Assembly: GCF_000621165.1 (NCBI RefSeq)
Contig: NZ_JHZA01000011.1
Span: 1 to 64,000, forward strand
Length of the DNA: 64,000 bases
Direction of reading: 5' to 3'
From: Enterovibrio calviensis DSM 14347
GTDB lineage: Bacteria > Pseudomonadota > Gammaproteobacteria > Enterobacterales > Vibrionaceae
Part shown: piece by piece, positions 1 through 64,000 of the stretch
Numbering within the stretch: position 1 is the stretch's first letter
How the letters are laid out: each line of letters opens with the position of its first letter
The notes under the pieces: model-generated
What the model was told of the DNA's origin: nothing
Databases searched by the model: none
Seen by the model: only the letters and a program-made list of their open reading frames with translations
Program-made: the position numbers and the translations under genes

Positions 1-84
1 TCCATGCCGAACTCAGTAGTGAAACGTAACAGCGCCGATGGTAGTGTGGGGTCTCCCCATGTGAGAGTAGGACATCGCCAGGCT
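1..84 (+). rRNA. rrf: 5S ribosomal RNA, 3' part
   Basis: The window opens inside a 5S rRNA gene. The stretch with the conserved CCGAACTCAG core and the closing ACATCGCCAGGC segment is the 3' two thirds of a gammaproteobacterial 5S rRNA. It is followed by a strong terminator, so this is the end of an rRNA operon whose 16S and 23S genes lie to the left of the window. The exact mature 3' end is uncertain by a few bases. Confidence 0.93.
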
Positions 85-130
85 TCAAATTCGTTTTCAT
101 CTTTTCAGAAAAAGATGAAGGCAAAAAAAC

Positions 131-163
131 AAAAAGCCCTGACCTGACGGTCAGGGCTTTTTT
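131..163 (+). terminator. Rho-independent terminator of the rRNA operon
   Basis: A 12-bp perfect stem (133-144 with 149-160, core GCCCTGACC) closes on a TGAC loop and runs into a T tract. It sits about 50 bp after the 5S gene, which suits the end of an rrn operon. Confidence 0.93.
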
Positions 164-451
164 GCGTTTGAGCGAAAATATTCCGATAACGGTGTATGAG
201 CATCCACCATGTCGGTGAGCTTTGGTTGAAGGCTTATAAGGACTCAACGAAGGAGTCATTAGGTTTTTTAGAAGCCGGTACCAACGAGTCCAAGACACAG
301 CGAAAAACTGGCCTACATCGAGCGGCAAAACTAACTTTGCCACTTTGGTGCCTACAAAGCGTCTTTCCTCCCGTTTTTTAATGTTTGATACCGACAAGCC
401 TAAGACTAACTTCTACACTGTCAGCACTTGTTAGCTGACAGGAATAAATCC
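164..451. other. Intergenic stretch without a supported gene
   Basis: Between the rrn terminator and the YggL-like gene I see no supported coding sequence. An open frame at 196-381 (61 codons) has no ribosome binding site and no recognisable protein character. The promoter of the YggL-like gene probably lies in the second half. Confidence 0.5.
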
Positions 452-790
452 ATGCCATCACAACGTTCTAAACGATTGAGAAAGAAGCTGTACCTAGATG
501 AGTTCGCGGTGTTTGGCTTTGTGATCAGTCTGAAGCTGAATACCGAAAACGATGAAGAATTGGATGCTTTTATCGAGTCTTTGGCCGATTTTGCAGAATC
601 TCGCCATCTACTTGTTGCTGGAGGTGGTATGAGTGATATTGAGCTTGTTGTGGGCTCAGCGCTTCGATATGGCTCTGCGACAGCACAGGACAGGGAGTCA
701 ATCAAAGTATGGATTGACGATCGAAGTGAAGTTGAGCTTTTAGAGTTAGGTGAGCTTGTAGATTTGCATCAATTGGAACAGACAGACTAA
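452..790 (+). CDS. yggL: YggL family (DUF469) protein
   Basis: A small acidic protein of 112 residues with a basic N-terminus (SKRLRKKLYLDEF) that matches the start of E. coli YggL, a DUF469 protein reported to associate with the 50S ribosomal subunit. The N-terminal RRLRKK-x2-DEF-x3-GF pattern is the family hallmark. The rest is more diverged than usual: the region around VAGGGMSDIELVVG replaces the family's FDGSG stretch, so this may be a divergent paralogue. I start at the ATG at 452, which has AGGA about nine bases upstream; a TTG 24 bases earlier is possible. It stands alone between the rrn operon and an opposing acetyltransferase gene. Confidence 0.78.
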   Translation: MPSQRSKRLRKKLYLDEFAVFGFVISLKLNTENDEELDAFIESLADFAESRHLLVAGGGMSDIELVVGSALRYGSATAQDRESIKVWIDDRSEVELLELGELVDLHQLEQTD

Positions 791-991
791 TCCCAAAATA
801 TTCACATATCTGTTTTTTAAGCTGAGATATTGAAGTGAGCCTTTCAATGAATGTTATTCATCTCTGACATCTATTGATGTGGGCTTATGGGTAAGAAGGC
901 AGCTCAGTTGTGGTTGGGTAAACTCAACGGTAAAGCTGTGGAGAAGAGCGCGAAAAGTGCTTTCACGCTCATGGTTAGAAATAGCACTTAA

Positions 992-1492
992 TCAGCTTTT
1001 AGGCGTGTTCGAACGGGCCATGTAAAGCGCATCGACGTATTCCCCATTTCGAAAAGCGTAATCCACAGCCCTGCCTTCCTGCTGAAATCCAAAGTTCTTA
1101 TACAAGGCAATGGCGGCTTCATTGTCGCTATAAACGGTTAATTCGATTCGACGTAGATTCAACCAATTGTCGGCCAAATCTATCATGGTACTAAGTAATT
1201 TACTGGCAACGCCTTGTCCGGTGTGGTCATCATGCACAGCCATGCCGAATTCACCCACATGACGTCTGCGTGCGCGATGATTGGCTTCAAATCCCAACTG
1301 ACCTACTATCTTCCCTTCTTCTTCCGCGACCAGGCAGTAGACGTCATCCGGTAGGTTACTGAGTCGTTTTTCCCACATAGCAAGTGAAGGTAATGGCATT
1401 TGTAGCGTGCCAGCTTGTGCTTTTGGACAGGCATAGAGCTGCTGGATAGCGGGAATATCGCGAGGTTCTAAAGGACGAACAGTTACAGGCAT
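992..1492 (-). CDS. yhhY: GNAT family N-acetyltransferase, YhhY-like
   Basis: A 166-residue GNAT enzyme that transfers an acetyl group from acetyl-CoA. E. coli YhhY acts on amino acids such as Met and Phe, and the similarity runs the full length: TLQMPLPS near residue 30, the acetyl-CoA loop GQGVASKLLSTMI (canonical Q/R-x2-G-x-G/A) around residue 95, LRRIELTVYSDN, and a C-terminal NGEYVDALYMAR. The ATG at 1492 is chosen because AAGGAG ends five bases upstream; a GTG six bases earlier would overlap that ribosome binding site. The gene is monocistronic and faces away from epmB. The physiological substrate is not readable from sequence. Confidence 0.86.
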   Translation of the reverse strand: MPVTVRPLEPRDIPAIQQLYACPKAQAGTLQMPLPSLAMWEKRLSNLPDDVYCLVAEEEGKIVGQLGFEANHRARRRHVGEFGMAVHDDHTGQGVASKLLSTMIDLADNWLNLRRIELTVYSDNEAAIALYKNFGFQQEGRAVDYAFRNGEYVDALYMARSNTPKS

Positions 1493-1587
1493 AGTCACTC
1501 CTTAGGTAACGCCAGAGGGACTTTTTATCATTGCTTGCAACTGACTGCTTAGCAAGCAGTTTTTAGGTTAGTAATGACTTACTTTTC

Positions 1588-2610
1588 TTACTCGAGATGA
1601 AGGTCGAGTGGCGTCTTGCTATCACGACCGCCGACTTCACGTGTTAGGCGTGGAACCAAGTAGCCAGAAACTTCCTTGATAAGCCCTGACATCAGTATTT
1701 TCGCATCTTCATCGGCAACTAGGAAATGCGCAGCTCCTTTCACTTTGTCCAGAACATGCAAGTAGTAAGGTAAGATACCTGCATCAAACAAACTGTTGCT
1801 CAGGTTTTTCAGCGCTTCGACAGAGTCATTCACGCCACGTAACAGCACACCTTGGTTTAAAAGGGTGACTCCGGCTCTTTTGAGCTTCACCATCGACGCA
1901 CGTAACTCATCATCAATCTCATTGGCATGATTGATGTGAGTGACCAACACCACGGCAAGTCTCGATGATTCAAGCATGTGAGTAAGTGCTAACGTCACCC
2001 TTGATGGGATCACGACGGGCAGTCTCGAGTGAATACGCAAGCGCTTGATGTGAGGCACTGATTCTATCGCTTCAATTAGCCATTGCAGTTCATGATCTTT
2101 CGCCATGAGTGGATCCCCACCTGACAGAATAACTTCATCGACTTCAGGGTGATCTTGCAAATAGGCGATCGTTTCGCGCCACGTTTCTTTGCCGCCTTTG
2201 TTATCTTGATACGGGAAATGTCGACGGAAGCAGTATCGGCAATTGATCGCACACCCGCCTTTTACAATCATCAGAACGCGGTTTTTATACTTATGCAGTA
2301 AACCGGGAACATCGTTATCTTGTTCGTCTAGTGGGTCTGTTGTGAAACCGATGGCTTCCTCAAACTCTTCAATGACGGGCAAGACTTGACGTAAAAGTGG
2401 GTCGTCCGGGTTTCCTTTCTCCATTCTATCAATGAAACTTTGCGGCACACGTTGTGAGAACAAAGTGCGGGCTGAGAAGCCGGACATCCATTGTGTAGGC
2501 TCGATATCAAGCTGTTGCAGAAGAATTTGAGGATCTGAGACAGCATTTGCGATCTCTTTGAGCCACTTTTGCTCAACAGGCGATGCGTTTCGGGTTATTA
2601 TGTCCGGCAT
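1588..2610 (-). CDS. epmB: EF-P beta-lysylation protein EpmB (radical SAM lysine 2,3-aminomutase)
   Basis: EpmB converts (S)-alpha-lysine to (R)-beta-lysine, the donor that EpmA attaches to elongation factor P. The 340-residue protein shows the radical SAM cluster motif C-x3-C-x2-C in [17 protein letters not shown] (near residue 120) and the SAM-binding [10 protein letters not shown] segment. A C-terminal zinc-binding extension typical of clostridial aminomutases is absent, as expected for EpmB. The gene is divergent from efp with only 34 bp between start codons, the same pairing as in E. coli, so the two share a promoter region. The third pathway member, epmA, lies 4.5 kb away beyond frdABCD. 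Confidence 0.97.
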
Positions 2611-2644
2611 TTATGACAACTTCGAAGATGTTAAGAGGATAGAC

Positions 2645-3211
2645 ATGGCGTCTTTTAGCACCAATGAATTCCGCGGTGGAATGAAAATTATGCTTGATAA
2701 TGAACCTTGTGTCATTATCGAAAACGAGTTCGTTAAGCCTGGTAAAGGCCAAGCGTTCAACCGCGTAAAAATCCGCAAGCTGCTTTCTGGCAAAGTGCTG
2801 GAGAAGACATTCAAGTCAGGCGACTCAGTGGAAGCTGCTGACGTAATGGATCATGAACTAGACTACCTCTACACAGACGGTGAGTTCTGGCATTTCATGA
2901 ACGCAGAATCTTTCGAGCAAATCGCAGCTGATGAAAAAGCAGTTAGCGATAACATCAAATGGCTGAAAGAGAATGACCGTTGCACGTTGACACTATGGAA
3001 CGGTAACCCAATTGCAGTGACTCCGCCAAACTTTGTTGAGCTAGAAGTGACTGAAACTGATCCTGGTCTGAAAGGTGATACTGCTGGTACTGGCGGTAAG
3101 CCTGCAACATTGATCACGGGTGCTGTTGTTCGTGTACCTTTGTTCATTCAAATCGGTGAAGTGATCAAAGTGGATACTCGCTCTGGCGAATACGTAAGCC
3201 GCGTTAAGTAA
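2645..3211 (+). CDS. efp: Elongation factor P
   Basis: EF-P binds the ribosome between the P and E sites and relieves stalling at polyproline stretches. The 188-residue product has the usual three beta-barrel domains. The lysine to be beta-lysylated is K34, at the tip of the PGKGQAF loop, and the C-terminal RSGEYVSRV signature is intact. An upstream in-frame ATG exists, but the start at 2645 gives the canonical [10 protein letters not shown]-terminus. Divergent from epmB, and a terminator follows directly. K34 together with epmA and epmB in this window indicates the beta-lysine type of modification rather than rhamnosylation. Confidence 0.98.
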
Positions 3212-3234
3212 TCACTGTTCATCTGCTTTGCAGT

Positions 3235-3261
3235 AAAAAGGTCGCTCAGGCGGCCTTTTTT
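3235..3261 (+). terminator. Terminator after efp
   Basis: An AAAAAGG-rich stem with a GCGGCCTTTTTT right arm and a TCAG loop begins about 25 bp after the efp stop codon and ends in six T residues. Confidence 0.85.
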
Positions 3262-3313
3262 GTTGCTTCAAACGTCGAATGAATCCATCGAAGTGACTGC
3301 CTGTTTCAGAAAC

Positions 3314-3340
3314 AAAAAAAGCACCCGAAGGTGCTTTTTT
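3314..3340 (-). terminator. Terminator after frdD (may act in both directions)
   Basis: Stem AAAAAAGCACC / GGTGCTTTTTT with loop CGAA lies 15 bp beyond the frdD stop codon. T tracts on both strands mean it could also back up the efp terminator. Confidence 0.85.
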
Positions 3341-3354
3341 ATTGCTTGTCGCAA

Positions 3355-3717
3355 TTAAATCATAAAGACAAAAATTACTGACAATGCGCTAATCAAGAAC
3401 GCCGCAGCGTAGCAAGCTACTTTACCGGCAACTCCGGTGTGGAATTTCAGGTCATGCATGCCGTGGTGCAAACGGTGCATTGCATGCCACATAGGTAGAG
3501 ACAGCGTACCAATCGTAAACAGAGCACCGATGAAGCTAGTCACAAAGCCAGTGACTCGCTCGTAGCTTAATGCTTCTGCATCTAGCATGCCTAATGGCAC
3601 CATGATGCCGAGAACCAAAATGGTCACAGGGGTAATCATTGCAAACCAAGAACCGCCAGCACCAAATAGGCCCCACCATACTGGTTCGTCAGAACGTTTT
3701 GGATTCAAATCGACCAC
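3355..3717 (-). CDS. frdD: Fumarate reductase membrane subunit D
   Basis: FrdD is one of two hydrophobic anchors that hold the FrdAB catalytic dimer on the inner membrane and form the menaquinol site. The 120-residue protein has three predicted membrane segments and the family N-terminus [18 protein letters not shown]. The [13 protein letters not shown] region is the histidine-rich loop conserved in FrdD. It is the last gene of frdABCD, 25 bp after frdC and ahead of a terminator. Confidence 0.97.
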
Positions 3718-3742
3718 GTTTTATCTCCTCACTTGTATGGTG

Positions 3743-4126
3743 TTAAACCACAAACAGAATAACGGCAGAAATCACCGCAACTGCTGCCCATTGAGTCAGC
3801 ACAATGATTTTCTTATCAAGCTTCTTACCGCCAATACGGATTGGCATCACCTGCGGCATCATGCTGAAGAAGGTCTGCGCATGGAACAGGCTTCCGATCA
3901 GTGCCACGATATTGATCGCTATAACGACAGGGTTTGCCATGAAACTTAACCAGTTCTGCCAAGCACTTTCGCCAATGACCAAGCTACCTAGGCCAAAGGT
4001 TAGGAACAAGGTAAACAAAATCAGCGGCAATACAGTGGCTTCACGTAGCATATACATACGGTAGAAAGGGTGATCCTTCCACCAGGTACGCTTCATTTCA
4101 CGAACGTAAGGTTTACGGTTAGACAT
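3743..4126 (-). CDS. frdC: Fumarate reductase membrane subunit C
   Basis: FrdC is the second membrane anchor of quinol:fumarate reductase. The 127-residue protein begins with NRKPYVREMKRTWW, the conserved FrdC N-terminus, and has three hydrophobic spans. A glutamate within the first span region (MLREATVLPL) corresponds to the quinone-site glutamate of E. coli FrdC. It starts two bases after the frdB stop, consistent with translational coupling in one operon. Confidence 0.97.
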   Translation of the reverse strand: MSNRKPYVREMKRTWWKDHPFYRMYMLREATVLPLILFTLFLTFGLGSLVIGESAWQNWLSFMANPVVIAINIVALIGSLFHAQTFFSMMPQVMPIRIGGKKLDKKIIVLTQWAAVAVISAVILFVV

Positions 4127-4128
4127 CC

Positions 4129-4887
4129 TTAAGCCTCCACTTTCTTTGGTGAACCATCAGGTTTTAGCATGGCAATGACGAAGTCCTGAGAAGATACAAT
4201 CTTGCCTTGGTTAACGGCCGCCGCTGGATCGACACTTTTCGGACAGACTTCTGAACAGTAACCGACAAAGGTACAACCCCATGCGCCGTTTTCACCATTG
4301 ATCAGTGCCATGCGCTCGCTAGCACCATTGTCACGGCTATCAAGGTTGTAGCGGTGAGCCAAGGTCAGCGCGGCAGGGCCGATGAATTCTGGGTTCAGGC
4401 CAAACTGAGGGCAGGCTGCGTAACAAAGGCCGCAGTTGATACAACCCGCGAACTGCTTGTAGCGAGCCATTTGCTCAGGCGTTTGGTTATTTGCTCCATC
4501 TTCAGGCGTGCGGTCGTTGCCAATGATGTAAGGTTTGATCGCTTCAAGACGCTCAATAAATGGCGTCATATCAACGATCAAATCTTTCTCGATTGGGAAG
4601 TTCGCCAGTGGTTCAATGGTCACGCCATCAGGGTAATCACGCAGGAACGCTTTACATGCAAGCTTTGGTACATTGTTCACCATGATGCCGCAAGAGCCGC
4701 AGATTGCCATTCGGCAAGACCAACGGTAAGCGAGATGCTTGTCGAGATGGTCTTTGATGTAGCCTAGTGCATCCAATACTGACATTGTGTCGTCGAATGG
4801 CACGTTAAAGGTTTGCAGGCGAGGTTCATCATCTTTCGACGGATCGTAGCGAAGAATGCTGACTTTTTGAATGCGATTGTCTGACAT
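4129..4887 (-). CDS. frdB: Fumarate reductase iron-sulfur subunit
   Basis: FrdB carries electrons from the membrane quinol site to the flavin through three iron-sulfur clusters. In its 252 residues, the 2Fe-2S ligands lie in CRMAICGSC with a distal cysteine in LACKAF. The 4Fe-4S and 3Fe-4S ligands are in [29 protein letters not shown] and nearby. The start codon overlaps the frdA stop by one base (TAATG), a sign of coupled translation. The product is cytoplasmic, bound to the membrane through FrdC and FrdD. Confidence 0.98.
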
Positions 4888-6698
4888 TATGCCTGCTCCT
4901 TCTGTTGTTTTTCAGCCTTCTTAGCCGCAGCTTCCGCTTCTTCGGCAGCAGCACCATATAGGCGCGCCTTCGGCTGAGATTTCGTGATTTTCACGTCACC
5001 ATATTTAATGGTTGGCGCAGCATCTGGGTTATAGAAAGCCAGTGAGTGTTTTAGGAAGTTCGCGTCATCGCGTTCAGTGCAGCCTTCGTCAAGGCGCTGG
5101 TGAGCACCACGAGATTCACGGCGCATCAGTGCTGAGTGAGCCATCGCTTCTGCCACTTCGAGGCCGTAGCCCACTTCAATGGCGTACAAAAGGTCGGTAT
5201 TGAACACTTTTCCTTTGTCTTGAATGCTGATGCGCTTGTAACGCGCTTTTAGCTCAGTAAGCTTGTCGATGGTTTGTTGCATGAGATCTTCACGACGATA
5301 GATACCGCAGCCGGCTTCCATGGTGTGACCCATTTCAGTTCGGATATCAGACCAATTTTCATCGCCTTCTTGATTCATTAGTGCATCGATACGTGCTTCA
5401 ACCGCAGCGATTTGACGGGCAATTTCCTCGTCATTCCAGCCAGTAAATTCAGCGGCACGCTCAACAGCACCTTCACCTGCGACGCGACCAAATACCACCA
5501 ACTCAGCCAGCGAGTTTGAACCCAAACGGTTAGCGCCGTGTAGGCCGACAGACGAACACTCGCCCACAGCAAACAGACCTTTGATCGTGGTTTCGTTCTT
5601 ACCGTTGGTTTCGATACCACCCATGGTGTAGTGCGCAGTAGGACGAATTGGGATTGGCTCTTTGGCTGGGTCAACGTTCACGTACGCTTTTGCCAATTCA
5701 CAAATGAATGGCAGACGTTCATTGAGGTACTCTTCACCCAGATGGCGAAGGTCAAGCAGCACCACATCGCCCAGTGGGTGCTTAATGGTGTTGCCTTTTT
5801 GCTGTTCGTGCCAGAACGCTTGCGAGACTTTATCGCGAGGACCCAGCTCCATATACTTGTTCTTTGGCTGGCCAATCGGTGTTTCTGGGCCCATGCCATA
5901 GTCTTGAAGGTAACGGTAACCGTTTTTGTTAACGATAATACCGCCTTCACCACGACAACCTTCGGTCATCAGGATACCTGTGCCAGGTAGGCCTGTTGGG
6001 TGATATTGAACGAATTCCATATCACGTAGCGCAGCACCGTGACGGTATGCCATCGCCATGCCGTCGCCTGTGACGATGCCGCCGTTGGTGTTGCAGTTAT
6101 AAACGCGGCCAGCACCACCCGTCGCCAAAATGACGGATTTGGCTTTAATGCAGACCAATTCGCCTTCTGACATATGAATGGCGATCAGGCCTTGCGCTTC
6201 ACCGTCTACAACCAGCAAATCCACCACGAAGTATTCGTCTAGGCGCTTGATTTGTTTGTATTTGATAGATGTTTGGAAAAGCGTATGTAGCATATGAAAA
6301 CCGGTTTTATCGGCTGCGAACCATGTACGCTCTACTTTCATACCGCCAAAACGACGAACGTTAACGTCACCGTTTTCTTTGCGGCTCCATGGGCAACCCC
6401 ATTGTTCCAATTGGATCATCTCGCGAGTCGCATTCTCGACGAAATATTCCACAACATCCTGTTCACAAAGCCAGTCACCACCGCCAACGGTATCGTTGAA
6501 GTGGTTATCGAGGCTATCCTCATCCTTGATGACGGCGGCAGAGCCACCCTCAGCGGCCACCGTGTGGGAACGCATCGGGTATACCTTAGAAATCAGAGAG
6601 ATTTCTAGTTCAGGGTTTGCTTCAGCTGCAGCAATAGCGGCACGAAGGCCAGCGCCGCCAGCGCCAATAACAGCGATATCTGTGGTAAATGTTTTCAC
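4887..6698 (-). CDS. frdA: Fumarate reductase flavoprotein subunit
   Basis: FrdA reduces fumarate to succinate as the terminal step of anaerobic fumarate respiration. The 603-residue chain opens with the dinucleotide-binding [13 protein letters not shown]. It has the covalent-FAD histidine in [12 protein letters not shown] (near residue 45), and the active-site segment [14 protein letters not shown] with [18 protein letters not shown]. The C-terminal 25 residues are an Ala/Lys/Glu-rich tail of no known function. The start has a strong purine-rich ribosome binding site (GGAGGAT) and is first in the frdABCD operon. Long open frames on the opposite strand here are shadows. Confidence 0.98.
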
Positions 6699-7124
6699 AG
6701 CTATCCTCCGGAGGATTGTTAAAAAATAAGAGATGCAATCTATGCATCGAACTCAAAGCTGCCTCCATCTTAGTGAACTTGAATTCATCACAATTTGACC
6801 TGAAAGGGTATTTGTTCCGACTTTTCGGTGTTCTTTGGTGTTAAGCCACAGAAGTGTGATCTGGGTCGTTAGTGTAAGAAAACATGCATGTTAATGGTGG
6901 GTTACCTAGCCTTTTCGTATGTTTCTGACACGTAAAGAATGCATTGCTTCTAGGTTGGCTAACTCTTTATTTTAAAAGATATTTAATTGAGTGATGTTTG
7001 ATGAAGATAAACAGCGTCTTTCAGTTTGAGGGGGCTTATCTCTTTGATTTGTCCAAGCGTGAGAAAACAACAGTTCAGCTTGATAGCAGAGAGCTTTCTA
7101 TGAGAAGGCAGCAAGAGATACAAT
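6699..7124. promoter_or_regulatory. Divergent frdA / epmA upstream region
   Basis: This 426-bp gap must hold the frd promoter (leftward) and the epmA promoter (rightward). By analogy with E. coli an FNR/ArcA site for frd would be expected. TTGAATTCATCAC near 6780 resembles half of one, but the spacing is one base short of the FNR consensus, so I do not assign it. No open frame here looks like a gene. Confidence 0.5.
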
Positions 7125-7157
7125 ATGGCCAATCCCAATGAGAGAGAATGGTTCTAT

Positions 7158-8129
7158 ATGACTCCGCAGTGGCGTCCTACGTCTAATATCGAGACATTAA
7201 AAGCACGCGCAACCTTGATGCGTCATATCCGTCAGTTTTTTGCAGAGCGCGATGTCATGGAAGTAGACACACCCGCGATGAGTCAGGCTACGGTCACCGA
7301 TATTCATTTGCATACATTCCGCACCGATTTTGTTGGCCCAGGTTTTGCGAAAGGTATACCGCTTTACTTGATGACGAGCCCTGAATTCCATATGAAACGT
7401 TTGTTGGCTGCTGGCAGTGGTGCTATCTATCAAATCAATAAAGCTTTCCGTAACGAAGAAGCGGGTCGTCACCACAATCCTGAATTTACCATGTTGGAGT
7501 GGTATCGCCCGGGGTTTGATCATCATGCATTGATGGATGAGATGGACACCTTGCTGCAACTCGTGATGGGTGTGGGGCAAGCAGAACGTATGACCTATCA
7601 AGATGCGTTTATCGCGGTGCTGGGAGTCTGTCCACTCGAAGGCACAATGGCACAGCTTAAATTGGCGGCAAGCACATTAGGGCTGTCAGATATCGCTGAT
7701 CCTGAAGAAGACCGTGATACCCTGCTTCAACTATTGTTCAGCGTGGGTGTTGAACCCGAAATCGGGCAAACTGTTCCTGCCTTCGTGTATCACTTCCCTG
7801 CTTCACAAGCCGCATTAGCGAGAGTGTGTACGGACGATAAACGTGTTGCCGCGCGCTTTGAGGTTTACTTCAAAGGCATTGAATTGGCCAACGGTTTCTA
7901 TGAACTGGACAATGCAGACGAACAGCTTGCACGTTTTGAAGCTGACAACCGAAAGCGTGAAAGCATGGGATTGAATGCCCAGCCTATCGATCACCATTTG
8001 ATAGAAGCTATCAGACACGGTTTGCCAGATTGTTCGGGCGTAGCCTTGGGGGTTGACCGCCTGATCATGTTGGCGTTGGGCAAATCACATATTGATGATG
8101 TTATCGCTTTCCCTGTCGGGCGTGCCTAA
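7158..8129 (+). CDS. epmA: EF-P lysine ligase EpmA (GenX/PoxA/YjeA)
   Basis: EpmA is a lysyl-tRNA-synthetase paralogue that attaches (R)-beta-lysine from EpmB to K34 of EF-P. It lacks the N-terminal tRNA anticodon-binding domain of LysRS; the 323 residues are just the class II catalytic core. Motif 2 is [20 protein letters not shown] and motif 3 is [13 protein letters not shown] start at the ATG at 7158, because the protein then begins [10 protein letters not shown] as in orthologues; the ATG at 7125 would add 11 residues. It neighbours frdABCD in a divergent arrangement, as in E. coli, and ends in a strong terminator. Confidence 0.95.
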
Positions 8130-8131
8130 CG

Positions 8132-8161
8132 AAAAACGCCGCATTCAAATGCGGCGTTTTT
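8132..8161. terminator. Bidirectional terminator between epmA and the EamA transporter gene
   Basis: A 13-bp perfect stem (AAAAACGCCGCAT with its complement) and a four-base loop, with T tracts on both sides, sits between converging genes. Confidence 0.92.
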
Positions 8162-8198
8162 GTGTTTTAGGGCAACAGAGGCACGTTAATGAACGCAC

Positions 8199-9086
8199 CT
8201 AGCTCGTTACGATAAGCCCCGCGCCGGTGACAGCAAGCGCAGCCCCAATCCATGCACTGGGTGATGGACGCACTTTGGTGAATAGCCAAATGAGTGGAAG
8301 CACCATAACAGGTGTTGTTGAAGACAGCAGTGCTACCATGCCCACTTCTCCCCACTTCAGCGCGTACATAATCAGCGTCATACCGACGGCCATAGCAAGA
8401 AATCCGTTGACCACCACCATACCGAAAATACGCCAATTTATCGGGTTCACTGGTTGCGCCACACGTACTTGTAGCAGCACGAGTGTTCCGTGTGCGGCAA
8501 ATGCTGCAATCATACGGACGGCGGAAGCGGCGATAGGGTCGACATTGCCCGTGAGGACGGGTTTAGCAATGACGCCGCCTAGCGACTGACATAGCGCTGC
8601 CGTTAAACCAAGGGCGATAGCGACGCCCAAGCTACCTTTCGTTTCTTCCCACTGATGTGCGTTTCCGCTTTGGCGGAAAAAGACGGCAATCATGACGCCG
8701 GAAAACACCAAGATAGCACCGAGAAGTCGTATGCCTTGCAGGGTTTCACCAAACAACCAGATACCCAGCAGTGCCGAGAACCCAGCATGACAGGAATACA
8801 AAAGGCCAGAGCGTCGCGGACCGATTCGATTCATGCAGCCAAATAGCGCAGTATCACCAATAAAAATACCGATCAGGCCAGATATGGCCATTGGCCACCA
8901 TATGTCAGACGTGATAGTGGCCCATCCACCGGTGAATAGTGCCAGTAGAGTTAGCATGATCGACACACACGCCATACGCCAACGGCTGTAGGCAAAGCTA
9001 CCTAAGTGACGAGCCGGCGTCACCGAAATTAGGCTGGAAATGCCCCAAAGAAAGGCGGCGGCAAGCGCTAGCCATTCATATCCCAA
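8199..9086 (-). CDS. DMT superfamily (EamA) transporter
   Basis: A 295-residue inner-membrane protein with about ten hydrophobic spans arranged as two five-helix EamA repeats. The halves break near residue 150, at the hydrophilic QSGNAHQWEETKGS. EamA carriers export or import small metabolites, and the substrate cannot be told from sequence. Each half ends in the typical pattern (LFGETLQGIRLLGAILVFSG and LFTKVRPSPSAWIGAALAVTG). Transcribed convergently with epmA, downstream of the DASS carrier gene. Confidence 0.88.
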   Translation of the reverse strand: MGYEWLALAAAFLWGISSLISVTPARHLGSFAYSRWRMACVSIMLTLLALFTGGWATITSDIWWPMAISGLIGIFIGDTALFGCMNRIGPRRSGLLYSCHAGFSALLGIWLFGETLQGIRLLGAILVFSGVMIAVFFRQSGNAHQWEETKGSLGVAIALGLTAALCQSLGGVIAKPVLTGNVDPIAASAVRMIAAFAAHGTLVLLQVRVAQPVNPINWRIFGMVVVNGFLAMAVGMTLIMYALKWGEVGMVALLSSTTPVMVLPLIWLFTKVRPSPSAWIGAALAVTGAGLIVTS

Positions 9087-9170
9087 GAGAGTGTCCTCAT
9101 AAGGTGCGAGCCAAAGTTCGCGTGGTTAAATTTGAAAAGGAGCGAGAGTGTATATGGACTTGGGATTTTG

Positions 9171-9192
9171 GGAAAGGCCAGACGGCCTTTCC
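9171..9192. other. Hairpin between two transporter genes
   Basis: GGAAAGGCC and its exact complement are separated by four bases. There is no T tract on either strand, so it is at best a weak terminator for the DASS gene, or an mRNA-stabilising hairpin. Confidence 0.4.
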
Positions 9193-9229
9193 GATCGGAT
9201 GTTCTAATGTGCTAAATGGCAAAAGAACT

Positions 9230-10645
9230 CTAGGTGAGAATGAGCATCGCGGCGTAAACCATTACTAAACCTACCACACCTAAAATAACACCGACTTTGG
9301 CCATGTCTTTGCTTTCAATTAAACCCGTCGAGTATGCCAAGCTGTTCGGTGGTGTAGATACTGGCAATATCATGCCAAGCGAAGCGGAAAACGCGACCAC
9401 AACCAATAGTCCTTGAATACCCCCAACCGTGGAGAGGCTTTGCATGGATGTTGCTACGGCTGCTGCAATCGGCATAAGAAGGTTCGCTGTCGCAGTGTTC
9501 GACATGAAGTTTGCCATCAGCCAGCAAATTAGGGATAGGGTTAGAACGACCGCAACGGGAGATAGGGTGTCGTAGTCAACGGCGTGTGCGAGTGCGACGG
9601 CCAATCCTGTTTTGTCCAGCGCTAAACCTATGGCGATACCGCCGGCGACGAGCCATAAAACATCCCAATTGATGAGCTTTAATTCTTCTTTACCCATGAT
9701 GCCAGTAAGAGTGAATACGGCCAGTGGAACAATCGATACCACATACGTGTTCATGCCATGCAGGCTGGTGGTCATCCACAGCAGTATGGTTACGGCGAAC
9801 GTGGTGTAAACCGTGTATGCACGCCAGCTTTTTTGGAATTTCCCTTCTAATTTTAGCGTCATTTCTTGTTTGTTGGCGGGGTAGAGGGCTTGCAGCAGCC
9901 ACCAAGCGAACGCCAATTGAACGACCACAAAGGGTAAACCCATGGCCATCCAGTCTAAAAAGCTAATGGCGTTTTCCCCCGTAAGGTACTGCAAGGCAAT
10001 GGCGTTGGGCGGTGTGCCTATTGGTGTTGCAATGCCGCCAGTGTTTGCGGCGATAGGAATGCATAGCACCAACGCTTTGATTCCCGTGTCCCCTTTCGGT
10101 ACGGAAGCCACAATCGGTGCCAGCAGTGCCAACATCATCACGGTAGTTGCCGTGTTGGACATAAACATCGAAAACACCGCAGTGATCAGCATCAGTCCTA
10201 ACATGATAAAACGCGGTTGATTGCCGAAGGGCTTGAGAAGCACGCGAGCGAGGTTGTTGTCTAAATCGTATTTTGATGCGGCAATCGCAAGGGAAAAGCC
10301 CCCCATGAAAAGGATGATGATCGGTGAGGAAAAGGCGCTGAAGATATCTGTATATGCGATGAGTTCTCCCAACTCATGCCCCGACGTCGTGCCACGGAAT
10401 ACATTGAGCCCCTTGTCGGAAATCATGATCAATTCGAGAGCGATGATGAGAATCGATGTGGCGAAAACGGGAACGGGCTCGAGCACCCAAAGCAGTGCGG
10501 CCAGTAAGAAAATGGCAAGCAGGCGATGCTGAATGACAGTTAGGTCGTCGAGAGGTATCCAGTCGATAGGCATGAGAAGAACGCCGAGCGGGATACCAAA
10601 GGCAATAACAAATTTGAAGAGAACCGAACGAGAGACTGTTGGCAT
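9230..10645 (-). CDS. DASS (SLC13) family anion:sodium symporter
   Basis: A 471-residue polytopic inner-membrane carrier of the divalent anion:Na+ symporter family, related to VcINDY, which imports succinate and other C4-dicarboxylates with sodium. Both signature Ser-Asn-Thr motifs are present: SNTATTVMMLALLAPIV (about residue 160) and SNTATANLLMPIAAAV (about residue 390). Each is followed by a Thr-Pro-hairpin (GIATPIGTPPNAIAL and LPVSTPPNSLAYSTG). These build the two halves of the substrate and sodium sites. The exact substrate (dicarboxylate, sulfate or other) is an inference. Monocistronic on the minus strand. Confidence 0.92.
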   Translation of the reverse strand: MPTVSRSVLFKFVIAFGIPLGVLLMPIDWIPLDDLTVIQHRLLAIFLLAALLWVLEPVPVFATSILIIALELIMISDKGLNVFRGTTSGHELGELIAYTDIFSAFSSPIIILFMGGFSLAIAASKYDLDNNLARVLLKPFGNQPRFIMLGLMLITAVFSMFMSNTATTVMMLALLAPIVASVPKGDTGIKALVLCIPIAANTGGIATPIGTPPNAIALQYLTGENAISFLDWMAMGLPFVVVQLAFAWWLLQALYPANKQEMTLKLEGKFQKSWRAYTVYTTFAVTILLWMTTSLHGMNTYVVSIVPLAVFTLTGIMGKEELKLINWDVLWLVAGGIAIGLALDKTGLAVALAHAVDYDTLSPVAVVLTLSLICWLMANFMSNTATANLLMPIAAAVATSMQSLSTVGGIQGLLVVVAFSASLGMILPVSTPPNSLAYSTGLIESKDMAKVGVILGVVGLVMVYAAMLILT

Positions 10646-10781
10646 AAGGTTGATCCCATCCTCTTTGAATAAAGTGGTGGCATCAATTCGCTTTTAATTC
10701 ATTAAGTTGGATGCCACTGTGCTAACAACAGCATACGGGCGCAGACAGAAAATACTCTGTGTTCTGATAATATTTGTGCAC

Positions 10782-10806
10782 AAAAAAAGGGCAATAATGC
10801 CCTTTT
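10782..10806 (-). terminator. Terminator after psd
   Basis: Read on the minus strand, AAAAGGGCA-TTAT-TGCCC runs into seven T residues, 25 bp after the psd stop codon. Confidence 0.88.
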
Positions 10807-10829
10807 CGTCACAGATCGTAACTTTGCCG

Positions 10830-11732
10830 CTAAACGGTTTCGGTTTCGCTCTGTTCTTGATTGTGTGCCGCGACTTTTTGATGAGCGTAGCTCTCGCCCA
10901 TACGAGTTGGCTTACCAGCAACAATGCTCTCGTCAAAGGTGATCGCGCCTTTCGGGAACAAGTTGATCACAGTTGACCCCAATTTGAAGCGACCCATTTC
11001 TGCGCCTTTCTGAATGGTAACAGATTGATCGCCTTCGGCTGGGTAATCCCAGCGACGAATGCTTTGACCTGTTGGCGGCGTGATGGTGCCTGCCCACGTG
11101 GTTTCAATGCTGCCTACAATGGTTGCGCCAACAAGCACTTGTGCCAGTGGTCCAAATGCGGTGTCAAAAATACATACGACACGCTCGTTACGTGCAAATA
11201 GATTTGGCACGTTTTCAGCGGTGAGTGGGTTAACCGAAAATAGGTCGCCCGGTACATAAATCATTTGGCGGAGTGTTCCGTCGCATGGCATATGAACACG
11301 GTGATAGTCACGCGGAGACAAGTACAGCGTCGCAAAATCACCATCAGCAAATTCTTCAGCCAACATTGCGTCGCCACCTAGCAATTCACACGCATCAAAG
11401 GTGTGGCCTTTTGCTTGGATCAGTCGGCCTTGCTCGATAGGACCGGCTTGGCTGACACAAGCGTCAGCAGGGTGGCTAATGATGTTTGCAGCATCATTGA
11501 TTGGGCGAGCACCGTCTTTCAACTCGCGCACAAAGAAATCGTTGAACGTTGGGTAGCTCGCTGGATCTGGATTTTTAGCTTCACCCATTTCAACCTTGTA
11601 TTGACGTACAAACCATTTGATCACAGCGGTCGTCAAAAAGCCGGCTTTCGCAGCGGCAAGTTTCCCAACAAGGCGGGTTAGTAGATGTTTTGGCATACAA
11701 TACTGCAAACCAATTTTCAAATCGTTAGACAC
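10830..11732 (-). CDS. psd: Phosphatidylserine decarboxylase proenzyme
   Basis: Psd makes phosphatidylethanolamine from phosphatidylserine at the inner membrane. The 300-residue proenzyme carries the self-cleavage motif LGST ([11 protein letters not shown], near residue 253). Cleavage between Gly and Ser yields the beta chain and an alpha chain with a pyruvoyl group. The [14 protein letters not shown] segment contains catalytic Asp and His residues. About 30 residues follow the cleavage site, ending in a Gln/Glu-rich tail. It follows rsgA in the order seen in E. coli, but a terminator in between suggests its own promoter. Confidence 0.97.
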
Positions 11733-11786
11733 AGTGGTTATTCCTAACTCGTCGAATGCCTTAGAGAAATTCCAAAGGCCGAAATG

Positions 11787-11823
11787 TAAAAAGCGGCCTA
11801 GTTTACAAAATTAACAGGCCGCT
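11787..11823 (-). terminator. Terminator after rsgA
   Basis: On the minus strand AGCGGCCT pairs with AGGCCGCT across a 16-base AT-rich loop and is followed by TTTTT. It separates rsgA from psd. Confidence 0.75.
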
Positions 11824-11854
11824 AACCAGATGGAGGGGGAAAATCGATGAACGA

Positions 11855-12907
11855 TCAGTTTTCTTTATTGCGTGAAAACTGTCGATTTGCCTTCATTTCA
11901 GACATGCTATCGATGATCTTGTGGTAACTGTCAAAGCGTTCGGTACTGATCTTACCTTCTTCGACCGCGTCTCGGATCAAGCAACCTGGATCGTCTTTGT
12001 GTTTGCAATCGCGGAATTTACAACCGCCAATGTAATCACGAAACTCTTTGAAACCTAACGTGACTTGTTCTGGCTCTAAGTGCCAAAGTCCGAACTCACG
12101 TACCCCTGGGCTATCAATAAGATCGCCGCCATCAGGGAAGTGATAAAGGCGCGCAGTGGTGGTGGTGTGCTGGCCAAGCCCTGAGTTTTCAGACACTTCG
12201 CACGTCTCCGCATTCACTTCAGGAAGCAGTACGTTAACCAAGCTTGATTTACCAACACCTGATTGGCCGACAAAAATACTGGTCACGTCAGCAAGCTTTG
12301 CTTTTAACGCCGCCATGCCTTCACCCGTTTTCTGGCTCACCATCATGACGTCGTAGCCAATCTGGTGATAAATCGCGAGCATATTTTTTACGATCTCGAT
12401 ACCATTTTCGTCGAGCAGATCGATTTTATTGATCACGATTAGAGGCTTGAAATCAACCTGTTCGGTAGCAATCAAGTAACGGTCTATAATGTCGGTAGAC
12501 AGTTCGGGTAAAATTGCAGAAACGATCACAACTTGATCGATATTGGCTGCGACTGGTTTTACACCGTCATAGTAATCTGGGCGAGTAAGCACTGAGTGAC
12601 GTTCGTGGACAGCTTCCACTACGCCAGCAATGCCTTGCAATGTTTTTACGCCAGGACGCCAGACGACAGTATCTCCAGTCACCAAGCTTTCGATTGAGCG
12701 GCGAAGGTTACAGCGTTGAACAGCACCGGTTTGAAGATCTTCAATATCGGCGTGTTGTCCAAAACGAGTGATCACGACCCCTTCACGGGCTGATTCCAGT
12801 AAGGACTCATCCCACTGGACATCCTTTTGCTGACGATCAATTCGTTTGTTTTGGTTTGTCCGTACTCGGCGCAGTTGGCCTTTTGTGAGATTTTTCTTTT
12901 TTGCCAC
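11855..12907 (-). CDS. rsgA: Small ribosomal subunit biogenesis GTPase RsgA
   Basis: RsgA is a circularly permuted GTPase that acts in late 30S maturation and releases RbfA. Its 350 residues comprise a basic N-terminal tail with an OB-fold (to about residue 110) and a permuted G domain in the order G4 (NKID), G1 ([10 protein letters not shown]) and G3 (DSPG). A C-terminal zinc finger follows with ligands in [14 protein letters not shown]. All key residues are present. It is divergent from orn with 78 bp between starts, an arrangement conserved from E. coli. Confidence 0.97.
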
Positions 12908-12985
12908 GAGAATGTCGCTAGTTTAGTTGGCTTTCAAGTCAGGCTAAGTATGATACATGGTTTATTTGTAAAATAGGCAATTTGG

Positions 12986-13531
12986 ATGTCTTTCAGCGAT
13001 AAGAATTTAATCTGGATTGATCTTGAGATGACAGGGCTTGATCCGCAAGTTCACAAAGTCATTGAGATCGCTACCGTTGTTACAGATGCTGAACTTAACG
13101 TTTTGGCTGAAGGGCCCGTCATAGCCATCAATCAATCTGACGATGAATTGGCAATAATGGATGAGTGGTGCACAAACACGCATACTCGCAGTGGGCTGGT
13201 GGATCGTGTCAAAGCGAGCACAATGAATGAAGAGCAAGCAATCAAAGAAACGATCGCGTTCCTTAAAGATTGGGTGCCAGCAGGCGTTTCGCCGATCTGT
13301 GGTAATAGCGTCGGGCAAGATCGTCGCTTCCTTTACCAGCATATGCCTGAACTAGAACGCTTCTTTCACTACCGCACCGTCGACGTCAGTACCATTAAAG
13401 AGTTGGTCCGACGCTGGCAGCCAGATCTTCTGACTGGCTTCCAAAAACAAGGTACTCATTTGGCAATGGATGATATCCGAGAGTCAATTGAAGAACTTCG
13501 CTACTACAGAAGTAAGATCTTTACGATCTGA
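12986..13531 (+). CDS. orn: Oligoribonuclease
   Basis: Orn degrades very short RNAs, chiefly dinucleotides including pGpG from c-di-GMP turnover. The 181-residue protein is a DEDDh exonuclease with DLEMTGLD (Exo I), a central [10 protein letters not shown] (Exo II) and H-x4-D in [12 protein letters not shown] (Exo III). The length is typical. The tRNA-Gly cluster follows, as in E. coli. Confidence 0.98.
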
Positions 13532-13581
13532 TGCCAAAATAAGCGATACGAAGAAATTTCAAAATTTATGAGTTTAGAGGC

Positions 13582-13609
13582 TTGCATCCCTGATTTTTCT
13601 TCGTATAAT
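13582..13609 (+). promoter_or_regulatory. Sigma-70 promoter of the tRNA-Gly cluster
   Basis: TTGCAT and TATAAT are separated by 16 bases, followed by a GC-rich discriminator (CGCAGCCC) typical of stringently controlled stable-RNA promoters. It lies 36 bases before the first tRNA. Confidence 0.75.
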
Positions 13610-13644
13610 TCGCAGCCCTGACAGAGACAAATGTCTTTGATTAA

Positions 13645-13720
13645 GCGACACTAGCTCAGCTGGTAGAGCGCAACCTTGCCAAGGTTGAGGTCACGAGTTC
13701 GAACCTCGTGTGTCGCTCCA
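13645..13720 (+). tRNA. glyV: tRNA-Gly (GCC), copy 1
   Basis: A 76-base cloverleaf with a 7-bp acceptor stem (GCGACAC/GTGTCGC), D loop with GG, anticodon stem CAACC/GGTTG and anticodon GCC in TTGCCAA. The T loop is TTCGAAC, and the 3' CCA is encoded. It is identical to the second and fourth units of the cluster. Confidence 0.98.
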
Positions 13721-13823
13721 CTTCTCTTGTGGAACAGGACGCTATCGATTTATCGACAGCAGATCATGCAAATTTTGCGGGTCACTAGAAACAAAGATCA
13801 CTTGATGATCATGAAGGATCTTT

Positions 13824-13899
13824 GCGACACTAGCTCAGCTGGTAGAGCGCAACCTTGCCAAGGTTGAGGTCACGAGTTCGAACCTCGTGTGTCGCTCCA
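13824..13899 (+). tRNA. glyX: tRNA-Gly (GCC), copy 2
   Basis: Same 76-base sequence as the first copy, with anticodon GCC and encoded CCA. It is separated from copy 1 by a 103-base spacer and is probably part of the same transcript. Confidence 0.98.
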
Positions 13900-13979
13900 A
13901 TTTCTTTTAAATTGAGAGAAAGCACTTTTGATTCGTCAGTAAGTGTAGAAAAAAGCCCGATGTAAATCGGCACTGTGAT

Positions 13980-14070
13980 GCGATACTCGCTCAAGCTAAT
14001 AGAGCGCAACCTTGCTAAGGTTGAGGTCACGCCTAATCCTTGAAGATCGGGAACCTCGTGTGTCGCTCCA
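13980..14070 (+). pseudogene. Degenerate tRNA-Gly-derived unit with GCT anticodon
   Basis: This 91-base unit lies between intact copies 2 and 4. It keeps the acceptor stem (GCGATAC/GTGTCGC, with one G-T pair), the anticodon stem CAACC/GGTTG and the encoded CCA. The anticodon is changed to GCT (serine AGC/AGT). The D loop has lost its GG and gained a base, and about 15 bases are inserted in the T arm, destroying the TTCGAAC loop. I judge it unlikely to be a working elongator tRNA. The preserved outer and anticodon stems suggest it may still be transcribed and processed. Confidence 0.8.
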
Positions 14071-14158
14071 AACTCTTTCGATACGTCGGAAGTGCGAAAC
14101 GCAAGTTACCTTGTAATTCGCTTCAGAAATTGCCGAAATCATTCGGACGCTCTTTAAT

Positions 14159-14234
14159 GCGACACTAGCTCAGCTGGTAGAGCGCAACCTTGCCAAGGTT
14201 GAGGTCACGAGTTCGAACCTCGTGTGTCGCTCCA
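14159..14234 (+). tRNA. glyY: tRNA-Gly (GCC), last copy
   Basis: Third intact 76-base copy of the cluster, identical to the first two, with anticodon GCC and encoded CCA. A gene-free region with DnaA boxes follows directly. Confidence 0.98.
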
Positions 14235-14801
14235 AATTTCTTGCAGTCAATCATCTGCAAGCACCAACACTTCGCATAACACGTACCAGTTATATTAGGG
14301 TACCGCGAGTCGTTGTCTTTAATGCTGTGAAGCATTATCTCGGGGCAAGGTCTAGCCCATAAAATCTGAATGCTATGCAAATCCTGTATGCCACTGACGC
14401 ATATCGGTGTATTTCAATGTTTCTCACAGAGTTATCCACAGCAGCCAAGTTGTGGGTAAAGCCGTTGATGAAACTATGAAGATGTGACCTTTCTCAGAAT
14501 TTGCTGTTCGTTAGGTGATCGGTGGATAACTGAGGGCTGTGTATGTTTTGTTTTTTAACTGCATGGTTTTATTGGTTTTTATTGTCGGAGATGTGATTTT
14601 TTCAAAAGCTTATCCCCAATATTGTCACCTACCGTGATATGACGCGGGAATTATTCACAGAGTGTGTTTAACTTTGTCGATATGCACTGTTTTATGGCGT
14701 ACTGAAAATGTTTTCCACATTGCGCAGCAGAAGTGAACCTATGTCTTATTTCTGCATCTTCACCTGTTGATGAAGAGGACATCCATTAAGATTTGCACTA
14801 T
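14235..14801. promoter_or_regulatory. datA: datA-like DnaA-box cluster between tRNA-Gly genes and queG
   Basis: A gene-free 567-bp stretch. DnaA boxes seen (consensus TTATNCACA): TTATCCACA at 14432-14440 (perfect), TTACCCACA at 14451-14459 on the minus strand, TTATCCACC at 14521-14529 on the minus strand, TTATCCCCA at 14610-14618, TTATTCACA at 14651-14659 (perfect), and TTTTCCACA at 14711-14719. Four of the six carry a single mismatch. In E. coli the DnaA-titration and ATP-hydrolysis locus datA occupies exactly this place, between glyVXY and queG. I could not place an IHF site with confidence. The function here is inferred from synteny and box density. Confidence 0.75.
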
Positions 14802-15956
14802 TTATGCATCTCGGGATAAGCCTTTCTGAACAATTCTGACTAACCGTTTTGTTGAAGCAGGTAGCACACTCACCTCGGTTTCCTTCCTACGCTCAATCTG
14901 TTGAGTGATGGCCCAATTTAAGTGTTCATCAAGCATAGCAGAGAAATTTTTGGCTGCCTGCAAAAGCTCAATGATCTCTGGGTCATAAGGCGCATTCCCC
15001 ATCGCGACAGACAGGTTTCTGCGCCATTTTTCGTGGCCTATACGGCGAATAGCCGACCCTTCAGTTTCTTTCAAAAATGTTGATTCATCCCAACTGAATA
15101 ACGTCTTCAATGATTGCTGAACCAAACTTGAGCGGCCATGAAAGTCAGACTCTTGTGTGAGTTCCGCTTCACGGTTGTAGGGACAGACCAATTGGCAATC
15201 ATCACAGCCATAAATTCGGTTACCCATAGGGCGGCGAAACTCTTCAGGGATTGGGCCATCAAGCTCGATGGTGAGGTAGGAAATACAACGGCGTGCATCA
15301 ACGACAGTCTCTCCAACAATCGCGTCGGTAGGGCATGACGTGATACAGGCTACGCATTTGCCGCACTGATTCTCAACTGGCTTATCAATGGGCAACGGCA
15401 GGTCAATGAGCAGTTCTCCGAGGAAAAACCACGAACCTGCTTCTTGGCTAAGTAATAGCGAATGCTTTCCTGTCCAACCGAGTCCTGCTTTTTCTGCCAG
15501 TGGTCTTTCAAGTACAGGAGCGGAATCGACAAAAGGTCGATAGCCAAAGTCGCCAACTTCTTGCGATATGCGATCGCCCAACTTCTTGAGTCGATTTCTG
15601 ATTAGCTTGTGGTAATCACGACCGAGTGCGTAGCGACTGATATAAGCGAGAGATGGGTCGTCGAGTGTTTTGGCGAATCCTGCATTGGGAGGCAAGTAGT
15701 CCATACGCGCACTGATCACACGAATGGTGCCTTCAACCAACTCTTGTGGGCGCGCCCGCATCATGCCGTGGCGTGCCATCCAGTCCATCTCACCGTGGTA
15801 ACCCGCGTCTAACCATCGCTGAAGTTGTTCTTCATGCTGACGGAGATCGATATCGGTGATACCGATATGCTGAAAACCTAGTTCGCGACCCCATTGCCTG
15901 ATATTTTCAGCAAGCAGGTCAAAATTAATCGATGATGAAGATCGAGAGTTAGGCAT
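14802..15956 (-). CDS. queG: Epoxyqueuosine reductase QueG
   Basis: QueG is a cobalamin-dependent iron-sulfur enzyme that reduces epoxyqueuosine to queuosine at the wobble base of GUN tRNAs. The 384-residue protein carries two 4Fe-4S ligand sets: CGKCVACITSCPTDAI (near residue 200) and CDDCQLVCPYN (near residue 255), with a third cysteine group nearby. The N-terminal domain binds cobalamin. The C-terminal HEAT-like region (KWRRNLSVAMGN) contacts tRNA. It is divergent from nnr with 24 bp between starts. Confidence 0.97.
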   Translation of the reverse strand: MPNSRSSSSINFDLLAENIRQWGRELGFQHIGITDIDLRQHEEQLQRWLDAGYHGEMDWMARHGMMRARPQELVEGTIRVISARMDYLPPNAGFAKTLDDPSLAYISRYALGRDYHKLIRNRLKKLGDRISQEVGDFGYRPFVDSAPVLERPLAEKAGLGWTGKHSLLLSQEAGSWFFLGELLIDLPLPIDKPVENQCGKCVACITSCPTDAIVGETVVDARRCISYLTIELDGPIPEEFRRPMGNRIYGCDDCQLVCPYNREAELTQESDFHGRSSLVQQSLKTLFSWDESTFLKETEGSAIRRIGHEKWRRNLSVAMGNAPYDPEIIELLQAAKNFSAMLDEHLNWAITQQIERRKETEVSVLPASTKRLVRIVQKGLSRDA

Positions 15957-15980
15957 AAAGATCAGGATGGATGGCTGAAG

Positions 15981-17462
15981 ATGGCGGCAAGTTTACCACA
16001 ATCCCTTTACCGATCGGATCAGGTTAAGCGCGGAGAGCGTAAGATCGCATCGGATCTTGGTGTCGAAATGTACGATCTTATGGAGCGAGCAGGCTTAGCG
16101 GCGTTTGGCTTACTTCGACTGCGTTGGCCTGAAGCGAAAAAGATCCTGATCACTTGTGGCAGTGGCAACAATGGTGGCGATGGTTATGTTATTGGTCGCT
16201 TGGCACTAGAGGCGGGGCTACATGTTGTGCTGTGGTCTGCGCGTGATCCTGAGACATTGATGGGTGATGTGCGTACCGCGAAACAAGCGTTCGTGGCGCA
16301 AGGTGGCGCCATATTATCTGCCGAATTGCCATCAGGGCCGTTTGATGTGATCGTCGATGCGCTGTTTGGCACGGGGCTCTCTAGATCGGTGAAAGGTAAA
16401 TACCGAGATGCGATTGATTACATAAATGCCTCTTTATTGCCTGTGCTTGCTATTGATATTCCTAGTGGACTGCATGCCGATACTGGCTGTGTTTTTGGTC
16501 GTGCAATCAAGGCGGACTGCACCATTACCTTTGTAGCGTTGAAGCAAGGACTATTCACAGGGAAAGCCGCCGATCATTGTGGCCACATTGTTTTTGATGG
16601 TCTGGGTATTTATGAGGCGTTTGAAGCGCATATCCCTACTTCGGTTACACTGCTTGGTGCTCAGCGACTAAAGAATTTACAGCCAGTTCGCCAGATTAGC
16701 GTGCATAAAGGGCAGTGCGGTCGTTTACTTTGTATTGGTGGCCAGCAAGGCATGGGGGGCGCGATCATCTTATGTGGACAGGCGGCATTGCGAACTGGGG
16801 CGGGTTTAGTGGCACTGTTGACTGATAAAACGCACATCAACGCCGTTTTAGCCCGCCAGCCTGAGTTAATGATCCGTCAGTGGCGAAAAGAAGATGGCGT
16901 TCAAGCGCTTTCATCAGTGATACATTGGGCAGATGTGCTTGCACTTGGGCCTGGGTTAGGCCAATCAGCATGGGCGCGTACTTTATTTGATGCTGCATTA
17001 GCCAGTCAGTTGCCGATGGTGGTGGATGCTGATGCACTCAACCTGCTCTCGCAGTTCCCGCACCACTATGACCATTGGGTGCTAACGCCTCATCCGGGAG
17101 AAGCGGCAAGATTATTAGATCTCACAGTAGAAGAAATTGAACGGGATCGGTTTTCTGCCGTCAAAGAAATACATAATCGCTACGGTGGCGTGGTGGTGCT
17201 TAAAGGTGCAGGCACAATCGTTTATGATGGTACGCATTGTTCGGTGATTCATGCTGGTAACCCCGGTATGGCATCGGGAGGCATGGGGGATGTGTTAACT
17301 GGCGTGATAGCGTCTTGTTTAGCGCAAACTCAATCGGCTAAAGAGGCGGCAAGGTTTGGTACGCTCTTGCACAGCTACGCAGCGGATATTGCTGCGCAGA
17401 ATGGAATGCGGGGGCTGTTAGCCAGCGACTTGCTCCCTTTGCTGGGAAACAACATAGAATAA
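15981..17462 (+). CDS. nnr: Bifunctional NAD(P)HX epimerase / dehydratase
   Basis: Nnr repairs hydrated NAD(P)H. The N-terminal YjeF domain (residues 1 to about 215, GSGNNGGDGYVIGRL) epimerises the R form. The C-terminal ribokinase-like domain (about 230 to 490, with HPGEAARLL and GNPGMASGGMGDVLTG) dehydrates the S form using ADP. At 493 residues it is full length. It heads a dense plus-strand run through hflC, though tsaE follows after about 50 bp. Confidence 0.96.
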   Translation: MAASLPQSLYRSDQVKRGERKIASDLGVEMYDLMERAGLAAFGLLRLRWPEAKKILITCGSGNNGGDGYVIGRLALEAGLHVVLWSARDPETLMGDVRTAKQAFVAQGGAILSAELPSGPFDVIVDALFGTGLSRSVKGKYRDAIDYINASLLPVLAIDIPSGLHADTGCVFGRAIKADCTITFVALKQGLFTGKAADHCGHIVFDGLGIYEAFEAHIPTSVTLLGAQRLKNLQPVRQISVHKGQCGRLLCIGGQQGMGGAIILCGQAALRTGAGLVALLTDKTHINAVLARQPELMIRQWRKEDGVQALSSVIHWADVLALGPGLGQSAWARTLFDAALASQLPMVVDADALNLLSQFPHHYDHWVLTPHPGEAARLLDLTVEEIERDRFSAVKEIHNRYGGVVVLKGAGTIVYDGTHCSVIHAGNPGMASGGMGDVLTGVIASCLAQTQSAKEAARFGTLLHSYAADIAAQNGMRGLLASDLLPLLGNNIE

Positions 17463-17511
17463 ATGCAGATTTGACGGCGAATGACCGTCAGGCAATAAAG
17501 CAGTGAGAAAC

Positions 17512-17979
17512 ATGACAATAACTTTTAATACTGAGCTTGCTGATGAGCAAGCAACAGTGGCGTTGGGTGCGGCACTCGCAGCGGCGTGTTCACAACAAAC
17601 CACCATCTATCTGCATGGGGATTTAGGAGCCGGTAAAACCACGTTTTCTCGCGGTTTTATTCAATCTCTTGGTCATAGCGGCAATGTGAAAAGCCCAACT
17701 TATACCTTGGTTGAGCCCTATCAACTCGCCTCATGGCAGGTTTATCACTTCGATCTTTACCGTTTGGCTGATCCCGAAGAACTCGAATTCATGGGGATCC
17801 GTGATTACTTCACACCTGACGCACTTTGTTTGGTTGAATGGCCGGAAAAAGGTGAAGGCATGTTGCCAGAACCTGATCTCGATATCACACTGAAATATAA
17901 CGGTGAACAACGCACGGTGCAGATCATAGCAAATACTGCAATCGGCGAAACCCTGATTGATAGTTTGGAGTGGAAATAG
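17512..17979 (+). CDS. tsaE: tRNA threonylcarbamoyladenosine biosynthesis ATPase TsaE
   Basis: TsaE is the ATPase partner of TsaB and TsaD in making t6A at position 37 of ANN-decoding tRNAs. The 155-residue protein has a Walker [15 protein letters not shown] (near residue 35), the [11 protein letters not shown] switch segment and [17 protein letters not shown] use the ATG at 17512; a GTG nine bases upstream is possible but would add three residues not seen in relatives. It ends four bases before amiB. Confidence 0.97.
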
Positions 17980-17983
17980 AGTT

Positions 17984-19699
17984 ATGCGTTGGCGGGGTGT
18001 GTTAGTAGGGATCATCGTATGGTTGGGGCTCGTAACCTCAGCGTGGGCAAATTCACTTGAAAATGTGCGTATTTGGCCAGCACCTGATGAAACTCGCGTG
18101 GTAATGGATATGGCGAATGAGCCGTCCTACACCTTTTTCACCCTCACCAAGCCTAACCGCCTTGTGGTCGATCTTAAAGATACATCTTTGGGCATGAAAC
18201 TCCCCAAGGCGGTTAAAGACAGCAAAATCCTCACCAAGATACGCAAAAGTAATCCTGCGCAGAAAGGGGATTACCGTCTTGTGTTTGAGCTGAAAAATAA
18301 AAGCCTTCCACGTATTTTTGCTCTCGCACCTGGCGGAGAATATGGGCATCGCCTAGTTATCGATTTACCACACAGTGCAAAACCTGCTGCTGTTAAGCCT
18401 GCAGTAAAAAAAACTCAGCCGACAGAAGCACAAGCAGCACTGCCGTTTGGCACTGACGATATTATTATCGCGCTTGACCCTGGCCACGGCGGTAACGACC
18501 CCGGTGCAATTGGACCGAGACGTAAATACGAAAAGCACGTCACCCTTTCTATCGCCCGCCGTGTGGCGAAAAAGATCAATGCAACGCCGGGACTGAAAGC
18601 GGTGCTCACGCGAAATGGTGATTATTTTGTAGATTTGAATAAACGTTCTGAGATTGCGCGTAAGCACGGTGCTCACTTATTGGTTTCTATCCATGCGGAT
18701 GGTTTTCATAAGCCCCAACCTAATGGTGCGTCGGTATGGGTACTGTCTCGTCGCCGTGCAAACAGTGAAATCGGTCGTTGGATTGAAAAACACGAAGAGC
18801 AATCGAACTTGCTTGGTGGTGGCGCACTGTTAGATGACAACGAAGATGAATACCTCAGCCGTGCGGTTTTAGATCTGCAATTTAGCAACTCGCAAAAAGA
18901 AGGCTTTGACGTTGCGACCCGAATACTCAAAGAAATGGGTAAAGTAACGAAACTGCATAAATCTAGCCCAGAGCATGCCAGCCTTGCGGTACTTAAATCG
19001 CCAGATATTCCTTCGTTGTTGGTGGAAGCCGGTTTCATTACGAACCCAAGAGAAGAGCAACTACTGCTGAGTTCGGGGCATCAACAAAAAATCGCCAATG
19101 CGGTATTTAAAGGGGTGCTGACCTACTTCGAGGATTTTCCGCCAGATGGCACCTTGATAGCGGCGCGCAAGAACGGCATAAAACACAAAGTAACAACTGG
19201 CCAATCGCTGTCGGTTATCGCCAAGAAATACGGCAGTTCTGTGTCTGCGATTAAAGCGGCGAATGGGCTCAAATCAACGTCATTGCGCATCGGTCAGGTG
19301 TTGACTGTGCCTGATGTGAACGTGACGGCATTGTCATCACAATCATCCAGTACGGCATCAGCGTCTAAAACGATGTCGCAAGCAACATCGAGAACCGTCA
19401 CCAAAGTTCATACCGTGGGACGCGGAGAGTTCTTGGGTAAGATCGCTGCAAACTATGGCGTCACGATTGCCAGTATCCGTAGTGCCAATAAGCTGCGTTC
19501 TGATGAGTTAGCCATTGGCCAAAAGTTGAAAATTGTCGGTATTAAGCCAAAGAAAAAACAGCACAAAGTGAAGCGTGGAGAGTATCTGGGTAAAATCGCC
19601 AGTAACTACGGTGTGACGATAGACAGTATTCGCAATGCCAACAAGTTACGTTCAGATCAGCTGGCGGTTGGTCAAACCTTGATAATCCCCGGGAGCTAG
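17984..19699 (+). CDS. amiB: N-acetylmuramoyl-L-alanine amidase AmiB
   Basis: AmiB cuts the stem peptide from murein at the septum and is activated by EnvC-type factors. The ATG at 17984 gives a clean signal peptide ([22 protein letters not shown]). Then come an AMIN domain (about 25-110), an Amidase_3 zinc domain (about 155-380, with [20 protein letters not shown] and a catalytic Glu in VEAGFITN), and three C-terminal LysM repeats. The first LysM ([19 protein letters not shown]) is separated from the second by a Ser/Thr-rich linker. A start further upstream at 17957 would overlap tsaE and spoil the signal peptide. Confidence 0.96.
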
Positions 19700-19701
19700 T
19701 C

Positions 19702-21744
19702 ATGGCCATTCAGATATTACCTGCTCGTCTGGCTAACCAGATAGCAGCGGGCGAAGTTGTTGAGCGGCCTGCTTCCGTGGTCAAAGAGTTGGTTGAAAAC
19801 AGTATTGATGCGGGCGCTACCCGTATTGATGTCGACATCGAAAAAGGCGGCAGCAAGTTAATCCGCATCCGTGATAACGGTTCGGGCATCAATAAAGACG
19901 AACTAGAGTTGGCACTGAGTCGCCATGCGACATCAAAGATCACCTGCCTTGATGATTTGGAAGCCATTATCAGCTTGGGGTTTCGTGGTGAGGCATTGGC
20001 GAGTATTAGCTCGGTTTCTCGTCTGACGCTAACATCTCGCACACAAGCGCAAACGGAAGCGTGGTCAGCCTATGCTGAAGGGCGGGATATGGCTGTTCAG
20101 GTAAAACCTGCTGCGCATCCAATTGGCACCACGGTTGAAGTGGTCGACTTGTTTTTTAACACACCAGCTCGCCGTAAATTTCTCCGCACCGATAAAACCG
20201 AATTTGGTCATATCGATGAGTTGCTTAAGCGCATTGCGTTGAGCCGTTTCGATGTGGCGATCACCTTAAGACATAACGGTACTGTGGTTCGCCAATATCG
20301 AGCCGCAGACAATGACAGCCAGCGCGAACGTCGTCTTGCCGCCGTGTGCGGTAGCGGGTTTGTGAAAACGGCCGTAGAGGTGAGTCTTGAACACCAAGGG
20401 TTAACCCTACGCGGTTGGATTTGTACTCCGGACGGTGCACGAGCACAAAATGACATTCAGCATTGCTTTGTGAATCAACGGATGATGAAAGATAAGCTCA
20501 TCAATCATGCGATTCGACAAGGCTACGAAGCATCACTTCGCCCTGATCAGTTTGCAGCTTATGTCCTCTATATTGACATCGACCCGCATCAAGTCGATGT
20601 AAACGTGCATCCCGCCAAACATGAAGTGCGTTTCCACCAAGCTCGATTGGTGCATGACTTTATCTACCAAGCTGTTGCTGATGCACTGATGCAGGTAGCA
20701 GAAGCACAAATACCAGAGATGGCACCTTCGTCTGAATATGCAGGTGATGAAGCGACGTCGGCTCACGCTGATTCCTCCTCCAGTGCCGATGATCATTCTC
20801 GTGCATCGCGTCATGGATCATCATCCGCAGAGCCTCGCGGGTTCGCGTCGTCGGGATCGGCAAGTGCGCATGCCGCAACAGACTATTCTGAATCTTCAAC
20901 AACAGCATGGCGACCACAGCCCGAAACGGCAGGAAAAAGTCGTGAGCAATATTCATCAAGCAATGAATCTACTGGGCGACCATCTGCACGCGGTGCTAGC
21001 GCGGCCTCTTTTAGTGAGGCGCCTCCATCGCAACGCGAGCAGCGGGCATATAAAGAACTGATGACAACGCCTGTTGTGCCTGCTCAGGCGTTAGCCGAAG
21101 CCCCGAGAGCATTTTCGACAACACCAATTTCTCCTGCACCTATTGCTTCAACACCCATATCAGTAGGGCATGTCGACAAGGGGCTAGGCAAAGCATTGGC
21201 AGTGGTTTCATCAAAGTATTTACTGCTCCAACGCATTGACGGGTTTGCATTATTAGATTTAGATGCTGCGGCTTATTTGGCAGTGTTAGGGCAGATGCAA
21301 ACCGCATCGTCAGAAGGATTGAAAGCGCAGCCATTGCTGATCCCTCAGGCGTTGCCTGCATCCGCTGAGGAAATTGCATTGTTAGCGCAACACGAGGACT
21401 TGCTCCAACAATTTGGTATCGTGATCCGGAAAAAATCCGCCACGCAAGTCATGGTGATGGCGGTCTGTCAGGCGCTGCGAAAGCACAATTTACAACACTT
21501 TGTTCCTGCACTTTTGGCTGTTCTAGCGAATAACGAGGAGCAAGCCTCGATTTCTGTGGACCAACTGGCCGACTGGCTCGCAACGCAAGCGACGCAAAAA
21601 ACAGACGCCTATGGGTTGTCACAAGCGATTACACTGATCACTGACTTAGAACACTGTTGGCAGGATAAGCTAGCAGGGTATTTTTCAACGTTGTTACGTC
21701 CGGTTGACGTGGCAGCGGCAATAGAAGCATTCAAACATGACTAA
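19702..21744 (+). CDS. mutL: DNA mismatch repair protein MutL
   Basis: MutL links MutS mismatch recognition to downstream repair. The 680-residue protein has the GHKL ATPase core: the [20 protein letters not shown] helix, [17 protein letters not shown] and the [18 protein letters not shown] loop. The domain is followed by a long Ser/Ala/Glu-rich low-complexity linker (about 345-480) and a C-terminal dimerisation domain. There is no DQHA-x2-E endonuclease motif, so it is the E. coli-like form that depends on another nicking enzyme. It lies two bases after amiB and overlaps miaA by eight bases. Confidence 0.97.
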
Positions 21745-22663
21745 CGCTTTGCCCAAGGCAATCTTTTTAATGGGTCCGACAGCATCGGGCAAAACAGCGC
21801 TAGCCATTGCGCTAAGGCAACAATTTCCCGTCGATATTATTAGTGTCGACAGCGCGCTGATTTACCGAGATATGAATATAGGTACAGCGAAACCGGATGA
21901 GCAAGAGCTCGCGCTAGCGCCACATCGATTAATTGATATTCGCGATCCTTCAGAGGCTTACTCAGCCGCAGATTTTCGTGAAGATGCTCTGAAGGAAATG
22001 GCGGATATTGTCGCAAAAGGGAGAATTCCGCTTTTAGTTGGTGGTACGATGCTCTACTTCAAAGCATTATTGGAAGGTTTGTCGCCTTTGCCCCCTGCGG
22101 ATCAATCGATCCGAGCTACTATTGAGCAGGAAGCGCAAACACGAGGCTGGCAGTCGCTGCATGATGAGTTGTGCCGTATAGATCCTGTCGCAGGAGCGAG
22201 GATTCATCCGAATGATCCTCAGCGATTGTCGAGAGCGCTGGAAGTTTTTCGTATTTCGGGTAAAACTCTGACTGAGTTGACCGAAACCAAAGGTGAACCA
22301 TTGCCATATGAGGTTCACCAGTTTGCTATAGCCCCTAAGGAAAGGGGAGACCTGCATCGCCGAATCGAGTTACGTTTCCAAATGATGATGGAAGCGGGCT
22401 TTGAAGAGGAGGTTCGTGCGCTTTATGAACGTGGTGATCTGAATCCAGATCTACCGTCGATCAGATGCGTAGGGTACCGACAGATGTGGGATTATTTGGC
22501 GGGTAGCTGCTCTATTGATGATGCAGTTTATCGCGGTGTGTGTGCCACCCGTCAGTTAGCCAAGCGTCAAATTACCTGGCTTCGTAGCTGGGATAATTTG
22601 ACATGGCTTGATAGCGACGACGTGCCGTTATCGTTACAAACAGTCACAAAGTGTTTAACCTGA
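21737..22663 (+). CDS. miaA: tRNA dimethylallyltransferase MiaA
   Basis: MiaA puts a dimethylallyl group on A37 of tRNAs that read UNN codons. The 308-residue protein shows the P-loop [30 protein letters not shown], the [19 protein letters not shown] segment and the [12 protein letters not shown] tRNA-binding region. The start overlaps the end of mutL by eight bases, indicating coupling. A 95-bp gap with promoter potential leads to hfq. Confidence 0.98.
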
Positions 22664-22746
22664 TCACAGATTGAGCAGGGTATACTGGGATTGTTGTCAG
22701 CGGCGTTGTTGATCTTTTTGTTGCTAATACAACTACAAACCAATAA

Positions 22747-23031
<285 letters not shown>

Positions 23032-23057
23032 CAATCCTTTGGTAAGGAGTTGATCGC

Positions 23058-24350
23058 TTGTTTGACCGTTATGAAGCCGGTGAACAGGCTGTTTTAGTTC
23101 ATATCAACTTTACTCAACAAGGTGAATGGGAAGATCTCAGCGAGCTAGAATTGCTGGTATCGTCTGCGGGGGTGACACGGTTACAGACAATTACTGGCAG
23201 CCGTCAATCCCCGCATTCCAAATACTTCGTTGGTGAAGGCAAAGCCCTCGAAATCGCAGATGCTGTCCGGATGACCGGCGCGGAGATCGTCATATTCAAC
23301 CATGCGCTATCACCTGCGCAGGAACGAAACCTCGAGCGATTAATTCAATGTCGTGTGCTTGATCGCACGGGTCTTATTCTCGATATCTTTGCACAACGCG
23401 CCCGTACCCACGAAGGTAAGCTGCAGGTAGAACTTGCGCAGCTTCGTCACCTGTCAACCCGACTCATTCGCGGCTGGACGCACCTAGAGCGCCAAAAAGG
23501 CGGTATTGGTTTGCGTGGGCCAGGTGAAAGTCAGTTAGAGACTGACCGTCGTTTGTTACGTGATCGTGTTAAAGCTATTTTGCGTAGACTTGAGAAGGTA
23601 GCCAAACAGCGAGAACAGGGACGACGAGCGAGAAATCGTGCTGAAGTGCCTACGGTGTCGCTGGTGGGTTATACCAATGCGGGTAAATCGACCTTATTTA
23701 ACCGCATCACGGAAGCCGGTGTGTATGCAGCCGATCAGCTGTTTGCAACACTCGATCCGACTTTGCGGAAGATTGAGGTGGATGATGTTGGTGACGTTAT
23801 TTTGGCCGATACGGTTGGGTTTATTCGTCATCTCCCCCATGATCTAGTTGCGGCATTTAAAGCTACGTTGAAAGAAACGCAAGAAGCGACGTTATTGCTT
23901 CACGTGATTGATGCGAGTGATGAGCGCTTTCGGGAGAACATTGATGCTGTCAATGAAGTACTGGAAGAGATCGATGCAAATGAAGTCCCTACCTTGTTGG
24001 TGATGAACAAAATCGACAACATGGAAGACGCATTGCCGCGAATCGAGCGTGATGAAGAAGGTGTCCCACGTGTTGTTTGGGTATCCGCTCTTGCAGATCG
24101 GGGTATAGATCTTCTTTTTGAGGCGCTGACCGAAAGGCTGTCGGGGACTATGGTAAGCTATCGCTTACGTATTCCACCTGCGGCGATTGGCAGAATGCAC
24201 AGTAAATTCTGTCGCTTGCGTTGTATTTTGCATGAAGAATACGATCAAGACGGACATTTACTGATTGATGTGCGCTTACCTCAAGCCGATTGGCTAAGGT
24301 TAAGAAAACGGGAAGGCAATGAGTTAGACGATTTCATCGTCACTGACTGA
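23058..24350 (+). CDS. hflX: GTPase HflX (TTG start)
   Basis: HflX is a ribosome-associated GTPase that splits stalled or heat-damaged ribosomes. The 430-residue protein has the N-terminal HflX domain, a coiled-coil helix (KVAKQREQGRRARNRAE, near 185-200), and a G domain with G1 GYTNAGKSTLFN, G3 DTVGF and G4 NKID. The start is TTG at 23058, supported by an AAGGAG eight bases upstream and by the MFDRYEAGEQAVLVHI N-terminus matching orthologues without gaps. It continues the hfq operon toward hflKC. Confidence 0.97.
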   Translation: MFDRYEAGEQAVLVHINFTQQGEWEDLSELELLVSSAGVTRLQTITGSRQSPHSKYFVGEGKALEIADAVRMTGAEIVIFNHALSPAQERNLERLIQCRVLDRTGLILDIFAQRARTHEGKLQVELAQLRHLSTRLIRGWTHLERQKGGIGLRGPGESQLETDRRLLRDRVKAILRRLEKVAKQREQGRRARNRAEVPTVSLVGYTNAGKSTLFNRITEAGVYAADQLFATLDPTLRKIEVDDVGDVILADTVGFIRHLPHDLVAAFKATLKETQEATLLLHVIDASDERFRENIDAVNEVLEEIDANEVPTLLVMNKIDNMEDALPRIERDEEGVPRVVWVSALADRGIDLLFEALTERLSGTMVSYRLRIPPAAIGRMHSKFCRLRCILHEEYDQDGHLLIDVRLPQADWLRLRKREGNELDDFIVTD

Positions 24351-24399
24351 TTGTTACAGTATAAAAACTATCGTCATATCATATTGATGGAGTGCTCTA

Positions 24400-25560
24400 A
24401 TGGCGTGGAATGAGCCAGGAAATAATGGCGGTCAGGACAAAGATCCGTGGGGTAATCGCGGAGGTCGTGACCAAGGACCGCCGGACCTTGATGAGGTCTT
24501 CGGTAAACTAAGCCGCAAACTGAATGGTTTGTTAGGTGGCGGTAAAGGCAAAGGACCATCTTTTGGTAGCAGTGCTGCCGGTTTGGGCGTAATCGCCGTT
24601 GTGGGTGTGGTTATTTGGGGCGCGACAGGTTTTTACACCATTGGTGAAGCTGAGCGTGGTGTTGTTTTGCGTTTCGGTGAATACGACCGCATTGTGCAAC
24701 CCGGTTTGAACTGGAAACCAAACTTCATCGATGACGTTACAACCGTCAATGTTCAAGCGATTCGTTCTTTGCGTAGTTCGGGCGAAATGCTGACCAAAGA
24801 TGAAAACGTGGTAAGCGTAGACATGGACGTTCAGTATCGAGTTGCTAATCCAGAGAAATATCTGTACGCAGTGACCAATGCTGATGACAGCCTACGACAA
24901 GCAACAGATTCTGCACTGCGTGCAGTTATCGGTGATGCTGTGATGGATGACATCCTGACTACGGGTCGTCAAGAAATTCGTACAAAAACTCAGACTGAAA
25001 TTAACCGTATTATCGATCGCTACGACATGGGTATCTTAGTTGTGGACGTGAACTTGCAAGGTGCACGTGCACCGGAACAAGTTCAGGACGCATTCGATGA
25101 CGCAATCAAAGCGCGAGAAGATGAAGAACGCTACATCAAAGAAGCAGAAGCTTACAGCAATGACATTTTGCCTAAGGCAACGGGTCGTGCTGAGCGTCTG
25201 AAGAAAGAAGCGTTGGGTTATCGTGAGAAAACCGTCAATGAAGCTGAAGGTGACGTAGCGCAGTTTGAAAAGCTGCTTCCTGAATATCAGGCTGCACCTG
25301 AAGTGACGCGTAATCGCCTCTATCTGGAAACCATGGAACAAGTCTATGGTAACACCAGTAAGGTACTGATCGATTCACAAGCTGGCGGCGGCAACTTGCT
25401 GTACTTGCCTCTTGATAAGTTAATGAATCAATCTAAGTCATCGGGTGCTGTTTCTGACAACAACGCGATGGATTACGGTATTGAATTGGAAACCTCTGGT
25501 ACGACGGCGCCAGCGACTCAAAACTCTCGTCAATCGACAACGCGTCAGGGGAGATACTAA
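24400..25560 (+). CDS. hflK: FtsH protease modulator HflK
   Basis: HflK and HflC form a membrane cage around FtsH and restrain its degradation of membrane proteins. The 386-residue protein has a Gly-rich cytoplasmic head (about 1-65), one membrane span (about 68-88), a SPFH/band 7 domain facing the periplasm, and a long Glu/Ala-rich coiled coil. A Gln/Thr/Ser-rich tail ends the chain. It is two bases upstream of hflC, in one operon. Confidence 0.97.
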   Translation: MAWNEPGNNGGQDKDPWGNRGGRDQGPPDLDEVFGKLSRKLNGLLGGGKGKGPSFGSSAAGLGVIAVVGVVIWGATGFYTIGEAERGVVLRFGEYDRIVQPGLNWKPNFIDDVTTVNVQAIRSLRSSGEMLTKDENVVSVDMDVQYRVANPEKYLYAVTNADDSLRQATDSALRAVIGDAVMDDILTTGRQEIRTKTQTEINRIIDRYDMGILVVDVNLQGARAPEQVQDAFDDAIKAREDEERYIKEAEAYSNDILPKATGRAERLKKEALGYREKTVNEAEGDVAQFEKLLPEYQAAPEVTRNRLYLETMEQVYGNTSKVLIDSQAGGGNLLYLPLDKLMNQSKSSGAVSDNNAMDYGIELETSGTTAPATQNSRQSTTRQGRY

Positions 25561-25562
25561 TT

Positions 25563-26450
25563 ATGCGTAAATTGTTAATCCCTCTGATTATTGCTTCGCT
25601 CGTAGGCGGCTTGATGTCAGTGTTTGTGGTTGATGAAGGCGAACGAGGCATTGTGCTGCGTTTTGGTCGAATTTTGAAAGCTGACGATGATCAGGCAAAG
25701 ATTTACCCGCCAGGTCTGCAGTTCAAAGTTCCGTTTTTTGACCGTGTTCAAATCTTGGATGCGCGTATTCAAACCATGGACGATCAGTCGGATCGCTTTG
25801 TAACGTCTGAGAAAAAAGACGTGATCATCGACTCTTACGTTAAGTGGCGTATTCAAGATTTCGGTCAGTACTACCTGTCTACAGGTGGTGGTAACCGTTT
25901 GACTGCAGAAGCACTATTGCAACGTAAAGTGTCTGATGGTCTCCGCGCAGAAATTGGTTCAAAGACCATCAAAGAGATTGTCTCTGAGAAGCGCGAGCAA
26001 GTAATGGCAGACGTTCTGGACGAAGTGCAAGCCAGTGCTAACGATATCGGCATTGAAGTCATTGACCTTCGTATCAAGAAAATCAACCTGCCAGACAAGA
26101 TCAGTGAATCAATCTACGCGCGTATGCGTGCAGAGCGTGAAACTGTAGCTCGTCGTCACCGTTCTCAAGGTCGTGAGAAAGCGGAAGTTATCCGTGCTCA
26201 ATCTGAACTTGAAGTGGCGACCATCCTTGCTGAAGCAGAAAAAACAGCCCGTGTAACACGTGGTGAAGCAGACGCCGAAGTGGCGAACATTTATGCAGGC
26301 ACGTTCAATAAAGAGCCTGAGTTCTATAACTTCTTACGTTCTTTGCAAGCCTATGAGAAGAGCTTTAGCAATAAGGGAGACATCCTTGTGGTTGACCCGA
26401 GCAGCGAGTTCTTCCAGTACATGAAAGAGCCAAACATTAATCTGAATTAA
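25563..26450 (+). CDS. hflC: FtsH protease modulator HflC
   Basis: HflC is the partner of HflK. The 295 residues comprise an N-terminal signal anchor (RKLLIPLIIASLVGGLMSVF), a band 7 domain (VDEGERGIVLRFGR onward) and a helical region rich in Arg/Glu/Ala that pairs with HflK. It ends 20 bp before a strong terminator that closes the miaA/hfq/hflXKC run. Confidence 0.97.
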   Translation: MRKLLIPLIIASLVGGLMSVFVVDEGERGIVLRFGRILKADDDQAKIYPPGLQFKVPFFDRVQILDARIQTMDDQSDRFVTSEKKDVIIDSYVKWRIQDFGQYYLSTGGGNRLTAEALLQRKVSDGLRAEIGSKTIKEIVSEKREQVMADVLDEVQASANDIGIEVIDLRIKKINLPDKISESIYARMRAERETVARRHRSQGREKAEVIRAQSELEVATILAEAEKTARVTRGEADAEVANIYAGTFNKEPEFYNFLRSLQAYEKSFSNKGDILVVDPSSEFFQYMKEPNINLN

Positions 26451-26472
26451 TGTGGCGTAAATCGTAAAAACG

Positions 26473-26506
26473 AAAAGACAAGGCATCGTGCCTTGTCTTT
26501 TTTTTT
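26473..26506 (+). terminator. Terminator after hflC
   Basis: A 13-bp perfect stem (AAAAGACAAGGCA with its complement), a TCG loop and nine T residues. Confidence 0.95.
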
Positions 26507-26526
26507 CCTGATCGCAGAGGTGTATT

Positions 26527-26721
26527 GTGGGAAAAGAATTGCTACTGGCCATCGGTTTGGTGCTGATTGTTGAAGGTTTCGGCCCGATGCTCATTCCCAA
26601 TAAGTGGCGAAATATGGTCAATGAAATGAGTCAATTACCGGATACGACGCTGCGTCGTATTGGTGGGTGCTTGGTGGTAGCAGGAATTGTCATCGCATAT
26701 ATGATGTGGCCGTCTAAGTAA
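26527..26721 (+). CDS. yjeT: DUF2065 small membrane protein YjeT
   Basis: A 64-residue protein with two hydrophobic segments around a basic middle, matching E. coli YjeT in length, in the EGFGPMLIPNKWR motif and in LRRIGGCLVVAGIV. It starts at GTG (26527), with a GAGG element nine bases upstream. Its function is unknown. It lies between hflC and purA in E. coli too, so the association is old, although here a terminator separates it from hflC. Confidence 0.92.
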   Translation: MGKELLLAIGLVLIVEGFGPMLIPNKWRNMVNEMSQLPDTTLRRIGGCLVVAGIVIAYMMWPSK

Positions 26722-26834
26722 ATGAACACAGCAAAAAACTGTGACAGCCTGATTAACATGTTCGGGACGACGGTTAAAAAATGACTGCAACGTTTAAATG
26801 AAGGTGCTAGAATCCCGTTTTAATCAGCAACTGA

Positions 26835-28160
<1,326 letters not shown>

Positions 28161-28174
28161 TCGCTTCGGTATTG

Positions 28175-28207
28175 AAAAAAACCAGCCCATGTGGCTGGTT
28201 TTTTTTT
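28175..28207 (+). terminator. Terminator after purA
   Basis: Stem AAAAAACCAGCC / GGCTGGTTTTTT around CATGT, ending in a run of T, begins 15 bp after the purA stop. Confidence 0.94.
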
Positions 28208-28253
28208 GTTCAAATACCCCTATACTTGGAATATTCGTTCTCGGAAAATTTTC

Positions 28254-28261
28254 GCCGTAAA
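28254..28261 (+). promoter_or_regulatory. Possible sigma-28 -10 element for motX
   Basis: GCCGTAAA differs at two positions from the flagellar sigma-28 -10 consensus GCCGATAA and lies 88 bases before the motX start. The expected -35 (TAAA type) is poorly matched by TTCGTTCT at the right spacing, so the assignment is tentative. A flagellar promoter would suit a motor gene. Confidence 0.35.
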
Positions 28262-28349
28262 AAGAGTAAAGTTAGGAAGAACCTTGCCGATACAAGTTAG
28301 GCAAGAGATACCGTTTCTTAACCAAATTACACCGTTTAAGTGGGAATGC

Positions 28350-28970
28350 ATGAAACTGCGAACCTTATTTATATCAATCATGTTGGCAAGCTCTGCGGCA
28401 AAAGCAGAACTAGGGCCAGCACTGCCTGTATATGAAGAAGCGCAGTTGATCCGCCTGTTCGAAACGAATACTCACTTAAAGAAAGTTAAAGCTGATGAGT
28501 GCCAGCTTCTGCAAGATATTGAAGCGCGTGCGATTCGTGTTGAACTGCCCGCCTACCAATTCCTTTATGGCGATATGCTCGCGTGGGGCGTTTGTGTCGA
28601 CAGAGATGTCGAACAAGGTGTGTTCTATATGCAGTTAGCGGCGCAGCAGGGCCTACCTGCGGCATTAGAGCAATTGGGGCGTTACTATTCGTTGGGCACG
28701 TTGGTGCAGCAAGATAGAGAGCGGGCGATACCTTACCTTCGCGAGGCCGCCTCACTGGGGCATATGCGCGCTAGACTTCAACTTGCTGAGTTGCTGGTGG
28801 CGGATTATGGCAGCCCACTCGACTACGAAGATGCCTACCGCTGGTTGTATCACACCATCACCGCAGACAAATCAACGCACCGAAAAGTCGCAATGCTACG
28901 TCAGGCACTGGAAGACAAAATGCCGCGCAACGTGATTGCACGCGCCAAACGGCGAGACACCTATTGGTAG
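28350..28970 (+). CDS. motX: Sodium-type flagellar motor protein MotX
   Basis: MotX belongs to the T ring of the sodium-driven polar flagellum of Vibrio and recruits the PomAB stators together with MotY. The 206-residue precursor has a signal peptide (MKLRTLFISIMLASSAAKA) and Sel1-like helical repeats, including FYMQLAAQQGLPAALEQLGRYY and the AIPYLREAASLGHMRARLQLAEL unit. Two cysteines are present in the mature chain. The start is the ATG at 28350; the open frame begins earlier but runs through the purA terminator. The purA-motX neighbourhood is the same as in Vibrio cholerae, which is the main reason for choosing MotX over a generic Sel1 protein. Confidence 0.92.
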   Translation: MKLRTLFISIMLASSAAKAELGPALPVYEEAQLIRLFETNTHLKKVKADECQLLQDIEARAIRVELPAYQFLYGDMLAWGVCVDRDVEQGVFYMQLAAQQGLPAALEQLGRYYSLGTLVQQDRERAIPYLREAASLGHMRARLQLAELLVADYGSPLDYEDAYRWLYHTITADKSTHRKVAMLRQALEDKMPRNVIARAKRRDTYW

Positions 28971-29052
28971 TTCATTGATCGTTTTGGTGTGAATCAATCT
29001 AACCCTGTTGAGCAAGCAACTTGATATGAGATTGGTGTCGCTAGAATGAATA

Positions 29053-29084
29053 AACGCCCTGCGATTGCAGGGCGTTGTTGTTTT
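29053..29084. terminator. Terminator between motX and hmp
   Basis: AACGCCCTGC and its complement around GATT, followed on the plus strand by a T-rich stretch. It lies between converging genes and may serve both. Confidence 0.75.
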
Positions 29085-29094
29085 AACGGCAAAG

Positions 29095-30285
29095 TTAATT
29101 GAGTACTTTGTGTGGGCCAAAGCATTCGTAAAAAATACGATCAGTCGTCACACCAGCAGCTGTTAATTGTGTTGCGATAAACTGCATAAATCCAATCGGC
29201 CCGCAAAGGTAAAAGTGACGACGTGTGTCGTCGGTTAACCCTGTTACTTGACTGATGTCCATCAGCCCTTGATGGTCATATTGTTCGCCCTGCAAGTCGT
29301 TCTGGTTTGGCTCTCGGTACCAGATATGACGCTGAGCCTGATCATGTTGCGCCACTAACGCATCAATATGTTTTCCAAACGCATGCTGTTCACCGTGCTC
29401 AGCCGCGTGCAGCCATTGAATGTCCGCCTCATGTTTACCGCTCAACGTTTCTAACATTGAAAGCATAGGTGTTAAACCAACGCCACCAGAGATAAGCGCT
29501 ACAGGTGTTTGGCTGTCTGATTGGAAGAAGAAGTCACCACTAGGAGGCGCAAGTTTGACGACGTCGCCGACATTCAGGTGGTCATGTAAATAGTTCGAAA
29601 CCGTGCCCTCGACTTCGCGTTTTACTGAGATGCGATAGGTTTCATTGTTGGAGGCAGACGAGAGGCTGTATTGGCGAATCTCACGATTGTCGAATTGTGC
29701 AGGTGTGAGGTAAATACCGATGTATTGGCCTGGCGTGTAGGGGGCGACAGGCTCACCGTCTTCCGGTGAGAAAACGAAACTGGTGATCACGTCGCTTTCT
29801 TGCGTTTTACTGGTTAACACGAAACGACGCGTGCCACGCCAGCCGCCGATATGACCTTGATTGCTCTGATAGATCTCTTCTTCTCTTGTGACAAACACAT
29901 CAGCCAGTACGCCGTACGCTTCAGCCCACGCATCCAGCACTTCCTGACCGGGCGAGAATAACTCATCAATGGTCGCCAGTAGGTTTTCGCCGACGATGGC
30001 GTACATTTCAGGTGTAATGTTAAAACTCACATGCTTTTGGGCGATTTTTTCCACGACGGGCAGCAAGGCAGGAAGGTTATCAATATTGGCTGCGTAGCCA
30101 TGAACGGCATTAAAAAGTGCCTCACGCTGTGCGCCAGTGAATTGATTGCTCATGTTGAAAATATCCTTGAGCTCGGGATGGCGAGCAAACATACGGTCAT
30201 AGAAATGAGCGGTGAGTGTTGGGCCAGTAGCTGCAAGCAAAGGTGCGGTAGATTTTACGATTTCGATGGTTTTTGGACTGAGCAT
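29095..30285 (-). CDS. hmp: Flavohaemoprotein Hmp (nitric oxide dioxygenase)
   Basis: Hmp oxidises nitric oxide to nitrate with oxygen and NAD(P)H. The 396-residue protein has a globin domain (1 to about 137, with the proximal haem histidine in [10 protein letters not shown]). An FAD-binding domain follows (about 150-260, with [11 protein letters not shown]), then an NAD domain (about 265-396, with [16 protein letters not shown] and YLCGPIGFM). The promoter region has two NsrR operators, and nsrR itself follows in the divergent direction, so NO-induced derepression is very likely. Confidence 0.98.
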
Positions 30286-30309
30286 GGGAGGTCCTTGTGT
30301 CTTATTTTA

Positions 30310-30332
30310 AAGTGTCATTTGAAATGCATGTT
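30310..30332 (-). promoter_or_regulatory. NsrR operator 1 upstream of hmp
   Basis: On the minus strand this 23-mer reads AACATGCATTT-C-AAATGACACTT, close to the NsrR palindrome AAGATGYATTT-N-AAATRCATCTT. Its hmp-proximal edge is 24 bases from the hmp start codon. Confidence 0.78.
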
Positions 30333-30334
30333 AT

Positions 30335-30357
30335 AAGTTGTATCTGAAATGAATGTT
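30335..30357 (-). promoter_or_regulatory. NsrR operator 2 upstream of hmp
   Basis: A second 23-base NsrR-like palindrome (AACATTCATTT-C-AGATACAACTT on the minus strand) lies two bases from the first. The centres are 25 bp apart, so two dimers would bind at neighbouring positions. Confidence 0.75.
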
Positions 30358-30487
30358 TAGATCAACAAAAAAGTGTGACCTGCTTTAATCAAGGGGTGGG
30401 GGTGAAAAGTGGCGAGAAAAGAAACTGACCACATACGCGCCTTTTAGATCAGTTCGATGTACAATGCGAGCGAGGAGATTTGAAAAC

Positions 30488-30922
30488 GTGCAATTAACCA
30501 GTTTTACAGATTATGGCCTAAGGGCGCTTATGTATCTGGCTATGCTGCCTCCTGAAGAGCTGACCAGCATTACCGTAGTTACTGAGAAGTATGGGGTGTC
30601 CCGTCATCATATGGTGAAGATTATCCACCGTATGAGTCAGGTTGGCTATGTGGAAGCCGTACGAGGAAAGAACGGTGGGATCCGATTAGGCAGGCCAGCG
30701 AAATCTATTGTGATTGGCGAAGTGATCAGAGCGTTAGAGCCGCTGAGCATTGTTAATTGTGGTGGCGATGCATGCCACATAACCCCTGCCTGTCGCCTGA
30801 AAAGTGCCATTGCAGATGCGTTGGAAGCGTTTCTTGCTGAAATGGACAAACACACACTTCATGACATGGTGTCAGGAAACCACGACCTCCACAGCCTCCT
30901 TATCCCAGTTCGTCCGGCATAA
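30488..30922 (+). CDS. nsrR: Nitric-oxide-sensing repressor NsrR
   Basis: NsrR is an Rrf2-family repressor whose iron-sulfur cluster reacts with NO, releasing it from DNA. The 144-residue protein starts at GTG (30488), giving the canonical [15 protein letters not shown]-terminus. The cluster cysteines are C91, C96 and C102 ([13 protein letters not shown]), as in E. coli. A winged helix occupies about residues 1-70. It is divergent from hmp and precedes rnr and rlmB, the E. coli order. Its own target sites are in the hmp promoter. Confidence 0.97.
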
Positions 30923-31035
30923 AATCAGTATTTGAGACGATCTGTCAGTTTTTTCTGGCAATCCTGCCGGGCTACCCATTTTCTTTTATTTTAAGCGATA
31001 TACTTAAAAACAAGTGTCGCTAACGGGAATCCTAT

Positions 31036-33588
31036 ATGTCTCAGGACAAAAATCTACACAGCAACGACCCGCATTTGGGTCGTGAAGCACAAAAATACGA
31101 TAACCCAGTACCAAGCCGCGAACACCTGCTTGAAGTGATCAAAGGTTTCACTACACCCGTTAGCCGAGATCAACTGTTTGAAGTGCTCGGTCTACGTAGT
31201 GACGAAGAATACGAAGGCTTGCGCCGTCGCCTACGTGCGATGGAGCGAGATGGTCAGCTAATTTTCACCCGCCGTCAGTGCTACGCGCTGCCTGAGCGAC
31301 TCGATTTAGTCAAAGGGACCGTGATTGGTCACCGTGACGGCTTTGGTTTCTTGCGCCCTGAAGGCAAAGGCAACCGAGAAGATTGGCTATTGCCGCATCA
31401 CCAAATGAAAAGCGTCATGCATGGCGATTTTATACTTGCGCAACCAGCGGGCACTGATAAGCGTGGCCGTAAAGAAGCGCGTGTTGTACGCGTGCTTGAA
31501 GAGCGTAAAGGACAAATTGTAGGTCGTTTCTTCTTGGAAGATGGCAACGCATATGTTGTCCCAGATGATTCTCGCTTAAGCCAAGACATCATCATCCCTA
31601 AAGAAGATCGCAAAGGCGCTCGCATGGGCAATGTTGTGGTCGTGGATATTTTCCAACGTGCAACACGTCAACACAACGCCATGGGTCGCATCGTTGAAGT
31701 GCTTGGTGAGAACATGGCGCCGGGCATGGAAATTGAGATTGCTCTGCGTACGCATGACATTCCAAATGAATGGCCTCAAGACGTCGAGAAGCAGGTTAAA
31801 GACTTCACCGAAGTCGTACCTGAAGAAGCCAAGCAAGGCCGTGTCGACTTACGCGAATTACCGCTAGTAACCATTGATGGTGAAGATGCGCGAGATTTCG
31901 ATGACGCCGTTTATTGTGAGAAGAAAAAATCAGGCGGATGGCGTCTATGGGTCGCGATTGCCGATGTGAGCTCTTACGTTCGCACGAATTCAGCGCTGGA
32001 CAAAGAAGCCATCAAGCGTGGTAACTCGGTGTACTTCCCATCGCAAGTCATCCCAATGCTGCCAGAAGTGCTATCCAATGGCCTATGTTCACTGAACCCA
32101 CAGGTTGATCGCTTGTGCATGGTGTGTGAAATGACCATCTCTGAAACCGGTAAGCTGTCAGGCTACAAGCACTACGAAGCGGTGATGAACTCACACGCAC
32201 GACTGACGTACACCAAAGTGGCGCAGATGCTGGATGGTGACGAAGAGTTGCGCGAACGCTACGCACCATTGGTTCCGCACCTAGAAGAATTGAACAGCAT
32301 GTTCAAAGTGCTGAAAGGCGCACGTGAACAGCGTGGTGCTATTGAATTTGAAACCATTGAAACCAAGTTCATTTTCAATGCAATGCGCAAGATTGAACGC
32401 ATCGTGCCAGTAGAGCGCAATGATGCACACAAGATCATCGAAGAATGTATGATTTTGGCAAACATCGCGTCAGCGCGTTTTGTTGAGAAACATAAAGAGC
32501 CTGCGTTGTATCGTGTGCACGAAGCGCCAGGCGAAGAGCGTCTAACGGGCTTTAAAGACTTCCTGAGCGAAATGGGCCTGTCGTTGGAAGGTGGACTCGA
32601 GCCATCACCGACTGATTATGCAAGATTGGCACATTTGATTAGCAGTCGTCCGGATAAAGAACTGATCCAAACCATGCTACTGCGCTCCATGAAGCAGGCG
32701 GTTTATCAAGCAGACAATGCGGGTCACTTTGGTTTGGCGCTTAAGCAGTATGCGCACTTTACCTCGCCGATCCGTCGTTACCCAGATTTACTGCTTCACC
32801 GTGCCATTAAGTACCTTATTGCCAAGCAAGAAGGTCGCAATACCGATAGTGGTACATCGACTGGTGGGTATCACTACTCGGTTGATGAAATGGACAACAT
32901 GGGTGAGCAGTGCTCAATGACAGAGCGTCGTGCTGATGATGCTACCCGTGATGTGTCTGATTGGCTGAAATGTGAATACATGCAAGACCATGTTGGCGAC
33001 GTGATGGAAGGTACCATTGCAAACGTCACCGGTTTTGGTTTCTTTGTCCGTTTGAATGACATTCATATTGATGGTTTGGTTCATATTTCAAACCTCGACA
33101 ATGATTACTACAACTATGACATGGTGAGCCAAAAGCTAGTAGGCGAAAGCTCTGGTCGTATATTCCGACTTGGCGATCAGGTCACCGTCAAAGTATTATC
33201 CGTCAACCTTGATGAAAGGATGATCGATTTTGGTCTGGATGGCGTGACGCGTAAACCGCGTGGTGAAGGCAAAACCTCTCGAGACAAAGCGAAGAAAGGT
33301 CGTGCGGATTCGGGTAAAAACCCAGAATCAGCAAAAGAGCGTGGTTCTGTCCGTCAGCAGCTAAAACGTGGCTCTATTCCGAAAGCAGCAGGCGACGATA
33401 AAGGGCCTGAAGGCAAAGGAAAGAGAAAAGGAAAGCCTCATCGCAAGGGCTCTTCTGCCAACAAGGGAAAGGGGCCTTCAGCAGCTAAAACGACTACTGA
33501 CGGCACTCCAGCGAAGAAAAAGAGCAAGACTCAGAAGGTGCGCAAGAAAAAAGCGCAACGAAACAAACCCGAAAAAGCAGGCAATTAA
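31036..33588 (+). CDS. rnr: Ribonuclease R
   Basis: RNase R is a processive 3'-5' exoribonuclease that unwinds structured RNA and acts in trans-translation and rRNA quality control. The 850-residue chain has an N-terminal winged helix (about 25-85), two cold-shock domains, and the RNB catalytic domain, with metal-binding aspartates in [13 protein letters not shown]. An S1 domain (about 655-740) is followed by a Lys-rich low-complexity tail of about 100 residues, longer than in E. coli. rlmB follows 12 bp downstream, so the two are cotranscribed. Confidence 0.98.
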
Positions 33589-33600
33589 AAGAAGTAACCC

Positions 33601-34338
33601 ATGAGCAATGAAATGATTTATGGCATTCATGCCGTCAAAGCCGTGTTGGCATCTGATCCAGCACGCTTTATCGAAGTTTATGTTCTAAAAGGTCGTGAAG
33701 ACGATCGTTTACTGCCCGTGCTGAAGGAATTGGCTGAGCTTGGCATCACCACACAGGAAATGGGACGCAAGGCGCTGGATGATAAAGCTGATGGCGCGTC
33801 GCATCAGGGATTGATTGCACGTGTTAAGCAAGGTCGTCAGTACAACGAAAATGACCTTGATGCGATTCTAGAAGGCAAAGAGAACCCATTACTGTTGGTG
33901 CTTGATGGCGTCACAGACCCGCACAACTTGGGTGCGTGTCTGCGTAATGCGGATGCGGCTGGTGCATGTGCGATCATTGTCCCTAAGGACCGCTCAGCGC
34001 CACTCAGCGCGACGGTACGTAAAGTCGCGGTCGGTGCTGCGGAAATCGTCCCACTTGTCCGTGTGACGAATCTGGCGCGCACTATGCGTGCATTGCAAGA
34101 ACAAGGCGTCTGGTTTGTGGGTACTGCCGGCGAAGCCACGCATGACATTTACCAAAGCAAAATGACAGGTCCATTGGCGATTGTTATGGGCGCAGAAGGT
34201 GACGGTATGCGCCGTCTGACGCGAGAAACCTGTGACGAGCTGATCAGCATCCCAATGTCAGGCAGCGTGTCGAGTTTGAACGTGTCTGTTGCAAGCGGAA
34301 TTTGCTTGTTTGAAGCCGTGCGCCAACGTCGCAGTTAA
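33601..34338 (+). CDS. rlmB: 23S rRNA (guanosine-2251-2'-O)-methyltransferase RlmB
   Basis: RlmB methylates the ribose of G2251 in the peptidyl-transferase P loop. The 245-residue protein has an N-terminal L30e-like substrate-binding domain and a C-terminal SPOUT knot. The knot motifs are [13 protein letters not shown] (motif 1), [14 protein letters not shown] (motif 2) and [15 protein letters not shown] (motif 3). It is the second gene after rnr. Confidence 0.98.
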
Positions 34339-34477
34339 CCCTGCGAAAAGCCACAGCTTTCAATAATCTCTGCGCCCGATAATTTATTTTGTCGGGCGTA
34401 GTGCTTTCTATTGCTATTACCGATGCAATTCTGTACTATCCTGCCTCCAAATTCCCGGTCTTTTACTTTCGTTCCTT

Positions 34478-34511
34478 GCTTCCTTTGGACGACTGGGCCA
34501 ACACTGGAAGC
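34478..34511 (+). promoter_or_regulatory. Probable S6:S18 autoregulatory leader hairpin
   Basis: In the rpsF 5' leader, GCTTCC pairs with GGAAGC, and inside it TTGG pairs with CCAA across ACGACTGGG, leaving CACT unpaired on the 3' side. This has the shape of the conserved S6:S18-binding motif of bacterial rpsF leaders, by which the protein pair represses its own operon. The usual CCG bulge of that motif is not fully matched (CCA here), so confidence is moderate. Confidence 0.6.
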
Positions 34512-34535
34512 TGAATAATCCGTAAGGAGCAACCT

Positions 34536-34943
34536 ATGCGTCATTACGAAATCGTATTCATGGTGCACCCTGATCAAAGCGAGCAAGTTGCTGGCATGAT
34601 CGAGCGTTACACTGGTTCTATCAAAGAGTCAGGTGGTCAGATCCACCGTCTAGAAGACTGGGGTCGTCGTCAACTGGCTTACCCAATCAACAAACTGCAC
34701 AAAGCTCACTACGTTCTTATGAACGTTGAAGCTGACCAAGCAGTAGTTGATGAGCTGGAAACTGCGTTCCGCTTCAACGACGCTGTGATCCGTAACATGG
34801 TCATGCGTACCAAAGGCGCTATCACTGAGCCATCTGTAATGATGAAGGCTAAAGAAGAGCGCGCGCCACGTCGTGAAGATCGTGAAGATCGCGGCGACCG
34901 TGCAGAATTTGCACAGTCTGAAGGCGAAGCAGCAGCTGAGTAA
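34536..34943 (+). CDS. rpsF: 30S ribosomal protein S6
   Basis: S6 pairs with S18 on the platform of the small subunit. The 135-residue protein has the [18 protein letters not shown] start and [16 protein letters not shown] core. An acidic/Arg-rich tail ([14 protein letters not shown]) ends in Glu and Ala; this C-terminal stretch is the kind that RimK extends with glutamate in E. coli. First gene of rpsF-priB-rpsR-rplI, with a strong AAGGAG ribosome binding site. Confidence 0.99.
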
Positions 34944-34952
34944 TTTGAATTG

Positions 34953-35255
34953 ATGACCAATCGAATTGCGCTGTCTGGTGTTATCACCAATGGCCCGATT
35001 CGAAAGCAGAGTCCAGCCGGCATACCTCATTGTCACTTTGTGATTGAGCATCGCTCGGAACAACTGGAAGCTGCACTGCCAAGGCAGGTGTATTGCCGTT
35101 TACCGGTAGTCATTAGCGGGCAGGGGTCTCAAAGCAAAACACAGCACTTAGCTTTAGGCAGTAACATTAAGGTCAGCGGGTTTCTCGCTTACCAAACCAG
35201 CCGAAATGGCGCGGGTAAATTAGTGTTACATGCCGATGACATTATAGATATTTAG
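34953..35255 (+). CDS. priB: Primosomal replication protein N (PriB)
   Basis: PriB is a small single-strand DNA-binding OB-fold dimer that helps PriA reload DnaB at collapsed forks. The 100-residue protein matches E. coli PriB at MTNRIALSG, SPAGIPHCHFVIEHRS and the C-terminal KLVLHADDI. The ATG at 34953 is preferred over a TTG one codon upstream. It sits between rpsF and rpsR, as in other gammaproteobacteria, and dnaB lies 1.7 kb downstream. Confidence 0.96.
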   Translation: MTNRIALSGVITNGPIRKQSPAGIPHCHFVIEHRSEQLEAALPRQVYCRLPVVISGQGSQSKTQHLALGSNIKVSGFLAYQTSRNGAGKLVLHADDIIDI

Positions 35256-35498
<243 letters not shown>

Positions 35499-35531
35499 TC
35501 GGCACTGTCCAAGTTAATAGAGGAATAGATA

Positions 35532-35981
35532 ATGCAAGTTATTCTGCTTGATAAAATCGCTAACCTGGGTGGCCTAGGTGATCAGGTAACTGTTAAGTCT
35601 GGTTACGCTCGCAACTTCCTTATCCCACAAGGTAAGGCAGTAATGGCAACTAAATCTAACGTTGAGCATTTCGAAGCTCGTCGTGCTGATTTGGAAGCAA
35701 AAGTTGCTGAAGTTCTAGCTGCTGCACAAGCACGCGCTGAACAAGTTGAAGCACTAGAAGCGGTAGTTATCGCATCTAAATCTGGTGACGAAGGTAAACT
35801 ATTCGGTTCTATCGGTACTCGTGACATCGCAGATGCAGTTTCTGCAGCTGGTGTTGCTGTAGCGAAGAGCGAAGTTCGCCTGCCAGAAGGTGCGCTACGT
35901 AACGTTGGTGAGTACGAAATCAGCCTGCAACTGCACTCTGAAGTATTCGCAACTGTTAAAGTTAACGTTGTAGCTGAGTAA
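35532..35981 (+). CDS. rplI: 50S ribosomal protein L9
   Basis: L9 is an elongated two-domain protein on the large subunit near L1. The 149-residue protein has the N-terminal [17 protein letters not shown] and NFLIPQGKA motifs, a long central helix rich in Glu and Ala, and the C-terminal RNA-binding domain. Codon use is strongly biased as in other ribosomal genes. Last gene of the operon. Confidence 0.99.
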
Positions 35982-36003
35982 TTCAGACACCACGTAAGCT
36001 TTG

Positions 36004-36032
36004 AAAAAACCGGCCTTAGGGCCGGTTTTTTT
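36004..36032 (+). terminator. Terminator after rplI
   Basis: AAAAAACCGGCC / GGCCGGTTTTTT with a TTAG loop follows rplI by 22 bp. Confidence 0.95.
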
Positions 36033-36094
36033 ATGCATGAAGAAAAGTGAAGACTCAGAGGTTCGGCGTGAGCGGGTCTTATAACGTGTAGTTT

Positions 36095-36850
36095 TTAGAA
36101 CTTGTACGCTAAGTTCACGGTAAAAATAGAATCACGATTTTTGAGCCCAGGTGGCACCTGATCAATATACTTCTGTGTTGTTGAAAGCTTGATGGCTAAA
36201 TCGTCAATCAGGCTGGTCGAAATGGACGCCCGCGTTTCGATACTCGAATTGCTAGGGCCTGCAATGGCAGTAACCCGCGTTTCAAGCTGTGCGTTTTTAT
36301 TGATTTGCCAAGAGAGTTCGGCCTGAGCCCTGACAATCACCTCTTGGACGTCATACGGCATGATCAGATCATCATCATCGATTTCATCCAGATTAGGGCT
36401 TTGGTAACGATAACCGGGACCAATCTCGAGCAGCAATGATAAATCTTCCTGCCAAATCGCTTGATAACCTAAACCAGTGGCGAGAGTGAGGTCTTGATAA
36501 TATGGACCATATTTGTCGTCAATGAAGCTGATATTGCCCAAGACATATCGCTTGGGGTCAAACTTGTAGTTGGCCTGACTTTCAAGCTCACTTTTGTGTT
36601 TGTCTTCTTCCCCGTCCTTTTCAACCAAAAGAAACTTCGCTTCTGACATATGGCGATAGGGACCATCGGTGAAATTCACACCTAGACGGCTATTCAGCGT
36701 CATGGAATCTGAGTTGCCAGAAAGAGATTGAAAACCGAGTTCTACTTCAGATTGCCAACGTTCAGGGACGCTAGCTAGCGCACAAAGAGGTAGTGCAACT
36801 AAACAAAAAAGAGACGGTTTCAACAGCACTGACGCCATATGGGTTACCAT
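36095..36850 (-). CDS. DUF481 family outer membrane protein (YdiY-like)
   Basis: A 251-residue protein with a signal peptide (LLKPSLFCLVALPLCALA) followed by alternating strands typical of a monomeric outer-membrane beta-barrel. It ends in the aromatic IFTVNLAYKF, the C-terminal Phe recognised by the Bam machinery. DUF481 proteins such as YdiY/YxaL are acid-inducible or salt-induced in some species, but no function is established. An ATG at 36838 could equally be the start. The gene is convergent with rplI and divergent from dnaB. Confidence 0.82.
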   Translation of the reverse strand: MVTHMASVLLKPSLFCLVALPLCALASVPERWQSEVELGFQSLSGNSDSMTLNSRLGVNFTDGPYRHMSEAKFLLVEKDGEEDKHKSELESQANYKFDPKRYVLGNISFIDDKYGPYYQDLTLATGLGYQAIWQEDLSLLLEIGPGYRYQSPNLDEIDDDDLIMPYDVQEVIVRAQAELSWQINKNAQLETRVTAIAGPSNSSIETRASISTSLIDDLAIKLSTTQKYIDQVPPGLKNRDSIFTVNLAYKF

Positions 36851-37003
36851 AACAATACTTGGGAGGACATTTTATATGAATCCTCCTTCATTAGGTCAGC
36901 AAGACGTTAAATTGATAGGAAAATAATTTGTCTTCGCACTGGGTCGTGCGTCCTAAAGGGATTCGGATATAATGGCCTGCGCAATGACAAGGTACTAAGT
37001 GAT

Positions 37004-38413
37004 ATGGCAGAGCAACGCAACAAGCAATTTAACTCAAAGAAACCCCGAGACCGTCAGGTAGATGCCCTGAAGATGCCGCCGCATTCGTTAGAAGCGGAAC
37101 AATCAGTGATTGGTGGTCTGATGCTCGACAACGAGCGTTGGGATAGCGTGGCAGAAAAGGTGGTTGCCGTTGACTTCTACAGCCGTCCTCACCGACTGAT
37201 TTTTGAAAGCACCAAGCAACTACTTGATGCGGGACAGCCCCTCGATCTCATTACCCTTTCAGAGCAACTCGAAAAACATAACCAGCTTGATGATGTGGGT
37301 GGTTTCGCCTACCTCGCTGAGCTTGCGAAGAATACGCCAAGTGCGGCTAACATCGTCGCGTACGCCGACATTGTGCGTGAGCGCGCCATGGTTCGTAACT
37401 TGATCAGTGTCGCTAATGAAATTGCCGATGCGGGTTACGAGCCTGAAGGTCGTTCATCTGAAGACCTGCTCGACATGGCGGAGAGCAAGGTCTTTGCGAT
37501 TGCTGAATCGCGAACCACAGAAAACGAAGGCCCACAGAACATTGACAGCGTACTCTCGAAAACCCTTGAGCGCATTGAAGTGTTGTTCAAATCACCGCAA
37601 GACGGTGTGACGGGTGTATCGACAGGCTTTGCAGACTTGAATAAGAAAACTGCTGGTCTGCAAGGGTCTGACTTGATCATCGTCGCGGCACGTCCGTCGA
37701 TGGGTAAAACCACCTTTGCGATGAACCTGTGTGAAAACGCCGCCATGGATCAGGACAAGCCAGTTCTTATCTTCTCGCTAGAGATGCCCGCGGAACAGTT
37801 GATGATGCGTATGCTTGCATCGCTCTCTCGTGTCGACCAAACCAAAATCCGTACCGGACAATTGGATGACGAAGATTGGGCAAGGATCTCCTCCACCATG
37901 GGGATCTTGATGCAGAAAAAGAACATGTACATTGATGACAGTTCAGGCCTTACACCGACCGATGTGCGCTCTCGTGCTCGTCGCGTTGCACGTGAACACG
38001 GCGGCCTGTCGATGATCATGGTCGACTACCTTCAGTTGATGCGTGTGCCTGGCTTGCAAGATAACCGTACTTTGGAGATTTCTGAAATCAGCCGCTCGTT
38101 AAAAGCGCTGGCAAAAGAATTGAATGTGCCCGTTGTCGCCCTGTCGCAGCTTAACCGCTCGTTGGAGCAACGTGCAGACAAGCGCCCAATTAACTCCGAC
38201 TTGCGTGAATCAGGCGCAATCGAGCAGGATGCCGACCTTATCATGTTCATTTATCGTGATGAGGTTTATAACCCTGAGAGTCCGTTGAAAGGTATTGCTG
38301 AAATCATCCTTGGTAAGCAGCGTAATGGTCCTATCGGTTCCGTTCGTTTGACCTTCCAAGGTCAGTATTCTCGTTTTGATAATTACGCAGGCCCTGCGTT
38401 TGATGAAGAGTAA
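37004..38413 (+). CDS. dnaB: Replicative DNA helicase DnaB
   Basis: DnaB is the hexameric 5'-3' helicase of the replication fork. The 469 residues comprise an N-terminal DnaG-interacting domain (about 25-130), a linker helix (about 160-185), and a RecA-type motor with Walker A ARPSMGKTTFAMN, Walker B MIMVDYLQLM and the H4 motif SDLRESGAIEQDAD. The chain is uninterrupted by an intein. It lies 12 bp before alr, as in E. coli. Confidence 0.98.
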   Translation: MAEQRNKQFNSKKPRDRQVDALKMPPHSLEAEQSVIGGLMLDNERWDSVAEKVVAVDFYSRPHRLIFESTKQLLDAGQPLDLITLSEQLEKHNQLDDVGGFAYLAELAKNTPSAANIVAYADIVRERAMVRNLISVANEIADAGYEPEGRSSEDLLDMAESKVFAIAESRTTENEGPQNIDSVLSKTLERIEVLFKSPQDGVTGVSTGFADLNKKTAGLQGSDLIIVAARPSMGKTTFAMNLCENAAMDQDKPVLIFSLEMPAEQLMMRMLASLSRVDQTKIRTGQLDDEDWARISSTMGILMQKKNMYIDDSSGLTPTDVRSRARRVAREHGGLSMIMVDYLQLMRVPGLQDNRTLEISEISRSLKALAKELNVPVVALSQLNRSLEQRADKRPINSDLRESGAIEQDADLIMFIYRDEVYNPESPLKGIAEIILGKQRNGPIGSVRLTFQGQYSRFDNYAGPAFDEE

Positions 38414-38425
38414 TCGCGAGGCGTT

Positions 38426-39502
38426 ATGAAGGCGGCAACCGCGCTTATCCGTACAGCAGCACTAAACCACAACATTGATGTAATTCGCGCCATGGCACCC
38501 AATAGTCGTACTTGGGCGGCGATTAAAGCGAATGGCTATGGGCATGGGTTATTGCCCGTGGCCAAAGCGTTGTCTTCACAAGTGGACGGCTTTGGTGTTG
38601 CCCGCTTGGACGAAGCACTGCAGCTTCGTGCGGGTGGCGTGGTGAAACCTATCTTGTTGTTAGAAGGTTTTTACTCTGCTGTTGATTTGTCGACCGTGGT
38701 TGCCAACAATTTGCAAACCGTGGTGCACTGCGAAGAGCAGTTGCAGGCTTTTGAGCGCGCAACGTTGGAACACCCCGTCACTGTTTGGCTGAAAATAGAC
38801 ACAGGTATGCATCGCCTCGGGGTTAATCCTGACGATGTCTGTGATTTTATCTCGCGTTTGGAAGCTTGTTCTAGCGTGGCGAAACCTCTGCATTTTATCA
38901 GCCACTTTGGCTGTGCAGATGAGCCAGAAAACCCGCTGACGAAGCAACAGATTGCCCTTTTCAATACGTTGACAGCAGGCCAGCCAGGCTTGAAATCATT
39001 GGCAGCATCATCTGGTACCTTGATGTGGCCAACTAGCCACTTTGATTATGTTCGCCCTGGGATCAGTCTTTACGGGATTTCGCCAGTGTCTGAGCGCACT
39101 GGTGCCGATTTTGGCTTGCAGCCAGCAATGACCATGACCTCTAGCCTTATTGCTGTGCGTCGCGCAAAGCAAGGTGATGCGATTGGATATGGAAGCCGTT
39201 GGGTAACACCGCGTGACACCCTGCTTGGTGTTGTCGCCATCGGCTATGGTGACGGTTATCCTCGTGTTGCCCCCGATGGAACGCCGCTAATGGTGAACGG
39301 CCGCCGTGTCCCTTTGGTTGGGCGTGTTTCCATGGACATGTTAACGGTCGACCTTGGCCCTGACGCCACGGATCGTGTGGGTGATGAAGTCATCCTTTGG
39401 GGAGACGGATTGCCCGTTGAAGAAATCGCCCAGCACGTCGGTACGATTGGCTATGAACTGGTCACAAATATCACGTCACGTGTCGACATTATTTATACCT
39501 AA
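38426..39502 (+). CDS. alr: Alanine racemase
   Basis: Alr makes D-alanine for peptidoglycan. The 358-residue protein binds pyridoxal phosphate through the Lys in WAAIKANGYGHG (near residue 35), and the second catalytic base is the Tyr in GYGSRW (near 255). The RPGISLYGISP and GYGDGYPR motifs are in place. This is the biosynthetic housekeeping form, with no signal peptide. Cotranscribed with dnaB. Confidence 0.97.
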   Translation: MKAATALIRTAALNHNIDVIRAMAPNSRTWAAIKANGYGHGLLPVAKALSSQVDGFGVARLDEALQLRAGGVVKPILLLEGFYSAVDLSTVVANNLQTVVHCEEQLQAFERATLEHPVTVWLKIDTGMHRLGVNPDDVCDFISRLEACSSVAKPLHFISHFGCADEPENPLTKQQIALFNTLTAGQPGLKSLAASSGTLMWPTSHFDYVRPGISLYGISPVSERTGADFGLQPAMTMTSSLIAVRRAKQGDAIGYGSRWVTPRDTLLGVVAIGYGDGYPRVAPDGTPLMVNGRRVPLVGRVSMDMLTVDLGPDATDRVGDEVILWGDGLPVEEIAQHVGTIGYELVTNITSRVDIIYT

Positions 39503-39518
39503 TGATTTGTAGGTCCTC

Positions 39519-40778
39519 TTGAAATTACGAACGTTAAAAGCCGCAACTTGTGTTGCGGCTTTCTTATGCCCACTATCCACCACCGCAATGGCTTCTAATG
39601 CTTCTGAGCAGGAACAAGCCTTAGATATTGAAGTCGTCCCTTTCGCATTTTCCACGGAAGCCATGGGATTTTCCGCGGGTATGGCTGGGCTTTGGAAGCA
39701 TGCTGGTCAGCCACAGGCATCACTATTTGCCGCAGGGTTAGGTTCCAGTAAAGGCTCGTGGATGGGATTTTTTGCCGCCAACAACTACACGCTTTCACCA
39801 GAAAGTCGTTGGTTAATCAGCGGTCAGTTTTACGAAGGCAACTTTAAGCAGTTCGACTACTTTTTGGGGGACGCCGCCTCCAACGCCTCTTCTTTTGACG
39901 ATCGCTTAACCGCAGACAGCCGAGACGCGCAGCATCATGTCGGCTTTCGCTATATCCTTCCTTGGGGAGCGGGCGAGCAACAGCCTATTCGTGCGGCGTT
40001 GATACCGCGTCGAACCGTTGATGGAAATGCGCCTTGGAACAGCGGCGTCTCGTCGATAGAGCTTCGCCCTTTCTACCATGCGCAATCGTTGAAAGGTGAC
40101 GGGGTTGATGCTCCGAGTGAATTTGGCAGTGCAGAAGAAGTTTGGGGCGCTGAAACGCGTTTTCGTTGGGATAACCGCAATAGTTTAAGTAGCCCAACCA
40201 TGGGGAGCCTGAGTGATGTCGTGATCACGCTCGATCCGGGCGCGGATGACCGAGCAAGCTGGTGGCAGTGGGAGGTCAATCAAAGTTGGTATTGGGATCT
40301 TGGTGCGTGGAAAGACTTAGCGAACCAACAGGTTGTGGCATTTAACGTGTATACCAGCGATACCCCAAGTTGGAACCAAACCTCCAACATGGATGGCACG
40401 AGCCAATATCAGCGGCCTCCAGAGTTTGCGGGTGCTCGCCTAGGCGGTCTGTATCGTTTACGCAGTTTTCAAACGGGACGATTCGCAGGGCGATCCGCAT
40501 TAAGCTACAGTGCAGAATATCGCGTCATGCCAGAGTGGCAACCACTTGGTGATTTGCCCGTGTTCAATTGGTACGACGTACCATGGTGGCAATGGGTGCT
40601 GTTCACCGATGTAGGGCGCGTGGCCGATGAATACGATTTGGCGGAACTTCACCGTGATATGAAATGGAGCAGTGGTGTTGCCATGCGCTTTCAGGTTGAA
40701 GGCATCGTTGTACGCTCAGAAATGGCGTTGGGAAGCGAAGAAGGGCTGTTTAGAGTGATGATCAATCAGCCGTTCTAA
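39519..40778 (+). CDS. Omp85-superfamily-like outer membrane barrel protein
   Basis: A 419-residue exported protein. The reading frame opens with a TTG at 39519, giving a signal peptide (LRTLKAATCVAAFLCPLSTTAMA), and no ATG fits as well. The mature part is rich in Trp and Tyr with amphipathic strands and ends RVMINQPF, a Bam-type C-terminal Phe. The FAGARLGGLYRLRSFQTGRFAG segment resembles the RGF-containing sixth strand loop of BamA/TamA-type barrels, with RSF in place of RGF. There are no POTRA domains, so it is a barrel-only member. Function unknown. It lies 17 bp after alr and may be cotranscribed. Confidence 0.75.
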   Translation: MKLRTLKAATCVAAFLCPLSTTAMASNASEQEQALDIEVVPFAFSTEAMGFSAGMAGLWKHAGQPQASLFAAGLGSSKGSWMGFFAANNYTLSPESRWLISGQFYEGNFKQFDYFLGDAASNASSFDDRLTADSRDAQHHVGFRYILPWGAGEQQPIRAALIPRRTVDGNAPWNSGVSSIELRPFYHAQSLKGDGVDAPSEFGSAEEVWGAETRFRWDNRNSLSSPTMGSLSDVVITLDPGADDRASWWQWEVNQSWYWDLGAWKDLANQQVVAFNVYTSDTPSWNQTSNMDGTSQYQRPPEFAGARLGGLYRLRSFQTGRFAGRSALSYSAEYRVMPEWQPLGDLPVFNWYDVPWWQWVLFTDVGRVADEYDLAELHRDMKWSSGVAMRFQVEGIVVRSEMALGSEEGLFRVMINQPF

Positions 40779-40785
40779 AAGTAAA

Positions 40786-40814
40786 AAATAGCCAACGCAT
40801 CGCGTTGGCTATTT
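40786..40814. terminator. Bidirectional terminator
   Basis: A 13-bp perfect stem (AAATAGCCAACGC with its complement) around ATC lies between the barrel gene and the oppositely directed yjbQ. Confidence 0.85.
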
Positions 40815-40839
40815 GTATTCACTTCTTACCCAGAGAAAA

Positions 40840-41259
40840 TCACTCCCCCTGAATCGTCACCACAAGCCTTCGCGATCCCCCGTGATCACGATGTTCCCCC
40901 AAATAAACACCTTGCCACGTTCCCAGTGCTAGCCGTCCATTCGTAATGGGAATAGAAACGCTGGAGCCTAGCGTGGAAGATTTGATGTGCGCAGGCATAT
41001 CATCATCGCCTTCATAAATGTGCTCATAATACGGAGCCCGTTCTGGCACGAAAGCATTAAAGTGCGCTTCCATATCAGTGCGAACACTAGGGTCGGCATT
41101 TTCATTGAGAGTAAGGCTAGCAGAGGTGTGCTGTATGAATACGTGCGCGAGACCCACGCTTAATTCTCTTATCTGTGGAAGCTGTTGTTCAATCTCATCG
41201 GTGATCAAATGAAAGCCACGAGGTCGAGCGCGAAGGTTGATCGTTTTCTGTGCCCACAT
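40840..41259 (-). CDS. yjbQ: YjbQ family (UPF0047) protein
   Basis: A 139-residue protein of the YjbQ family, reported in some bacteria to have weak thiamin-phosphate synthase activity; the true role is unclear. The family pattern is complete: [19 protein letters not shown] with its conserved His, [20 protein letters not shown], and [17 protein letters not shown]-type C-terminus with His/Asp/Arg residues. A single-gene unit, divergent from pgi. Confidence 0.93.
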
Positions 41260-41528
41260 TTAAAACACCTCTTGCGGTAAAAATTGGTTAAAGTCACCAT
41301 CAACAAAATAGGTGCGTCGATGGCTGTGATGCAATCACTGACCTAGCGCAACACTCGCGCCATACAAACATGACAACATGGCGGACTCAGGTTGTTCTGG
41401 AATCGAGCGAAACGACATCGTAACATGATGCGATTCTGGGGACCTTGCAACATTCACGGTCTGCCTCTGTAATACGCGGGAGGGTAGTGCCCGCGATATC
41501 AGACTCTGTCTACAAAGGAATAATAATT

Positions 41529-43181
41529 ATGTTGAAGTCCATCAATCCGACGCAAACGGCAGCGTGGAAAGCGCTTACCGCACATTTTGAAGATGCGCAG
41601 GATTTGACCCTTACTAAATTGTTTGCCAACGACGCGAACCGTTTTGATAAATTCTCTGTGAACTTCGGTGACGATATCCTTCTGGATTACTCGAAAAACC
41701 TGATCAGCGAACAAACACTCGATAAATTGTTCGCACTTGCAGACGAAATAGAGCTAAAAACTGCCATTGGTGCAATGTTTGGTGGTGACAAGATCAACCA
41801 AACAGAAGACCGCGCAGTGCTGCACACGGCTTTACGCAACCGCAGCAACACGCCGATCATGGTTGATGGCGAAGATGTCATGCCACACGTGAACGCAGTG
41901 CTTGAGAAGATGAAAGCCTTCTCTGAGCGCGTGATTGGCGGTGAGTGGAAAGGCTACACCGGCAAAGAAATTACCGACATCGTGAACATCGGTATTGGTG
42001 GTTCAGACCTTGGCCCTTACATGGTGTCAGAAGCACTGGCTGCTTACAAAACGCGCCTGAACCTGCACTTTGTGTCTAACGTTGATGGCACCCACATCGC
42101 CGAAACGTTGAAAGAGTTGAACCCAGAAACCACCTTGTTCTTGGTAGCGTCTAAAACGTTCACCACCCAAGAAACCATGACCAACGCATTGTCTGCGCGT
42201 GATTGGTTCTTGGCGAAAGCAGAAGACCAAGCACACGTGGCGAAACACTTCGCTGCGCTGTCTACTAACGCAAAATCTGTTGCGGAATTCGGTATTGATA
42301 CCGACAACATGTTTGAGTTCTGGGATTGGGTTGGCGGTCGCTACTCACTGTGGTCTGCAATTGGCCTGTCTATCTGTTTGGCGGTTGGCTACGACAACTT
42401 CATCGAGTTGCTGGCTGGCGCGCACGACATGGATAACCACTTCCAACAAGCTCCGTTCTCTGAAAACTTGCCAGTGCTATTGGCATTGATTGGTGTTTGG
42501 TACAACAACTTCTATGGCGCAGAGTCAGAAGCAATTTTGCCGTACGACCAATACCTGCACCGCTTTGCTGCGTACTTCCAGCAAGGCAACATGGAATCAA
42601 ACGGTAAGTATGTTGATCGTGACGGCCTGCCTGTTGATTACCAAACAGGCCCAATCATTTGGGGCGAGCCAGGCACTAACGGTCAGCACGCGTTCTACCA
42701 GTTGATTCACCAAGGGACCAAAATCATCCCGTGTGATTTCATTGCACCAGCAATCAGCCACAACCCACTAAGCGACCACCATCCAAAACTGATGGCGAAC
42801 TTCTTTGCTCAAACGGAAGCGTTGGCATTCGGTAAAACACGCGAGCAAGTGGAAGCTGAATTTGTCGCGGCAGGTAAAACTGCAGCAGAAGTGGCAGAGC
42901 TTGTACCGTTTAAAGTGTTCGAAGGTAACCGCCCAACTAACTCTATTTTGGTGAAGCAGATCACCCCTCGCACGCTAGGTAACTTGATTGCGATGTATGA
43001 GCACAAGATCTTCGCACAAGGCGTTATCTGGAACATCTTCAGCTTCGATCAGTGGGGCGTAGAGCTAGGTAAACAACTGGCAAACCAAATCTTGCCAGAA
43101 CTTGCAGATCAAGAAGCCGTTGCAAGCCATGACAGCTCAACCAACGGTTTGATTAACGCGTTCAAACAATGGCGCGCATAA
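41529..43181 (+). CDS. pgi: Glucose-6-phosphate isomerase
   Basis: Pgi interconverts glucose-6-phosphate and fructose-6-phosphate. The 550-residue protein carries [17 protein letters not shown], the [13 protein letters not shown] phosphate site, the catalytic Glu in QGNMESNGK and the His in [14 protein letters not shown] terminal Lys lies in [13 protein letters not shown]. The ATG at 41529 has AAAGGA 13 bases upstream and gives the usual [10 protein letters not shown] start; the longer frame upstream is not used. A strong terminator follows. Confidence 0.98.
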
Positions 43182-43203
43182 TCTTTCTGGTTCAGTAAGA
43201 AAC

Positions 43204-43233
43204 AAAAAACGCCGCATTTAGCGGCGTTTTTTT
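43204..43233 (+). terminator. Terminator after pgi
   Basis: AAAAAACGCCGC / GCGGCGTTTTTT around ATTTA, ending in seven T residues. It may also serve the converging cheX gene. Confidence 0.94.
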
Positions 43234-43281
43234 GTCTTCGTGAAAGGCTATTTGAGCAACGCCCCCCATTAAAACACGTGA

Positions 43282-43743
43282 TTAATCGAAGCAAATTTCG
43301 ATATAAGCGCGACCAAACTCTGAATCAAAAGGCATCAGAATAATTTGACCATCACTTTTATGGGTAATGGTGTGCTCTTTGCCTGAAACAACAATCGGTG
43401 TTGCCATTTCGAAGTCAAAACCTTTCTCAGCAAGAATGCGTTTTGCACCGCCAGTTACCATATTGGTGATTTCACCCACCATATCGGTAACATCAGCATC
43501 AATAGACGTTGGGCGCTCACCCAGCATACGGCTCATGATTTCCAATGCGAGTTCTTCTTCGAACGTGACAGAAAGAGAGCCTTTAGTCTTAGGACCAACC
43601 ATACCAATCAAACCTGAAACGTCGCCTTTCGCGATTTCAGTTCTTTTAACTTGTGGCTTCTTTGGCGTAATGTCTAGCTGCGCCATGGTAGTGAGCACGT
43701 TAACCAATGAAGACAAAAATGGGTTTACAAATTCAGCGCGCAT
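43282..43743 (-). CDS. cheX: CheX-type chemotaxis phosphatase family protein
   Basis: A 153-residue cytoplasmic protein of the CheC/CheX/FliY phosphatase superfamily. The single catalytic E-x2-N pair appears in DMVGEITNMVTGGAKRIL (near residues 90-100), as in CheX, which dephosphorylates CheY-P. The SGLIGMVGPKTKGSLSVTF and MLGERP segments fit the fold. It is away from any chemotaxis operon, beside zur. Stand-alone CheX homologues of this type are frequent in Vibrio, and the response regulator served is not evident. Confidence 0.85.
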   Translation of the reverse strand: MRAEFVNPFLSSLVNVLTTMAQLDITPKKPQVKRTEIAKGDVSGLIGMVGPKTKGSLSVTFEEELALEIMSRMLGERPTSIDADVTDMVGEITNMVTGGAKRILAEKGFDFEMATPIVVSGKEHTITHKSDGQIILMPFDSEFGRAYIEICFD

Positions 43744-43760
43744 AATCCTTAATCACCGTC

Positions 43761-44219
43761 CTACTGCATTTTATGTGTAGCCAACTGGCAAGCGTGGCAT
43801 GTTCCATGTGTTTCAATTACATGATGGCTCACAACAAAGCCAACGTGATTCGCCTTCTTTTGAAGGGCGTTGGATAGGGTATCTGCATGACACTCTTCTA
43901 CCGCGCCGCACGAATCACAAATTAGAAGTTGAGAACAATGTTGCTCATGGCCGGGCAGACAGCAAGCAATAAAGCTATTCGTTGACTCAACTTTGTGCAC
44001 AAAGCCTTGAGAAAGCAAAAAATCGAGCGCTCGGTACACTGTGGGTGGTTTCGCCTGAGGCTCAACCTCTCTTAATACATCCAATAAATCATACGCACTG
44101 ATCGCGCGCTTACTTTGAATGATAATTTCATATACTCGCTCCCTTTGTGTCGTCAATCGAACACCACGTTGTTCGCATAACGACTGAGCACGGGCAATGA
44201 GTTGCGAATGATTGGCCAT
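43761..44219 (-). CDS. zur: Zinc uptake regulator Zur (Fur family)
   Basis: Zur represses zinc import genes when zinc is plentiful. The 152-residue protein has an N-terminal winged helix (RLTTQRERVYEIII, PPTVYRALDFLLSQG) and a metal domain. The structural zinc ligands are two C-x2-C pairs (LICDSCGAV and HGTCHACQL), with further Cys/His in FIACCLPGHEQHC. The cysteine pattern and the missing HHDH motif point to Zur rather than Fur. It precedes cheX by 17 bp. Confidence 0.93.
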   Translation of the reverse strand: MANHSQLIARAQSLCEQRGVRLTTQRERVYEIIIQSKRAISAYDLLDVLREVEPQAKPPTVYRALDFLLSQGFVHKVESTNSFIACCLPGHEQHCSQLLICDSCGAVEECHADTLSNALQKKANHVGFVVSHHVIETHGTCHACQLATHKMQ

Positions 44220-44445
44220 ATGACCTCAAAAATCAGGCTTAAGGCTTCATTCTATCACAGCAAATTAAACGCGCACCCGCTAGGCCGTGATGGGGGTTTA
44301 TCTTTCATCATTGTAGATGATAGAAATGCATCAAAATGCGCGAAAATGCGTTCTAGCACGTAAAGTTTGCACGTAATTTATCGTTAGGTGGTCATTGGTA
44401 GATAGCCAGCCAGTGCGGAAGCATTAACACCGAGCATTATTCGTT

Positions 44446-45012
44446 TTATTGAATATGCGTGTGCTCACGGCAAATGAGTGTTCCGAAATCCTCAATCAAC
44501 GTCTCTTTCGTCAGTTCGCAATAAAAGTGTCCATCAGACATCGGTGAGTGAAATTGACATGTTTTACACAGGCCAAAACTCGCTGATTGTGTGCTGCGTT
44601 GTATGTCCCGCAACAAGGTTTCCAGCTGTGTTTTTAATTGTGCGCTTCCATCCCCCAGCGTTTCTAGACCTTGCTTCAGAGAAGCCGGAGGAATGGCTTT
44701 TTTCGCCACAGCCTCACCCTGAGGCGTCAACACCAAGTGGGAAACACGACGATCGTTCGGATCTTTCTCTTTGGTGAGGTAGCCCTTTGCTTCCAAAAGA
44801 GAAATGGATTGCGATGTTGTGCCTTTGGTAATGCCCAAAAACTCGGTTACGGCTGCGGGCGTATCGCTGTATTTGTTACAACGAGACAAATAGTAAATCA
44901 CCTCAAGATGCACGGGGTGTAGACCATGTTCGACGCCGACGAGTCGCACTTCATTGCGATACAAGGTCGTGATGCGTTCAAGGATGTCACAGATAGGATC
45001 GATATCGTTCAT
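44446..45012 (-). CDS. MarR family regulator with C-terminal cysteine cluster
   Basis: A 188-residue winged-helix protein of the MarR type. The helix-turn-helix lies about residues 35-100 (AAVTEFLGITKGTTSQSISLLEAKGYL, then DPNDRRVSHLVLTPQG forming the wing). Unusually the last 45 residues add four cysteines spaced C-x2-C-x12-C-x15-C, which could bind zinc or an iron-sulfur cluster, or act as a thiol sensor. I start at the ATG at 45012, with GAAGTGAG upstream; the longer frame crosses the probable operator. It is divergent from an unknown periplasmic protein plus DUF2024 pair, which it most likely controls through the palindrome between them. Confidence 0.85.
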   Translation of the reverse strand: MNDIDPICDILERITTLYRNEVRLVGVEHGLHPVHLEVIYYLSRCNKYSDTPAAVTEFLGITKGTTSQSISLLEAKGYLTKEKDPNDRRVSHLVLTPQGEAVAKKAIPPASLKQGLETLGDGSAQLKTQLETLLRDIQRSTQSASFGLCKTCQFHSPMSDGHFYCELTKETLIEDFGTLICREHTHIQ

Positions 45013-45088
45013 GCTCACTTCTTTTTGAAAATGGTTTTTTGTCGAAACTATGTTGACAAGCATAGCAGGATCTCTACACTGATTAAAA

Positions 45089-45103
45089 GTTTCGATACGA
45101 AAC
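45089..45103. promoter_or_regulatory. Candidate operator of the MarR-type regulator
   Basis: GTTTCG-ATA-CGAAAC is a perfect 6-bp inverted repeat 22 bp before the periplasmic-protein gene. A related half-site, TCGAAAC, occurs about 45 bp to the left near the regulator gene. The position suits autorepression and control of the divergent pair. Confidence 0.6.
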
Positions 45104-45127
45104 CAAATCAAAGAGAAGGAATTTATG

Positions 45128-45865
45128 ATGAAAAAAACTGCACTCGTCTTACTTGCACTTTCGTTCAGTACCTCGGCTATCGCACACCAAGATGTGCATG
45201 AAGGTCATATTGTTAGTGACAAGAAAGACGGCATAAGCCCTACGTTCGACATTGTTCATGCAAAAGTCGTTAAGAATGGAACGTCACTGACATTTCAAAC
45301 AGCCGTTGTTGGAGAGGCTGGAAAGGAGAAACCTGAATCGGTAGGCCAATTAGCGGGCTCCGAAGTGTATAGCTATGTCTGGCCAACCGCGCTTAACTCC
45401 GCGGACATTGGTTTTGATAAAGACAAAGGCGTAGTTGCTTTAGCGGTTACAGCGCATCCCGATTTTGACGATACACCACGCTACGACGAAAACCGCGATG
45501 GCGATAACGCCAATGACGGCAACGTATGGCATTCTCATTGGGTGGTACTCACCGAGGACAAACTGTGCCCTGGTGGTTTGAAAGTAAGAGATATTCCGAA
45601 AGGAGCATCGCCGACGGTGCCTTTGACTTGGCCTGAACTTCCTATTTATATCGATAGCCCCGGCTATGAACCGCACTTCGCGAAAACGGAGTTAACCGTC
45701 GACGTGCCAACCAAAGATATTCAATTCAAAGACAACTTTAATTTTGATGCCGTTACCGCTGTGCTCAAGGTCAATGATAGCGTGCACAACCCGCTGCTTT
45801 GTGTCACAGGTGTGGATGACATTGCCTCGGGCGATTTGTCATTGCCCGGCGTTGTGAAAAGGTAA
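45128..45865 (+). CDS. Exported protein of unknown function
   Basis: I do not recognise this family. The 245-residue precursor has a clear signal peptide (MKKTALVLLALSFSTSAIA), then a His-containing start (HQDVHEGHIVSD). The body is mostly beta, with several conserved-looking features: HPDFDDTPRYDENRDGDNANDG, which resembles an acidic metal-binding loop, and NVWHSHWVVL. There are two cysteines in the mature chain (LCPGG and LLCVTG), possibly a disulfide. The ATG at 45128 has AGAAGGA seven bases away; one codon earlier is possible. It begins a two-gene operon with DUF2024, 11 bp apart, divergent from a MarR regulator. Confidence 0.8.
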   Translation: MKKTALVLLALSFSTSAIAHQDVHEGHIVSDKKDGISPTFDIVHAKVVKNGTSLTFQTAVVGEAGKEKPESVGQLAGSEVYSYVWPTALNSADIGFDKDKGVVALAVTAHPDFDDTPRYDENRDGDNANDGNVWHSHWVVLTEDKLCPGGLKVRDIPKGASPTVPLTWPELPIYIDSPGYEPHFAKTELTVDVPTKDIQFKDNFNFDAVTAVLKVNDSVHNPLLCVTGVDDIASGDLSLPGVVKR

Positions 45866-45876
45866 GGAGAGAGAAT

Positions 45877-46137
45877 ATGGCGATACATGTTTACGACACT
45901 TACGCGACAGCATCTTCAGGCAAAATCCTGCATTTCGATGTGTTGATGAGAACAAAAGATGACGATCTTGCGGTGAAATACGCCAAAGCATGGTTGGCAG
46001 AGATTGGTGAGGCTGACGCCACAGTGAAATCCGGAAATTGCGCATTTTGCCACACCACGGCAGATCTCCCGCAATATGACCAAGCGTTTAGCCAGAAAGG
46101 TTATGCCATCTATAAATTGGAAGGGTGCCCAGACTAG
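45877..46137 (+). CDS. DUF2024 family protein
   Basis: An 86-residue cytoplasmic protein of the DUF2024 family (HVYDTYATASSGKILHFDVLM is its usual start). The family's C-x2-CH motif appears as NCAFCHTT near residue 60, and another cysteine lies near the C-terminus (EGCPD). Although CAFCH resembles a haem c motif, there is no signal peptide, so a cytochrome is unlikely; metal binding is possible. Function unknown. Translated from the same transcript as the exported protein before it, and followed by a terminator. Confidence 0.85.
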   Translation: MAIHVYDTYATASSGKILHFDVLMRTKDDDLAVKYAKAWLAEIGEADATVKSGNCAFCHTTADLPQYDQAFSQKGYAIYKLEGCPD

Positions 46138-46161
46138 GCAGAGAACAAAAGCGAGTTGAAT

Positions 46162-46193
46162 AAAAAATCCCTGAGCCAGACTCAGGGATTTTT
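46162..46193. terminator. Terminator between DUF2024 and porin genes
   Basis: AAAATCCCTGAG / CTCAGGGATTTT around CCAGA with T tracts on both strands. It separates converging genes. Confidence 0.9.
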
Positions 46194-46232
46194 GTGCTTC
46201 AAACGGGTTACCCGTTTAGAGCCTTGACAAGA

Positions 46233-47198
46233 TTATAGGTAGTAACGTACGCCCAGTTTCCACTGGTTGTTGTCTTCCTCAGAGCCATCTAGACCAAACT
46301 GGTAACCACCAAAACCCACGAAGGTTTGAGTGAACTTGTATTCAGCTTGAAGTGCCGCTGTTTCATAAACAGAGCTGTCTTTTTTCTCGTCGGTCACAGA
46401 CTCGTAGTTCGCGATTAGGTTTACACCGTTGCTCAGTGCGTAGCCTGCCAGAAACTCCATCGCGTTGGTTTCTGCTAGATCCTGAATCATGTACTCACCC
46501 ATTGAGTAAGCTCCTGAAACATAGAGACCTTTACCCCATGATCCGTAGCTTGCGCTGACGATGTGTGATTCAGCAACGATAGTACCTACATCACCCGTGG
46601 TGAAGGCGTAATTAACAGCGAATGCTGAGATGTTGTAGCTGATGGCTGCCTGCAGACGCGCTTCATAGTCGTCATGCGCGCCTTGCCAGCCGCCAGACAG
46701 TGTCAAAGCTTGAGACTCACCCAGTGCCAGCGTGTTGGTGTAGCTCACCATCTTGTCAGCACGGCCAGTGCCCAGATTGGCGTGGTCGCTGTAGGTGAAA
46801 TCGTTAGCGAAAGCGATAGGTTTGTCAGTGGTTGCAACTGCATTGTAGTAAGGTGCCCACTGGGTACCCACAACCACACGGCCAGCGTCTTCGTGGGTCA
46901 GACCAACGTAGCCAAGACGAGTAGTGAATGCATTTTCACTGTTGGTCAAGTAGTTCAGCGCCCACTCACCTTTTGCATCAGCAACGAAACCATTGCCCAT
47001 GTCTTGAGTTGCGTTGAAGTTTAAACGTGGTGATGCAGAGATAACTTCTAGCTCACCTTTTTCTGAATCGCTCAGTGCGACAGACACGTGACCGCCGATC
47101 GCGAATGTAGAGCCGTCTGCATTATAAAGCTCGACTGCAACCGCTTGAGATGTGAAAACAGAAGTGGCGATAGCAATAGCGAGTAGTTTCTTATTCAT
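46233..47198 (-). CDS. Gram-negative porin, OmpU/OmpT-like
   Basis: A 321-residue outer-membrane porin precursor with signal peptide (NKKLLAIAIATSVFTSQAVA) and a 16-strand general-porin pattern. ELYNADGSTFAIGGHVSVALS and the RVVVGTQWAPYYNAV loop-3 region resemble Vibrio OmpU/OmpT. It ends KLGVRYYL, with Leu in place of the usual C-terminal Phe. OmpU and OmpT are hard to separate by eye, so no symbol is given. A 525-bp upstream region suggests complex regulation. Confidence 0.9.
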   Translation of the reverse strand: MNKKLLAIAIATSVFTSQAVAVELYNADGSTFAIGGHVSVALSDSEKGELEVISASPRLNFNATQDMGNGFVADAKGEWALNYLTNSENAFTTRLGYVGLTHEDAGRVVVGTQWAPYYNAVATTDKPIAFANDFTYSDHANLGTGRADKMVSYTNTLALGESQALTLSGGWQGAHDDYEARLQAAISYNISAFAVNYAFTTGDVGTIVAESHIVSASYGSWGKGLYVSGAYSMGEYMIQDLAETNAMEFLAGYALSNGVNLIANYESVTDEKKDSSVYETAALQAEYKFTQTFVGFGGYQFGLDGSEEDNNQWKLGVRYYL

Positions 47199-47768
47199 TG
47201 TTTTTATTCCGTATAATTAATCGTCTGTTAGGTCCAAAACAGCTCAAAAGCGTCAAAGTTGCTCATGATTTGTTAACAGGTTCGCATCGAATGTATGCCA
47301 TAACTGACTGATTTAACTCATAAAACAATGTAAAGGAATGAAAAATATCCTGAATTCATTACCTTTCAATGGGTTGCAATGAACTGAGTAGCGCTAAATT
47401 TATTCTGTCACTCGTGTTTTTTATTTGTTTCACATTAGTTGTTTGGGTTGCGTAAAGACTGCAATCAAACTGCGATGGAGTAGAGCTTTGTGTGAAAATG
47501 ATGACGAAGTGCTACATGATGTTTTGCGATTGGTCTTGCTGGTTTTGACGATTTTGACGGAGAGATAAATTTACGCTGACTAAATTTGAAGCGCTTGATG
47601 GCGGTATGTATAATCCCGCCTCCCAAGCTCGCACGCTCTTTTCGTGTCCCCTGTTTTGTCCCTTGGGGGACATTTTGGGGACAAAAAGCGAGTCACCATT
47701 GAGATTTATTTTTCTTCGCTATAGTGGAATGTATAGCTAAGACGCTGAAATTTAGTGAGAAATTAACT
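47199..47768. promoter_or_regulatory. Divergent porin / dusA upstream region
   Basis: This 570-bp gap holds the porin promoter (leftward) and the dusA promoter (TATAGT near 47720 is a likely -10). I see no small gene. A nested inverted repeat lies at 47645-47683. The AT-rich left half could bind regulators such as CRP, but I find no site good enough to name. Confidence 0.5.
47645..47683. repeat. Nested inverted repeat upstream of dusA
   Basis: TGTCCCC (47645-47651) pairs with GGGGACA (47677-47683), and inside it TGTCCC (47657-47662) pairs with GGGACA (47667-47672) around TTGG. The arms are also direct repeats of each other. It is not followed by a T tract, so it is not an ordinary terminator. 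Confidence 0.85.
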
Positions 47769-48749
47769 ATGTATCCTACTGCCCGCTTTTCTGTCGCTCC
47801 GATGCTGGATTGGACTGACCGTCATTGCCGTTACTTCCACCGTATTTTGTCGAAGAATGCGTTGCTCTATACCGAGATGGTGACAACGGGCGCGATCATT
47901 CATGGCAAAGGCGACTTCTTGCTGTTCAACGAAGAAGAGCACCCTGTTGCGTTGCAGTTGGGCGGTTCAAACCCAGCAGATCTGGCGACCTGTGCCAAGT
48001 TGGCGGTTGAGCGTGGCTACGACGAAATTAACCTGAATGTCGGCTGTCCATCAGATCGCGTGCAGAACGGCCGTTTTGGTGCGTGCTTGATGGGTGAAGC
48101 TGAATTGGTGGCGCAGTGTGTGTCAGCAATGAAAGAAGTGGTGGATATTCCCGTTACGGTGAAAACCCGCATTGGTATCGATGACCAAGACAGCTACGAG
48201 TTCTTGGTGGATTTCGTGCGCACGGTTAACGAGAAATCAGGCTGTGATAATTTCACGATCCACGCGCGTAAAGCGTGGCTTTCTGGCCTGAGTCCGAAAG
48301 AAAACCGTGAAATTCCGCCTTTGGATTACCCGCGTGTTTACCAATTGAAGAAAGATTTCCCGCACCTGACCATGGGCATTAATGGTGGCATTAAATCCCT
48401 TGATGAAGCGGAAGAGCACCTGAAATTTATGGACGGTGTGATGATTGGCCGCGAAGCGTACCAAAGCCCGTACATGCTGGCTGAAGTGGATAACCGTTTG
48501 TTTGGTGGCAATGCGCCAATCATTAAACGCAGCGATGCGGTGAAAGCGATGTTCCCATATATCGAAGAGCAACTGAGCAAAGGTTCTTACCTTAACCACA
48601 TCAGTCGTCACATGCTGGGCATGTTCCAAAATATGCCGGGTGCGCGTCAATGGCGTCGTTACATCAGTGAAAACGCACACAAGCCGGGATCTGGCGTGGA
48701 AGTGCTTGAAGCTGCATTGGCGAAAATCCCTGCCGAATTGAACGTATAA
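47769..48749 (+). CDS. dusA: tRNA-dihydrouridine(20/20a) synthase DusA
   Basis: DusA is an FMN enzyme that reduces U20 and U20a in tRNA D loops. The 326-residue TIM-barrel protein matches E. coli DusA throughout: [34 protein letters not shown] with the catalytic Cys in [22 protein letters not shown] and [15 protein letters not shown] start at the ATG at 47769; a 15-codon upstream extension is not seen in relatives. Intact, with no element inserted, although dusA is a known integration site. pspG follows on its own promoter. Confidence 0.97.
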
Positions 48750-48820
48750 ACACACAGTTATTATGAAATAACATGTGGTTAAAAATACCGCATAAGTTGG
48801 TGTGATTTACCAAATATTCG

Positions 48821-48855
48821 AAGGCGTTATCCATTATGGATAACGCCTTTTTTAT
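48821..48855 (+). terminator. Terminator after dusA
   Basis: A 13-bp perfect stem (AAGGCGTTATCCA with its complement) around TTA, then six T residues. Confidence 0.94.
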
Positions 48856-48882
48856 TATCTATATGATAAATATAGATAATAA
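48852..48882. repeat. Perfect 13-bp AT-rich inverted repeat before the pspG promoter
   Basis: TTATTATCTATAT and its exact complement are separated by GATAA. The repeat starts in the T tract of the dusA terminator and ends four bases before the -24 element of the sigma-54 promoter. Confidence 0.85.
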
Positions 48883-48885
48883 AAG

Positions 48886-48901
48886 TTGGCCTGCTTCATG
48901 C
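48886..48901 (+). promoter_or_regulatory. Sigma-54 promoter of pspG
   Basis: TTGGCCTGCTTCATGC has the invariant GG and GC doublets with exactly ten bases between them, as sigma-54 (-24/-12) promoters require. pspG is a PspF/sigma-54 target in E. coli. The start codon lies 51 bases downstream. Confidence 0.82.
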
Positions 48902-48951
48902 AATACCGATATCAGTATAAGAAAAGTCACTGAGTACCTTAGGAGGGTCTG

Positions 48952-49218
48952 ATGATTGAGTTTCTATTTCTGGTGGGATTCACCATTGCATTGTTAGCTA
49001 CAGGGATCAGCTTTATCGGTGTGATTGCGGCGATGGTTGTTGGTTTTGTCGTCATGGCGTTGGCCGGTATGATCGGATTAGTGTTTAAGATGCTGCCGTG
49101 GATCCTCTTGATTGCCGTTGTGATTTGGTTGCTGAAAGGGCGTGATAAAACGGCACAAAATGCCCGTGATTACTGCTACAAACGCTCACGCCGTAATGCA
49201 AGAGCGCGTAGATACTAA
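48952..49218 (+). CDS. pspG: Phage shock protein G
   Basis: PspG is an inner-membrane effector of the phage-shock response to envelope stress. The 88-residue protein has three hydrophobic segments (FLFLVGFTIALLATGISFIG, IAAMVVGFVVMALAGMIGL and LPWILLIAVVIWLL) and a basic C-terminal tail (RRNARARRY) similar to E. coli PspG. It follows dusA as in E. coli. AGGAGG precedes the start, and a sigma-54 promoter lies upstream, so PspF control is expected; pspF itself is not in the window. Confidence 0.92.
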   Translation: MIEFLFLVGFTIALLATGISFIGVIAAMVVGFVVMALAGMIGLVFKMLPWILLIAVVIWLLKGRDKTAQNARDYCYKRSRRNARARRY

Positions 49219-49239
49219 GTGATACTGTGCATGAAAATG

Positions 49240-49258
49240 AGGGGGTATACCCCCTTAT
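49240..49258 (+). terminator. Hairpin after pspG
   Basis: GGGGG-TATA-CCCCC with flanking A/T pairs, 21 bp after the pspG stop. The downstream T content is low, so termination may rely on the next hairpin. Confidence 0.5.
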
Positions 49259-49281
49259 TGTTGTCTAGGTTTATATTGATG

Positions 49282-49319
49282 ATTCCGCATAAAAATCCGG
49301 CAGTTTGTGCGGAATTTTT
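49282..49319 (+). terminator. Second hairpin with T tract after pspG
   Basis: ATTCCGCA pairs with TGCGGAAT across an 18-base loop and runs into TTTT. It probably completes termination of pspG before the next gene. Confidence 0.6.
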
Positions 49320-49382
49320 GTATCAGTTTTGCTATAGTGCTCGCAAACCATAAACCGAAAAATGTTAGGCGGAGCCCTTTCA

Positions 49383-50033
49383 ATGAAAAAACTAAACCTT
49401 TCTCTTGCTGCTCTGGCAGTGGCCGCTACTGTAGCGATGCCAGCACAAGCTGCTGTGCTTTTAGGTGCTAAAGCCGGTGTTGATGCTTGGTATGCTGATG
49501 CGAAAATCAACGATGTGCGTGCCGATGATACAAGTGTTCAGGGCTCTTACTACGTGGCATTTGAGCACTTTATCCCATTGGTTCCTAACGCGAAAATTCG
49601 TTACACCGGTGTGGATTCTAAAGGTGCAAACACCCCGAACGTTGATTTCACTCAGTATGATCTGATTGCTTACTACGAAATTCTGGACAACGATCTGATC
49701 TCTTTCGATATCGGTCTGAACCTGCAGAAATTTGATGGCAACTTTGGTGTTCACCAGTTCGATGAGTGGCAGCCAGCGGTATACAGTGACGTACGTTTAG
49801 GTATTCCTGCAACGCCAGTGTCACTGTTCGGTACCTTTAGCTTTGGTAGCTACGATGAAACCAGCACAGTAGATGCAGAAGCTGGTGTATTGTTTACCCT
49901 AGGTCTTGTTGCTGCAGATCTGAACTTTAAAGCGGGTTACCGCGTTCAAGATTACGACTTCAACTACTTCGGCGCAAACAACGGCAAGTTCATGAACGAT
50001 GGCTTCTTCGGTGGCGTTGAACTGAACTTCTAA
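49383..50033 (+). CDS. TIGR04219-type outer membrane beta-barrel protein
   Basis: A 216-residue precursor with signal peptide (MKKLNLSLAALAVAATVAMPAQA) and a small beta-barrel body, ending GGVELNF with a C-terminal Phe. The LGAKAGVDAWYADAKIND start of the mature part, the YDLIAYYEILDND segment and the overall length fit the TIGR04219 outer-membrane family, which is common in Vibrionaceae and Shewanella and has no assigned role. The ATG at 49383 gives the signal peptide directly; the frame's earlier codons do not. A terminator follows. Confidence 0.85.
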   Translation: MKKLNLSLAALAVAATVAMPAQAAVLLGAKAGVDAWYADAKINDVRADDTSVQGSYYVAFEHFIPLVPNAKIRYTGVDSKGANTPNVDFTQYDLIAYYEILDNDLISFDIGLNLQKFDGNFGVHQFDEWQPAVYSDVRLGIPATPVSLFGTFSFGSYDETSTVDAEAGVLFTLGLVAADLNFKAGYRVQDYDFNYFGANNGKFMNDGFFGGVELNF

Positions 50034-50055
50034 TCGTCTTAAGCGATGAAGAATT

Positions 50056-50082
50056 GAAAACCGCGCATCGGCGCGGTTTTTT
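50056..50082 (+). terminator. Terminator between the barrel gene and the PQQ island
   Basis: AAAACCGCGC / GCGCGGTTTT around ATCG, then T residues. It marks the boundary with the converging ABC operon. Confidence 0.92.
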
Positions 50083-50134
50083 TGTGTCTGTATATTGGCG
50101 TTTTGGCCTTTGAATGTCCTCTGTATTTCTCTCT

Positions 50135-50923
50135 CTATTTCTTTCCCTTACCCTGATCTCGCGTGGGCTGAAAACCTGCCACGGCCAAGGCCACAAATAC
50201 CAAGGTACATCCAAGCACCACCAGCAATGCCGTGACATTGAGTTGTTGGTACAACGCAAATCGAATCAATTCCACGCCAAAGGTGAAAGGGTTGAACCGG
50301 CAGAGATCGTAGAGCCAGACGCTAGCTTCTTGCATTTTCCACAGTGGGTAGAGCGCTGAGGAAAGAAAAAACATGGGAAAGATGACGAAGTTCATTACGC
50401 CTGCGAAATTCTCCAACTGGCGAATGCGCGAGGCAATGACAATTCCTAGCGCACTGAGCATCAAGGCTGTGAGAAACAGCGCAGGAATGGCCATAACATA
50501 GCCCATGGGTGCCAATGGTCTGTCGTACAACGCCGCAATAACCAGAAAAGCCCCTACCTGAAGTACGCTCACCAACGCGCTGGCGATTTGTTTAGACAGC
50601 AACAAAAATGGCCTTGGTAACGGGCTAGTGAGCAGCACTTTTATGCTGCCCATCTCTCTGTCGTACACAATAGACAAAGAGCTTTGCATGCCGTTGAACA
50701 GCAAGATCATGGCGCACAGCCCAGGGAGAATATACTCCTCATAATTGATGTACGTGGCGTAGGGCTCCATGATGGCAATGCCAAGCGCGGCGCGAAATCC
50801 AGCAGCAAACACCACCAGCCAAAGCAGTGGCCTGACAAGGCTAGCGGCAAAGCGTGCCCGCTGCGAAAAAAACCGCAACCACTCGCGATAGCATATTCCG
50901 ACAAAGGCGTACCAATAGGTCAC
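50135..50923 (-). CDS. ABC-2 type permease of the PQQ-linked transporter
   Basis: A 262-residue inner-membrane protein with six hydrophobic spans of the ABC-2 (NodJ-like) class. The EEYILPGLCAMILLFNGMQSSLS segment and SALYPLWKMQEASVWLYDLCRFNPF near the C-terminus are typical of this class. Such permeases usually export. It overlaps the ATPase gene by four bases (ATGA), so the two are made as a pair. It is last in the minus-strand operon of the PQQ island, and its substrate is unknown. Confidence 0.9.
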   Translation of the reverse strand: MTYWYAFVGICYREWLRFFSQRARFAASLVRPLLWLVVFAAGFRAALGIAIMEPYATYINYEEYILPGLCAMILLFNGMQSSLSIVYDREMGSIKVLLTSPLPRPFLLLSKQIASALVSVLQVGAFLVIAALYDRPLAPMGYVMAIPALFLTALMLSALGIVIASRIRQLENFAGVMNFVIFPMFFLSSALYPLWKMQEASVWLYDLCRFNPFTFGVELIRFALYQQLNVTALLVVLGCTLVFVALAVAGFQPTRDQGKGKK

Positions 50924-51648
50924 TGGGCTGTCTCCGAGTTTTCATTGTCGCTGGTCAATGCAGCAAAGACTTTCGCCAATGTGGGGTGTTGGTGCAGGGT
51001 ACGCAGCGTGCTGGCTCTGTTGTGTGCCTGCAATTTGCCGCGATGAAGGATCAGCACATCGTCATCGTCATCCACTTCTTCGATTAAGTGGGTCGCCCAA
51101 AGTACGCACAATGGTTGCTGTTCACACAAGGCGCGCACGGCATCAGACAAGGACTTTCGCGCTTTGGGATCAAGCCCGCTGGTGGGTTCATCGAGCAGCA
51201 ATATGGCTGGTGAGTGCATCAAAGCACGCACCAATTCAGTTCGACGGCGATGTCCGCCATTTAAAGAGCGCACCTTGTCATGCAGGCGATCTGACAAAGA
51301 AAAGTGCGCCAGTAACGGCTCGGCTTTACGCATGCTCTGCGCTTTACTGAACCCATGCAGCGCCCCGTAATAACTGAGGTTTTGCGCCACGGTGAGATCC
51401 ATATCCAGCGTGCTTTGCTGAAACACCACCCCCAGTTTTGCCATGGTTTTTCTGCTCGGGGTTTGTTCAAGCAACTTGATGTCGCCTTGCTGACTCGGGG
51501 TGAGCTGAGTCAGCAAGGAAAACAGGGTACTTTTCCCTGCGCCATTCGGGCCTAGCAACATGTGCAAACCCTGTCCGAGGGACAGGGTAATATCATTGAG
51601 GGCAAGGCGCGAACCGTAGTGATGAGTGAGCGCGCTAACATCAATCAT
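50920..51648 (-). CDS. ABC transporter ATPase of the PQQ alcohol dehydrogenase system
   Basis: A 242-residue ABC ATPase with Walker A LLGPNGAGKSTLFSLL, Q-loop VFQQSTLD, a signature region SLNGGHRRRTELVRAL (LNGGH in place of LSGGQ) and Walker B ILLLDEPTSGLDP, followed by an H-loop WATHLIEE. It resembles the ATPase type that accompanies PQQ alcohol dehydrogenases (TIGR03864). I start at the ATG at 51648, seven bases after the upstream gene's stop; the longer frame would overlap that gene. It pairs with the permease it overlaps. Confidence 0.9.
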   Translation of the reverse strand: MIDVSALTHHYGSRLALNDITLSLGQGLHMLLGPNGAGKSTLFSLLTQLTPSQQGDIKLLEQTPSRKTMAKLGVVFQQSTLDMDLTVAQNLSYYGALHGFSKAQSMRKAEPLLAHFSLSDRLHDKVRSLNGGHRRRTELVRALMHSPAILLLDEPTSGLDPKARKSLSDAVRALCEQQPLCVLWATHLIEEVDDDDDVLILHRGKLQAHNRASTLRTLHQHPTLAKVFAALTSDNENSETAQ

Positions 51649-51655
51649 GGCGATA

Positions 51656-52633
51656 TCAATTCGCCTCCTGAACCGCAACCCCCCATGGGTAGCGACCCAC
51701 TTTGACGGTTTTCAGCACTTTTCGGTTTGGCACATCAATAATGGACACATCGCCACTGACGCCATTGGTCGCGAGCAGTTTGTCTTGTGCGCCATTGAAG
51801 GCCATTTGCCAAACACGGCGGCCGACCAGTAGGTAATCTTCCACTTCCAAGGTATCCGTGTTTACCACGGCAACATGGTTTGCAGGGCCTAAGGCGACAA
51901 ACGCGGTGCTGCCGTCAGCGGTTATGCGGACACCAACAGGTTGGACTTTGTCTTTGTGAACACCTTTTGGCGCGAAGTTGATTTTCTTGGTGATGGCTTT
52001 CGTGTCGGTATCAATAACTGATACCGTGCCGCCGATTTCCGCGCTGACCCAAAGTTGTTTACCATCAGGCGTAAACTCGGCATAGCGAGGACGCGTATCC
52101 ACCAAGGTGTTGTTCACCATGGTGTGAGTGTCTGTTTCTATCCAGTGAACCATGTTGGAGGTTTCGGAAGTAATGATGGCCATTTTGCCATCGGGACTCA
52201 CTGCAACACCTTCTGGCTCTACACCCACTTCCACTTGTGTCACCACGCTAGCGCTCGGAATGTCGACCACGGTCATCAAGGCATCGTCTTCGTTAGCGAT
52301 GTAAAGACGCTTCCCGTCGGGATGCAATGCGAACAGCTCGGGGTCTTCCCCTGATGGCAGCTCACCGACAAGGGTGTTGGTAGTGAGATCGAGCACCTGC
52401 ACAGTGTCAGACTCACTGGCACAGATATACAGTTTCGTGCCGTCTTTGCTTACTTCAATCCCACGAGGGCGATCGCCCACATCGATCGTGTTAACCACTT
52501 CCATGGTATCCATATCAATCACACTGAGGGTGTCATCTTTCTCGTTCGCGACATAAGCCAGCTCTTTCGCCACGGTTGGCGCAGCGAATAGCGAGATGAA
52601 CGCGAGCGTCAGTAGAGTGCGAGTTACTGTCAT
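51656..52633 (-). CDS. YVTN beta-propeller protein of the PQQ island
   Basis: A 325-residue periplasmic protein with signal peptide (TVTRTLLTLAFISLFAAPTVA) and about seven YVTN/lactonase-like repeats. Examples are AYVANEKDDTLSVIDMDT, LYICASESDTVQVLDL and LYIANEDDALMTVVDI, each giving one propeller blade. It fits the PQQ-dependent-catabolism-associated beta-propeller family (TIGR03866), whose role is unknown. It lies between the binding protein (12 bp upstream) and the ATPase (7 bp downstream) in one operon. Confidence 0.9.
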   Translation of the reverse strand: MTVTRTLLTLAFISLFAAPTVAKELAYVANEKDDTLSVIDMDTMEVVNTIDVGDRPRGIEVSKDGTKLYICASESDTVQVLDLTTNTLVGELPSGEDPELFALHPDGKRLYIANEDDALMTVVDIPSASVVTQVEVGVEPEGVAVSPDGKMAIITSETSNMVHWIETDTHTMVNNTLVDTRPRYAEFTPDGKQLWVSAEIGGTVSVIDTDTKAITKKINFAPKGVHKDKVQPVGVRITADGSTAFVALGPANHVAVVNTDTLEVEDYLLVGRRVWQMAFNGAQDKLLATNGVSGDVSIIDVPNRKVLKTVKVGRYPWGVAVQEAN

Positions 52634-52645
52634 AACAAAGTGTCC

Positions 52646-53851
52646 TTATGAGTTATTGGTAGGCTGGAATACACGGCATTGGCTTTGTGCTTGATCGACG
52701 CCGAGAGAGTCCAGTTCATTTCGTGGGTGCAAAAAGCCCTCAAAGGGAGCGGAAGCAACCAGTGCTTGCGCATCAAAAAGGGGAACTGTTTGACGAAGTT
52801 GCCCATTCCATGGACGGTAAGTGAGTTTGCGGCCTTTGTAAGCCGCAAGCTGAAACTGAGGGCCAAGGATAAATGGCCCTAACACAGAAGGATCGGCGGT
52901 GTTGGACACCGTCACTGATTCATTGATGGAACGAATTGCCACCCATGCTGCATAGTCTTTGGCACTCATAGGGCGTGAGAATAATTCGTTGAAGCGGTTT
53001 TGTAGCTGCACCGCGCCCCATTGTTCAATCACATAATGCCAGCCATCGGCTCGCAAACCGTGGGTGCCAACTACAGGGCGAGGCAGCCAAGTATTGTAGG
53101 GAAGGTGTTGGCCGAATAGGTTGCTTTCATCAATCACCCACACCACGTCATAGTCGCTGGCTTGGGTAAACACGGGCAATTCTGCCGACGCGGTACGGCG
53201 AAGGTCGGTATCAAAATCCCAAATTTTTTCGGCCACAACCTTGTGGTTGAATTTGTTCAGAGTGCGTTTTACAGCAGCTAAAAACGCATCATCCTCGGGC
53301 GTGGTGCCAGAGACTAAAAAGACGCGATTGAGCCGACGCACTCTCAGCCACTGAGCGATGGCATCGGCGCGCATGCTGTAACTAAGTGCGGTATGTAAGG
53401 TGTTTGGCACGCAAGTGGAAGTGCGCAACGCATCGTCTTGATTGCCGATATTCAGTAACACGGCGTCGTCCGGCAGAACTTGGCGTAAGGCAACAAGCGA
53501 CGGCGTGTCGATATCAGTTAAGAAAAAGCGCACGCCATCTTGATACCACTGTTTAGCGGCGGTATTGAGTTGGTTGTTATCAGCATTTGTTTCAACGCGA
53601 AGCGAATACTTCTGACCGAGAAATTTCCCCGTGCCATTGGCATCACTGATCGACAATGTTGCCCCTGCTTCCCCATTGTTTTCGGGTTCTCTGAGATAAA
53701 TAGGTGCGGAAGTTGCGGTATCGACGGGCTGTCTTAGTAGGCCAATGTCGACGTTGACAGTGGCGTGTGACATAAAGGAAAACAGTAAAACTATCAGCGA
53801 TATAAAACGCCATGCCCACTGCGTGTTAATGCTTGCATCATGTCTATCCAT
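52646..53851 (-). CDS. Periplasmic binding protein of the PQQ-linked ABC system
   Basis: A 401-residue exported protein with a type I periplasmic-binding fold like branched-chain amino-acid receptors (VFLVSGTTPEDDAFLAAVKRTL, YDVVWVIDESNLFG). It corresponds to the ABC substrate-binding component that travels with PQQ alcohol dehydrogenases (TIGR03863). The start is the ATG at 53851, eleven bases after GGAG; a GTG at 53863 would sit on the ribosome binding site. First gene of the minus-strand operon, divergent from the cytochrome c gene. Whether it truly feeds the ABC-2 permease is unclear, because exporters rarely use such proteins. Confidence 0.87.
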   Translation of the reverse strand: MDRHDASINTQWAWRFISLIVLLFSFMSHATVNVDIGLLRQPVDTATSAPIYLREPENNGEAGATLSISDANGTGKFLGQKYSLRVETNADNNQLNTAAKQWYQDGVRFFLTDIDTPSLVALRQVLPDDAVLLNIGNQDDALRTSTCVPNTLHTALSYSMRADAIAQWLRVRRLNRVFLVSGTTPEDDAFLAAVKRTLNKFNHKVVAEKIWDFDTDLRRTASAELPVFTQASDYDVVWVIDESNLFGQHLPYNTWLPRPVVGTHGLRADGWHYVIEQWGAVQLQNRFNELFSRPMSAKDYAAWVAIRSINESVTVSNTADPSVLGPFILGPQFQLAAYKGRKLTYRPWNGQLRQTVPLFDAQALVASAPFEGFLHPRNELDSLGVDQAQSQCRVFQPTNNS

Positions 53852-54071
53852 TGACTGAATCACTCCGTATCAAACTTCGATATGACTGTAAGCAGTGTGG
53901 TCGCCTTTTTCCAAAAAAAGGGTCTCTGTTTTAAAAAAATCCTCCCAAAGAATGAGAAATATCCCCGCTTTTGTAGCATGTTCGCAACGCATCGCGGCTC
54001 CTACACTTCTCCCTGTAACGAATAAAGCGTGTTTCTAAAAACGTACTGGTTGAAAGAGGAGTTAGCGCAAC
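53852..54071. promoter_or_regulatory. Divergent promoter region of the PQQ island
   Basis: These 220 bp separate the ABC operon and the oxidation genes and must carry both promoters. Two A-rich tracts around 53912-53940 are the main feature. I see no clear operator, and no PedR/ExaE-type regulator gene is in the window. Confidence 0.45.
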
Positions 54072-54524
54072 ATGGAAAAGGTTGAACGCAATATTTGCAT
54101 CGTCACCGCCGTCGCTCTGGTAGCGGCTCTTGGGTCACAACTCGTTTTCGCTCATGGGGATGTCACCCCGCAATCTATCGATACTTCAAGCATTCCCGTT
54201 CTGGGCTCGGAATGGACTGAGACCAATCCTTATCGCGAACAAACGGGCGATGTACGGGGCGAAATTGAGCGCATCGGGGCATCGGCCTACAACCAAAACT
54301 GCGCACGTTGCCATGGCCTAGAAGGGATCTCTGGCGGCATCGCACCCGATCTTCGCTTGTTGTCGCCCGATTACGATGGCGATGAGTGGTATATCTACCG
54401 CGTGCAAAACGGCGCCGTGCGAAATGGGGCGGTTTACATGCCGAAAATGACTGAGCATCTCAACCAAGAAGCCTTGTGGGCGATTCGTACTTGGCTTGAG
54501 TCTGTGGCGCCGGAAAACGGCTAA
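54072..54524 (+). CDS. pedF: Cytochrome c550, PedF type
   Basis: A 150-residue periplasmic mono-haem cytochrome, the probable electron acceptor of the quinoprotein dehydrogenase. It has a signal peptide (to about residue 27), the haem motif CARCH (near residue 77) and a likely distal Met ligand in YMPKM (near residue 122). Its position at the head of the plus-strand genes, and its fit to the c550 PedF family, link it to ethanol-type PQQ oxidation. Start at 54072 with GAGGAG upstream. It is 12 bp before the next gene. Confidence 0.9.
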   Translation: MEKVERNICIVTAVALVAALGSQLVFAHGDVTPQSIDTSSIPVLGSEWTETNPYREQTGDVRGEIERIGASAYNQNCARCHGLEGISGGIAPDLRLLSPDYDGDEWYIYRVQNGAVRNGAVYMPKMTEHLNQEALWAIRTWLESVAPENG

Positions 54525-54536
54525 CAGGAGGCGATG

Positions 54537-55772
54537 ATGATCCTATTTGGTCAGGTCACTGCCATGCGATTGCGATTACGAATGCGGGTACGCACTTTTT
54601 TCTCAACACTGCTCGCGGCATGGATGCTGCAGGCAGGGCCTTCTTTTGCGCTTTCCTATGACGACATTCAGGCGAAGGGGGAGATAACCATTGCCGTTTA
54701 TCGCGACTTCCCGCCGTATTCGTTTGTCGATGAAAACGGGGTGCCCGCAGGGGTTGATATTGAGCTGGCTAATGCCTTGGCAAAAGGCTTGGGAGTGACA
54801 TTGAACCTGCAATGGATGACACCGGATGAAACGGTGGAAGACGACATGCGCAACTATTTGTGGAAGGGCATGAACCTGACCAGCGAAGACGGTCGTCGTG
54901 TCAAAGCCGATGTGATGATGCGAGTGCCTTATGACAGACAGTTTGCGATGCAGCGTGACGACCTTGGGTTACCGGCGCACGAGCTGGTTCATATGTTTGC
55001 CCCGTATCAGGAAGAGCGTTGGTTGCTGGCGTATGACGCAAACCAGCTTGATCGGCCTCAAACTGCCGCCCGCTTTATGTATCATCCCGTCGGCGTAGAA
55101 GTGGATACCGTGCCGCAGGTCTATTTGACCACGGCATTCGGTGGGCGCTTTCGTGACAATAGCCGAACATTTCCTTCCGTAGGGGATGCATTTTCCGCGC
55201 TGACGGAAGGCGAGGTTGGCATGGTGCTGGGGATGAGTTCGCAGCTGCAATGGCTGAATCATATCGTAGCACCTTCGACTTCACGCCTTGTCGATCAACC
55301 AAAGCTCAATCAACCAAGCATCAATCAACCAAGCATCAATCAAGCAAGCATCAATCAACCAAGCCTCAATCGACAACGTTCAGATCAACAACGTTCAGAT
55401 CAACAACGTCCAAATCAAAAGCATCCCACCCATAACAATGCGTCATCAGACGCCCAACTCGTTGCGCTATCTAGCGATGCTCGAGCAAGCAATGCTCACG
55501 TTAGCAACATGCAACTCACCGAACTGGCGTTCCCTTTACTCGGTCGAGCCAAGTGGGAACTCGGTATCGCAGTACACACAAATTACCGTCAATTGGCTTA
55601 TGCACTGGAAGACATCGTGGTCGAGCACATACAAAACGGCGATGTTTTGCGTTGGGGTGAAAAGTACGGACTTCGCTATCAATTGCCGAGCCGTTATTTG
55701 CCTGAACCAGAAAACGACGTCGCAGAGAGCACGTCGCCACAAGCGAGCAATACGGTGGCAAATGTTCCCTGA
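54537..55772 (+). CDS. MoxJ/XoxJ-like quinoprotein-associated binding protein with tandem repeat insert
   Basis: A 411-residue exported protein of the type II periplasmic-binding class that accompanies PQQ dehydrogenases (TIGR03871). MoxJ/XoxJ proteins are thought to help mature or activate the dehydrogenase. The first lobe reads GEITIAVYRDFPPYSFVDENG and VDIELANALAKGLGV, and the closing lobe resumes at FPLLGRAKWELGIAVHTNYR. Between them about 45 residues are a Gln/Asn/Ser pentapeptide repeat (QPSIN then QQRSD), which I do not expect in this family. The start at 54537 is five bases after AGGAGG; the ATG one codon earlier is the alternative. It follows the cytochrome gene closely. Confidence 0.85.
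   Translation: MILFGQVTAMRLRLRMRVRTFFSTLLAAWMLQAGPSFALSYDDIQAKGEITIAVYRDFPPYSFVDENGVPAGVDIELANALAKGLGVTLNLQWMTPDETVEDDMRNYLWKGMNLTSEDGRRVKADVMMRVPYDRQFAMQRDDLGLPAHELVHMFAPYQEERWLLAYDANQLDRPQTAARFMYHPVGVEVDTVPQVYLTTAFGGRFRDNSRTFPSVGDAFSALTEGEVGMVLGMSSQLQWLNHIVAPSTSRLVDQPKLNQPSINQPSINQASINQPSLNRQRSDQQRSDQQRPNQKHPTHNNASSDAQLVALSSDARASNAHVSNMQLTELAFPLLGRAKWELGIAVHTNYRQLAYALEDIVVEHIQNGDVLRWGEKYGLRYQLPSRYLPEPENDVAESTSPQASNTVANVP
55291..55425 (+). repeat. 15-bp tandem repeat array inside the MoxJ-like gene
   Basis: Nine consecutive 15-bp units, all in register. The first five follow TCAATCAACCAAGCA (two exact copies at 55306-55335), and the next units drift to CAGATCAACAACGTT (two copies differing by one base at 55381-55410). 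Being a multiple of three, gain or loss of units keeps the frame. Confidence 0.93.
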
Positions 55773-55905
55773 GGTGTCGTGACGACATGACATTTCGCGC
55801 CTGCTGTTCTGTCTCATAGACAGTGCCCATCAGCGGCAACAATAGGCATGACAAAAACCACACGACAAGCTTACCCAAGTAGTGAACCAACAATGAGGTA
55901 TTCCC

Positions 55906-57672
55906 ATGACAGCAAAGTCATTTAAACGCTGCGGCATGTATGCTGCGCTCTCATTCGCGTTAACCGCCATGCCGGTTTATGCGGGTGTCACGGACGAAGA
56001 CATCCTCGCCGATCAGGAAACCACTGAGGATATAGTGACTTATGGTCTCGGGCTTCGAGGGCAGCGTTACAGTCCCATGGACGCCATTAACCGCGACACG
56101 GTAAAAGAAATCCGTCCTGTTTGGGCATTCTCACTCGGCGGAGAGAAACAACGCGGGCAAGAAAGCCAGCCAATGGTCAAAGATGGTGTCATGTACGTGA
56201 CGGGTTCGTATTCTCGCGTGTATGCCATCGATGTAAATACCGGTGATGAACTTTGGCAATATGACGCCCGCTTGCCTGACGGCATCATGCCGTGTTGTGA
56301 CGTGATCAATCGTGGCGTTGCCTTGTATGACGATTTGGTGATTTTCGGCACATTGGACGCCAAACTTGTCGCGTTAGATGCAAAAACAGGCAAAGTGCGT
56401 TGGAAGAAAACCGTGGATAACTACCAAGACGGTTACTCGATCACCGCTGCGCCCATTATTGTGAAAGGCAATGTTATTACTGGTGTGTCGGGTGGCGAAT
56501 TCGGGATTGTAGGACGAGTACGAGCGTATGATGCGAAGACAGGTAAGTTGGTGTGGGAACGCCCAACGGTTGAAGGGCACATGGGCTACGTCTACAAAGA
56601 CGGAAAGAAAATCGAAAACGGGATTTCGGGTGGAAAGCCGGGACAAACATGGCCAGCTGATCTCTGGAAAAGCGGTGGCGCAGCGCCGTGGCTAGGCGGC
56701 ACGTACGATCCTGATACCGATTTGCTGTTCTTTGGTACAGGTAACCCTGCGCCTTGGAATTCACACATGCGTCCGGGGGATAACCTTTTCTCTTCATCTC
56801 GTCTTGCGATAGACCCTGATGACGGAAAAATTGTGTGGCATTTCCAGACCACGCCACACGATGGCTGGGATTTTGATGGCGTCAACGAACTCATTTCCTT
56901 CGATTACACTGAAAACGGCAAGCAAATCAAAGCGGCGGCGACGGCCGATCGAAACGGCTTTTTCTACGTGCTGAATCGCACCAATGGTGAATTCATTCGT
57001 GGCTTCCCATTCGTCAACAAGATCAGCTGGGCAAAAGGGCTCGATGATAAAGGGCGACCTCAGTACGTTGCCGAGAACCGTCCGGGGGATCCCAATGATG
57101 TCAAAGACGGTAAGCAAGGCGAGACGGTGGTTGCGGTACCGTCTTTCTTAGGCGGGAAAAACTGGATGCCGATGGCGTATAGCCAAAAGTCAGGCTTGTT
57201 CTATGTGCCAGCAAACGAATGGCAAATGGACATTTGGAATGAGCCGGTCGCGTACAAAAAAGGCGCGGCTTACCTTGGTGCCGGCTTTACCATTAAGGCC
57301 TTGAATGAAGAATATATTGGCGTGCTGCGTGCATACGATCCGAAAACCGGTGAGCGCGTGTGGGAATACAAAAACTACGCGCCATTGTGGGGCGGTGTGC
57401 TAACCACAGCAGGTGGTTTGGTCTTCACGGGTAACCCTGAAGGCTACTTGCTAGCGCTGGACGATAAAACCGGTGAGGTGCTCTACAAGTTCAACACAGG
57501 ATCCGGCATTGTCGGTAGCCCAGTCACCTGGGAAATGGACGGTGAGCAATACATTTCCGTCTTGTCCGGCTGGGGTGGCGCAGTGCCGCTGTGGGGCGGC
57601 GATGTGGCAAAACGCGTGAAGAACTTCAACCAAGGCGGCATGGTATGGACCTTTAAGCTGCCAAAAAGCTAA
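55906..57672 (+). CDS. exaA: PQQ-dependent alcohol dehydrogenase, ExaA family, lanthanide-type metal site
   Basis: A 588-residue periplasmic quinoprotein that oxidises primary alcohols to aldehydes. It has a signal peptide (to about residue 26) and eight tryptophan-docking propeller blades (such as [15 protein letters not shown] and [15 protein letters not shown]). The vicinal disulfide pair C130-C131 above PQQ lies in MPCCDV. Metal ligands are E198 (GGEFG), N280 (GTGNPAPW) and the catalytic D322. Two residues on is D324 (WDFDG). Calcium-type ExaA/PedE have Ser, and MxaF has Ala, at that place, while lanthanide-dependent XoxF and PedH have Asp. The overall sequence is ExaA-like rather than XoxF-like. 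A 133-bp gap separates it from the MoxJ-like gene. Metal choice is an inference from one diagnostic residue. Confidence 0.94.
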
Positions 57673-58067
57673 TCTCGCGTACTGATTTCCTTGGGAAATC
57701 CCCCTCACGAATACGATGGGTATTTGTGTAGATATCAATAAGTGCCGAGTAAATGCCGAGCGAAAGCTCGGCATTTTTGTGTCTAAGGTCGCCATCAAGA
57801 CTGAGGTGGCTTGTATTGAAATCGTGACAGACAGCGCCTGCTGAGCAGCCAATACTCGGGTATAGGCGCGTAAATTTATTGGCGGATGACGTTTCATCCT
57901 CACTCCTCATCTCCCTCCAAAGTATGAGATTTTGCCGACCATGGGGCGATGGAGAGATCCTGTGAGAGTTTCATACTCTATCCATAACGCCTGACATGTT
58001 TCGAAAGACATATTTCGTAAGGGCATGTCAGGGACGACACAGGGACAATCGCCAATAGGGGTGGACA
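57673..58067. promoter_or_regulatory. exaA-exaC intergenic region
   Basis: These 395 bp carry a 7-bp hairpin at 57684-57700 (GATTTCC-TTG-GGAAATC) just after exaA, a strong terminator at 57751-57779, and then nearly 290 bp with no gene, where the exaC promoter must lie. exaC is therefore probably its own transcription unit. Confidence 0.6.
57751..57779 (+). terminator. Terminator after exaA
   Basis: An 11-bp perfect stem (AAATGCCGAGC with its complement) closed by a GAAA tetraloop and followed by T residues. Confidence 0.92.
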
Positions 58068-59576
58068 ATGATTTACGCAAAACCGAATACCGACGGAGCC
58101 GTCGTTAACTTTAAGGCGCGTTATGCTAACTACATCGGCGGTGACTGGGTTCCGCCAATCAAAGGACAGTATTTCACCGACACCTCGCCTTGCACAGGTG
58201 ATACCATCGCTGAAATCCCACGTTCTACAGCAGAAGACATTGAACTGGCGCTCGACGCCGCCCACCAAGCCAAAGCAACGTGGGGAGCAACTTCTGCTAC
58301 CGAACGTTCAAATATTCTGCTCAAGATCGCCGATCGCATCGAAGCCAACATCGAGTATTTGGCAGTGGCAGAAACGTGGGAAAATGGCAAGGCTGTGCGT
58401 GAGACGCTTGCCGCTGACCTCCCGCTTTGTGTCGATCATTTCCGCTACTTCGCCGGCGCGATTAGGTCGCAAGAGGGGACTGCGGCTGAGATCGATGCCA
58501 ATACCGTGGCCTACCACATTCATGAGCCTCTCGGTGTTGTCGGACAAATCATCCCGTGGAACTTTCCATTATTGATGGCAGCATGGAAGCTGGCACCTGC
58601 CTTGGCTGCCGGTAACTGTATTGTCCTTAAACCTGCAGAGCAAACGCCGACCACCATCCTATTGTTGATGGAAATCATTGGCGATTTAATTCCACCTGGT
58701 GTGTTGAATGTGGTCAATGGCATGGGCCCTGAAGCGGGTCAAGCGCTGGCTACCTCTGAGCGTATTGCCAAAATCGCCTTCACAGGTTCAACCGCCATCG
58801 GTAACCACGTGCTTCGCTGCGCGGCAGATAATCTGATTCCTTCGACCGTTGAGCTTGGTGGTAAATCGCCAAATATCTTCTTTGAAGATGTGATGGACCA
58901 AGAAGACGAGTTCATCAGCAAAGCCGTTGAAGGCTGTGTGTTGGCATTCTTCAACCAAGGTGAAGTGTGTACCTGCCCATCTCGCGTTTTGGTGCAAGAG
59001 AGCATTTACGATGCCTTCATGGAGAAGGTGATTGCACGTACTCAAGCCATCAAACATGGCAACCCTCTAGATTTAGAGACACAAGTGGGGGCACAAGCAT
59101 CCAATGAGCAGTACGAGAAAATCTTGGGATATATGGATGTTGGTCGCGCTGAAGGTGCAGAAGTGCTCATGGGCGGTGAAGCCGCAGAGTTAGGTGGCGG
59201 TTACTACGTGAAACCGACCATCTTCAAAGGCGACAACACGATGCGCGTGTTCCAAGAAGAAATCTTTGGCCCAGTGATCGCGGTGACAACGTTTAAAGAC
59301 GAAGCGGAAGCGCTCGCTATCGCAAACGACACCGAATACGGTTTGGGTGCGGGTCTATGGACACGCGATGTGAACCGCGCATACCGCATGGGCCGTGCCA
59401 TTCAAGCCGGGCGCGTATGGACTAACTGTTATCACCTCTATCCTGCTCATGCTGCATTTGGCGGTTACAAGAAGTCAGGTATAGGCCGCGAAACGCACAA
59501 AATGATGCTCAACCATTACCAGCAAACCAAAAACTTGTTGGTGAGCTATGACATCAATCCTTTAGGTTTCTTCTAG
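58068..59576 (+). CDS. exaC: Acetaldehyde / aldehyde dehydrogenase ExaC
   Basis: A 502-residue cytoplasmic NAD-dependent aldehyde dehydrogenase that turns the aldehyde made by the quinoprotein into the acid. It matches Pseudomonas ExaC from the N-terminus ([19 protein letters not shown]) to the end ([12 protein letters not shown]). The Rossmann segment [18 protein letters not shown], the catalytic base in [11 protein letters not shown], and the nucleophile C301 in [12 protein letters not shown] are present. It stands between two terminators, so it is likely monocistronic and separately controlled. Confidence 0.96.
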
Positions 59577-59636
59577 TCCTTGTCCGCTCGTTGAAGGCAG
59601 CTGCGACCTCCCCGCGCTGCCTGACGCAATAGCTTT

Positions 59637-59661
59637 GCGGGGCACGATGCCCCGCTTTTTT
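59637..59661 (+). terminator. Terminator after exaC
   Basis: GCGGGGC-ACGAT-GCCCCGC followed by six T residues. The next gene's reading frame is open through it, but translation starts beyond it. Confidence 0.93.
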
Positions 59662-59676
59662 ATGAGCAGGTTTGTC

Positions 59677-61800
59677 ATGCGATGGCGTAGTACCGTTTTT
59701 CTGTGGTTGCTGTTGATCTTGCTGCCTTTCATTGTTTCTGCCGAATCGTGGATCGAAGTGAGCGACGATGCGGCAACAATGTTTCCCCGTGCAACGCGGA
59801 TGAAAGCCTCTAGCGACACCTTACCCGTGACCGAAATCTATCAACTCGATCAGCCTATTGGTTATCTCTTTGAGACCGATGATCTGACCGATTTCCCCGG
59901 ATTTTCTGGCGACAGTATTAACCTTCGTGTCGGTCTTGATACCGACGGGCGAATCATTGGCCTTTCGTTGTTAGGTCACCACGAACCTATCTTCCTTCAT
60001 GGCCTCGGTGAAAAGCCGCTGGTGGATTTTATTGACCAATATGGCGGTTTGTCGCTCAAGCAACAGGTGTTGGTTGGCAGCGATCAGCAACGCATTGCTA
60101 GCGACGGTATCGCTTATTTTGATGGCGTGACCAAAGCAACGGTGTCGGTCATGGTGGTGCACGACACCATCATGGCGGCGGCGCGAAAAGTGGCGCAGGC
60201 AAGGCTCACAGGGTTTGGCTCTGCGGTGAAAGCAAGGCTTGAAACCGACGCGTTCGAACCACAAACCGTGCGCGAATTGAACGAGGCAGGGCTGTTGTAT
60301 CACTGGCAACTGAGTGATGAACAAGCCGCTGCAGCGTTGGAGGTGTCAGCTTCTCGCCTAGCACGAGCACGGGATCCGCAACAAAGCGATGACGTGCCTT
60401 TTTTCGATCTCACTATGGCGGTTCTTAACCCGCCTATTGTCGGTAAGAACCTGCTGGGCGAGGTGGAATATCAGCGCGTGATGGATTCGCTTGCGCCTAG
60501 CGACGTTGCCATTTTGGTGGGATCTCGCGGGGCGTATCATTTCGTGGCAGATGACTTTGTGGCAGGCACAACGCCCGCTCGCTTTTCGTTGCGTCAGCAA
60601 GGTAGCCCGCTGTCATTGCGCGATGCCGACCTGTTTCATCTTCAGCAAGCCGACTTTGCGTTGCCTCTCGTGCCGTTTGATCGGGTCAACATATTCACGT
60701 TTTCTGACCAAAGCGGATTCGACCCCTCGCAACCATTGTCCGTGGGAATGACGGTGCAACTGGTGAAAAATCACTTGGAATCTGAGCACGTCTTTGTCGA
60801 AAGCCAATATATATTGCCCGATCAGGTCTTGGTGGCTGTCACGCCGCCTGAACCGCCATTGCCGTTATGGCTGCGAATTTGGATCGATAGACAGGTTGAT
60901 ATCGCCATTGTTGCTGTGTACTTGTTGGTACTCACTGGCGTGTTTGTGTTCCAACACCGTTTGGCGCGCTTTAGTCGTTATTTAACGCCTCTGCGCATGG
61001 TCTCCTTGGTGTTTGTAACCGCCTATATTGGGTTCTATGCCCAAGGGCAATTGTCGGTCGTGAATATCTATACCTTGCTGCTATCGGTCTGGAATGGCTT
61101 CGATATTCGGGTGTTCTTGCTCGATCCGATTTTGTTCGTGCTGTGGACGTACGTGTTTATTAGCTTGTTTTTGTGGGGGCGTGGCCTTTTCTGTGGCTGG
61201 TTGTGCCCATTTGGGGCGATGCAAGAGTTGGTGGCGACCGCGGCGGATAAGCTCCGTCTTCGTCAGTGGAAAATTAGCGACGTCACACACCAACGTTTGA
61301 TCTACGTGAAATACGGCGTGTTGTTGGGATTGGTGAGCACTGCCTTTTTTGATTTGTCGTTGGCAGAATCCCTTGCCGAAGTTGAGCCTTTCAAAACGGC
61401 CGTCACCTTAATGTTCGAACGTACCTGGCCCTTTGTGCTGTATGCGGTTCTCTTACTGTTGGTGAGTGCGCGGGTTCACAAAGCATATTGTCGGTATTTG
61501 TGTCCGTTAGGGGCGGGGTTGGCAGTGCTTGGGCGCTTTCGGTTATTCAACTGGCTGACGCGTCGCAGTGAGTGCGGCAGCCCCTGTCGCTTGTGTGAAA
61601 AGCACTGCGGCATTAATGCCATTCGAAAAGATGGACACATCGATTACAACGAGTGCGTTCAGTGTTTGGAATGCTTAGCGATTGTCAGTGACGAGCATCG
61701 CTGCGTGGCAAACAAATACGGTAAAAATCGGAAATCGCGAAGGGCGGCAGCCGTCGAGACAGAAAACGTGGTAGTGGTTGTTTCTCCTCACAATAGTTAG
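59677..61800 (+). CDS. NosR/NirI-like flavin and iron-sulfur membrane protein
   Basis: A protein of about 707 residues with the architecture of NosR/NirI: a signal segment (MRWRSTVFLWLLLILLPFIVSA), then a large periplasmic domain. That domain has an FMN-binding motif, DGVTKATVSV, whose second Thr would take covalent FMN. About six membrane spans follow (from about residue 415), with two CxxxCP motifs (CGWLCPFGAMQEL and CRYLCPLGAG). A cytoplasmic ferredoxin-like tail ends the chain, with C-x3-C-x2-C-x3-C and C-x2-C-x2-C. NosR passes quinol electrons to nitrous oxide reductase; here it sits between exaC and pqqA with no nos genes. I use the ATG at 59677 (AGCAGG upstream); ATG 59662 is possible. 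Role inferred only as electron transfer. Confidence 0.88.
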   Translation: MRWRSTVFLWLLLILLPFIVSAESWIEVSDDAATMFPRATRMKASSDTLPVTEIYQLDQPIGYLFETDDLTDFPGFSGDSINLRVGLDTDGRIIGLSLLGHHEPIFLHGLGEKPLVDFIDQYGGLSLKQQVLVGSDQQRIASDGIAYFDGVTKATVSVMVVHDTIMAAARKVAQARLTGFGSAVKARLETDAFEPQTVRELNEAGLLYHWQLSDEQAAAALEVSASRLARARDPQQSDDVPFFDLTMAVLNPPIVGKNLLGEVEYQRVMDSLAPSDVAILVGSRGAYHFVADDFVAGTTPARFSLRQQGSPLSLRDADLFHLQQADFALPLVPFDRVNIFTFSDQSGFDPSQPLSVGMTVQLVKNHLESEHVFVESQYILPDQVLVAVTPPEPPLPLWLRIWIDRQVDIAIVAVYLLVLTGVFVFQHRLARFSRYLTPLRMVSLVFVTAYIGFYAQGQLSVVNIYTLLLSVWNGFDIRVFLLDPILFVLWTYVFISLFLWGRGLFCGWLCPFGAMQELVATAADKLRLRQWKISDVTHQRLIYVKYGVLLGLVSTAFFDLSLAESLAEVEPFKTAVTLMFERTWPFVLYAVLLLLVSARVHKAYCRYLCPLGAGLAVLGRFRLFNWLTRRSECGSPCRLCEKHCGINAIRKDGHIDYNECVQCLECLAIVSDEHRCVANKYGKNRKSRRAAAVETENVVVVVSPHNS

Positions 61801-61971
61801 CGTTCGGGAGGCGATTTTCCTACGCTTTCCCTGTTTTGGCAAAAGTCTATTGTGTCTCGGAGTAGAGAAATCATCACAAAGTAGGATTGGTAGTTTTCGG
61901 TCTGGTTATTACGCTAATGACGGTGGCGAGCATTTTGTCACTATTAGTATCTGGTACAAGGAGTAATCACC

Positions 61972-62043
61972 ATGTGGAAAAAACCTAGCTACACAGAACT
62001 GCGACTCGGATTCGAAGTCACCCTCTATATCAGCAATCGTTGA
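61972..62043 (+). CDS. pqqA: PQQ precursor peptide PqqA
   Basis: A 23-residue ribosomal peptide that is the raw material of pyrroloquinoline quinone. It reads [19 protein letters not shown] followed by ISNR. E15 and Y19, in the E-x3-Y arrangement, are the residues PqqE cross-links. AAGGAG lies eight bases before the ATG. It was too short for ordinary gene calling. A hairpin terminator follows, which would let pqqA be transcribed in excess over pqqBCD. Confidence 0.97.
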
Positions 62044-62055
62044 GAGAGTCGAAAT

Positions 62056-62088
62056 GGGATGCCGCCCTAAGGGAGCATCCCTTTTTTT
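62056..62088 (+). terminator. Attenuating terminator between pqqA and pqqB
   Basis: GGGATGC (62056-62062) pairs with GCATCCC (62075-62081), with a CCC-TAA-GGG inner hairpin, and runs into seven T residues. Partial read-through would supply the pqqB mRNA. Confidence 0.9.
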
Positions 62089-62240
62089 ATGCCTTTTTTC
62101 TGGCTATCGATACCGCCACAGTGAGCATGGCGAATATCGGTGGCTTACATGTCTAAGTGCATGCTTCAGTTCATGGAAAAGCGCATTCGGAACAGCGCGA
62201 ACGAATACGAACTAACACGTCACAACAAAGGAGATGGTGA

Positions 62241-63161
62241 ATGCAGATAGTGGTACTCGGTTCAGCCGCAGGCGGGGGCTTTCCTCAGTGGAATTGCCAT
62301 TGCCGCATGTGTCAGTCAGTCAGAAATGGCACCAGCCGAGCCTTGCCTCGCACTCAGTCTTCCATTGCGGTGAGCGATGACGGTGAACACTGGGTAGTGA
62401 TTAACGCCTCCCCCGATATTCGCCAACAGATTAATGCCACGCCTCAGCTTGCAAAAGCATCTGGCGCACGTGGTTCAGCTATTCGTGCCGTGATTGTCAC
62501 AGATGCACAAATTGACCACACGACAGGGCTGCTCATCCTGCGTGAAGGCTTGCCACTGGATTTGTATTGCACCACCGAAGTGGCAGAAGAGCTCAGTACC
62601 AGTTACCCCATCTTGTCGATGATGAAGCATTGGGAAGGGGGGTATCGCACTCACACGGTAGACGCGCAGTCGTCTGAAGGCTGGAGTATTCCGGCGGTGC
62701 CGGCGTTACGTTTTACCCCGATTACGCTAACGTCGAATGCACCGCCATTTTCCCCTTTCCGCAACCGCCCACGCCCCGGTGACAACATCGGGTTGAAAAT
62801 CACTGACACCCGAACCGGTAAATCTCTGCTTTATGCGCCCGGCCTTGGGGCAAACGATGATCCCGCTGTTTTAGCCGCGATGGCAGATGCAGATTGCTTG
62901 ATGGTAGATGGCACGTTGTGGACGGACGATGAAATGATCCGCGAAGGATTAGGAGAGTCGCTGGGTAGCGACATGGGGCATTTATCCGTATCCGGTGAAA
63001 ACGGCATGTTGTCACTGCTTGCGCAGTATGACAAACCGCGGAAGGTGTTGATCCACATTAACAATACCAACCCGATTTTAGATCCCGATTCTGATGAACA
63101 CCAAGCCGTATTGGCAGCAGGGGTGGACATTGCCTTCGATGGATTGGCAATCACGGTGTAA
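62241..63161 (+). CDS. pqqB: PQQ biosynthesis protein PqqB
   Basis: PqqB is a metallo-beta-lactamase-fold iron protein that hydroxylates the cross-linked Glu-Tyr intermediate in PQQ synthesis. The 306-residue chain begins with [20 protein letters not shown], with the structural zinc CHCRMC site. Further on are [17 protein letters not shown] (the modified metal motif), the [13 protein letters not shown] segment and [14 protein letters not shown] lies upstream of the ATG. It follows pqqA by about 200 bp and precedes pqqC. Confidence 0.97.
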
Positions 63162-63204
63162 GCGCAAAACGTCAATAACAAAAAGCGATGCCCAAGGAGG
63201 GACG

Positions 63205-63966
63205 ATGATGAACGCGATGAGTCGAGAAGATTTTCAACATGCACTGCTAACCAAAGGGCAGTATTACCATATTCATCATCCCTTCCATAAAGCCATGTAC
63301 AGCGGCAACTGCTCGAAAGCGCAGATTCGCGCATGGGTGGCAAACCGCTTCTACTACCAAACCTCTATCCCTGTGAAAGATGCGGCCATCATGGCCAATT
63401 GTCGTGATCCGGCGATCCGCCGTGAATGGGTGCAGCGCATTCTTGATCATGATGGGCATCAGAGTTTGGATTGCCAATGGGGCGGTATTGAAGCCTGGCT
63501 TCGTTTAGCAGAAGCCGTCGGATTAGATCGCCAAGATGTGATTGATGAAAAATGGGTGTTGCCCGGCGTGCGTTTTGCGGTGGATGCTTACGTGAATTTT
63601 GCCCGCCGAGCGACGTGGCAAGAAGCAGCATGTTCCTCGTTGACCGAGTTATTTGCGCCGGAAATTCATCAGTCGAGATTGGACTCGTGGCCGACGCATT
63701 ATGGCTGGATTGATCCCGAAGGATTAACCTATTTCCGCCAGCGACTCAGTCAGGCGCGTCGCGATGTACAGCATGGTTTGTCGATCACCCTCGATCATTT
63801 TCAAACCGCAGAGCAGCAAGACAGAGCGCTCAATATCCTTCAGTTTAAGCTCGATATTCTTTGGTCATTATTAGATGCCATCAGCATGGCGTATGAATTT
63901 GAACGTCCGCCGTATGTGGGCATTACCGATAAGCCAGTCTGGCATCATGCGCTGGATCGATCGTAA
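63205..63966 (+). CDS. pqqC: PQQ synthase PqqC
   Basis: PqqC carries out the last step, the cofactorless oxidation and ring closure of AHQQ to PQQ. The 253-residue all-helical protein has [36 protein letters not shown] and [17 protein letters not shown], with the active-site His, Tyr and Arg residues. The ATG at 63205 is five bases after AAGGAGG; the in-frame extension upstream overlaps pqqB and is not used. The stop codon overlaps the pqqD start (TAATG). Confidence 0.97.
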
Positions 63967-64000
63967 TGGCTGATCGCCAACTAAACTCAATGGCAGGTAA
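63966..64000 (+). CDS. pqqD: Start of pqqD (cut by window end)
   Basis: An ATG overlaps the last base of the pqqC stop codon, and eleven codons ([11 protein letters not shown]) are readable before the window ends. Position and coupling match pqqD, the chaperone that presents PqqA to the radical SAM enzyme PqqE. The visible residues alone are not diagnostic. Confidence 0.6.
   Translation, partial: MADRQLNSMAG

Follow-up and report, generated by a model that had tools for sequence, protein, structure and literature searches.

Towards the end of the window (the whole stretch of DNA analysed, 64,000 nucleotides, C8:1-64000 of a 5.5-Mb genome in 28 contigs that is listed as 100% complete) lies a ped-type locus, in which a gene for a PQQ-dependent alcohol dehydrogenase stands among genes for a transporter, a cytochrome, an aldehyde dehydrogenase and PQQ synthesis:

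50135..50923, minus strand: ABC transporter permease, PedC family (TIGR03861, 423 bits, cut-off 241)
50920..51678, minus strand: ATPase of the PQQ-ADH ABC transporter system (TIGR03864, 291.5 bits, just below the cut-off of 302.25)
51656..52633, minus strand: PQQ-catabolism-associated beta-propeller protein (TIGR03866, over cut-off)
52646..53863, minus strand: substrate-binding protein of the PQQ-ADH ABC transporter (TIGR03863, 425.5 bits, cut-off 413.6)
54072..54524, plus strand: cytochrome c-550 PedF, likely electron acceptor (TIGR04494, over cut-off)
54534..55772, plus strand: periplasmic binding-protein-like gene (SBP_bac_3) with a repeat-rich insert (profile and alignments)
55906..57672, plus strand: PedH/ExaF-type PQQ-dependent alcohol dehydrogenase, 588 aa, ATG start (TIGR03075, 796 bits, cut-off 480)
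56494..56499, plus strand: codons of G197 and metal ligand E198 (translation, alignment)
56743..56745, plus strand: codon of metal ligand N280 (translation, alignment)
56869..56877, plus strand: codons of D322 (catalytic Asp), F323 and D324 (extra Asp of lanthanide enzymes) (translation, alignment)
58068..59576, plus strand: acetaldehyde dehydrogenase ExaC (NF050026, 937.8 bits, cut-off 900)
59635..61800, plus strand: NosR/NapH-like protein with FMN-binding and 4Fe-4S domains (FMN_bind, Fer4_5; NosR model below cut-off)
61972..62043, plus strand: pqqA, PQQ precursor peptide, 23 aa (TIGR02107, 47.1 bits, cut-off 20)
62241..63161, plus strand: pqqB (TIGR02108, over cut-off)
63094..63966, plus strand: pqqC (TIGR02111, over cut-off)

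The N terminus of the dehydrogenase resembles a signal peptide (judged by eye), and the PedH structures 6zcv and 6zcw ranked first among PDB entries in both the sequence and the fold comparison. Pairwise alignment gave 71.0% identity to PedH (6zcv) over 573 aa, and identities of 51.4% to the calcium enzyme ExaA and 38.6% to XoxF (6dam); with 38.6% to XoxF against 71% to PedH, XoxF identity was ruled out. A reading of the sequence alone (hereafter the sequence-only reading) had proposed a metal site of E198, N280 and D322-F-D324, and translation together with PDB alignment confirmed it: the PedH ligands Glu199, Asn281, Asp323 and Asp325 (numbering from a review, in excerpt) map to E198, N280, D322 and D324 with an offset of one. 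The alignment with PedH, ExaA and XoxF that this reading had proposed gave site motifs of WDFDG in PedH, WDYDG in XoxF, WDFSG in ExaA and WDFTA in the type IIB quinohaemoprotein, so that Asp at 324 is shared with PedH and XoxF and the Ser it had named for ExaA is indeed at the diagnostic position. D324 was invariant among 43 aligned Asp-type sequences, the window's own counted in. The vicinal Cys pair, which has a role at PQQ, is present as C130-C131 and was likewise invariant in 43 aligned sequences. Foldseek with a first AlphaFold model ranked PedH first (TM 0.87 by query length), with pLDDT under 50, hence low confidence, at the metal loops (residues 198-201, 280-294 and 318-326); a second model had a mean pLDDT of 62 for residues 321-330, and the models contain no metal. 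Because confidence at the metal loops is low to middling, the orientation of D324 is taken from PedH homology alone.

For a survey of these residues, 132 full-length homologues from 106 loci were aligned to the window protein (the 80 named loci are the best 80 of at least 591 confirmed candidates). Every homologue of ≥70% identity (101/101 rows; 96 distinct loci, as five rows repeat genomes already counted) read G197, E198, N280, D322 and D324, and every homologue of <60% identity (31/31) read D197, E198, N280, D322 and S324; none of the 132 rows fell between 55 and 72% identity. Residues 324 and 197 thus co-varied without exception (D324 with G197 in 101/101, S324 with D197 in 31/31). A maximum-likelihood tree of 132 rows (127 homologues, the window protein and four references; quick search, no bootstrap, with long outgroup branches flagged by the program), of the kind that the sequence-only reading had called for, separated the Asp-type rows completely from the Ser-type rows by a single branch (SH-aLRT 100); with the root as drawn, the fork of the Asp type had an SH-aLRT of 94, and the window enzyme fell in the PedH clade, apart from the Ser-type enzymes. 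Since residue survey and tree agree, residue 324 marks a deep and consistent split that separates PedH from ExaA.

The neighbourhood is of the same kind as that of PedH in Pseudomonas putida KT2440, with genes of the same families (PedF, transporter). Neighbour conservation was assessed by tblastn (E 1e-8) at the 80 named loci (the best 80 of at least 591 candidates). A match near the PedH relative was found for PedF at 71/80 loci, for the ATPase at 52, the binding protein at 45, the propeller and ExaC at 44 each and the permease at 42, with some loci shortened by contig ends or by the 10-kb flanks and with an ATPase count that may include unrelated ABC ATPases. PedA1A2BC is needed for PedH-dependent growth of P. 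putida at low La (PMC6839425, excerpt), and P. aeruginosa PAO1, which is without the rare-earth enzyme, is also without PedA1A2BC in the available part of PMC12997753. On family names, the four transporter genes here would be the counterparts of PedA1A2BC, and the set probably takes up lanthanide, the role proposed for PedA1A2BC in P. putida. Three TonB receptors were found in the window genome, none of them on the contig of the PedH locus. Here the pqq genes adjoin the locus, whereas those of P. putida lie far from ped (PMC12997753, excerpt); profile searches past the window end recovered pqqD, pqqE, an M16 peptidase, a response regulator, NosP and a hybrid kinase. The true start of pqqC is probably further in, because the model match begins at residue 42.

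The window enzyme would oxidise alcohols, and probably aldehydes too, with PQQ supplied by the adjacent pqqABCDE genes; the neighbouring cytochrome c-550 (PedF) would accept the electrons and hand them to the respiratory chain, and acetaldehyde would be oxidised further by ExaC in the cytoplasm. We infer both this electron path and the transport of metal by the ABC system. Three smaller observations concern the same genes. The response regulator, the NosP nitric-oxide sensor and the PAS hybrid kinase adjoin the pqq genes (L088:4503-9435; C8, ∼67.5-72.4 kb) and are possible regulators of the locus. The NosR/NapH-like gene sits between exaC and pqqA, and a similar gene occurs at 14/80 loci (the best 80 of at least 591). 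Inside the binding-protein-like gene (54534-55772), 15-bp tandem repeat units at 55293-55418 encode a QPSINQ-rich insert, and alignments to two Grimontia loci (L008, L010) and a Colwellia locus (L012) break at the repeat array, leaving ∼73-81 window residues unmatched.

Sequence, pocket residues, tree position and neighbourhood together make the assignment to lanthanide-dependent PedH, and not to calcium-dependent ExaA/PedE, well supported. We consider it very probable that the window protein is a PedH orthologue, that is, a periplasmic PQQ ethanol/broad-alcohol dehydrogenase with a light lanthanide held by E198, N280, D322 and D324; it shares with PedH of P. putida KT2440 (6zcv/6zcw) 71% identity, the same E/N/D/D ligands, the Gly before Glu and the clade. 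The proposal of the sequence-only reading that this bacterium oxidises alcohols with a rare-earth enzyme is supported along the same lines, with metal use, like substrates and cell location, inferred from homology. Purified PedH was inactive in the assay used for PedE; La, Ce, Pr, Nd, Sm, Gd and Tb all supported activity, Gd and Tb weakly (PMC5487730, excerpt). The extra Asp alone is no proof of lanthanide use, because it is also present in membrane glucose dehydrogenase, whose facultative use of lanthanides is a prediction only (PMC11996626, excerpt). One might suppose that the window enzyme is an ethanol dehydrogenase of the calcium (ExaA/PedE-like) type and that its Asp at 324 is incidental. 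It is of the same superfamily as ExaA (P. aeruginosa, 1flg) and 51% identical to it, with which it has in common the fold family, the E/N/D triad, the vicinal Cys pair and the substrate class, and according to a review excerpt PedH grown in the absence of rare earths seems capable of coordinating Ca. However, ExaA has Ser for Asp at the diagnostic position and Asp for Gly at 197, the Ser-type rows (31/31) form a separate group that differs at residue 197 too, and the nearest characterised protein is the lanthanide-dependent PedH. This supposition is therefore highly improbable, and a calcium-type enzyme was ruled out for the window gene by its residues (Asp, not Ser/Thr, at 324) and by the tree.

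To the PedH of P. putida there is one marked difference: the host here is a member of the Vibrionaceae, and a calcium partner of the PedE kind was not found in its genome. The sequence-only reading had noted the absence of a calcium paralogue from the window and had proposed a search for a second, calcium-type copy elsewhere; that search extended the absence to the whole genome. Pfam PF01011 matched two proteins genome-wide, both Asp-type, namely the window enzyme and the following XoxF:

C8:82239-84101, minus strand: XoxF-like enzyme, 620 aa (PF01011; DYD at the site)

This gene lies ∼25 kb downstream of the PedH-type gene and 18 kb past the window end; its product is 72% identical to XoxF 6dam and 39% to the window protein, and around it are a MoxJ-like protein, a SoxYZ-like carrier, a SoxH-like hydrolase and a CXXCW protein, all over cut-off. 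PF13360 matched seven stretches, four of them in the window ORF and the XoxF frame and three in one 389-aa frame on C9. The latter frame, presumably BamB-like, was set aside as a candidate for a hidden calcium paralogue, having no PF01011 match. A calcium-type (Ser) PQQ alcohol dehydrogenase was thus not found genome-wide by PF01011 and PF13360 searches. Since the one further PQQ alcohol dehydrogenase detected likewise belongs to the rare-earth kind, PQQ alcohol oxidation in this bacterium probably depends on rare earths.

With no calcium back-up, a facultative enzyme that accepts Ca or lanthanide and works better with lanthanide would suit this bacterium. The window genome yielded no Ser-type paralogue, nor did 20/25 Asp-type Vibrionaceae genomes (at most four candidates scored per genome), and membrane glucose dehydrogenase, with the same Asp pair, is predicted to be promiscuous (PMC11996626, excerpt). 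Yet P. putida PedH, 71% identical, was inactive under the PedE assay conditions (PMC5487730, excerpt), and the compared site residues of the window enzyme are identical to those of PedH, which leaves facultative use very improbable. A lanthanide-dependent PedH in a genome without a calcium back-up found would extend this branch of rare-earth enzymology to the Vibrionaceae, a family better known for its heterotrophic and animal-associated members. With 'lanthanide-only' hosts of this kind one could ask whether alcohol oxidation in seawater is limited by the supply of rare earths, and how expression is regulated when a calcium enzyme is not available as an alternative.

To establish the distribution of the enzyme in the family, the window protein was searched against 329 Vibrionaceae genomes (E 1e-20, at most four candidates scored per genome). 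Relatives were found in 26/329 genomes, 25 of them Asp-type, while in the 26th the sole match (32%) lay in a frame of 794 aa; site residues were read in 24 of the 25 Asp-type genomes, G036 being assigned by identity alone. A Ser-type copy was also present in 5/25 (G022, G036, G216, G217 and G218), and the Asp-type gene was broken into pieces in 3/25 (G019, G029 and G036). The nearest genome (G021) encodes a protein 98% identical to the window enzyme, and window DNA was 72-77% identical to four named loci (L008-L011) over aligned stretches of 7-16 kb. The organism was assigned to the marine Grimontia/Enterovibrio group. PedH relatives were common in marine gammaproteobacteria among the matches listed (at least 591 confirmed candidates). 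In the tree, PedH-type genes of the family occupied two places: a group of 18 rows that contains Grimontia, Enterovibrio and V. penaeicida, and one of four rows that contains V. sinensis and neighbours Colwellia and Paraglaciecola. This suggests that PedH-type genes reached the Vibrionaceae at least twice. XoxF was found in 15 Vibrionaceae genomes, and its site, read in 13/15 (the window genome's own and 12 others), was Asp-type in all. The XoxF of G026 (L143) has an internal stop and the PedH-type genes of G019 and G029 (L116, L118) are in pieces, from either decay or assembly error. Five more distant PQQ dehydrogenases in congeners, 30-33% identical, have Asp at 322 and 324; in four of them (L133-L136; G030, G023, G025 and G021) the site is DYD and Asp replaces the metal Glu, a third PQQ-dehydrogenase type.

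Lanthanide enzymology is already in print for Grimontia, for XoxF and, in the literature searched, not for PedH: Table 1 of a review (excerpt, citing Huang et al. 2019) lists XoxF5_G.m. of Grimontia marina CECT 8713 with a Km of 24 μM and La-Nd. That protein comes from the same genus group and is lanthanide-type, but it is a methanol dehydrogenase, and the XoxF of the window genome is of another branch than the window enzyme. The XoxF of G025, which we take as G. marina CECT 8713, is 93% identical to that of the window genome and would be the protein characterised as XoxF5_G.m. The remark of the sequence-only reading that lanthanide-dependent metabolism is little described in this family accordingly needs narrowing: XoxF5 has been characterised with La-Nd and PedH-type genes occur in 25/329 genomes. 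On a PedH-type enzyme or an XoxF-CBB pathway in Vibrionaceae, no publication was found in the open-licence literature (available in part). Vibrio and Grimontia are absent from the main text of a study of marine lanthanide metabolism (PMC11996626). The trait is thus already in print in Vibrionaceae for another enzyme (XoxF), and the parts worth testing are the lanthanide-only set and an encoded C1-Calvin route.

The components of that route are spread over four contigs of the window genome. The genes for FrmA and FghA are adjacent (751 and 410 bits, both over cut-off) and, being common in bacteria, weigh little for the use of methanol. Of the three subunits of the NAD-type formate dehydrogenase, alpha and gamma score over cut-off and the NuoF-like beta subunit below it. 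A Calvin-cycle locus encodes RbcL, RbcS, CbbQ, a VWA protein, aldolase, phosphoribulokinase and FBPase, with a CbbR-like regulator below cut-off:

C3, L151:3398-13485: cbb (Calvin-cycle) locus of the window genome (profile searches)

An XoxF-CBB methanol pathway has been shown in Bradyrhizobium and Sinorhizobium (PMC12628762, excerpt); for Bradyrhizobium diazoefficiens, growth with methanol called for sealed tubes low in oxygen (same source). The window genome resembles these in encoding XoxF, FrmA/FghA, an NAD-type formate dehydrogenase and a cbb locus, and differs in that the genes lie on separate contigs and in that several congeners tie cbb to hydrogenase. With FrmA/FghA, formate dehydrogenase and a Calvin-cycle operon encoded, a lanthanide-dependent fixation of CO2 fuelled by methanol is possible in Vibrionaceae. 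It is a tentative and rather doubtful proposal that this bacterium, with only rare-earth PQQ alcohol dehydrogenases (PedH and XoxF), uses methanol as an energy source, and possibly grows on it, via XoxF, glutathione-linked formaldehyde oxidation, NAD-formate dehydrogenase and the Calvin cycle in a strictly lanthanide-dependent manner. If XoxF does feed the Calvin cycle, an unexpected marine group would be added to lanthanide-dependent one-carbon metabolism, and with methanol as the source the Vibrionaceae would hold a lanthanide-dependent autotrophic methylotroph. Photobacterium indicum (Vibrionaceae) appears in a table of methanol utilisers (PMC3763247, excerpt), and Enterovibrio and Grimontia are among the matches to a Pseudomonas CbbL (PMC12875217, excerpt).

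Across the family, the formate dehydrogenase gamma subunit was over cut-off in 15/329 genomes, 14 of which are among the 15 XoxF genomes, and RuBisCO was found in 13/15 XoxF genomes (in pieces in G029) and, among the 314 non-XoxF genomes, in two at similar match strength or in six with weaker matches counted; because these genomes are mostly of one genus, the counts represent few independent events. It is moderately likely that the Calvin-cycle genes are unrelated to the rare-earth enzymes and serve hydrogen-driven or other autotrophy, kept by descent. Matches to [NiFe] hydrogenase lie on the RuBisCO contig in 10/15 Vibrionaceae genomes with strong RuBisCO matches (the nearest within ∼30 kb), and in G021 (C1, L160:12098-16751) hydrogenase-like genes with NuoF/HoxU-like partners (below cut-off) adjoin cbb. 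The two traits also part company in both directions, RuBisCO occurring without an XoxF match in G217 and G218 and XoxF without RuBisCO in G017 and G027. Against such a separation, the window genome, in which no NiFe hydrogenase match was found, and four congeners keep RuBisCO without hydrogenase, and SoxB, the one marker of a sulfur donor searched for, was not over cut-off in the window genome. A CO dehydrogenase beside the cbb operon, suspected from ORF sizes, was rejected when the genes proved to encode a metal P-type ATPase and cbb3 oxidase subunits. The cbb3 oxidase genes lie ∼5-8 kb from the cbb locus on the same contig.
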